Below, one piece after another: positions 1 through 31,438 of a stretch of DNA of 31,438 nucleotides. Below the pieces are notes generated by a model that was given only the letters and a program-made list of their open reading frames with translations, had not been told where the DNA came from and did no database searches. The stretch lies in IMG/VR virus record IMGVR_UViG_3300046724_000277, positions 1 to 31,438 of that record. One strand, written 5' to 3'. The DNA comes from a virus. The stretch's first letter is position 1, and every line of letters begins with the position of its first letter. The translations under genes and the position numbers were made by a program.

Positions 1-30
1 CCGGCATCGAGTGATCGAGCAACCCCGCGC

Positions 31-918
31 TCACGAACATGCGCGACCGAGTCGAGCCCGTGCATGATTGCTTTCAACCCCGAGGCGAGCGGTTCGCACC
101 GCAAGCGCGGCCGAGATACATCGGCGCGTGCGCGCAAGGTCGGTTGCATCGAATGCGCGGGCCATCGTCGCACCGGTCAATGATGCGCCGCCTTTCATGC
201 GCTCGATGAATATTTGCGTCGCCTCGGCCGAGTGTTGCCCCGGCCTATTGAACAAGCACACACCATCCATCACAACACGTGAGGAGCGATAAGGCGGCAA
301 GATGCGCGTCGTCGTATGCACCCAAGGCTTTGCCTCGGCATCGGTCGGCAAACGGCCGAGCGTGTTACACATCGCGAGCAAATTCGACGCGAGCAACCAT
401 CGCGACGCCGCAACGCCGCGATGACGCTCACTTGCCGCGCCATTGGTTAGCGCGCGAATTTCTTTCATACTCGATTGAGCTTGCTCGCATAGCTGCAACA
501 CAACGTCATTGTGTTCGCGGCCGCGCTGTAGATTCACGTATATCATCGAGCACGCGAACGCGGGGTGCCGTTGCCATAGCATGAGCAATTGCAACACGCT
601 CACCTCAAGACCACATTGCAAGTCGGCCAAGAGACCGGCAACGTGAACCTCGGCGGGCCACATTGCCACCACCTCAAGCAATGGCCGAGGGATGACATTC
701 ACACCACGCGCACGCAACGCGCGAACAATCTCCGCGTCGCTTTCGACTGCAATCAAATTCTCATCGATGAAACCCCGTCGCAAACCGTGCGCGCGGTCAA
801 AGTCACCCTCACCGGCAAGATACAACACGACCTCACGCGAACGGTCGAGCGTTGCGGTGTGTAGGTAGTTCCACACCGTACGCCGTCGCAAGTCTTTTTT
901 TGTGCTCTCAAATTTCAT
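31..918 (-). CDS. Rossmann-fold, methyltransferase-like phage protein
   Basis: A 295-residue protein of unproven function. Residues about 30-120 look like a class I SAM-binding Rossmann fold: a glycine-containing strand-loop (LYLAGEGDFD), then a strand ending in an acidic residue (LIAVESDAE), then a hydrophobic strand with Asp (LLADLQCGL). A later strand reads MIYVNLQRGRE. No catalytic NPPY or PC motif of DNA methyltransferases is visible, so a base-modifying activity is only a guess. The start at 918 overlaps the stop of the upstream gene by ATGA, which fixes it and suggests translational coupling. It is the last leftward gene before the window edge. If the ends join, the small terminase gene follows next. 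The C-terminus is Arg/Ala rich. Confidence 0.7.
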   Translation of the reverse strand: MKFESTKKDLRRRTVWNYLHTATLDRSREVVLYLAGEGDFDRAHGLRRGFIDENLIAVESDAEIVRALRARGVNVIPRPLLEVVAMWPAEVHVAGLLADLQCGLEVSVLQLLMLWQRHPAFACSMIYVNLQRGREHNDVVLQLCEQAQSSMKEIRALTNGAASERHRGVAASRWLLASNLLAMCNTLGRLPTDAEAKPWVHTTTRILPPYRSSRVVMDGVCLFNRPGQHSAEATQIFIERMKGGASLTGATMARAFDATDLARTRRCISAALAVRTARLGVESNHARARLGRACS

Positions 919-1286
919 CGCTGCAAAGCACCTTGCGCGCGCATTCGCTCGACCTCGGCCAATGCTTCGCGATGAGCCCGAAACGCCATTGCAAAGTCAT
1001 CGCTATAAGGCTCGCCGAATACCATCACTCGGCCGTCGGGATATTGCACGCCGACGCTATCGGCTTGCGCCTCGCCCTCGACCGTGATCGGCAAACACAC
1101 CACGGAAGTATCCGCGCCCAATTCATCGTCAATCTTTCCGCGCACGTACGTTGTGATTTGCCACGCGACAATCGGCGGCCCTAAATACAAGTCGTTCGTC
1201 TTTTCGTGTTCCCGCACCGTGAAAAACCCCGGCGCGGCGGGCATCATGTGAATTGAATGAAATTTCGAGCGCTCTTTGCTTGTCAT
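915..1286 (-). CDS. conserved hypothetical phage protein
   Basis: A 123-residue protein that I do not recognise. The start was set at 1286, not at the longer upstream options, because GAGGTGA lies just before this ATG and the sequence upstream would overlap the HNH endonuclease. The ribosome binding site overlaps the end of the HNH gene. The protein is mildly acidic, with no signal peptide or membrane segment. The C-terminal third is a charged helix (AHREALAEVERMRAQ). Its stop overlaps the next start by ATGA. Position between the HNH gene and the methyltransferase-like gene suggests a role near DNA processing, but nothing in the sequence proves it. Confidence 0.72.
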   Translation of the reverse strand: MTSKERSKFHSIHMMPAAPGFFTVREHEKTNDLYLGPPIVAWQITTYVRGKIDDELGADTSVVCLPITVEGEAQADSVGVQYPDGRVMVFGEPYSDDFAMAFRAHREALAEVERMRAQGALQR

Positions 1287-1291
1287 GGTGC

Positions 1292-1696
1292 TCACCTCGG
1301 TTTGTGATAGTCGCGCGGCGGGCCCGCTGCGGGCCATATCGCCACCCCATCGGCAAGCGTCTTTCGCGCGTTGCCGAATCCGCCATCGAATCGCGCCGTT
1401 TTCTTGTCGTGATGCGTCTTGCAGAGCAACCACAAATTCGCGCGACTGAAAAATAACGCTCGGTCTCCTCGATGCGGGTTGCGGTGATCGACGCACACAC
1501 CGCTCGCCGTACAGTTCGGCCATTGACACCGCCCGTCCGCATCGCGTTTGACTTGAGCGCGCAAGATGAACCATTCACGCGAGTCATACATGGCCGACAC
1601 TTTCGGATCGCGCGTCAATTGCATGCGTGCGCGTTGCTCTTTCAAGTAGCGCACGCTATGCATCGATGCCGGTTGCTTTGAGATTCGATTGCGCAT
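1292..1696 (-). CDS. HNH endonuclease
   Basis: A 134-residue HNH nuclease. The core is VDHRNPHRGD followed by LWLLCKTHHDKKT, which supplies the HNH metal-binding and catalytic histidines and the second Cys/His cluster. An upstream CQWPNC pair supplies further zinc ligands. Phages with HK97-type terminases often carry such a protein next to the terminase, where it helps cos cleavage and packaging. Here the small terminase is at the other end of the window, so adjacency would need the ends to join. The frame is open upstream to 1972, but the stretch before 1696 lies over the neighbouring gene in another frame, so the start MRNRIS at 1696 was chosen. Confidence 0.88.
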   Translation of the reverse strand: MRNRISKQPASMHSVRYLKEQRARMQLTRDPKVSAMYDSREWFILRAQVKRDADGRCQWPNCTASGVCVDHRNPHRGDRALFFSRANLWLLCKTHHDKKTARFDGGFGNARKTLADGVAIWPAAGPPRDYHKPR

Positions 1697-1700
1697 CGGT

Positions 1701-1955
1701 TTACACTCCGTCGGCGCGGTCGCGATAATAAATTTCATAAAGCCAGGCGCGATGCTTGCTGAATAGCCATTGCTCGCCGTGACACCATTTCGCAAACCCG
1801 CCGTCGGCAATGATCGATTCGCGAAGGTCGCGCCATTCACGCGCCGATTTTTCGATGTGCTCGCCCGTTCGATAATCAAACCCCGCAATCGCGCGGCGTG
1901 CGCGCCTTTTGCGATTGGGTTGCAACACGTCGTCAATGTCGATTTGCGTTTGCAT
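1701..1955 (-). CDS. small hypothetical protein
   Basis: An 84-residue basic protein of unknown function. The start MQTQID at 1955 is preceded by a GGGAG ribosome binding site. A longer reading to 2006 would lie almost wholly inside the upstream gene. It has a KRRARRAIAG basic patch near residue 15 and an aromatic-rich C-terminus (WLFSKHRAWLYEIYYRD). It overlaps the end of the upstream gene by 23 bases and lies 4 bases before the HNH gene. The basic patch would suit nucleic-acid contact, but this is only an inference. Confidence 0.68.
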   Translation of the reverse strand: MQTQIDIDDVLQPNRKRRARRAIAGFDYRTGEHIEKSAREWRDLRESIIADGGFAKWCHGEQWLFSKHRAWLYEIYYRDRADGV

Positions 1956-2175
1956 CGTTGCGCAACTCCCATTCAACTTGAGCGAGTAACAACACGGCAT
2001 CGACATGCATTTTCAAGAGTTCCGGGCGCATCTCAAAGGCGAACCCCGACAAATATTTTGCATGCAAATTAAGGAGCGCCGCCGATTGAACGAGCGGGCC
2101 CTTGCCATGCAATAACAATTCGCACGCCGCGCTCACCGCCTCGGCCGCCGCTATCGTGTCGTCATCAAGGTTCAT
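1933..2175 (-). CDS. small acidic hypothetical protein
   Basis: An 80-residue protein of unknown function, mostly predicted helical (AAAEAVSAACELLLHGKGPLVQSAALLNLHAKYL). No signal peptide or clear motif is present. The start at 2175 is the first ATG after a 56-base gap below the VapE-like helicase gene. The upstream ribosome binding site is weak (AAGGCG). Its end overlaps the next gene by 23 bases. It belongs to the string of small leftward genes after the replication block. Confidence 0.62.
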   Translation of the reverse strand: MNLDDDTIAAAEAVSAACELLLHGKGPLVQSAALLNLHAKYLSGFAFEMRPELLKMHVDAVLLLAQVEWELRNDANANRH

Positions 2176-2231
2176 TTTTTTCGCCTTCGTGCCCTAGACA
2201 AGGTGACAAGGTCAATACCACTTTTTAACAT
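2176..2231. other. short intergenic gap after the helicase gene
   Basis: A 56-base gap between the VapE-like gene and the next small gene. It contains CAAGGTGACAAGGTCAA, a short tandem-like repeat of CAAGGT. On the minus strand this gives TTGACC, which could be a -35 box, but I see no matching -10 box at normal spacing. No terminator hairpin is visible, so read-through transcription is likely. Confidence 0.3.
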
Positions 2232-3641
2232 TTAGGGAAATACCGAATCGAGGTCATCATTATCCGGCAAGTGTTGAAAAGTCGGTTTTACCTCGTCACC
2301 CTCGTCACCCCCTTCGGGCGGCGTGTACTCGTAATAGGTGCGCCGCATCTGACCGTGACGCCCTTTGCACACCCAGCCCGCGCGGCGCATGGCTTGTGCA
2401 ATCGCTTGCTCGACTTGACGGCGTGCGCTCAAATTGCGTCGCTCATGGTCGCCCGCAATCGCATTGAAAACATCATTGACCGTCGTCGTCGTGCGCGGCT
2501 TCGGCGTTTCGAGCAAACAATTTTCAAGCCACCCGCGCACGTCCTCCTCGATTTCACTGATAACGCGATGCCCCTCTTGAATGTTCGCCGCCAATTTTTC
2601 CTCGGCTTTGGTGAGATACCATTGCTCGCCCGCGTTGAATGCCGCGACCGCCTCGGCCCATAACTGCTCTAGATTGTCGCGGAGCAATTGCAAATTAATT
2701 TCGCCGCACATAATCGGCCAGAAGCGGCGGCCGCCCGTATAGTCGCGCAAAAATTTGATTTCGTTGGTCGTGCCGATGAACACGCACGAGCGCTTTTGAT
2801 TGACGACCGCGCGGCCGTAGCTCGGCCGAAAATGATCGACCAAGCGCGACACGTAATGATTCATCGTGTCAAGACGCGAGCGACTGAGCGATGAGAGTTC
2901 GCCGACCTCGATAATCCATGCGCCCTCTAGTTCCTGTATCGAATCTTTTGTGCCGAATGTCGAATTGCTTTCGACGGCCCATTTGCCGCCGAGCACTTGC
3001 GCGAATGTCGATTTGCTCGTGCCCTGCGGGCCGATGAGCACTAACATGTGATCGCATTTTGTGCCGGGCTTGAACGCGCGCGCCACGGCGGAAATTAAAA
3101 AACGCCGCAAAACACCGTTCAAATACTCCGCATCGCCTTGCGCGCCGAGCGTTTCAATGAGCACCTCTTTGATGCGCGGTTCGCCGTCCCATTTAAGCGA
3201 CCGCAACCAATCGGCGACGGGATGAAAACTATTTTTTGTCGCGACCGAATGCGCTACGCGCGCCACCATTCTTTCGTTTGTCACGGGGATATCCTCCAAC
3301 TGTAAAAAATTGGCAAGGTCAATGTCATCATCATCGCTCCATTCGATGCCGTCGGTGAGCGTGCGCCACGGCGGCGCGCGTTGCAGTTCGACGCATCTCG
3401 ATAATTGGTTGTAGCGAATTAAGCCGATGAGCTTCGGGCAATGTTCAAACGCGAGAAACACATTTGCAAAGTCGCCGCGCAACTCTTTGCCGTTCGTCGT
3501 TGAGCGCAATTTTTTTTGCCAGCCTTCGGCGTGTTGCTTTTTCTTTTTCTGCTCGGCTTTGCGCTCGGCTTTTTTTTCGAGTTCCTTCGCCTTCTCGGCG
3601 ACGCGCTCTTGCTCGCGCGCTATGTCATCGAGCTTGCTCAT
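2232..3641 (-). CDS. VapE-family (virulence-associated E) replication helicase
   Basis: A 469-residue P-loop ATPase of the VapE family (superfamily 3-like phage and plasmid replication helicases). The N-terminal 40 residues form a Lys/Glu-rich coiled coil. The Walker A motif is GPQGTSKST at residues 204-212. Walker B is about residues 243-248 (IIEVGEL), and an arginine-finger/sensor region follows (FIGTTNEIKFLRDYTGGRRFWP). It likely unwinds the phage origin together with the upstream zinc-finger protein. No primase-polymerase domain precedes the helicase, unlike many larger VapE-type fusion proteins. The C-terminus has a winged-helix-like stretch and an acidic tail. The start overlaps the upstream stop by ATGA. 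Confidence 0.92.
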   Translation of the reverse strand: MSKLDDIAREQERVAEKAKELEKKAERKAEQKKKKQHAEGWQKKLRSTTNGKELRGDFANVFLAFEHCPKLIGLIRYNQLSRCVELQRAPPWRTLTDGIEWSDDDDIDLANFLQLEDIPVTNERMVARVAHSVATKNSFHPVADWLRSLKWDGEPRIKEVLIETLGAQGDAEYLNGVLRRFLISAVARAFKPGTKCDHMLVLIGPQGTSKSTFAQVLGGKWAVESNSTFGTKDSIQELEGAWIIEVGELSSLSRSRLDTMNHYVSRLVDHFRPSYGRAVVNQKRSCVFIGTTNEIKFLRDYTGGRRFWPIMCGEINLQLLRDNLEQLWAEAVAAFNAGEQWYLTKAEEKLAANIQEGHRVISEIEEDVRGWLENCLLETPKPRTTTTVNDVFNAIAGDHERRNLSARRQVEQAIAQAMRRAGWVCKGRHGQMRRTYYEYTPPEGGDEGDEVKPTFQHLPDNDDLDSVFP

Positions 3642-3841
3642 CGCATGTCGCGCAATTCGCGCACCATCTTTTCGACGACCGTCTCAACACGCGGGCCATC
3701 GTTGAGCCAGTGACTATGCACATAGCACCACCGATCAAACACGAACGCGCCCGCGTCATCGACCGAGCGCAACTTGCTCACCTCGATGCATGGTTCGGTA
3801 TACGGCACGAGTGCAACCACGTTGCGCGGCGAATCATTCAT
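3638..3841 (-). CDS. small hypothetical protein
   Basis: A 67-residue protein of unknown function, overlapping both neighbours by ATGA. It sits between the Cys-rich small protein and the VapE-like helicase, so it is very likely translated as part of the replication unit. It has no metal-binding cluster or membrane segment. The central part is aromatic (FVFDRWCYVHSHWLND), and the C-terminus is a charged helix. Confidence 0.66.
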   Translation of the reverse strand: MNDSPRNVVALVPYTEPCIEVSKLRSVDDAGAFVFDRWCYVHSHWLNDGPRVETVVEKMVRELRDMR

Positions 3842-4040
3842 TGTGCGTCACCGGATATTTGCAAAACACGGATTGATTGTGAACCGCGATTGCCTCGCGC
3901 AAGTAGCGCACGTGCCCGGTGCGGTCGTAGATTGTGAGCAATTCGCCCGCGCGCATGCACCGGCAAAAGTGATGCTCGCACATCGGCCGAACGATATCGC
4001 CGCGCCATCGGGGCGGCGTTGGTTGCTCGCGCGAATTCAT
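3834..4040 (-). CDS. small Cys/His-rich protein, possible zinc binder
   Basis: A 68-residue protein with a compact cluster CEHHFCRCM at residues 21-29 and one further Cys near residue 60. This may bind zinc, but it matches no family I can name. The start MNSREQ at 4040 was chosen because it overlaps the stop of the CHC2 gene by ATGA. Longer upstream starts would run inside that gene. The stop overlaps the next start by several bases. Placement between the zinc-finger primase-like gene and the helicase suggests a replication accessory role (inference). Confidence 0.66.
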   Translation of the reverse strand: MNSREQPTPPRWRGDIVRPMCEHHFCRCMRAGELLTIYDRTGHVRYLREAIAVHNQSVFCKYPVTHNE

Positions 4041-4453
4041 GTGAGGTCCGCCGCTTCGCGCAATCGCACGCATGCAACGGCGATTCGGTCAAGGTCCGCA
4101 TTGTCGAACTCGCGACCGATGGCGATTTGCTCGGCGACGATGGCAACAACGAGCGCCTCGTGCGCCATTACTTTGAGCACATCGTTTGCGGCGTGTTGGT
4201 GCGGGCGTTGTATCGGCGGCAAATACTCGCCGAGCGGCTCGGGAATGAGATCGTAAAAAGTGAGATTGACCGCATCGAGCACGGCCGAGGAACTGCACCC
4301 GACGAAACAATGAATGAGCACGCGGCCGTCGGCCTTTTCGATAATCGACAACGACGGCGACTTGTCATCGTGCGCGGGACATTGCGCAATCCATTTTCCG
4401 GGCCCGCGCTCTTTCACGCCTTGCAATCGGCCGATGAGTTTGTCGGCGGGCAT
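4037..4453 (-). CDS. CHC2 zinc-finger primase-like protein
   Basis: A 138-residue protein with a DnaG-type zinc-binding domain. The key stretch is CPAHDDKSPSLSI (Cys25, His28) followed by HCFVGC (Cys49, Cys53), giving the CHC2 ligand set. This domain binds DNA and helps choose primer start sites. The catalytic TOPRIM or archaeo-eukaryotic primase domain is absent from this protein, and I cannot see it in the neighbours. The C-terminal half is helical and unknown. It probably works with the VapE-like helicase encoded three genes downstream. It begins 3 bases after the upstream stop, so the two are co-transcribed. Confidence 0.85.
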   Translation of the reverse strand: MPADKLIGRLQGVKERGPGKWIAQCPAHDDKSPSLSIIEKADGRVLIHCFVGCSSSAVLDAVNLTFYDLIPEPLGEYLPPIQRPHQHAANDVLKVMAHEALVVAIVAEQIAIGREFDNADLDRIAVACVRLREAADLT

Positions 4454-4456
4454 ACA

Positions 4457-4714
4457 TCATTCCGCGCGTGCCGGTGCGCCCGTCGGCAACACCCATTTCG
4501 GCCGCATGCCTTGCGCCGTAAATCGTTCCTCGATGATGTGTTGACAGAGCGCGCGAAACTCCTCGCGCCACGTTTCCGACAACGCGACATCGGCAAGCCA
4601 AAGCGACGCGACGCGATAAGGCTCGCTTGTCATCGTGACGGCGTAGCAACTCACGCGCGCGCCCTCTTGCCGAATCAATAGGCTCGCCGTGATGGTCACC
4701 AAGTCGTCGCGCAT
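4457..4714 (-). CDS. small hypothetical protein
   Basis: An 85-residue protein of unknown function. GAGGTGCGTC precedes the ATG at 4714 and gives good support for the start. Its sequence is mixed, with a Trp-containing helix (LWLADVALSETWREEFRALCQHI). No motif is recognised. It lies 15 bases after the helix-turn-helix gene and 3 bases before the primase-like gene, so it belongs to the same leftward unit. Confidence 0.7.
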   Translation of the reverse strand: MRDDLVTITASLLIRQEGARVSCYAVTMTSEPYRVASLWLADVALSETWREEFRALCQHIIEERFTAQGMRPKWVLPTGAPARAE

Positions 4715-4729
4715 GACGCACCTCGCGAA

Positions 4730-5218
4730 TCAGTGCGATGCGGCGGTGATTTTTTCGTGAGGCTTGGGCCCGCGTTGACCGCGCGGAATTTGTTTGAGTT
4801 CGCGCGCCGGTTTGTTGCCGTGTCTTGGGAACCCGCCGTATTGATCGGCCAAAAATTTGTCGATGTCTTTTGCGTCCCACAAGTAACGGCCCGACCCGAG
4901 TTCGCGCCGACTCCATGTTGGCGCGCCGCCTTGCTTGACCCACGTCGCCCACGTTTCGGGATAGATTTGAACGCGCTCGCATACTTGCTCGATGGTAAGC
5001 ATGTTGCGCATGGCTTCGTGTTGCTCAATCGCCCAGGCGAGCACCAAGTCGGGCCGGAAAGAGCGGCGACGTTCGACGCAATTCGATTTCGGAAAACCGT
5101 CGCGTTTAATCCATCGCCGCACCGTCGATAAATGCACATCGAACACGGCGGCGAGTTCGTTCATCGATAGGGAGTGCGGGGTTGCCCGTAGTTGCTCAAT
5201 CGCGGCCGGAAAGTTCAT
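4730..5218 (-). CDS. protein with two helix-turn-helix segments, first gene of leftward unit
   Basis: A 162-residue predicted DNA-binding protein. Two similar helix-turn-helix segments are visible: MNELAAVFDVHLSTVRRWIK (residues about 18-37) and IEQVCERVQIYPETWATWVK (about 75-94). Each is followed by GFP or GAP, as in MerR/excisionase-like or terminase-small-subunit-like folds. The C-terminus is basic (ARELKQIPRGQRGPKPHEK). The start at 5218 follows CGGAGTGG; a longer frame to 5281 would cover the candidate promoter and dyad. As first gene next to the divergent control region, it may regulate the unit or bind the replication origin. Which of these is not decided by the sequence. Confidence 0.78.
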   Translation of the reverse strand: MNFPAAIEQLRATPHSLSMNELAAVFDVHLSTVRRWIKRDGFPKSNCVERRRSFRPDLVLAWAIEQHEAMRNMLTIEQVCERVQIYPETWATWVKQGGAPTWSRRELGSGRYLWDAKDIDKFLADQYGGFPRHGNKPARELKQIPRGQRGPKPHEKITAASH

Positions 5219-5245
5219 AACCACTCCGAGCACACAAAAAAAAGG

Positions 5246-5281
5246 GGCGATATAAATATGCCCGGTTTGACCGACTGTCAA
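5246..5281 (-). promoter_or_regulatory. candidate leftward promoter
   Basis: On the minus strand a perfect TTGACA (5281-5276) is followed after 17 bases by TATTTA (5258-5253), inside an AT-rich run. This would start transcription about 28 bases before the ATG at 5218. The -10 match is poor, so this is a moderate candidate. Confidence 0.4.
5267..5281. promoter_or_regulatory. TTGAC-N5-GTCAA dyad, candidate operator
   Basis: A perfect inverted repeat with 5-base arms and 5-base spacer, centred in the 174-base gap between the divergent units. It overlaps the -35 box of the candidate leftward promoter and contains TTGACC on the plus strand. A repressor bound here could control both directions. 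I saw no second copy in the gap. Confidence 0.4.
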
Positions 5282-5392
5282 CCGATTCGGCGCTATATAC
5301 CAAGAGAATCGACGTTGCGCCTATTCACATCGGCAAACGGTAGGAATAAACTAACTTACGGTGTACCCAGGGGATGCAAGGGGGACTCAGCG

Positions 5393-5668
5393 ATGGCCAG
5401 AAACATTTGCGAGACTGAAAATTGCGGTGAGCCAATTAGCGAATTATGCGGCTCGCGCGGCGGGTTGGCGATTTGCGCAAAATGCCGCCACGTTCAATAT
5501 TATTGGAAAAAACAAGGTCCGAAAGCACTCGCCCATCGGCGCGACATGCTTGAATTTTGGGTCGGCCGCATCGACTATTTGACGCCGCACATCGGCCGAT
5601 TGATACGCGAAGCAAAACAACGAGTGAGCACGGCGCGGGCGAGCGCAAGCCATCACATTCACCACTGA
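5393..5668 (+). CDS. zinc-ribbon-like small protein, first gene of rightward unit
   Basis: A 91-residue basic protein. The N-terminal third carries five cysteines (6, 11, 19, 28, 31), including CAKC, as in a small zinc ribbon. The rest is a basic helical tail (GRLIREAKQRVSTARASASHH). AAGGGGGACTCAGCG before the ATG at 5393 supports this start; the frame is open further upstream through the control region. It probably binds nucleic acid or a protein partner. As first rightward gene it may be an early regulator, but no family is recognised. Confidence 0.75.
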   Translation: MARNICETENCGEPISELCGSRGGLAICAKCRHVQYYWKKQGPKALAHRRDMLEFWVGRIDYLTPHIGRLIREAKQRVSTARASASHHIHH

Positions 5669-5679
5669 GGGACTAGAAC

Positions 5680-6183
5680 ATGGCAACGCATGACGCGACG
5701 ACATGGCCCCCGCGACCGCCTCTTGTCGCCCCCGAGCGACAACAATTCGCGGCGGCGTTCAATGAATTATTGCGGGAAACCAAGCAAACGCACCTCGAAT
5801 TCGCGGCGCGCATGTTCGGCAAGGATAAAGCGGGGAAACCCAATCGACCGCAACTCGTGCGCGATTGGTGTACGGGCGATAAATTCCCGGTGCCGCGCAA
5901 TGCCGAGACCATCGCCAAACAATTCAAGGTGCCGCTCGCGCGTTTATTGAAACCGAAAGGCCCGTTGATGACCGATGTCAAAAAACGCGGGCCGAATGGC
6001 GCGACCAAAATTCCGAAAGCGCCGAGCGCACCGCCGCCGCTTGAACTGCCCAAGGGTGCCGAGCCCTTGTCGTTTAGCATGGAAACCTTCAAAAAAGACC
6101 CTCGATTTGCCACCGTCGTCATTCAGGGACTCGCTGAGATTGACGTCGCAATGGCTATTCTCGCCCTTGTGCATCGGAAGTGA
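5680..6183 (+). CDS. helix-turn-helix regulator-like protein
   Basis: A 167-residue protein. Residues about 20-90 look like an XRE-type helix-turn-helix domain with an insertion: FNELLRETKQTHLEFAARMF, then a loop with WCTGDKFPVPRNAETIAKQF and LARLLKP. The middle is a Pro/Lys-rich linker (KIPKAPSAPPPLELPK). The C-terminus is a short hydrophobic helix (IDVAMAILALVHRK), perhaps for oligomerisation. It starts 11 bases after the upstream gene. A repressor or antirepressor role is possible. The C-terminal Ser/Lys peptidase domain of CI/LexA-type repressors is absent, so RecA-triggered self-cleavage is not expected. Confidence 0.78.
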   Translation: MATHDATTWPPRPPLVAPERQQFAAAFNELLRETKQTHLEFAARMFGKDKAGKPNRPQLVRDWCTGDKFPVPRNAETIAKQFKVPLARLLKPKGPLMTDVKKRGPNGATKIPKAPSAPPPLELPKGAEPLSFSMETFKKDPRFATVVIQGLAEIDVAMAILALVHRK

Positions 6184-6219
6184 CGCCGATGCGTGAGGGT
6201 TCACGTCGAGATTTGTCGC

Positions 6220-6480
6220 ATGTCTACACGGAAAAAATCGCACGTGCCGCAAGACGTGCTCGCGGATATTCCTAACTGGATCACCCCGGCGGAATTTGCA
6301 AAAGACTATCCGAACATCGCCACCGAAAAAGCGATTGCGAAAGACATATGGTTGCGAAAAACCCTCGGCCTTGAGTCGGCGGGCGCGGTGCGGCGTGTCG
6401 GTCGCAAATTCCTAGTGCATCGAGTTCGCTATGCGGCCTATCGATTGCACATCACAAACAACCACGGGGAACCGACATGA
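6220..6480 (+). CDS. small predicted DNA-binding protein, excisionase-like candidate
   Basis: An 86-residue basic protein. The segment WITPAEFAKDYPNIATEKAI followed by a basic strand-turn (AVRRVGRKFLVHRVRY) resembles winged-helix excisionase or AlpA-type proteins, but the match is loose. It is two genes before the integrase and close to the candidate attP, where an excisionase would be expected. The start is uncertain. ATG at 6220 was chosen because the protein looks regular from there. A GTG at 6193, with GGAAG upstream, would add nine residues. The stop overlaps the next ATG. Confidence 0.62.
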   Translation: MSTRKKSHVPQDVLADIPNWITPAEFAKDYPNIATEKAIAKDIWLRKTLGLESAGAVRRVGRKFLVHRVRYAAYRLHITNNHGEPT

Positions 6481-6878
6481 GCCACCGCACCGTATTCATT
6501 GACCCGACGATACCCTCAACCGACCGGCGCGCGTTTCGCGAGTCGCTCGTGCTCCATATGGCGAAACTGAACATGAGCGCCGCCGAACTCGCCCGGCAAG
6601 CGCATATCTCGAAAGACGCGGTGAGTAGTTACACCTCGATGCGGAGTTTGCCGACGCCGGTCACCTTGTCGAAACTCGCGGGCGCACTCAAATGCACCCC
6701 GAGGGCCCTCCTTGGATCGGCGAGCGGGCATGAGAATGCCGACGCCCGATTGGCGGTGCTCGAAAGCGACCGGCCGGGGTGCAAACGCTTGGTCGCGTCG
6801 GTGACGGTGCCCGCCGACGTGGCGGCCGAGATATTCGCGCGCTTGGTGCCCTACAGCGGGCCGAAAAAACCCAATTGA
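6477..6878 (+). CDS. XRE-family helix-turn-helix regulator, repressor candidate
   Basis: A 133-residue protein with a clear XRE helix-turn-helix at about residues 21-79: LVLHMAKLNMSAAELARQAH, SKDAVSSYTSMRSLPTPVTL, then LAGALKCTPRALLG. The C-terminal 50 residues are unknown and may form a dimerisation part. It lies last in the rightward control block, beside the candidate attP and integrase, so it is a candidate lysogeny repressor. No cleavable CI-type peptidase domain is present. The start overlaps the upstream stop by ATGA. The bidirectional hairpin at 6944-6973 probably ends this transcript. Confidence 0.85.
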   Translation: MSHRTVFIDPTIPSTDRRAFRESLVLHMAKLNMSAAELARQAHISKDAVSSYTSMRSLPTPVTLSKLAGALKCTPRALLGSASGHENADARLAVLESDRPGCKRLVASVTVPADVAAEIFARLVPYSGPKKPN

Positions 6879-6889
6879 CGAAGGTCATG

Positions 6890-6922
6890 GGTACTCCGCC
6901 CAATATGGGTACTTTGGAGTAC
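6890..6922. repeat. left arm repeats GGTACTCC / GGAGTAC
   Basis: One direct copy GGTACTCCG (6890-6898), then GTACTTTGGAGTAC (6909-6922), which holds an inverted copy and a 5-bp perfect dyad. The octamer recurs on the other side of the core at 7160-7182. This suits integrase arm-type binding sites. Confidence 0.55.
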
Positions 6923-6943
6923 ACATATTATTGTTAAATCATA

Positions 6944-6973
6944 AAAAAAGCCTTTGATTGCAAAGGCTTTTTT
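6944..6973. terminator. bidirectional rho-independent terminator
   Basis: A 13-bp perfect stem: six A, GCCTTTG (6944-6956), loop ATTG, then CAAAGGC and six T (6961-6973). Because the stem itself ends in A and T tracts, it can work in both directions. It follows the XRE gene and shields the tRNA-like core. Confidence 0.85.
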
Positions 6974-7026
6974 GGCGTGACCCCTAGACATGTCAAGGTA
7001 GTGCTCTACCGCTGAGCTATGCGCCC
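6974..7026 (-). tRNA. partial tRNA-Val(GAC)-like sequence, candidate attP core
   Basis: Read on the minus strand from 7026, it begins with a tRNA-like acceptor strand (GGGCGCA), a D-arm with GCTC/GAGC pairing, and an anticodon loop TTGACAT, giving anticodon GAC (Val). The sequence AGGGGTCAC, as in a variable region, follows. The T-arm and a matching 3' acceptor strand are missing, so it is not a complete tRNA. The 3' anticodon stem also differs from a pairing GGTAG. It is most likely a host-tRNA-derived integration core. Confidence 0.55.
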
Positions 7027-7159
7027 GACTGTTCATTTGTTTCGCCTTTCAACCCGCGCAAACCCTGTAATTTAAGCACTTTTCGCGTTTTCATGTTCAT
7101 TTGAATCGGAAAGCTACCTATTTAACAGTTGACACGTATTCGCTCGTTTTGGGGTGTAG

Positions 7160-7182
7160 TTGGTACTCCGTTTGGTACTCCA
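7160..7182. repeat. right arm repeats TTGGTACTCC x2
   Basis: Two tandem copies of TTGGTACTCC with a 12-bp period, 80 to 100 bases before the integrase start. The same octamer GGTACTCC is found left of the tRNA-like core, which suggests integrase arm sites on both sides. Confidence 0.55.
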
Positions 7183-7261
7183 AACTGCTAGAATGACACC
7201 CATCAAACGCGCCACAAATGACCGGCGCGGATTCTACACACACACCCACCTCGGAGCCACT

Positions 7262-8761
7262 ATGAAACCCTTGACCGATGCCGACATCGACAAAATGAAA
7301 CTGCCCGCTAGCAAATACAGCATGCACACCGTCGAGGGTTCGTTGCGTCTGAAGGTATTCAAGACGGGCGCGAAAACCTTCGGCTACTTCGCCAGGAACG
7401 CGAATGACAACAATCAATTCGTCGTGCTTGGGCAGTACGGGCACGGGCCCAATCGCACCCCCGGCTCGCTCACCGTCGCCCAGGCGGCCGACCAATTGCA
7501 CCTCATCAAACAAGCGAACCGCGCCGCCAAAGCACAAACCAAGATCGACCAAGACGGCGCGGCCCGTGCCCCCGGCGCGGCCGACACCCTCGGCCCCGAC
7601 ACGACGTTTTTTCAACTGTTCGCCGACTACGATGCGATGTCGATATCAGTGCGCGAAGGAACCGACGGCACGCGCGCCCGGTGGCGCAATGTCATCAAGA
7701 AACATTTTTTGAGCTACGCCATCCCGAAAGGTCGCGGCGTTTGGGGTCAAATGCGCGTGCGCGAATTCGCGGGCGCATCGAGCAAGGTCGCATACACATT
7801 TCACCTCAAGCAATTGCAAATGCAACCCGCCAAAGGTCACTCGCGCACCGGCAAATGTACGCTCGGCGGTGAGACTCAGCGCAAGGTGTACGGGCTCTTA
7901 CAGCATGCCGTGTTGCACGGGCTCTTGACGGTGAACGATTTGCCGCCCCGGTTGAAAGGCTTGCAAAAAGAGCGCGCGATAAACCGCTATCTATCGGTCG
8001 ATGAGATCGAAAGTTTGTTGCGCGCCACTGAGCCGTCGGTGTGCGACACGTTGAATGCGTTGCCACTCGTGAAGGGTAAAAAGCAAACCCGCATGAAAGA
8101 GTATGACGCTTGCTACTTGCGCATGCTGCTACTCACGGGCGGGCGCGTGAACTCGGTTCGATTGGCTCGACGCTCGATGCGCGACACGGTCAAAAAGGGT
8201 TTTCTAACTTTCCCCGCCGCCGACATGAAACAAACCGTCGCGCAAAAAGAGGAGCCCGTTGACCATCATTTGCCGGTGACGAAACTCCTCGCGCGCGAAC
8301 TCGCTCGCGTTGATAAATCATCCGGCGCATTCGACTACTATTTTCCCGAGCGCTACGCGGCCAAGCGACTTGCCAAGGGTTTGAAAGTGAGCCCCCGGAC
8401 GGCCGATTGGGCAAAGAAAATTTGCAAGGCAAAGCGAAAGCTACTCGGCAACGTAGGCCCCAAGCCTTACACCTCGCAAGCACTGCGCCGCACGATGTCG
8501 AACCATATGCGCGACCTTGAGATACCGAATCACGTCATCGATGTCGCGGCCGGTCGCGTTGAAAAGGGAACGGATAAGACGTACATCACGGGCGACATGC
8601 CCGACCAAGTGTTTGTCGCGTTCCAAAAATATCATGCGTTCCTTGAGGCATGCATGCAAGGCAAGGGCGAACTCTGGATGAACGATGTCAAGAGCGCACG
8701 CATCGACCTAGTCGAAAAGGAAACGGCCGAGCGCTGGAAACGCTTGAACAAGGCGGCGTGA
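7262..8761 (+). CDS. int: tyrosine recombinase / integrase
   Basis: A 499-residue tyrosine integrase that would recombine attP with a host site. Residues about 1-90 resemble the N-terminal arm-binding domain of P4-type integrases (LRLKVFKTGAKTFGYFAR). A core-binding domain follows at about 115-230. The catalytic domain has LLTGGRVNSV (Arg295), SQALRRT (Arg409) and the nucleophile Tyr441 in DKTYI. The usual His of HxLR is Gln406 here, and the second His/Trp position is not evident, so this is a divergent active site. The start at 7262 follows CGGAG; the open frame to 7160 would cover the arm repeats. A strong terminator follows the stop. Confidence 0.92.
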   Translation: MKPLTDADIDKMKLPASKYSMHTVEGSLRLKVFKTGAKTFGYFARNANDNNQFVVLGQYGHGPNRTPGSLTVAQAADQLHLIKQANRAAKAQTKIDQDGAARAPGAADTLGPDTTFFQLFADYDAMSISVREGTDGTRARWRNVIKKHFLSYAIPKGRGVWGQMRVREFAGASSKVAYTFHLKQLQMQPAKGHSRTGKCTLGGETQRKVYGLLQHAVLHGLLTVNDLPPRLKGLQKERAINRYLSVDEIESLLRATEPSVCDTLNALPLVKGKKQTRMKEYDACYLRMLLLTGGRVNSVRLARRSMRDTVKKGFLTFPAADMKQTVAQKEEPVDHHLPVTKLLARELARVDKSSGAFDYYFPERYAAKRLAKGLKVSPRTADWAKKICKAKRKLLGNVGPKPYTSQALRRTMSNHMRDLEIPNHVIDVAAGRVEKGTDKTYITGDMPDQVFVAFQKYHAFLEACMQGKGELWMNDVKSARIDLVEKETAERWKRLNKAA

Positions 8762-8782
8762 TTTTAAGCGCCGCGATCGATA

Positions 8783-8817
8783 AAGGGCCCAGCGATCGCC
8801 GGGCCCTTTTTTTTTGT
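8783..8817. terminator. rho-independent terminator between converging genes
   Basis: AAAGGGCCC, a 10-base loop, then GGGCCC followed by nine T and GTC. It sits 21 bases after the integrase stop and just beyond the end of the leftward late genes. The A-tract on the left may let it serve both directions. Confidence 0.88.
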
Positions 8818-8822
8818 CTTTG

Positions 8823-9074
8823 TTATTTGCCGGGGGCAAAGGCGGGCGGATTGTCACCCTCAACGACGGGCGCAAACACAATCGTTTTGTGAAAGTAATC
8901 GATAGCCTCACCATGCACGCGCGTCATCGTTTCAATTTGATCGATGCGCCGCAAAATATTGATGAGCACGGCGCGCGTTTCAATTTCGTCGAGCACGTAA
9001 TCATCGAGCAAGTTTGCAAGTTCGCCGGGCTCGCCATTCGCTAGGATCGGATGCCGGATTTTTTCGCGACTCAT
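8823..9074 (-). CDS. small hypothetical protein, last gene of late unit
   Basis: An 83-residue protein of unknown function. AGGTG upstream of the ATG at 9074 supports the start. The centre is a long acidic helix (LLDDYVLDEIETRAVLINIL) that may form a coiled coil. It has no signal peptide or membrane segment, so it does not look like a holin. It lies just after the orphan antitoxin-domain gene. It does not resemble a RES toxin, which would be the expected partner of that domain. Confidence 0.7.
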   Translation of the reverse strand: MSREKIRHPILANGEPGELANLLDDYVLDEIETRAVLINILRRIDQIETMTRVHGEAIDYFHKTIVFAPVVEGDNPPAFAPGK

Positions 9075-9083
9075 AAAAACACC

Positions 9084-9302
9084 TCATGCGATTGAGTGAT
9101 ACCGATTCGCCGCGCGCAATAGTACGCCAATCAATCGCGCCTCGCCCTCATCACTCCCAAGCAAGTCAACCGGCCGCGCCCCGTCGAGTGAATCTTGCGG
9201 CGTGCGAAGCCAAAGCGCCGCCGTTTCCGCCGAGTATTGATCGGTCAAGAGATCGATGATGCGAACCAGTTGCGCCGAATGATGAGACTCGCGCGGCGTC
9301 AT
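9084..9302 (-). CDS. MbcA/ParS/Xre-type antitoxin toxin-binding domain protein (DUF2384-like)
   Basis: A 72-residue protein made almost only of what looks like the C-terminal toxin-binding domain of MbcA/ParS/Xre antitoxins. The signature is AALWLRTPQDSLDGARPVDLLG (residues about 28-49), like the family pattern W-L-x-x-P-x-x-x-L-x-G-x-x-P-x-x-L-L, followed by a helix with Gly/Glu and Arg. The N-terminal helix-turn-helix of full-length antitoxins is missing. The start at 9302 has GGAG 8 bases upstream and overlaps the previous stop by ATGA. No RES toxin is nearby. Its role in a phage late operon is unknown; binding a host toxin is one possibility. Confidence 0.72.
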   Translation of the reverse strand: MTPRESHHSAQLVRIIDLLTDQYSAETAALWLRTPQDSLDGARPVDLLGSDEGEARLIGVLLRAANRYHSIA

Positions 9303-9475
9303 TTTTTGCACTCCGTTTCACGCTCGGGCGGCGGCGGTGCCTCTTTTTTTATTTCACACTTCGCGAACCAACACCACAAGACAACGGCGGCGGCACGGTC
9401 ACACGTTTGCGAGCGGGTCACCGGGCTGTGGCAACCCACAAGGAAACAGGCAACCAATGCCGCCGCCGCTTTCAT
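9299..9475 (-). CDS. small lipoprotein, possible spanin-like protein
   Basis: A 58-residue protein with a lipoprotein signal: MKAAAALVACFLVGC ends in a lipobox LVGC with Cys15. A second hydrophobic stretch (AAAVVLWCWFAKC, residues 28-40) follows, then a Pro-rich, charged tail (APPPPERETECKK). A short Pro-rich lipoprotein in a phage would suit an outer-membrane spanin subunit (Rz1-like); the second hydrophobic stretch could also suggest a unimolecular spanin. The inner-membrane partner was not found, so the lysis role is tentative. The start overlaps the upstream stop by ATGA, and the stop overlaps the next start by ATGA. Confidence 0.62.
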   Translation of the reverse strand: MKAAAALVACFLVGCHSPVTRSQTCDRAAAVVLWCWFAKCEIKKEAPPPPERETECKK

Positions 9476-9777
9476 CCGAGCGCGTCGGTTTGAACGGGCG
9501 CACTCGATGAAACCGATTCGGCCCCGTGCCCGTTCGGCTTGCGCGGTCGGCCGCGTTTGGTATCCGCATTCGCATCGAGCGGCGGCGCGACCTCTTGTTT
9601 CGTCGCGGGCGTCAAGACAATTTGCCCCTCGACGATGGCCGCCAACATGCCCTCGCATTGGTCGAATGCGGCCCGCTCGTTGCGCGTGAATGCCGCGCGC
9701 GATAAAAAGTTGAGCGCGTTGCGCGCGCACTCAATCGGGTTCACTTGCACTTGCTGTGCGTTGTTTGTTGCGTTCAT
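9472..9777 (-). CDS. hypothetical protein with AT-hook-like motif
   Basis: A 101-residue protein. AAGAGGTGAAACG before the ATG at 9777 fixes the start. The N-terminal half is helical (CARNALNFLSRAAFTRNERAAF) and could form a small bundle. Residues about 76-84 read KRGRPRKPN, like an AT-hook. The C-terminus is polar and Ser-rich. No family is recognised. The position among late appendage genes does not obviously suit a DNA-binding role, so the motif may be a chance match. Confidence 0.66.
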   Translation of the reverse strand: MNATNNAQQVQVNPIECARNALNFLSRAAFTRNERAAFDQCEGMLAAIVEGQIVLTPATKQEVAPPLDANADTKRGRPRKPNGHGAESVSSSAPVQTDALG

Positions 9778-9794
9778 CGTTTCACCTCTTAAGC

Positions 9795-10349
9795 TTAAGC
9801 AAACGTCACGGGATACGAGCCGCCGTTGACAAGACCGGCCGCCGTAACCCACCACCAAAACGTATTCCCCGAATTTGTAAACGCATCGGCCGCCGCCGAT
9901 GCATAGGTGTGACCGTTCACCGTGACTGTCGCAAACAAGCTTTGCGGAATGCCGACGGTGTCGCTCACAATATAAAACCCATTTGACGACGGCGCACCGC
10001 TGTCGATGTAATCGAAAAAACCGTTGATTGTATAACCGCCCACAACGGCCGGGCTCAACGCCCCCATCGGCACGGATGAGTTGTAACCAATCTCCGACAC
10101 ACCCGCGCCGAATGTCGCGAGCACGGCCGTCAAATTGTGCGCGCTCATCCCGCGAAACAGGCTCGCAAGATCGACGCCCGCCGCTTTGAATCCGGTCGCG
10201 GCAATCGGCGACGCCGCGCCGATTGTTTCGTATCTATTGGAAACATCGACGCCCGCGACTTTGAATCCGACATCGGCACGCTTTGCGCTCGTGCGCGCCG
10301 CAAAAAGCGTGTCGAGATCGACGCCGACTTTCAATAGTCCGCTCGCCAT
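9795..10349 (-). CDS. appendage protein with repeated G-x-K-x-x-GVDL motifs
   Basis: A 184-residue protein of unknown function. Its N-terminal third repeats a short unit three times: GLLKVGVDLDTLF, GFKVAGVDVSNRY and GFKAAGVDLASLF, spaced 24-25 residues apart. The DNA repeats too (near 10170, 10245 and 10317). Such units occur in phage appendage and tail-fibre proteins. The C-terminal half looks like a beta-rich or Ig-like domain ending in aromatic residues (FWWWVTAAG). The start at 10349 follows GGAGTAAAAAA. Lying after the fibre gene, it is probably part of the adsorption apparatus, though this is an inference. Confidence 0.72.
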   Translation of the reverse strand: MASGLLKVGVDLDTLFAARTSAKRADVGFKVAGVDVSNRYETIGAASPIAATGFKAAGVDLASLFRGMSAHNLTAVLATFGAGVSEIGYNSSVPMGALSPAVVGGYTINGFFDYIDSGAPSSNGFYIVSDTVGIPQSLFATVTVNGHTYASAAADAFTNSGNTFWWWVTAAGLVNGGSYPVTFA

Positions 10350-10353
10350 TTTT

Positions 10354-10731
10354 TTACTCCCCGACCGGTGCGGTGAATATTTCCGTGAGCGCCGCACTGA
10401 CCGCATCCATGTTGACGCAATACACCTCAACCAATTGCGCACCGGAACCCATGAACGGAATTTGCGTGACGACAAACCCGCCGCTCGCAATCGTGCCGAC
10501 GCCCGCCAATTGTCCCACGGTCGGGTCGGCGCTCGGCGCGATGATTTGCGGCGCGGGCGCGTCTTGTGCATCGAGCGCGGGCGCACCCGATACGGGGTCG
10601 AACATGCGGCCGAGCCAATACACGACCTCGGCAATCGTCGCGGCGAACACCGTATCAATCGCCGCACCGGGCGGCGAAAGTTGCGTTGCGATGAACCCAT
10701 TTGAAATTTTTTTCACTTGTGCGTTAATCAT
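10354..10731 (-). CDS. hypothetical protein next to fibre gene
   Basis: A 125-residue protein of unknown function. GAGGGTCTCGCC before the ATG at 10731 supports the start; the longer frame overlaps the fibre gene. The sequence has alternating hydrophobic stretches (ISNGFIATQL, TIASGGFVVTQIPFMG) that suggest a beta-rich fold. No signal peptide is visible. It lies between the fibre and the repeat-bearing appendage protein, and could be a fibre-associated or baseplate-like component. Confidence 0.66.
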   Translation of the reverse strand: MINAQVKKISNGFIATQLSPPGAAIDTVFAATIAEVVYWLGRMFDPVSGAPALDAQDAPAPQIIAPSADPTVGQLAGVGTIASGGFVVTQIPFMGSGAQLVEVYCVNMDAVSAALTEIFTAPVGE

Positions 10732-10751
10732 GGCGAGACCCTCGATGTGAG

Positions 10752-12854
10752 TTAATGAATTGCAACGCCGTGCGATGCTTGCCACTCGGCGAGCAAGAGA
10801 ATCGCAAGGCGGTCGTATGAAATTGTTTTGCCGTCGGATAACTGCGGACAAATATCGGCGACCTCCTCGGCAATGAGCCCGAGTTGCTCGCGCTTGTCAC
10901 CTCTTAGCAGTCGATACATGATCGGACGCAAGCGCGACAGAATATCGGCGGCGCGCGTCGGCTCGCCCGTCTCGCGTTTTATTTTGCGCGACGATGTTGC
11001 ATTGAATGCCGGAGCTTGCACGGTGTAATGACTGTCCGCCGTCGTCGTACTGGTTCGATAGAAAAGCCATTTGCCATCACTTTGTACAAAAATTCCCGCC
11101 GATGAATTGTTGCTGATAAATGTCGGGCGCAATCCACCATCGTCAATCGCTAGCCCGTGGAATCCAGACGCAGCACCCTGCACCGCCATCGTTCCGTATG
11201 TTCCGCCACCCGGCCCCCATTTAAGCGTCGATGTTAGTCCGTCATTGGCAAACCCTGTATCGGCTTGCACGTATGTCGCCGACCGGAATCTTCCGGGCGT
11301 GTAAACACCGAGCGAGTATTCGGAAGATGCATTGAGCCGCAAATATCCATCGGCAAAATCCTGTAGCGCAATTTTTCCGCGCAATTTAATTGTGCCGCTT
11401 GTGAAATCAGTCGGCGCGCCAATCTCCACGAGCGCCGCTGTACTCGCGTCCCCAATGTAAACGCCGCCGGTTGTTTTACCGGGTCGAATGTGTGTATCTT
11501 CAAGTGCTCCATTGAAAAAATAGCACGCGCCACTCGTACCGGTCATTTTAATAAATGGCGCGGCGGTCGCATTCACATTCACGCGCACAATACCCGCCGC
11601 GTAGATGTGCACACCGCCCATTTCGTGCACGAGTGACATACCGGCGCTCGATGCTTGCATGTAGGCGAGGCGCGTACTTCCTGCGGCGTTATAGTAGGAA
11701 ATATAAGGTGCAGCGCTAAACAAATTAAGCACATTGTCACCCGGAATAATTTGCACCACGCGATTCGGCGTGATTGATCCCGTCGGCGTTGCATAAATAT
11801 CGAGCGATGTCGCCGCGCTCGTTGCGGTCCAATTCTCACGCGCCGTCGCGAAAATCGACGCGCCGCCCGCTATCGGTAAGCCCGCGCCATTGCTTCCATA
11901 GAACCCAATTGCGCCGATAAACTGTCCGTTTTGCATCGGCGTCATTGCATTGTAAGCGCCATTGACGCGCGTTAAACCGAGATTCGGTGTGCTGTTAAGA
12001 CGATCCAAATATAAGCGATTGTGAGCGTGCAACGAGTCCTTTCCGTCATTCGTCCAGATAAGCGCGGCAGTCTTGATCTGTGCGACTTCGGCGGTCGTGA
12101 AGCCAAACCATTGCGTCGCATCGAAAACCCAATCGCCCGTGACAAGCGAGTCGTCTGCGAGAATTGTTCCCGCACTTCCCGGCGGCCCTTGTATTCCTTG
12201 TATTCCTTGTGGCCCTTGTATACCAGCAGGTATAGCGAGGTTAAGCGTTTGATTCGGAGCCGCGCCCGTGATCGTTGCAGCGGCCGCGCTTCCCGGCGCG
12301 CCCGTTGTCACGACGCCGATTGCTAATGTATTCGCCGGACCAGCCGGACCAATCGCACCGACCGGCCCTTGTGCGCCCGTCGGAATAGTTAGGTTAAGCG
12401 TTTGATTCGGTGCCGCGCCCGTAATCGTTGCCGCCGCCGCGCTTCCCGCCGCGCCCGTTGTGACGATACCAATCGTAAGCGAATTCGGCGGCCCTGCGGG
12501 CCCGAGCGGGCCCACCGGCCCCACGGGCCCGCTCGCACCGATAGGCCCTTGCGCGCCGGAAGGAATGCCGAAACTAATCGTCGGCGGGCTCACGCTGTTA
12601 TCGATGACCACCGTCGCGGGCGAACCGGGCGGCAAAGTATTCACCGGGCCCGCAACATAGTCGGCCCCCGCCCCGGCCGCGACGATATCCGGCAACGCCG
12701 ACCACGGCCGCACACCGTCGCCGACTTTCATCACGGGCACACTCGCGCCCGCATTGGCAACGCCTATCTCGCCATCGAGCAACACCGGATTCGCCGTCGC
12801 AAAATCGGTGCTTGTTTTCGATAGCAATTGAATTCGCACAAGTGTCGTCGCCAT
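10752..12854 (-). CDS. tail fibre with collagen-like repeats and C-terminal S74 chaperone domain
   Basis: A 700-residue receptor-binding fibre. The N-terminus (residues about 1-60, with LLDGEIGVANAG and VMKVGDG) resembles trimeric fibre attachment domains. Residues about 98-220 hold collagen-like G-x-y runs (GPVGPVGPLGPAGPP). The middle is a beta-rich shaft with the probable host-binding part. The C-terminal 80 residues match the peptidase S74 intramolecular chaperone: SSRKIKRE, then YRLLRGDKREQLGLIAEEV and the terminal helix. This domain trimerises the fibre and cuts itself off. A 153-bp repeat unit duplicates a 51-codon block. The start MATTLV at 12854 is 13 bases after the upstream gene. 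Confidence 0.9.
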   Translation of the reverse strand: MATTLVRIQLLSKTSTDFATANPVLLDGEIGVANAGASVPVMKVGDGVRPWSALPDIVAAGAGADYVAGPVNTLPPGSPATVVIDNSVSPPTISFGIPSGAQGPIGASGPVGPVGPLGPAGPPNSLTIGIVTTGAAGSAAAATITGAAPNQTLNLTIPTGAQGPVGAIGPAGPANTLAIGVVTTGAPGSAAAATITGAAPNQTLNLAIPAGIQGPQGIQGIQGPPGSAGTILADDSLVTGDWVFDATQWFGFTTAEVAQIKTAALIWTNDGKDSLHAHNRLYLDRLNSTPNLGLTRVNGAYNAMTPMQNGQFIGAIGFYGSNGAGLPIAGGASIFATARENWTATSAATSLDIYATPTGSITPNRVVQIIPGDNVLNLFSAAPYISYYNAAGSTRLAYMQASSAGMSLVHEMGGVHIYAAGIVRVNVNATAAPFIKMTGTSGACYFFNGALEDTHIRPGKTTGGVYIGDASTAALVEIGAPTDFTSGTIKLRGKIALQDFADGYLRLNASSEYSLGVYTPGRFRSATYVQADTGFANDGLTSTLKWGPGGGTYGTMAVQGAASGFHGLAIDDGGLRPTFISNNSSAGIFVQSDGKWLFYRTSTTTADSHYTVQAPAFNATSSRKIKRETGEPTRAADILSRLRPIMYRLLRGDKREQLGLIAEEVADICPQLSDGKTISYDRLAILLLAEWQASHGVAIH
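12239..12482. repeat. 153-bp in-frame repeat inside the fibre gene
   Basis: Two similar blocks, at about 12239-12329 and 12392-12482, offset by 153 bp (51 codons). Each encodes IGxVTTGAxGSAAAATITG plus the APNQTLNLxIP continuation. Collagen-like G-x-y runs separate the blocks. Recombination between them could change shaft length. Confidence 0.7.
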
Positions 12855-12867
12855 AACTCACCCCGCC

Positions 12868-13095
12868 TTAGTCGTCGTATCGATACGGCACAAGCAACCC
12901 GCTTGCGCACATATCGGCAAACCGTTTTTGCATCACATCACGCGCCCCCAATTTTTTGTCGAGCGCAATCGCGAGCGCTGATTGCAACGTGCGCGGCTCG
13001 CGAAAAATTTGTGCCGCTCGCGCACAATCGCTGCAACACCTCGGCGCATGCGTCGCCCGAATCCATTGCGCGGCCGTGTCATGCGGCGTCGTCAT
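12868..13095 (-). CDS. small Cys-containing hypothetical protein
   Basis: A 75-residue protein of unknown function. The start MTTPHD at 13095 gives a 17-base overlap with the end of the tail tip gene; the longer frame would overlap more. Residues 20-24 read CCSDC, which could bind metal or form disulfides. The rest is helical (LQSALAIALDKKL). It lies between tail tip and fibre, so it is likely a minor virion or assembly protein, but this rests only on position. Confidence 0.66.
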   Translation of the reverse strand: MTTPHDTAAQWIRATHAPRCCSDCARAAQIFREPRTLQSALAIALDKKLGARDVMQKRFADMCASGLLVPYRYDD

Positions 13096-15898
13096 TGGGT
13101 AGCCCCCGCACGATGTCGAATGTCGGCACGGGCGGCAATGTGCCCGCGTCCCCCGCGAATACTTCCGTGCGCCAATTGACGGCGGCAACGCTTGTATAGT
13201 CGGGCCCCGGTTCTAAATTCGTGACAAGCCACGGGCGAATGACCGCGCTCGCCGTTTGATAGATTGCATAGATAGTGCCCATGCCATCGTCGCGCCCTTT
13301 GATCGCAAACGCGGCGGCGCGACTCAAAATGATTTGCCGCAAGCTTGCCCCTTGCGTGACCGGCATCGAATCGAGCGCGCGCCCATCTTGCCCGCGCAAC
13401 ATGATCGAGAATCCGCCCGCCGCTAAATTTGTGTCGCGGTCGAGCGTGAGCGTGAGCCCCGCGACGGCGAACACTTCCCCGGCACTTTGCGCGAGATTCG
13501 CGATGTCGTCGGTCACGTTGACGACATCGCCGATGTGAATGAGTCTTGCCTCCTCGGTCGCTTGCATCGTGAGCACATCGCGCCGGTATTGCGAGCGGTT
13601 CCATTCGTACACCGCGCGCCGATACGCTTGCGCCCATGTCGCTTGAACCGGCGTCACGTGCAACGCATTGACCGGCGTCACCCCGACCGGATATTGGTAC
13701 TCGCGTTGCTTCCAACCGTTTGCGCGGTCAAACCATGTCGTTATCACGGCATCATTTTCGCCGTCGTTTTTCATGGCGAGTTGAACCGTTTCACCCTCGG
13801 GCGATTTGCTGCGGCCGGTGAATAGCGCGAGCGGAACCTTGCCGCCTTGGTCGCGCGTGACAAATAACTTGCGGCCGATTCGATACACTTGCGCGCGCAC
13901 GATTGAGGCAATCAATTGCAACTCCGCGTCGATGTCTTGCAATTCATCGAGCGTCATCGATATTTTTCCTTGGTCTCCCGCATCCATTGCGTCGAGCGAT
14001 GCTTGCAAGGCATAGATGCCCGCAAGGTCAATCTCCGCATCTGTTTTGCTTGCCCCGTCGGCCGCTTTCATACGCGCCACAATATTGTCGGCCCATTTTT
14101 CCGTCGGCGCGGGCGCGCTCCATGCGCTACCGGTCCACGTCGGCAAGACGCGCGTCGCAATGACGTTGAACGATGTTTCACCGACACTCGCCGCGCTCAC
14201 CGAGTTAAACGTAACAAGCGACAACACCGTGACATCGGGATAGGCGCGCGGCGGCAAATTTTTCACGGCGCGGAGCCATTTCCATACCGTCTCTTGCAAA
14301 TATTGATCGGTCGAGGTATCGGCCGCGAGCGGCGTCGTGCGAATCATGCGCACTTCAATCGGGCCGACCATGCCTAAATCATCGACGACTTTGACGACCT
14401 CGGTCGCACGTTGAGTGACATTCGCCGAGGCGGTGTAAGTGTAAACGCGCGACACCACCGTTGACGGCGCGGCGGTCGCTCGAAAGTCTACGTTTATCGA
14501 AACGGAAAACGGATGACGCGCGCCGCTCACGTAATGCGCGAGCCCGCCCGGAAATTCAAAGTCGAGCCAGATTTCATCCGGCGTTTCAATCGGTGCCGTG
14601 AACCAGCTTGTATACTGCGGCGTGTCGAGTAACGGCATCGGCCCCGGCGCATCGCCCGGCAATCGCCCGCGCGATGCGCCGCCCGGAATGTACGCGACCA
14701 CATCGGCCGACTCATAGGCGCGCTCGATGAATACCGGCGACGTGCCATCCATGTTTTCAACGATGCACAAAAATTCGTTGCCGATGCGCGTAATCGACAC
14801 GATGCGGCCATAGTATTCAAAGTGTCCCCATGTATCCTCGTTGTACACCGATACAATCGCGATCAAGTCGCCGACTTGAAACGTCGCGAACTCGATGTAT
14901 TGCACAATATCAATTTCGTTCGTGATGCCGCGCGGATTGAAAAACATCGAGCCGTTAATGTTGTAGCTCATCGATAGCGGATTGAAAACCGCATTGACGC
15001 CCGCCTCATCCGTTATCACGGCGTCGAGCCCGTACACATACGGGCCGACGGTTTGCGAATCCAACGGCACGCTATTAATAAAACAATCGAGCGTGTTCAA
15101 AAAAGTTCCGGTGATAAAATAGGCCCCGTGCAACACGAGCGGAATTCGTTCGTTTGCGGTGACGGTGCGCGTCTCCGCATCGAAGGTCACGCCGGTCACG
15201 GTCGTTCCCGACTCTTGCGCGCTCAAGGAAATTCCGTCAACCGTCGGCGCGGCGCGAATGGCTTGAATGTTCGGCACGATGTCGCCGGGGAAATATTCGT
15301 GAAACGAAACGCCCTCGATTGACGATATCGGCGTGTCGCCCAAGCGTTGCGCGCTCATCTGATACGTGCCGCGACCGACCACAAAATAACCGACGATGCT
15401 TTGCGTGCGCGGCCAGAACCATTTTTCGACCGGTGCCGTGAGCAAGTCGGGATAGCTTCGCACGCGGCCCAAAATATCCGGCACGCGCGCGCCCGCGCGG
15501 AGTCGATTCGATTGCGCGGCGAGTTGATTGTTTGGCGATTGCCGCGTTTCCTCCTCGGTCGGCACATTCGCTTGACGCGGCGCGCCCGGGGCGGTCAATC
15601 GGCCGATGAGATACGAGATTGCAATTGAGAGTAGCAGTTTGCCAATGAACGGCAACGCGGGCCCGGAAGGCTTCACGGTGACGATATACGTCGCGCTTTC
15701 ATCGACAATCAATTGCTCGTGCAAACTCGGATCGATTTCCCCATCGGCAAGCGCTTGCGCCTTGTGCAACATCCAACGCGCGCCGAATCCTTGCGGATAC
15801 AAGCGGCGCAGTTCATCGGCGAGCGTTGCGCCATCGTTCAATCGATGGTGCTCGCGCACACCGCGAAGCGGGTCATGCATAACCACTAGCCGCGCCAT
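13079..15898 (-). CDS. tail tip / central fibre protein, host specificity protein J-like
   Basis: A 939-residue protein that fits the phage tail tip (gpJ-like) class by size, order and sequence. The N-terminus (to about residue 75) is a small alpha/beta part. A hydrophobic segment follows (LPFIGKLLLSIAISYLIGRL, about residues 82-101), typical of this family. Then comes NQLAAQSNRLRAGARVPDIL, the conserved entry to the ring-forming domains. The central and C-terminal regions are beta-rich with fibronectin-like stretches (LTLTLDRDTNLAAGG). It caps the tail after the NlpC/P60 protein and contacts the cell surface. The start overlaps the previous stop. Confidence 0.85.
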   Translation of the reverse strand: MARLVVMHDPLRGVREHHRLNDGATLADELRRLYPQGFGARWMLHKAQALADGEIDPSLHEQLIVDESATYIVTVKPSGPALPFIGKLLLSIAISYLIGRLTAPGAPRQANVPTEEETRQSPNNQLAAQSNRLRAGARVPDILGRVRSYPDLLTAPVEKWFWPRTQSIVGYFVVGRGTYQMSAQRLGDTPISSIEGVSFHEYFPGDIVPNIQAIRAAPTVDGISLSAQESGTTVTGVTFDAETRTVTANERIPLVLHGAYFITGTFLNTLDCFINSVPLDSQTVGPYVYGLDAVITDEAGVNAVFNPLSMSYNINGSMFFNPRGITNEIDIVQYIEFATFQVGDLIAIVSVYNEDTWGHFEYYGRIVSITRIGNEFLCIVENMDGTSPVFIERAYESADVVAYIPGGASRGRLPGDAPGPMPLLDTPQYTSWFTAPIETPDEIWLDFEFPGGLAHYVSGARHPFSVSINVDFRATAAPSTVVSRVYTYTASANVTQRATEVVKVVDDLGMVGPIEVRMIRTTPLAADTSTDQYLQETVWKWLRAVKNLPPRAYPDVTVLSLVTFNSVSAASVGETSFNVIATRVLPTWTGSAWSAPAPTEKWADNIVARMKAADGASKTDAEIDLAGIYALQASLDAMDAGDQGKISMTLDELQDIDAELQLIASIVRAQVYRIGRKLFVTRDQGGKVPLALFTGRSKSPEGETVQLAMKNDGENDAVITTWFDRANGWKQREYQYPVGVTPVNALHVTPVQATWAQAYRRAVYEWNRSQYRRDVLTMQATEEARLIHIGDVVNVTDDIANLAQSAGEVFAVAGLTLTLDRDTNLAAGGFSIMLRGQDGRALDSMPVTQGASLRQIILSRAAAFAIKGRDDGMGTIYAIYQTASAVIRPWLVTNLEPGPDYTSVAAVNWRTEVFAGDAGTLPPVPTFDIVRGLPNDDAA

Positions 15899-16317
15899 GT
15901 GTACACCTCGACGACTTCAAACCGGTCATGCATGCGCGCCCACGGCGTTAAGGTCACCGAGCCGCGACCCCCGGCGAGAATGCCCGACCATGCATGCAAC
16001 ACACCGACCGCACCGAGCGACACGCCGACGTGATGCAAAAAGAGTTTGCCCGCGAATGCCATGCCGACCACCGCGCCCGGATCGCCGGGCGGGTCGATGA
16101 GCCCCCATTGGTGCGAGCGCTTGTGTGTTTGAATGACATGGATGGCATGCATGCCGATGCGGTCGCGCTCATCGATGAGCGGCGACACCAAACCGAAATA
16201 ATTTAGCCGCACGTATTCAACGAGACCCCAGCAATCGAAACCTTGCGACGGTGAGCGCCCGCCGATGGCATACGGAATGCCGAGGAGATCGAGCGGCGAG
16301 TGTGCGACGGCGTTCAT
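15886..16317 (-). CDS. NlpC/P60-type cysteine peptidase, tail-associated
   Basis: A 143-residue cell-wall peptidase of the NlpC/P60 class. The catalytic Cys29 is in GFDCWGLV, directly after GIPYAIGGRSP. The His pair 95-96 is in LFLHHVGVSLG, and a later His (108) follows. Such proteins lie just before the tail tip gene in many siphophages and open the peptidoglycan during DNA entry, like the lambda gpK peptidase. It lacks a signal peptide, which suits a virion part. It could in principle also act at lysis, but its gene order suggests entry. The start MNAVAH at 16317 overlaps the upstream stop by ATGA. Confidence 0.9.
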   Translation of the reverse strand: MNAVAHSPLDLLGIPYAIGGRSPSQGFDCWGLVEYVRLNYFGLVSPLIDERDRIGMHAIHVIQTHKRSHQWGLIDPPGDPGAVVGMAFAGKLFLHHVGVSLGAVGVLHAWSGILAGGRGSVTLTPWARMHDRFEVVEVYTWRG

Positions 16318-16808
16318 AGATAGGCGAGTGAGGGAAAGTTGTCGATGGTGTAGCGCGTGCCCGAGGCAATGTTCGGGAACGCGGTCGCGGCGCACTGAAA
16401 CTCGACGACCAAGCGCGTGCCGCCGATGTTCGTCACGACAAATGCAAGCGGGTCGAGTTGCGGCGCGTTGCGTTTGTTGTCGAGATACAAACGCCAATTC
16501 AAACCAATCGGCACGGTTCGTTCGGCGTCGGTCATCGCGCGCACTTGTTGCATTACATACCCGCCGAGCGCATCGAGCCGCAAGTTGAGTTCGCTTTGCG
16601 TCGATGTGTTTTGCTTGGGCAACTCGACCTCAAACCCGACGGGCTCGGCGACAAAATCAAACGCCGTTTCGGTTTTCGCGGCGAACTGCGCGCCGTAATC
16701 GGTGAGCCACAATGAACCCCATTTCGGATGCACGAACTCAAGCACTTGCACCGATTGCGAATCGATGCCGCCGTGTTGTGTCGCCCATAGCTCATAGTCG
16801 GTCGCCAT
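16314..16808 (-). CDS. minor tail protein, DUF1833-like
   Basis: A 164-residue protein. The start MATDYELWA is followed by a sequence (VLEFVHPKWGSLWLTDYGA) typical of DUF1833 phage proteins, which lie between the tape measure and tail tip in siphophages. The protein is beta-rich and shows no enzyme motif. It overlaps the NlpC/P60 start by ATGA and directly abuts the upstream minor tail gene. Likely role: distal tail or tail tip assembly protein, as for lambda gpL/gpM neighbours. Family assignment is from recalled pattern, not search. Confidence 0.75.
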   Translation of the reverse strand: MATDYELWATQHGGIDSQSVQVLEFVHPKWGSLWLTDYGAQFAAKTETAFDFVAEPVGFEVELPKQNTSTQSELNLRLDALGGYVMQQVRAMTDAERTVPIGLNWRLYLDNKRNAPQLDPLAFVVTNIGGTRLVVEFQCAATAFPNIASGTRYTIDNFPSLAYL

Positions 16809-17306
16809 CTAGCAACCCTCCGACGCGATGAGCGACAAGGGATAGTCGTCGCGATAGATATTGCTTGACGTGAGATCGGCTTTGAAAATGTCGGCGACGT
16901 TGCCGGGGTCGCGAAGGATGCCGCCGAAAATCAAATTGATATGCTCATCGCACAAGGTCGCATCGACGCGCAGTTGCACAAGCACCGCGCCCAATTGCCA
17001 GCCGTAGCCCTGCGGTTTTAAGTCGTACTCATTCACGAACGCGAGCACCGCACCGTGACCAATCCACGGCGCGTACAATTCGCCGTCGTGATGCTCGATG
17101 ACGTCGTTGTACCAATTTTCAAACGCCGCCGTTTGCGCGGCCGTCATCCACACCGCCAACTGAAAAGAGCCGCCGATATTTCGTCGCGCAAGCCTCGTGC
17201 GCGTCGGGCCCGAAAGCACATCGATGATGTCGAGATAGTTCGCGCCGTCATACTCCATCGTGTCGGCTTGCGGCGCGGGCAACGTGTCGGGCCATCGCGC
17301 CGTCAT
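16809..17306 (-). CDS. minor tail protein
   Basis: A 165-residue protein located between tape measure and NlpC/P60 genes. It shares a feature with the protein before it: both have an N-terminal part with a Trp/Phe-rich segment (FQLAVWMTAAQTAAFENWYN here) that contacts or forms a tail-tip ring. The pattern xAFENWY resembles the distal tail minor proteins of lambda-like phages. It overlaps the upstream gene by ATGA and abuts the next. Two Cys residues near the end (TLCDEH, ASEGC) may bind an iron-sulfur or metal ligand, as in lambda gpL, but this is speculative. Confidence 0.7.
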   Translation of the reverse strand: MTARWPDTLPAPQADTMEYDGANYLDIIDVLSGPTRTRLARRNIGGSFQLAVWMTAAQTAAFENWYNDVIEHHDGELYAPWIGHGAVLAFVNEYDLKPQGYGWQLGAVLVQLRVDATLCDEHINLIFGGILRDPGNVADIFKADLTSSNIYRDDYPLSLIASEGC

Positions 17307-17677
17307 GTGATCGACTCCCGCTCAATCTCAACCGTGCATTGCGTTGCGAATGCGTTGTGCAACGAACGCGATGCGCGCCACGGTCCAACGAACCGAGCGC
17401 GCACGCGCCGCGTTCTATCCCATAACCACAAGTCAATATAGAACGGCCGCGCGCCGCCCGATAAGTCGTTGCGATGCCATTGCACGAACGCGGACCACTG
17501 CGCGAGCGTTTGATTGACTTGCATCGATGCCGTGATCGGGCCCGCCGTGTCGCCTTTTTTCGAGCGGCGCGGCGGGTTCGCGAGACTCGAAAGCACCGTG
17601 CGATTGTTTGGATGCAATTGAAAGCTTTCGCGCTCGACGCATCCTAAATGTGAGGGGCTCCAAAAGGGGGCGGCCAT
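17303..17677 (-). CDS. minor tail protein
   Basis: A 124-residue basic protein directly after the tape measure gene. GGGGGTAGTGT lies before the ATG and overlaps the tape measure stop region. The sequence QTLAQWSAFVQWHRNDLSGG and FYIDLWLWDRTRRVRARFVG resembles small tail-tip ring proteins such as lambda gpM-like proteins and their relatives. The stop overlaps the next start by ATGA. Function is inferred from position and composition. Confidence 0.7.
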   Translation of the reverse strand: MAAPFWSPSHLGCVERESFQLHPNNRTVLSSLANPPRRSKKGDTAGPITASMQVNQTLAQWSAFVQWHRNDLSGGARPFYIDLWLWDRTRRVRARFVGPWRASRSLHNAFATQCTVEIERESIT

Positions 17678-17680
17678 ACA

Positions 17681-20371
17681 CTACCCCCGCCGCCGCAAAC
17701 CGTACGTCGATTGCAGCGCCGTCGATGTCGTGCCGTAGCCGCTTCGCATGCTGCGCGTCATTCTATCCTCGGCCAATTGCGCACCCAATTGCGCCGCCTC
17801 AAGGATGATGCTCGTGCGATTCTCGGAACGCTCGATGCGTGCGCGCGCTTGCACGCCGGTATTGTTGATAACTTGAATGTTTGCCGGTTGCGCACCGACG
17901 CCGAGTTTGCCGCTTGAAAGACGCGCAAGCGGCATGACGGCCTCGGGCCCCGCCTCGCCCATGAGTCCGGTCGAGCCGTTCGCCATCGGAAAAATCGTCG
18001 GCTTTGACACGATGCCGCCCGACGCCATCGGAACCATTCGGCCGTGACTGAATGCCGCGCCGTTCGCAATGCCGAGCCAGTTTCCGAACGCGGTATTTTG
18101 CAACGACTTCACGAGCATTAATTGAATCACGAGCCGCCCGAGTTGCTTAACGGTCGTTTGCACAAACTGTTTGAAATTGAATTCACCGTCGGCGAGAAAA
18201 TCAACCAAGTTGTCGAGAATCGTTCCGACCGCCGCTTTCCATGTTTGCTGCACAACGTCGGCCCCGTCTGCAATATGCATCACGAGTTGATCGAATCGCG
18301 CAATCATGTCGTCGGTGAGTAAGCCTTGCTTGTCGAGTTCAATCATCGCGCGATTGAGTTCGTCGATTTCCATTCGCGCCCGCTCGGCATGCGATACGTC
18401 GCCCGCGAATGCGTTGTTAAGCAGTTCATATGCGCCGCGCGCACGGTCGGCCGCCGTTTGCAATTCGGTCACCGATTTCGCAAGGTCGCGAATTTCCGCC
18501 GCCTTTTCTTTCGTGAGATTGCCGCCGGATTTTTCAAACGCTTTCGTAAATTGTTTTATGAGTTCCTCTTGCATCGTGAGCGCCGTCACCTCCTCGCGAA
18601 ACGCGGCGGCCGCGTCCGCGCCCTTGAAAATTTCAATGCTGAGTTCCTTCATGTCATTTTTCGACGCCTTCAATCGGTCGCGCATATCGCTCAAGGTATC
18701 CGCAAGGCTTTGTTCTGTGGCCCGGCCGCGCTCGGCGATTTGCGTTTTCGCGCGTTCAAATTGCGCGATTTGTTCGGCGGTCGGCTTGATGACTGAATTT
18801 AATTGCTCAAATGCCGCCGTGAGTTCGCGCGTTTCCTTTTCGGCGCGAGCGCCCTCGCTCATCGCACCATTCATCGCCGAGCCCAAAGTTGACCACGCCG
18901 CCGACGTCAACTTGACCTCGGCGGAATTTTTCGCGAACTCCTCGACCGCCTTGTTGATTCGGTCAAGGTCGCCCGTGCTCAACTCGCCCATCTTTCCTTT
19001 TTTGAATTGCTCGGTCATTTGCTTGCGCAGTTCGGCCCCGGCCGCCGCCGCTTGCAGTTGCGCACGGAATGCATCGGCGGCGGGCTTGCCCGAGGTCATC
19101 TCGATTTTCAAGGCTTGCAATTCTTTTGCGGCATCGCTTGCGCGCGTTTTTAATTGCGCGAGCGCGTCGTTGAATCCTTGCGTGATTTTTATTTGTTCGT
19201 CGGTCGGGCCCCTCGGCGACTTGTCGCCCTTGGTGTCGAGGTTCGCGCCATTGAGCGCGGCCGCTTGCGCATCGGTTGCCGCCGTAAATTCCGCGATGAA
19301 TTGTTTGCGCCGCTCGATAATCTTGCGCATGCGTTCATCGGAGTCGGCTTGTTGCTTGTCGATGGCTGCATTGAACCCTTCACCGAACAAACGGCCGCCC
19401 GTCATAATGTCGTTGAGCGCGCGATTGAACGAGATACCCAATCTAATAATATTTTCAATCGTCATGTCGATGAATGTTGCAATCTCAATCTCGACGGTTT
19501 TCAATGCGAATTTCACCGCGATTCCCATAAGCTGTGCATTGCTCGCGATGTCTTTGAAAAAATCGCCCGTGCCTTTCAATGCGCCCGCAATGGCTTTTGT
19601 GACGCCGAGCCCCTCGTTGAATTCACCAATCATCGCGCCGAAACTACTCGCCGCGCTCTTGAATGAATCGGCAACGGTCGGGCCCATCTCGGCCGCGCGC
19701 CGCCTCACCTCCTCGGCCGCTTTCGCGAGCCCCTCAACCATCATCTCGGTTGTGAGGTCGCCTTGCTCGGCCATCAAACGCAATTCATCTTTCGTTTTGC
19801 CGAGACCTACTTGCAACGCTTTGATGAGTTCGGGCGTTTCCTTGAATGCCTGTTTGAACTCTTTCAAATTCATTCCGCCATCCTCAAGCGTGTTCGCGAA
19901 TTGCGCGATGCCCGCCGAGGCTTGCGCGGCATTCAATCCCGATAGGCGCATGGTGTCGGCGAGTGTTTTCGATAAGTCGAGCACCTCTTGTTGTGAGAGT
20001 CCGAGCCCCTCGGTTGCGTCGTGCAACTTGTTGAATGATTCCGTCGCGAGTTCAACCGTCGAGGAGGTTTGATTTGCTTGCTCAATCAATTGCACTTGCA
20101 CCGCTTGCAATTCTGCGGCCGAGTTCGTCGATTGTTTGAGCGTGTTCGCCATCGCCGTATAAGCATCGGCGACTTTGATCGCTTCCCATGCAAGCTTTGC
20201 AACACCGGCCGCAATCGCGACCACGCCGAGCCCCTTCAATCCTTTACTCAATGATTGTGTCGCGCGCTCCATTGTTGAAAGCGAGTTCGCCGCTTGCCGC
20301 GTATTTTTTTCGATGCCTTGCGTTTCGATGATGCATCGCCATGCGAGCGTTTTAGTTTCATCGGCGTTCAT
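17681..20371 (-). CDS. tape measure protein
   Basis: An 896-residue tail length protein. The N-terminal 150 residues are helical with a hydrophobic segment (GLGVVAIAAGVAKLAWEAIK), then long helical, Lys/Glu/Ala-rich repeats run to about residue 720. The C-terminal region contains AFSHGRMVPMASGGIVSKPT and GEAGPEAVMPLARL, a hallmark of siphophage tape measures. By the known relation for lambda gpH, this length suits a tail of roughly 130-140 nm. The start MNADET at 20371, after GGGGGTCGT, overlaps the upstream gene by ATGA; a longer frame to 20479 exists but would overlap more. Confidence 0.92.
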   Translation of the reverse strand: MNADETKTLAWRCIIETQGIEKNTRQAANSLSTMERATQSLSKGLKGLGVVAIAAGVAKLAWEAIKVADAYTAMANTLKQSTNSAAELQAVQVQLIEQANQTSSTVELATESFNKLHDATEGLGLSQQEVLDLSKTLADTMRLSGLNAAQASAGIAQFANTLEDGGMNLKEFKQAFKETPELIKALQVGLGKTKDELRLMAEQGDLTTEMMVEGLAKAAEEVRRRAAEMGPTVADSFKSAASSFGAMIGEFNEGLGVTKAIAGALKGTGDFFKDIASNAQLMGIAVKFALKTVEIEIATFIDMTIENIIRLGISFNRALNDIMTGGRLFGEGFNAAIDKQQADSDERMRKIIERRKQFIAEFTAATDAQAAALNGANLDTKGDKSPRGPTDEQIKITQGFNDALAQLKTRASDAAKELQALKIEMTSGKPAADAFRAQLQAAAAGAELRKQMTEQFKKGKMGELSTGDLDRINKAVEEFAKNSAEVKLTSAAWSTLGSAMNGAMSEGARAEKETRELTAAFEQLNSVIKPTAEQIAQFERAKTQIAERGRATEQSLADTLSDMRDRLKASKNDMKELSIEIFKGADAAAAFREEVTALTMQEELIKQFTKAFEKSGGNLTKEKAAEIRDLAKSVTELQTAADRARGAYELLNNAFAGDVSHAERARMEIDELNRAMIELDKQGLLTDDMIARFDQLVMHIADGADVVQQTWKAAVGTILDNLVDFLADGEFNFKQFVQTTVKQLGRLVIQLMLVKSLQNTAFGNWLGIANGAAFSHGRMVPMASGGIVSKPTIFPMANGSTGLMGEAGPEAVMPLARLSSGKLGVGAQPANIQVINNTGVQARARIERSENRTSIILEAAQLGAQLAEDRMTRSMRSGYGTTSTALQSTYGLRRRG

Positions 20372-21153
20372 ACGACCCCCGGCGTCGTCGTCATGCGTGA
20401 CGCTTTGAAAACCAAAATCGGCACGCCGCGACGCGAGCGCCACCCCATCGCGGGACCGGGCGGCATGCTCACCGTCCAAGAGGCTTGCACGCGAAAATTG
20501 ATTGCTTTCAATTCCGGGCGCAATTGTTTTGCGGCATACGCCATGAAACCAATCGCGCGCGCTTGCCCGGCCGGTCGGCCGTCGGCATGCGTGCCGCTAT
20601 TCTTTCGCGGCCGCCGCGCCTTCAAAATAAATTCGGCGGAATGCCGCGCGCGATAGTTCGCGAACCAGGCATAACCGGCGCGCGGTGCAAGAATCAATAC
20701 GTCGGTCGATTTCACCGTGAGATCGGTCGGCAACGTGTCGCCGAGTCGTCGCAACGTGCCGCGCTTGCCGCCTTGCAAAATGAACCACGTCCAACCCTCG
20801 CTCAATGCACCCGTGCGCCGCTCGGTGACGCGCAAAATCGCTTTGCGCAATACATCTTTCGCGCGTCCGAGACTGCGCGTTAAAACGGCGGTGACAAAAT
20901 AGACGACCACCTTGCGCTCGGCTTGGGCAATCGGTTTGCTTTTGTTGCCATCGACGACGGCCGTATAGTGTTCGCTGTTTCCGAGCTTGTGTTGTTGCTT
21001 GATAACTTCAACCGTTTTCGAGCGCACCCATAGCGGCAACTGTGCTTGCACTTGTTTCAAGTCGCCTCGGATCATTTGCACCCACTCTTTCCCGTTCGTC
21101 GTTTCGCGAAACGCCGGGGCGGTGAGGTGCGGTAGGCTTGCGCTGTTTTGCAT
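20368..21153 (-). CDS. hypothetical tail assembly region protein
   Basis: A 261-residue basic protein between the tail chaperone frames and the tape measure gene. I do not recognise a family. AGGG precedes ATG 21153. That start overlaps the end of the frameshifted chaperone frame by 146 bases; an internal ATG at 21075 would reduce the overlap to 68. The protein is rich in Arg/Lys and has no signal peptide or membrane segment. The C-terminal part (MAYAAKQLRPELKAINFRVQ) is helical. By position it is a tail protein; its true start is uncertain. Confidence 0.7.
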   Translation of the reverse strand: MQNSASLPHLTAPAFRETTNGKEWVQMIRGDLKQVQAQLPLWVRSKTVEVIKQQHKLGNSEHYTAVVDGNKSKPIAQAERKVVVYFVTAVLTRSLGRAKDVLRKAILRVTERRTGALSEGWTWFILQGGKRGTLRRLGDTLPTDLTVKSTDVLILAPRAGYAWFANYRARHSAEFILKARRPRKNSGTHADGRPAGQARAIGFMAYAAKQLRPELKAINFRVQASWTVSMPPGPAMGWRSRRGVPILVFKASRMTTTPGVV

Positions 21154-21879
21154 CGATGAGCCCTATGTCGATGAGATCGGCGAATTGAACGAGTTCAATA
21201 AACACATCACGGCAAGTCACCTTGTATGCATCGGCCCAAGCGAGCACCGCTCGCCACGGTATCGGACCCAGAATGACCGCCATTCCGACGGCGATTTGTC
21301 TCTCACTCCTCAAGTCGGCCAACGCCTGAAAAATCGGTACGAGGTGCGCGGCCTGCGGCGGTTGACGTTCCAACGCGGGCACTTTCACGCCCGCGCGTGC
21401 GAGATCGGCTAGACGTGCGCCGAACTCGCTCCATTCCGCTTGCCACGCGAGAATTTTTTTATCGCTTCCTTGTCGCGCTGCATTGCCTTGCGATCTTGCT
21501 GAGTTTGAAACGCATCGCGCGTGTTCGCGGTCGAACGCACGCGCACCCACATATCGGGCGCGAGTCGCATCAACTCCAAAAAATTCTCGCGCGTGAACGG
21601 CACATCTTTGCCCGCGTCATCCTTGAACCCGTGCCAACCGACGACGACGTGCGCCGCATACAATGTTTTCAAGTCGTCGTCGATTTCCGCATCGGGCACG
21701 TCGGCGGGCTCACGCTCACCGACGACGCGGCGAATCACTTCGGCGAGCGCAACCATGAACACGCGATTAGCCCCGCCGGCGCGGCGCAAAATCATCGTGC
21801 GACCTTTGCCAAGATCGAGCGGCACGCCGTCTTGCTCAAGTCGCGTGTCGCTTTGCCAGTCATTAATATTTGCGAACAT
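21008..21879 (-). CDS. tail assembly chaperone long form by -1 frameshift (gpGT-like)
   Basis: The long form of the tail chaperone, made by -1 slippage at the A AAA AAA heptamer (21460-21454). Reading 142 codons from 21879 and then the -1 frame to the stop at 21008 gives 290 residues. The second part begins LAWQAEWSEFG and continues in a long open frame without a well-placed start of its own. In lambda and many siphophages such a frameshift makes a minor G-T fusion that loads the tail tube onto the tape measure. Here phase, position before the tape measure, and size all agree. Frameshift efficiency cannot be read from sequence. Confidence 0.78.
21409..21879 (-). CDS. tail assembly chaperone short form (gpG-like)
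   Basis: A 156-residue protein directly after the tail tube gene. Its size and position match lambda gpG-type tail assembly chaperones. It is acidic in the middle (DVPDAEIDDDLKTLYAAHVVVGW) and ends in a basic stretch past the slippery site. GGGGGCTGT lies before the ATG at 21879. Read without frameshift, it stops at 21409-21411 (TAG). It assists polymerisation of the tail tube around the tape measure and is not part of the mature virion. Confidence 0.82.
   Translation of the reverse strand: MFANINDWQSDTRLEQDGVPLDLGKGRTMILRRAGGANRVFMVALAEVIRRVVGEREPADVPDAEIDDDLKTLYAAHVVVGWHGFKDDAGKDVPFTRENFLELMRLAPDMWVRVRSTANTRDAFQTQQDRKAMQRDKEAIKKFSRGKRNGASSAHV
21454..21460 (-). promoter_or_regulatory. -1 frameshift slippery heptamer A AAA AAA
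   Basis: Seven A on the minus strand. In the zero frame the codons are ATA AAA AAA TTC, so the heptamer has the correct A|AAA|AAA phase for tandem slippage. The -1 frame then reads AAA AAA ATT CTC and stays open to 21008. Confidence 0.82.
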
Positions 21880-21898
21880 ACAGCCCCCGAAACAAAGT

Positions 21899-22882
21899 TC
21901 ACGCCGGAACGGTCGGCGCGCGCGTAATCACTACGCATGAATCGACGGTCGGCACTGCGCCGGTCGTCGTGACCAATCCTTGCAACGTCACCGCAAGCAC
22001 GACGTCGGTATTCGTGCCGCCCGCGACTTGCTGCGCGGTCGCAACGCGAATGCGCGGAAAGTCAAAGCTATAGGTATTGCCGAGCGAATCCGCCGCCGAG
22101 AATGCAAACTCGATTTCTTGACTGAGCAAAAATGCATCCATCAATTGCTTGGTCGCGTCTTGAATATAAATTTGCGCGGTCACTTCGCATTCAAACCGGC
22201 CGAGCACGACTTCGGCCGCGCCGACGGTGCCGAGACATTCAATTGCGCGGGCGTTGTTTTTGAAATTGGTCGTGAGCGCCGACAAGCACCAACCGTTGTA
22301 CGGCGTGCCCTCGATGGTGACCGTGATCGGAAAGACATCCGAACCAATCATCACGGGCTTTGTGCCGGGGTCGGCATACACCGAGCCGACAATCTCGGTG
22401 TCGTTGCGCGTGTAGGTACTGCCGAGAATCGTGACGCTTCCCGTGTTCGGACCGCCCGGCGTGAATGTCAATGTCATCGCATCGACGGCCGCCTCAACGA
22501 TGCGGTGAAAATCGTATATAGGCGCGGCCGCATCGACGGTGAAACGCTTTTCGATGGTGTACGTTTTGAGAATCGGCCCGACTTCCAATCGGTCGGGCAA
22601 TGTCGCATCCCAATCGTTGCCGAGCACGGCCGACAACATTTCCTCGAACCAATCATTGCGCGACATTTCAAAACTCACATCGCCGCCCGATGAACCGCCC
22701 GCCACGATGACGTCGGTCACTTGTCGATTGGGGTTGAGTTCATTCGATAGCGTTGTAGTCGGGTTGTAATTCAAACCCTCGCTTGTAATCCGCGCCACTA
22801 GATAAGGCGGTGTCGCGGGCGTGACGCCGGGCGTCGTTTCACGAACGAACGCAAGGCGAAAGAGATCGGCTGAAACTGTCAT
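21899..22882 (-). CDS. phage tail tube protein (major tail protein)
   Basis: A 327-residue beta-rich protein of the size and position of siphophage tail tube proteins. The N-terminus (LFRLAFVRETTPGVTPATPP) and the segment NELNPNRQVTDVIVAGGSSG with DVSFEMSRNDWFEEML match the usual tail tube pattern. The C-terminus appears to hold an additional Ig-like or beta part (VVLAVTLQGLVTTTGAVPTV). It forms the tube through which DNA passes. GAGGGTG before the ATG supports the start. It follows the tail completion protein and precedes the chaperones. Confidence 0.86.
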   Translation of the reverse strand: MTVSADLFRLAFVRETTPGVTPATPPYLVARITSEGLNYNPTTTLSNELNPNRQVTDVIVAGGSSGGDVSFEMSRNDWFEEMLSAVLGNDWDATLPDRLEVGPILKTYTIEKRFTVDAAAPIYDFHRIVEAAVDAMTLTFTPGGPNTGSVTILGSTYTRNDTEIVGSVYADPGTKPVMIGSDVFPITVTIEGTPYNGWCLSALTTNFKNNARAIECLGTVGAAEVVLGRFECEVTAQIYIQDATKQLMDAFLLSQEIEFAFSAADSLGNTYSFDFPRIRVATAQQVAGGTNTDVVLAVTLQGLVTTTGAVPTVDSCVVITRAPTVPA

Positions 22883-22903
22883 GGCTGCACCCTCGTTCGT
22901 TGC

Positions 22904-23344
22904 TTACACAATCGGCGACTCATTCACTAATCGGTCGAACTGATATCGCACGCTAACCAACACACCAAAAAACGCCCCGCGAAAATCTCCGCTATCCATC
23001 TCAATTGGCGGGGCACAATCGAGCACGCGAAGTTGACCCGATGCATCGGCCCAATTCGTAAACGCATCGCGAACCGCGTCGGCCGCTTGCGTTGCCGCTG
23101 CATCCGTTGTTTGTTGCTCGGAAAAAATTTGAATCGCGACGCTTCCTTGCTCGCGCATCAAGGTCGGCACACCGAGCGACGCACGCGCGTCATCGCCGAC
23201 AATGAATTCAAGCGTGAACCAGCGATGCGGCAACGCCTTTGCCAGCGCCGCAAAATTGATCGACTCGACAAAATCAAAGCCGAGCGGTTCAAGCACGGCG
23301 CGGGCCGCTGTTCTAAATTCTGCGCGGACGGTTGAATGGCTCAT
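22904..23344 (-). CDS. tail terminator-like protein
   Basis: A 146-residue protein located between the head-tail joining protein and the tail tube. Its order, size and beta/alpha makeup (WFTLEFIVGDD, VAIQIFSE, GVLVSVRYQFDRL) fit a tail terminator (gpU-like). The start MSHSTV at 23344 overlaps the previous stop by ATGA, and GGGGTG lies upstream; a longer start at 23359 is possible. Function is inferred from synteny. Confidence 0.72.
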   Translation of the reverse strand: MSHSTVRAEFRTAARAVLEPLGFDFVESINFAALAKALPHRWFTLEFIVGDDARASLGVPTLMREQGSVAIQIFSEQQTTDAAATQAADAVRDAFTNWADASGQLRVLDCAPPIEMDSGDFRGAFFGVLVSVRYQFDRLVNESPIV

Positions 23345-23676
23345 CCTTGCACCCCGCATTTGTACGCAATCAAATGACCCGAGCCGCGCACCTCGCGCAC
23401 TTGCATGACGCCGCGACGGCCGTCATCGACTATCACGCTATCGCCTTTGACGGGCGCACCGCTTGCAAAGTCGCGCGCATCGAATGTGACCTCAAGCGCG
23501 TATTGCTCAATCGCGTTCGCGAGTTCAATCGCGGTGAGATAGCGCACGCGCGCTTTCAACGTGCGCGCGTCGCCGACAATCGCGGCCGCCGAATAGGTGA
23601 CCGGTTGCCCCATCGTTTGAATCGCGTTTTGTAAGTCGAGCACGTCTTTTTGTGTGACCGCGAAAGGGGATTGCAT
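23341..23676 (-). CDS. head-tail joining protein
   Basis: A 111-residue protein between the head-tail connector and the tail terminator. Its size, beta-rich end (DDGRRGVMQVREVRGSGHLIAYKC) and position are consistent with stopper or joining proteins such as HK97 gp7/SPP1 gp16 types. It starts a single base after the connector stop. The exact class (stopper or neck) cannot be decided from this sequence alone. Confidence 0.7.
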   Translation of the reverse strand: MQSPFAVTQKDVLDLQNAIQTMGQPVTYSAAAIVGDARTLKARVRYLTAIELANAIEQYALEVTFDARDFASGAPVKGDSVIVDDGRRGVMQVREVRGSGHLIAYKCGVQG

Positions 23677-23677
23677 G

Positions 23678-24325
23678 TCATACCCCCATCAAGACGCGCG
23701 AGCGATACGGTTCAAGCATCGCCGCGACACTGGTTAGCTCGGGCGGCACGGCCTGCCCGGCGAATCCCTCGCCCGCGTAGGATTGCGAATCGCGCGTGAT
23801 GGTGAGCCCATCGACCGACACCGACCGATTGTTGCCGGGCGCGTTCACGACCTCGGATAAATTGCCGGTGCCGCCCGTCGCATTCCATCGAATATAAAAT
23901 GCGCGCATGATCGCCTCGACAAGATCGGCGGGCCATGCGTCGGCCGCGTACCCGCCAACGTAATCAACCGTCACGGGCACATCGAGTTCGCCGCAACATG
24001 CGCGGCGCACGTTGCACCCACCGACGCGCCATTTCAAAATCCCCGGCGACTTATACAAACGCCACCCGCTAATAACGGCCGCATCTTGCATGACGCTATT
24101 CACTTGCGACACGGGAAAGCGATACAAGAGCAACGAGGGATTCGCATTCTCGGGCGGTTCGATGTCCTCAATCATCGGCGCGCTTTGCACGCCGCGCCCG
24201 AGATAGCTTTCGATGAGCGCTATCGTTGCATCGAGCATCGATTGAATTGCAGCATCTTTGCTCGTGTCGGTCGGCTCGATGCCGAGCGCGACTTTGATTT
24301 GATCGACGGTCGGAAGGCTAGCCAT
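23678..24325 (-). CDS. head-tail connector protein (gp6-like adaptor)
   Basis: A 215-residue protein. Its N-terminus (VDQIKVALGIEPTDTSKDAAIQSMLDATIALIESYLGR) matches the helical HK97 gp6-type connector: LK..L.i...D..d..i...i..A...ie.Y.gR. The protein is longer than the usual ~110 residues, with a beta-rich extension (LLLYRFPVSQVNSV, VTVDYVGGYAADAWPADLVEAI). It forms the ring below the portal. GGGAGGG precedes the ATG at 24325. The start overlaps the upstream stop by 8 bases. Confidence 0.86.
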   Translation of the reverse strand: MASLPTVDQIKVALGIEPTDTSKDAAIQSMLDATIALIESYLGRGVQSAPMIEDIEPPENANPSLLLYRFPVSQVNSVMQDAAVISGWRLYKSPGILKWRVGGCNVRRACCGELDVPVTVDYVGGYAADAWPADLVEAIMRAFYIRWNATGGTGNLSEVVNAPGNNRSVSVDGLTITRDSQSYAGEGFAGQAVPPELTSVAAMLEPYRSRVLMGV

Positions 24326-24869
24326 CGGTCGCCCTCCCGTTCGGTGCTTTCGCATCCTTCCCGCATTTGACGGCGAGCGTCCAAAATTGCGCCCCGTCAT
24401 CGGTGCCCGGCGCCGCACCGACAACGGCGCCGCGCGCAATCCAAAGCGAGCCGCGATTGGTCACCGCATCATTTTGAAAATACTTTCGCTCGCTCTCATA
24501 GGTGCCGTGATATTGAAACGGGCGAAAGCCGAGCGCGACGCGAACGCCGTCGGGTTCATTCGCCAAAAACAAAAAACCCTCGGCGTTTGTCTCGATGCGC
24601 AATCCCTTGACGACTTTTTGCATCTCCGTGCGCGCCATTTTTACAAATGAATCCATCGTGCGCGCGCGTTCCTCCTCGTACTCGGCGCGCACCATATAAC
24701 CCGCGACGGCCTCGTTGACCTTTTCGACGGCGGTCGCGAGCGTGCCGATGTGTTCCAACATCGGCGCAGTCGCCGACGAAACCGATTTGCTCACGTGAGC
24801 GGGCAACGCTTTCACCAGCGCACGCAACACAATGTCGAGCACTAATTTTCCCAATGCGTCGGCGGTCAT
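24318..24869 (-). CDS. phage protein with carbohydrate-binding-like C-terminal domain
   Basis: A 183-residue protein. The N-terminal 90 residues form an amphipathic, charged helix (AEYEEERARTMDSFVKMART) that can form a coiled coil. Residues about 118-172 read YHGTYESERKYFQNDAVTNR, GSLWIARGAVVGAAPGTDDG and QFWTLAVKCGKDAK, the pattern of small CBM5/12-like beta domains found in virion proteins. In other phages this domain is followed by collagen-like repeats; here it ends soon after. It may be a head or neck decoration that binds cell-surface sugar (inference). It overlaps portal and connector genes. Confidence 0.76.
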   Translation of the reverse strand: MTADALGKLVLDIVLRALVKALPAHVSKSVSSATAPMLEHIGTLATAVEKVNEAVAGYMVRAEYEEERARTMDSFVKMARTEMQKVVKGLRIETNAEGFLFLANEPDGVRVALGFRPFQYHGTYESERKYFQNDAVTNRGSLWIARGAVVGAAPGTDDGAQFWTLAVKCGKDAKAPNGRATDG

Positions 24870-26359
24870 GCGGCGGCCCTCGGTTGCAATTGCTCATCGG
24901 CCATCGGTTGCCATTCGCGCGTGAGGCGCGCGGATTTTTCCGCATCCGTTTCGGTTTGCACGCCGGGCTCGGGTTCATCCTCGGGCGGTTCATCCTCGGG
25001 CGGCGCATCGGGATCGGGCGGCGGCGCGGTGTCTCTCATCGTCATTCCCTTGTCGAGTTGCTCGCCGACACGCGACAGCGGGATGTATTGCATTTGCACT
25101 AGCGGTTCGTCGCCGCCCTCTTTCGGTGGCAACTGTTCGCGCTTGCGCGCTTCATTAATCGTCATCACGCCCGAGGAGATCGCCTCTTTATACGCGGCCA
25201 TGCGCACGTCGAGTTCCATTCGTAAGAGCGTGTCGAGATCGAATTCACAGTACACCGAGCCGCTTAATTCAAACGCCGCCTCAATGCGTGCCTCGATTGA
25301 CTCAAGGTGATATTGCAACGTCTGCGCGTAATAGTTGCGGGCGAGTTGCTCCGAATTTTTGTATGAAATTTTCGATGCATCGCTAATCATGTACATCGGC
25401 ACGCGGAAACATCGCGCGACATCCTCGACGCTCCATCGCAATTGTTCGATGAGTTGCGCGTCGGCCGCATTAATCGACAAGGGTTCCCATTTCAACCCGC
25501 CGCTCAATACGGCCGTGCGACCGAGCGAGCCCGCCTTAAAATTTTGTTCCCATATGGTTTGAATGCGCGTTTGCTGGTCGGGGCTGATTTTGTCCGGTGT
25601 CGTGAGCACGCCCGACGCGCGGCTCATGTTGGAAAAAAACGCGAGCGAATTTTGTTGAATCACTTGCCCGGTCTGCGCCGAATGCGCGGCGGCCAGAAGC
25701 GGCGACACGCCGATGAGGGGATGCGTGAGGCAAAGCAAGCGATGATGCAAGATGTCGCGCGCGGGAAAATATTCCGTGCGCAACGCATCGACGATTTGAG
25801 TTTGCGTTGTGTGATACCACACCGACCCATCGGGCGCGAGCATCGGCCGACACAAGCGCGGGTCGAGCAAATGCATTTCCGCAATCACATTGCGCAAGTC
25901 GCGCACAAGCAATGCATACGTGTTGCCGGTGAATAACGCCGAGGTCATAAATTGACCCCAAAAATCGACGTGCGTTTGATAACTGTTCGGCCGCCATAAG
26001 ACGCGCGCGGCCGGATGCGCGTCGTGCAATTCGGATGAGCCGTCGGCGTTTTGCTTGCGAATTTTCGGCGGCAATTTTGCGATGTCGCCCGATATCGTCG
26101 TGACGCATGCATACACGGCGGAAAAAATTCCGCCCGGCCCGAGGCATTCTTGGTTGCGTTGCCATGCGCCGGAAAATGGCTCGTGCACATAGCCATGTGA
26201 AAGCGACGGCAACTGATTGCCGAGCCCGCCGCCGCCGACGATGCTCGACAATCCGCCCGGCGTTGCGCGCGTCAAGTCGCCGGATGGCCCCGCCCCGTCG
26301 GGAACCATCCAGCGGGCAACGCGCTCACGTACTCGTGAAAGCACGCTCACTTTTTTCAT
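24866..26359 (-). CDS. portal protein, HK97 family
   Basis: A 497-residue portal protein. Matching segments include VYACVTTISGDIAKLPPKI, MTSALFTGNTYALLVRD, the LIGVSPLLAAAHS stem region, SLAFFSNMSRASGVLTTPDK, ARCFRVPMYMISDASKISYK and SEQLARNYYAQTLQYHLESI with the C-terminal crown. The last 60 residues are Pro/Asp/Glu-rich (PPPDPDAPPEDEPPEDEPEP), variable and probably flexible. It forms the dodecameric DNA entry ring. Unusually it follows the capsid gene instead of preceding the protease. The start overlaps the capsid stop by ATGA. Confidence 0.93.
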   Translation of the reverse strand: MKKVSVLSRVRERVARWMVPDGAGPSGDLTRATPGGLSSIVGGGGLGNQLPSLSHGYVHEPFSGAWQRNQECLGPGGIFSAVYACVTTISGDIAKLPPKIRKQNADGSSELHDAHPAARVLWRPNSYQTHVDFWGQFMTSALFTGNTYALLVRDLRNVIAEMHLLDPRLCRPMLAPDGSVWYHTTQTQIVDALRTEYFPARDILHHRLLCLTHPLIGVSPLLAAAHSAQTGQVIQQNSLAFFSNMSRASGVLTTPDKISPDQQTRIQTIWEQNFKAGSLGRTAVLSGGLKWEPLSINAADAQLIEQLRWSVEDVARCFRVPMYMISDASKISYKNSEQLARNYYAQTLQYHLESIEARIEAAFELSGSVYCEFDLDTLLRMELDVRMAAYKEAISSGVMTINEARKREQLPPKEGGDEPLVQMQYIPLSRVGEQLDKGMTMRDTAPPPDPDAPPEDEPPEDEPEPGVQTETDAEKSARLTREWQPMADEQLQPRAAA

Positions 26360-27759
26360 TCCTTCGACTTAAGCGGCGTTCGACTCTGAGCGCTTGCGCC
26401 TAACACGACGGGCGGAACGGGCGGCCAAACGGTGTACCCGATGCCACCCATCGACACCACGGCCGTATCGTTTGCCCGTGCCCAATAGGTGAACTGTTCG
26501 CCGCGCAACCCTATCAAGTTGTTTTGCCACAAACTCACCATCGACACGGCCGGATCAACCGGCGCGCTATCCATTTGCAACGACGCCTCACGCGACACAT
26601 CGATTGAAATTGTGGGATCTTCCGCAAGCAGAATGCGCGGTTGATCGACAAGAATAATTTCGTCGGCCGGTTGCGTCGATGAATCGATGACCGGATAGCC
26701 GAACAAAGTTCGATTGCCGTTAATCGTCGGAAATTGCGCGCCCGAGCCAATCGCGTTTTGTAACCCGCCGAGCCATGTCGCCGTCATCGGGTTCATTATC
26801 CACGCGGGCGCGTCGCCACCCTCGCCACCGTTTAACAACATGACGGCGTGAGTGAGATCGGCTTGCACGTCGGCCGGTGTGTTGCCGCTACTGGGAAACA
26901 CTTGACCGCCCGGCAGTCCCGCCAGAATGCCGCCCGGTGAGACACCCGCGACCGGCGGATTGTCGCTCACGAACTCGATATTTTTTTGTTTCACAATCGA
27001 GTTGATTAGCCCATCGCGCAAAAGCAATTCGGAATTCGGGTCGCTACTGCGCGCGAGTTCCTCGGATTGCACGACAATCAACGCGAGCTTGGTCATCGGG
27101 ATCGATACGAGATCGTATGCACCTTTCCCGACGGGCTTCGGCTTGCCTTGTCCTACCCATCCCGCCGTCCCGATTGGCGCGGTCTCGCGTGCGATCTTGA
27201 CGTTAAACGGCACTTTGCGAAGGTTCAAGCGGCCGACAATCGTTTGCGGGCGAATGAGTTCGATGATTTCACCGCTCAAGGTTTGTTGTGCGGCGAGCGC
27301 CCCGGCCCATGCGGGATCAGTCGTGAACGCGGGCGCGACGGCGGCGCGAACATGCAGACCCAGCATTTGCGAACGCAATGCCAACTCGACCTCGGGCGTG
27401 TCGCGGAACATCGAGCGCGACAGTTCGGCCGCTTGCATCAAATTGCCTTGCGACAACATGATGGCCCGCACGCATCGCGTGAACCCGATGCCGGGCGGCG
27501 TCGCACGATTGCCACCGGTCACGCGAATGTCGCTCACGATTGGCGTCGCTTGACGGGCAATGATTGACTCCATTTCGCGCAGTCGCTCGGCTTGTGCATC
27601 GATGGCTTTCACTTCCGTTGTCAGTTCATCGAATGCGGTTGACTCCTCGGCGGTGAATACGCGCGCGTCTTTTTCGACTCGCGTGCGCAACTCCTCCAAC
27701 GCTTCACACTTAACGCCGCGCCTTTTGAGTAGCTCGGCGATTTGGTCGGAAATTTTCAT
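26356..27759 (-). CDS. major capsid protein, HK97 family
   Basis: A 467-residue HK97-fold capsid protein. The N-terminal delta region (about residues 1-110) is a coiled coil (EELRTRVEKDARVFTAEEST) that acts as a scaffold and is cut by the protease. The body includes TIVGRLNLRKVPFNVKIARE, YDLVSIPMTKLALIVVQSEE and LFGYPVIDSSTQPADEIILV. The start MKISDQ at 27759 follows GGAGTGACTGCA; a longer frame to 27969 overlaps the protease gene and is rejected. The exact cleavage site cannot be read. It forms the icosahedral head with the protease upstream. Confidence 0.94.
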   Translation of the reverse strand: MKISDQIAELLKRRGVKCEALEELRTRVEKDARVFTAEESTAFDELTTEVKAIDAQAERLREMESIIARQATPIVSDIRVTGGNRATPPGIGFTRCVRAIMLSQGNLMQAAELSRSMFRDTPEVELALRSQMLGLHVRAAVAPAFTTDPAWAGALAAQQTLSGEIIELIRPQTIVGRLNLRKVPFNVKIARETAPIGTAGWVGQGKPKPVGKGAYDLVSIPMTKLALIVVQSEELARSSDPNSELLLRDGLINSIVKQKNIEFVSDNPPVAGVSPGGILAGLPGGQVFPSSGNTPADVQADLTHAVMLLNGGEGGDAPAWIMNPMTATWLGGLQNAIGSGAQFPTINGNRTLFGYPVIDSSTQPADEIILVDQPRILLAEDPTISIDVSREASLQMDSAPVDPAVSMVSLWQNNLIGLRGEQFTYWARANDTAVVSMGGIGYTVWPPVPPVVLGASAQSRTPLKSKE

Positions 27760-27791
27760 TGCAGTCACTCCAAAAAATTGTCGAGTGATGC

Positions 27792-28427
27792 CTAACGCGG
27801 CCCGTAAATTTTTGCTTTGCGCACCCGTGCGCCGACTATCTCCAAAAAAATCTTGCGTTGTTGCTGTTCGATAAGCGCATCGGGAACAATCGCACGATTG
27901 ATAAACGCGGAAGGAACGCCGAGCGAGCGCGCGACCGCCAATGCGTGCGCATTCGCTCCGACGTTGCACAACGAGAGTTCAAGCAATTCGGGGTTGTTGT
28001 ATTTATATCCCCCGGTCCATTCATCCTCTTTGTTGCGAATCAATTCGACATCGGTCGGCGCGACCGTGAATCCAACTGACACCGCACGCAAGACGCGCGC
28101 CTTGACCATGCGAAACAATTGATCGGAAAACGGATTCACGCCCTCATCGGTGAAATTCGCCGTGACCATGAGCCGTTTATTCTCAACGCCAATCGGTTGC
28201 ACCGTGCCGATTGCGGGCAAACTTTGGTCATGGTTCCAAAGGAACACCGGATTTTTTTTGAACGGCGAAAGGTTCCACGTGGATTTTACGATGTCGCCAT
28301 AGCGGTCAATGCTTTCATCGCTCGCGAGAAAATTAATGCTCCGCGATTCGTCATCGATTGAATTCTCATCGATTGACGCTTGCAGAAAGAGCGGCCCCGT
28401 CGGGACTTGTGATCGGTCGATGCGCAT
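27792..28427 (-). CDS. prohead protease, HK97 family
   Basis: A 211-residue serine protease of the HK97 gp4 type. Motifs: INFLASDESIDRYGDIV (residues 31-47), VFLWNHDQ with catalytic His66, and RAVSVGF with catalytic Ser117. The later segment ELLELSLCNVGANAHALAVA is also typical. It trims the capsid delta domain during maturation. The start MRIDRS at 28427 follows GAGG; no earlier ATG or GTG is in frame. It is separated from the terminase by a 278-base gap, the widest in the structural block, and from the capsid gene by 32 bases. Confidence 0.92.
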   Translation of the reverse strand: MRIDRSQVPTGPLFLQASIDENSIDDESRSINFLASDESIDRYGDIVKSTWNLSPFKKNPVFLWNHDQSLPAIGTVQPIGVENKRLMVTANFTDEGVNPFSDQLFRMVKARVLRAVSVGFTVAPTDVELIRNKEDEWTGGYKYNNPELLELSLCNVGANAHALAVARSLGVPSAFINRAIVPDALIEQQQRKIFLEIVGARVRKAKIYGPR

Positions 28428-28705
28428 AGAGTGAACCTCTTGCGCGGGACCGGATGAACCGTCGCCCGCAAAAATACTTTGCGAACTATTTCGGCTTTTG
28501 CGGTCGTGTCGGTTGCGGCTTGGGCGTCGATTGCCTGGTTTTACTCGATGGTCTATGTCGCACTGTTTCCACTGTCGCCGCTCCGAGGAAAGTGTGCGCG
28601 AGACCGGATGAACCGTCGCCCGCGAATCATCGTCGCGCGGGAATATATGCCCGCTTTTTCGCGCCGTCTAGATGTGCTCATTAAGTCGTCGCATGCGCTC
28701 ATTAA
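28428..28705. other. gap between large terminase and protease
   Basis: No well-supported gene. It holds the 29-bp direct repeat described separately. A tiny minus-strand frame, GTG 28572 to stop 28486 (28 residues, Lys/Pro/Arg rich, with CGGAG upstream), is possible but weak. On the plus strand a hydrophobic frame from TTG 28479 has no ribosome binding site. This is where a portal gene is found in most HK97-type phages. Confidence 0.5.
28441..28623. repeat. 29-bp direct repeat, two copies
   Basis: Copies at 28441-28469 and 28595-28623 share 28 of 29 bases, the difference being G/A at 28447/28601. Each contains GACCGG-ATGAA-CCG-TC, an imperfect hairpin. The offset is 154 bp, not a multiple of three. 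One copy lies 14 bases before the protease ATG. Confidence 0.8.
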
Positions 28706-30673
28706 TTACAGCAAACCGATATTCGCTTGCCCCTTGCCGTCGGCATCGAGCACGAGCCGCCGACCGAGCGCCATCAATAACGCCACGGTGCCGTCGATTT
28801 TTTGCAGTTTGTTATTGCGATCTTTCACCGGCCGCATGTCGCCGTTGCTATTGACCCAAGCCTCAGTGCAAGCAATACACCAATCGAGCACGGGGTTGCC
28901 GCCGTGATGCAAACGACCTTGACGCACGAGCGCCTCGACCTCTTTCATCGGCAACGTGAAATTCGCGAGCGTCGGTCGATACTCGATGCACGGTATGCCT
29001 TTTTCATCGAGCCTCGATGCAAGGTTGAGCGCTTGCCAAGGATCATACGTGACATCGAGAATCGAAAACGCCGCGCTCGCCGCTGTGATATCCGCCTCGA
29101 TGAGTTGTTGATCGATGGTCTCGCCGCGACAGGCTTTTATCCAACCCTCGCGCGCCCATCCCGAATAGCTCGCATTGTCCGAATCATCGATGGTCGATTG
29201 CGGCAAATAAAAATCTGCGAATACATAGTAATGCTCGACATCGTCAATCATGCGCCGGAATATTTTCACCACGGCGGCGAGATCGATTTTTGCGGCAAGG
29301 TCCATCCCTAGAATGCACTCCTCGTTTGTGAATTGATCCTCACGCAACGACGTGTCGGCGCATGCATTCCATCGAATCATTTCCATCCACACCACGCTCG
29401 CGCTAGTCCATATATTCAAATGCTTTTGCTTGAATGCGTTTTGCAGCGATGACACATTTTGTGCGCGCTCGGCGAGTGTTGCGATTACTTCCGGTTCGAC
29501 GCTAATTCCCCAATTCGGATTTGCCTTGCGCCAACTCTCAGGCGCTCGCCAGTCGTCGCCGTCGTCAATGGTGTAGATGATGCCGAAATAGCGTTCATCG
29601 GCAATCTCGCCGTCGAGCACTCGTTGCGTGTATTTCCATTGTTCGTACCCGATGCCCGATTGATTGCTCGCGGCGGTCGTGATAGCGAGAATCATCGCTT
29701 GCGCGCGTTTGCCGGTTGCCGTTATCAAGACGTCATGCACTTCGCGGGTTTTATGTTTCGCGAGTTCATCGAGCACGGCGAAGTGAACATTTTTTCCGTC
29801 GAGCGCATCGGCGTCACGCGATAGCGGCGTGAACATCGACGCGCTCGACTCTTGCGAGACAATGTTGCGCGATGTCGAAACACCGTATCGTTGTTGAAAT
29901 TCGCGGTCGCGCTTCACCATGTTTTGCGCCATCACGAACACGATGCGCGCTTGCTCGCGCGTCACGGCCGCCGCGTACACTTCCGCGCCGCCCTCGCCAT
30001 CGAGCGCGAGCATGTAAAGCGCGAGCGGTGCCGCGCCGGTTGACTTGCCATTGCCGCGCGGCACGGCGACAAAAATATATCGAAAGCGGCGGTTTGTCGT
30101 TTTCTTATCAATCCATCCGAGCGCCGAGGCATAGATGAACAATTGCCACGGTGCCAACTTCAAACGCTTTCCGGCTCTTGGTCCTTTAATCTCTCGAAAG
30201 AGTTGAATTGCGCGGAGCGCTCTTTCCGCGCGCGGAGCGCTAAATATAAACGGCCAGTCATTGCGCTCCATCGCGCACAAGTCGCGCTCGTGCCGTTCGC
30301 ACGCGAGCCGCACAAATTTGCATGCGTCAATGTGACCGTCGAGCACATCGCGCGCGTATTGAAACCCCTCGGCCACATTCGGAAAATCAATCGCAAGTTC
30401 GATGAGATCGCGGTCGCGAATCTCGCGCGGCGTTTCGACTTTCACACCCGCGCGCGCCAATGCATCGTCGATTTGCTTTTGAATGTCGGCCGCCTCGGTG
30501 CCGTCATCGAGATCGACGCCGCTCGATGCATCGGCGCGCGATTGGTTCGCGCGGCGCGCTTGTCGCTTGATGTTTTCCGCCTCGCGCCGGGCCCGCTCGT
30601 TTTCCCATTTGCGCGGCCGCCCGACCGGTGGCGGCGGCGGCGGCACAAACCCATCGAGCACAAATTGATCCAT
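28706..30673 (-). CDS. terL: terminase large subunit
   Basis: A 655-residue packaging motor and nuclease of the Terminase_1/HK97-like class. The N-terminal 90 residues form an unusual extension: a Pro run (VPPPPPPVG) followed by a basic helix (ERARREAENIKRQARR). The ATPase domain has Walker A VPRGNGKST (about residues 204-212), Walker B VHFAVLDE (Asp302, Glu303) and motif III ILAITTAAS. The nuclease domain starts at LGMDLAAKIDLAA (Asp458) and ends with NPVLDWCIACTEAW and KIDGTVALLMAL. The start at 30673 is 9 bases after the small terminase stop. Confidence 0.93.
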   Translation of the reverse strand: MDQFVLDGFVPPPPPPVGRPRKWENERARREAENIKRQARRANQSRADASSGVDLDDGTEAADIQKQIDDALARAGVKVETPREIRDRDLIELAIDFPNVAEGFQYARDVLDGHIDACKFVRLACERHERDLCAMERNDWPFIFSAPRAERALRAIQLFREIKGPRAGKRLKLAPWQLFIYASALGWIDKKTTNRRFRYIFVAVPRGNGKSTGAAPLALYMLALDGEGGAEVYAAAVTREQARIVFVMAQNMVKRDREFQQRYGVSTSRNIVSQESSASMFTPLSRDADALDGKNVHFAVLDELAKHKTREVHDVLITATGKRAQAMILAITTAASNQSGIGYEQWKYTQRVLDGEIADERYFGIIYTIDDGDDWRAPESWRKANPNWGISVEPEVIATLAERAQNVSSLQNAFKQKHLNIWTSASVVWMEMIRWNACADTSLREDQFTNEECILGMDLAAKIDLAAVVKIFRRMIDDVEHYYVFADFYLPQSTIDDSDNASYSGWAREGWIKACRGETIDQQLIEADITAASAAFSILDVTYDPWQALNLASRLDEKGIPCIEYRPTLANFTLPMKEVEALVRQGRLHHGGNPVLDWCIACTEAWVNSNGDMRPVKDRNNKLQKIDGTVALLMALGRRLVLDADGKGQANIGLL

Positions 30674-30682
30674 CGCGGCGAC

Positions 30683-31147
30683 TCAGTCGATGCCTTCCCA
30701 AGAGGAACCGCCGCCGACCCCATCGCCGAGCGGTGCCGCCATGCGCACGCGACCCGACGGCGTCGCGCCAACTTCCGAAAGCGCGATGCCGAGTTGTTGC
30801 CACAAGTCGCGCGACATGCGCGCATAGGGTTGCAATTCCATTTTGCTACTTGCGGGATTTTTCGACGCGATGCCGAACGCGCGCACTTGTTCATCGATTT
30901 CATTGACGCGAGCCCACAAGCGCGCGACCTTGCAAAACGCCGCGCCGTCGCCGGTTGAATGCACGCCCGGTTGATACACGTGCTCGATGAGATACGCCCA
31001 CATTTCCGACTCGGCCACACTGAGCGCAATACCGGGCGGCACGACCGGCGCGCCCGCGATTTTTGGTTTGTCTTGTTTCAGTCGGTCGCGATGCGAGTCG
31101 CCGCGAATTAATTTTAAGACCGATGATGTCGGACGCGGACCGGTCAT
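30683..31147 (-). CDS. terS: terminase small subunit, P27 family
   Basis: A 154-residue protein of the P27-type small terminase family. The N-terminal pattern TGPRPTSSVLKLIRGDSHRD, then PPGIALSVAESEMWAYLIEHVYQPGVHS and GDGAAFCKVARLWARVNE, is typical, with the ending MSRDLWQQLGIALSEVGATP. It recognises the cos or pac site and brings the large subunit. AAGGTGAGTGT before the ATG at 31147 fixes the start; the frame to 31402 upstream is composition noise. Together with an HNH protein elsewhere, it suits cos packaging. Confidence 0.88.
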   Translation of the reverse strand: MTGPRPTSSVLKLIRGDSHRDRLKQDKPKIAGAPVVPPGIALSVAESEMWAYLIEHVYQPGVHSTGDGAAFCKVARLWARVNEIDEQVRAFGIASKNPASSKMELQPYARMSRDLWQQLGIALSEVGATPSGRVRMAAPLGDGVGGGSSWEGID

Positions 31148-31438
31148 ACACTCACCTTGAATCCCCTCGCGATATTGCGATGACGACCGGCGACGGCGCG
31201 ACGACCACGGCGCGAAAACATAAAGATATAGGACGCACCCCCGGTGACCCGCTTTTACTGCGATTCGGGATGAGATACCAGCCAGCAGCGACACGAGCGA
31301 AAAAAACTCAATGCGCGCGGCGTGCAATTTCCTATCGCGACTCAGGCGGGCCCGGCCGAGGGTTCTAGATGCCGAGCCCCGCCCGACCCCTGTTTTTTTC
31401 AATTTGGTTGCGAAAAAATAAGCCTGAAGGGCGCGCGG
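31148..31438. other. non-coding leader upstream of small terminase, candidate cos region
   Basis: 291 bases with no credible gene. It contains A/T tracts (near 31296 and 31393-31418), among them TTTTTTC-11-GAAAAAA, an inverted repeat, and GC-rich stretches (GGCGGGCCCGGCCG near 31346). The right window end reads GGGCGCGCGG and the left end CCGGC. Such a stretch before a terS gene is where cos sites and bending-protein sites usually lie. No overhang can be proved here. Confidence 0.45.

Follow-up and report, generated by a model that had tools for sequence, protein, structure and literature searches.

A putative phage attachment site carrying the 5′ half of tRNA-Val(GAC) beside a divergent tyrosine integrase gene

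Introduction

Why should a phage genome contain a piece of a bacterial tRNA gene, flanked by repeated sequences and situated beside an integrase gene? This question is raised by a viral record of 31,438 nucleotides, the whole of which was analyzed and is called the window below. A sequence-only reading of this DNA had proposed that the locus is an intact phage attachment site (attP) with a core of truncated tRNA-Val, and that the record is accordingly a free or circular form of the phage. Several questions follow. Are the repeats arm-type sites for the integrase? Which part of the tRNA does the phage carry, and where would the strands be exchanged? What would become of the host tRNA gene after integration?

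Here we conclude, with a probability of roughly 0.87, that the region 6888–7184 is the attP of the phage, acting through the anticodon loop of tRNA-Val(GAC) in the manner proposed below. The attP interpretation is supported by a tRNA-derived core, arm repeats on both sides of it, an adjacent integrase gene, an excisionase-like gene and phage genes on both flanks, and further by a distant relative that is found integrated with the same layout of arms and core. One part of the original description has to be corrected: the core holds the 5′ half of the tRNA, where a 3′ half would be usual.

The Integrase

The gene next to the tRNA piece is the following:

7262–8761, plus strand: divergent tyrosine integrase of 499 amino acids (PHROG phrog_1, E 3.3e-13; Pfam PF00589, E 0.0027)

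Its start codon is at 7262, so that the tRNA piece does lie right beside the integrase gene, as had been stated. The match to PF00589, with its E value of 0.0027, is under the cut-off of the family, and on its sequence the protein is to be filed as a divergent relative of the tyrosine recombinase family only. In two alignments (A1 and A2) with five distant integrases, Arg295, Lys323, Arg409 and Tyr441 are conserved, while the two usual catalytic histidine positions are occupied by Gln406 and Arg432. These two positions are His and His/Trp in most tyrosine recombinases, and the full R-K-H-R-H/W-Y catalytic set is not present in this integrase. The loss of both histidines is not unique to it, being shared by one of the aligned integrases, L230, from an Enterobacter plasmid. 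Because of its divergence and of Gln406 and Arg432 at the histidine positions, the enzyme may be weak or inactive. An AlphaFold model made without an alignment was unusable (pLDDT 35).

No close relative of the integrase was found in IMG/VR, GTDB contigs, phages or plasmids, and the best match is one of ~23% to Klebsiella phages. Pfam gave no match to the arm-binding domain PF13356 in the integrase, which can be aligned end to end with relatives that do match PF13356.

Arm-Type Repeats

A repeat search confirmed that repeats lie on either side of the tRNA piece and that their placement at 6890–7182 was accurate. Five putative arm-type sites were listed:

6888–6897, plus strand: left arm-type site 1, TGGGTACTCC (repeat search; GGTACTCC occurs three times only in the window)
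6906–6915, plus strand: left arm-type site 2, weaker, TGGGTACTTT (repeat search and listing of GTAC)
6913–6926, minus strand: left arm-type site 3, inverted, ATGTGTACTCCAAA (inverted repeat with 7175–7184)
7160–7169, plus strand: right arm-type site 1, TTGGTACTCC (repeat search and count of GGTACTCC)
7172–7184, plus strand: right arm-type site 2, TTGGTACTCCAAA (repeat search; 12 bp from right site 1)

The sequence GGTACTCC is found at 6890, 7162 and 7174 and nowhere else in the window; 0.11 copies are expected from shuffles, and none of 100 shuffles reached three. GTACTCC, counted on both strands, has four copies in the window (6891, 6916 in reverse, 7163 and 7175), all of which are intergenic and which flank the tRNA piece on both sides, and when the intergenic region was simulated 20,000 times with a first-order Markov model, three or more copies were never obtained. 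The spacing is 12 bp in the right pair and 18 and 10 bp among the left sites. According to the coordinates, the arms are 170–182 and 71–102 bp from the anticodon loop of the tRNA piece. A scan of viral contigs for GGTACTCC-N4-GGTACTCC yielded 87 loci, whose contexts look coding and none of which encodes a relative of the integrase. Thus, the pair motif alone means little, and it is its position that counts.

That position can be compared with those in two bacterial genomes, G804 and G777, which contain islands with a distantly related integrase and, beside its gene, GGTACC pairs spaced by 12 bp. These islands differ from the phage in that the integrase is only 23–25% identical and the tRNA fragment is the 3′ half, of tRNA-Pro(GGG). 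The G804 integrase (23–25% identical to that of the phage) carries the arm-binding domain PF13356, and its gene lies terminally in an island of 13.5 kb whose junctions are both readable: an intact tRNA-Pro(ggg) lies at the far end and a 3′ fragment of tRNA-Pro beside the integrase gene. GGTACC pairs with 12-bp spacing are found just inside each end of the island, so that, as in the phage, they flank an anticodon-loop core, at loop-to-arm distances (~145–155 and 92–104 bp) like those of the phage. The 12-bp spacing of the right pair is seen in the loci L234 and L235.

How widespread is this arrangement? Among 29 integrase loci of Steroidobacterales, pairs of GTAC spaced by 12 bp are present upstream of the integrase gene in two, which are the only ones that match the phage integrase by BLASTP. 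The motif is therefore not general to the broad integrase family, as most Steroidobacterales members lack the pairs. The two matching relatives are 69% identical to each other and so count as one lineage rather than as independent cases. IMG/VR contains an integrase closer to that of G804 (L319), in a sequence that is cut off where the integrase gene starts. If the reading of the repeats as arm sites is true, GGTAC pairs with 12-bp spacing mark a distinct branch of integrases.

The repeats could also be explained without recombination, as operators by which a regulator controls the integrase gene. The candidate regulator is encoded on the far side of the attP:

6477–6878, plus strand: HTH_3 regulator of the Cro/CI type (PF01381, E 1.7e-8)

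Its gene ends just before the repeats, and repeats near promoters are commonly operators. However, the left sites follow a gene end and are far from a likely promoter of the integrase gene, and the GGTAC heart with its 12-bp spacing recurs at both ends of an integrated relative, beside an integrase with PF13356. We consider it improbable that GTACTCC repeats are operators instead of arm sites.

The tRNA-Val Core

The core of the proposed attP comprises two nested features:

6977–7026, minus strand: attP core region, 5′ part of tRNA-Val(GAC) (sequence match to host tRNA genes)
6990–6996, minus strand: anticodon loop TTGACAT, the proposed 7-bp overlap of strand exchange (alignment and in silico recombinants; the exact crossover is presumed)

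On the minus strand, the 38 nucleotides from 7026 to 6989 are identical to the 5′ end of proteobacterial tRNA-Val(GAC), and they match at least 120 contigs, mostly of Acetobacteraceae and Lysobacterales. The identity extends through the entire 7-nt anticodon loop and stops 1 nt beyond it, where the phage has TC against G in the host; then follows TAGGGGTCAC as in the host (6986–6977), giving 10 further matching bases, after which the sequence is unrelated. The T arm and the 3′ strand of the acceptor stem are missing. The piece had been described as a truncated tRNA-Val(GAC) of about two thirds, which was right, since 48 of ~75 nt are present, and no complete tRNA was detected by ARAGORN in the 31,438-bp window. 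A 7-nt anticodon loop is the usual overlap at sites of this kind (PMC8371274). Beyond the 5′ end of the tRNA, the upstream sequence of host tRNA-Val genes has no extended match to the phage, and consequently the host range is not narrowed further in this way.

The phage core at 6983–6998 is also a near-perfect 16-bp palindrome, CCTAGACATGTCAAGG, created by the two-for-one base change after the anticodon loop; the host tRNA has no such palindrome.

The effect of recombination at the loop was simulated in silico. When the tRNA genes of five bacteria each supplied the 3′ half and the phage the 5′ half, ARAGORN recognized a complete tRNA-Val(gac) in the joint; no tRNA was recognized in attP alone or in the reciprocal joint.

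These results bear on the possibility that the piece is a remnant, a whole tRNA-Val or a host fragment that was once acquired and of which the 3′ part has decayed, with no role in integration. The window does lack a complete tRNA, and the last ten matching bases come after a two-for-one change, just as decay predicts. Yet decay is unlikely to have removed the rest and spared an exact stretch of 38 bases that stops just beyond the anticodon loop, the piece lies between matched arm repeats beside the integrase gene, and joining at the loop restores the tRNA exactly. Such an origin is quite improbable.

Neighboring Genes and the State of the Record

On the opposite side of the regulator gene from the attP, another HTH protein is encoded:

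4730–5281, minus strand: HTH protein resembling excisionases or regulators, a candidate directionality factor (phrog_66, E 1.1e-12; HTH_17)

The remaining genes are those of an ordinary tailed phage and include the small and large terminase subunits, portal, protease/capsid, tape measure and tail proteins and a VapE-type helicase. The attP-like site is internal, with phage genes on either side, and the order of genes, with the terminase small subunit and the replication genes at opposite ends, is that of a single phage genome opened elsewhere. The IMG/VR record is linear and has no end repeats. The proposal of a free or circular form is therefore upheld in part: it fits the location of the site within phage genes, but circularity does not follow from a linear record without end repeats, and a tandem prophage would look alike. 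Judged from the gene order only, the record is very probably a free or replicating form of the phage carrying attP.

The alternative would be an integrated tandem array of prophages or an assembly join, in which the site is a hybrid between two copies. An attP-like or hybrid site is indeed what sits between tandem copies in a lysogen, and the linear record without end repeats agrees with this; however, two prophages or a misassembly would be required, and the gene order is that of one genome. The chance of such an array or join is slight, a little below that of a decayed remnant.

Proposed Mechanism of Integration

An outline of how the site would work as attP is as follows: initially, the integrase would bind, through its N-terminal domain, to the GGTACTCC arm sites that flank the core. 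Strands would then be exchanged within TTGACAT (6996–6990), probably with the same loop of the host tRNA-Val(GAC), which would serve as attB. At the junction proximal to the integrase gene, the phage 5′ half (tRNA nucleotides 1–38) would be joined to the host 3′ half to give an intact tRNA-Val; the intact gene is expected at this junction since the half carried by the phage is the 5′ one. At the other junction, the host promoter and the host 5′ half would be joined to phage DNA and would read into a terminator-like hairpin (6973–6944):

6944–6973, no strand assigned: symmetric terminator-like hairpin with a 13-bp stem and A and T tracts (terminator scan and fold)

Since the fragment is the 5′ half, the restored tRNA gene in the lysogen would be driven by phage DNA, divergently from the integrase gene and presumably from a phage-borne promoter.

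If the site is an attP of this kind, the likely attB is the anticodon loop of tRNA-Val GAC, and the range of likely hosts shrinks to those proteobacteria that possess this tRNA. Phages that practice tRNA-dependent lysogeny, in which a short core leaves the host tRNA destroyed and a separate phage tRNA of the same kind compensates, do exist (PMC10865867), and the site is in a tRNA; this mode hardly deserves consideration here, however, as it does not fit a 38-nt shared core that restores the tRNA and a window without a complete tRNA gene, unless tRNA-Val is encoded in some part of the genome that the record lacks.

The hairpin lies directly after the last tRNA-matching base on the minus strand, and Rfam gave only sub-threshold hits around it. 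In a lysogen it would be expected to keep transcripts that start at the displaced host promoter out of the prophage; equally, it may merely terminate the transcript of the regulator gene. On the minus strand, a search of the sequence preceding the 5′ half revealed no convincing sigma-70 promoter. A more ambitious version of the attP reading is that the integrase, which has Gln and Arg where two catalytic His are usual, belongs to an undescribed branch, and that the phage 5′ half together with a promoter takes over the host tRNA-Val(GAC) while the terminator silences the displaced promoter. We put this forward tentatively and regard it as doubtful. If the attP reading itself is right, this would be an uncommon case of prophage control over the transcription of a host tRNA, in which the host promoter is not borrowed.

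Comparison with Known tRNA Attachment Sites

In the usual tRNA attP it is the 3′ half that is present, which leaves the restored gene under the host promoter. Use of a tRNA gene is a well-known strategy, of which the phage attP, with its 5′ half, is apparently an uncommon variant. In the Islander collection, a 3′ fragment is present in 3760 islands and a 5′ fragment in 159 of 3919 (PMC4383910). By its sequence, the phage attP is of the 5′-half type, a minority among known tRNA sites. In one survey of tRNA-integrase pairs, opposite-divergent neighbors and integrase-first neighbors in the same orientation together amount to <8% (PMC2951348).

Two known systems can be set beside the phage. The anticodon-loop attP at site A of Islander (PMC4383910) likewise has its core in the loop, arm repeats on two sides, an adjacent integrase gene and a restored tRNA, whereas most of its examples carry the 3′ half and the phage attP the 5′ half. 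The pTN3-like elements (PMC8371274) likewise have a 5′ tRNA half; they are archaeal and their integrase gene is split by integration, whereas the phage would target a proteobacterial tRNA and its integrase gene would stay whole.

Bacterial integration with a 5′ half can be seen cleanly in two prophages of tRNA-Val(GAC). One is an IMG/VR contig with both junctions in this tRNA (L126, 14330–14404, and L130, 93–127) and a 49-bp direct repeat that ends at the anticodon stem; the other has one junction in the same tRNA (L138, 4383–4417). Like the phage, both carry the 5′ half of tRNA-Val(GAC). They differ in having another, shorter integrase (346–364 amino acids), encoded by a gene that ends beside the core, and in that a promoter-like TTGACG box, of which none was seen in the phage, precedes the half tRNA.

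Searches for Integrated Copies

No prophage with this integrase, or with its junction at tRNA-Val, was found in the collections searched, and the exact phage-side junction was absent from ~700 genomes of Acetobacteraceae and Lysobacterales. Integrated copies with both junctions were seen for a distant relative, in tRNA-Pro.

The island of that relative, at C3:138990–152582 of G804 (L235, L236 and L238), is a cleanly bounded element of 13.5 kb in tRNA-Pro(GGG).
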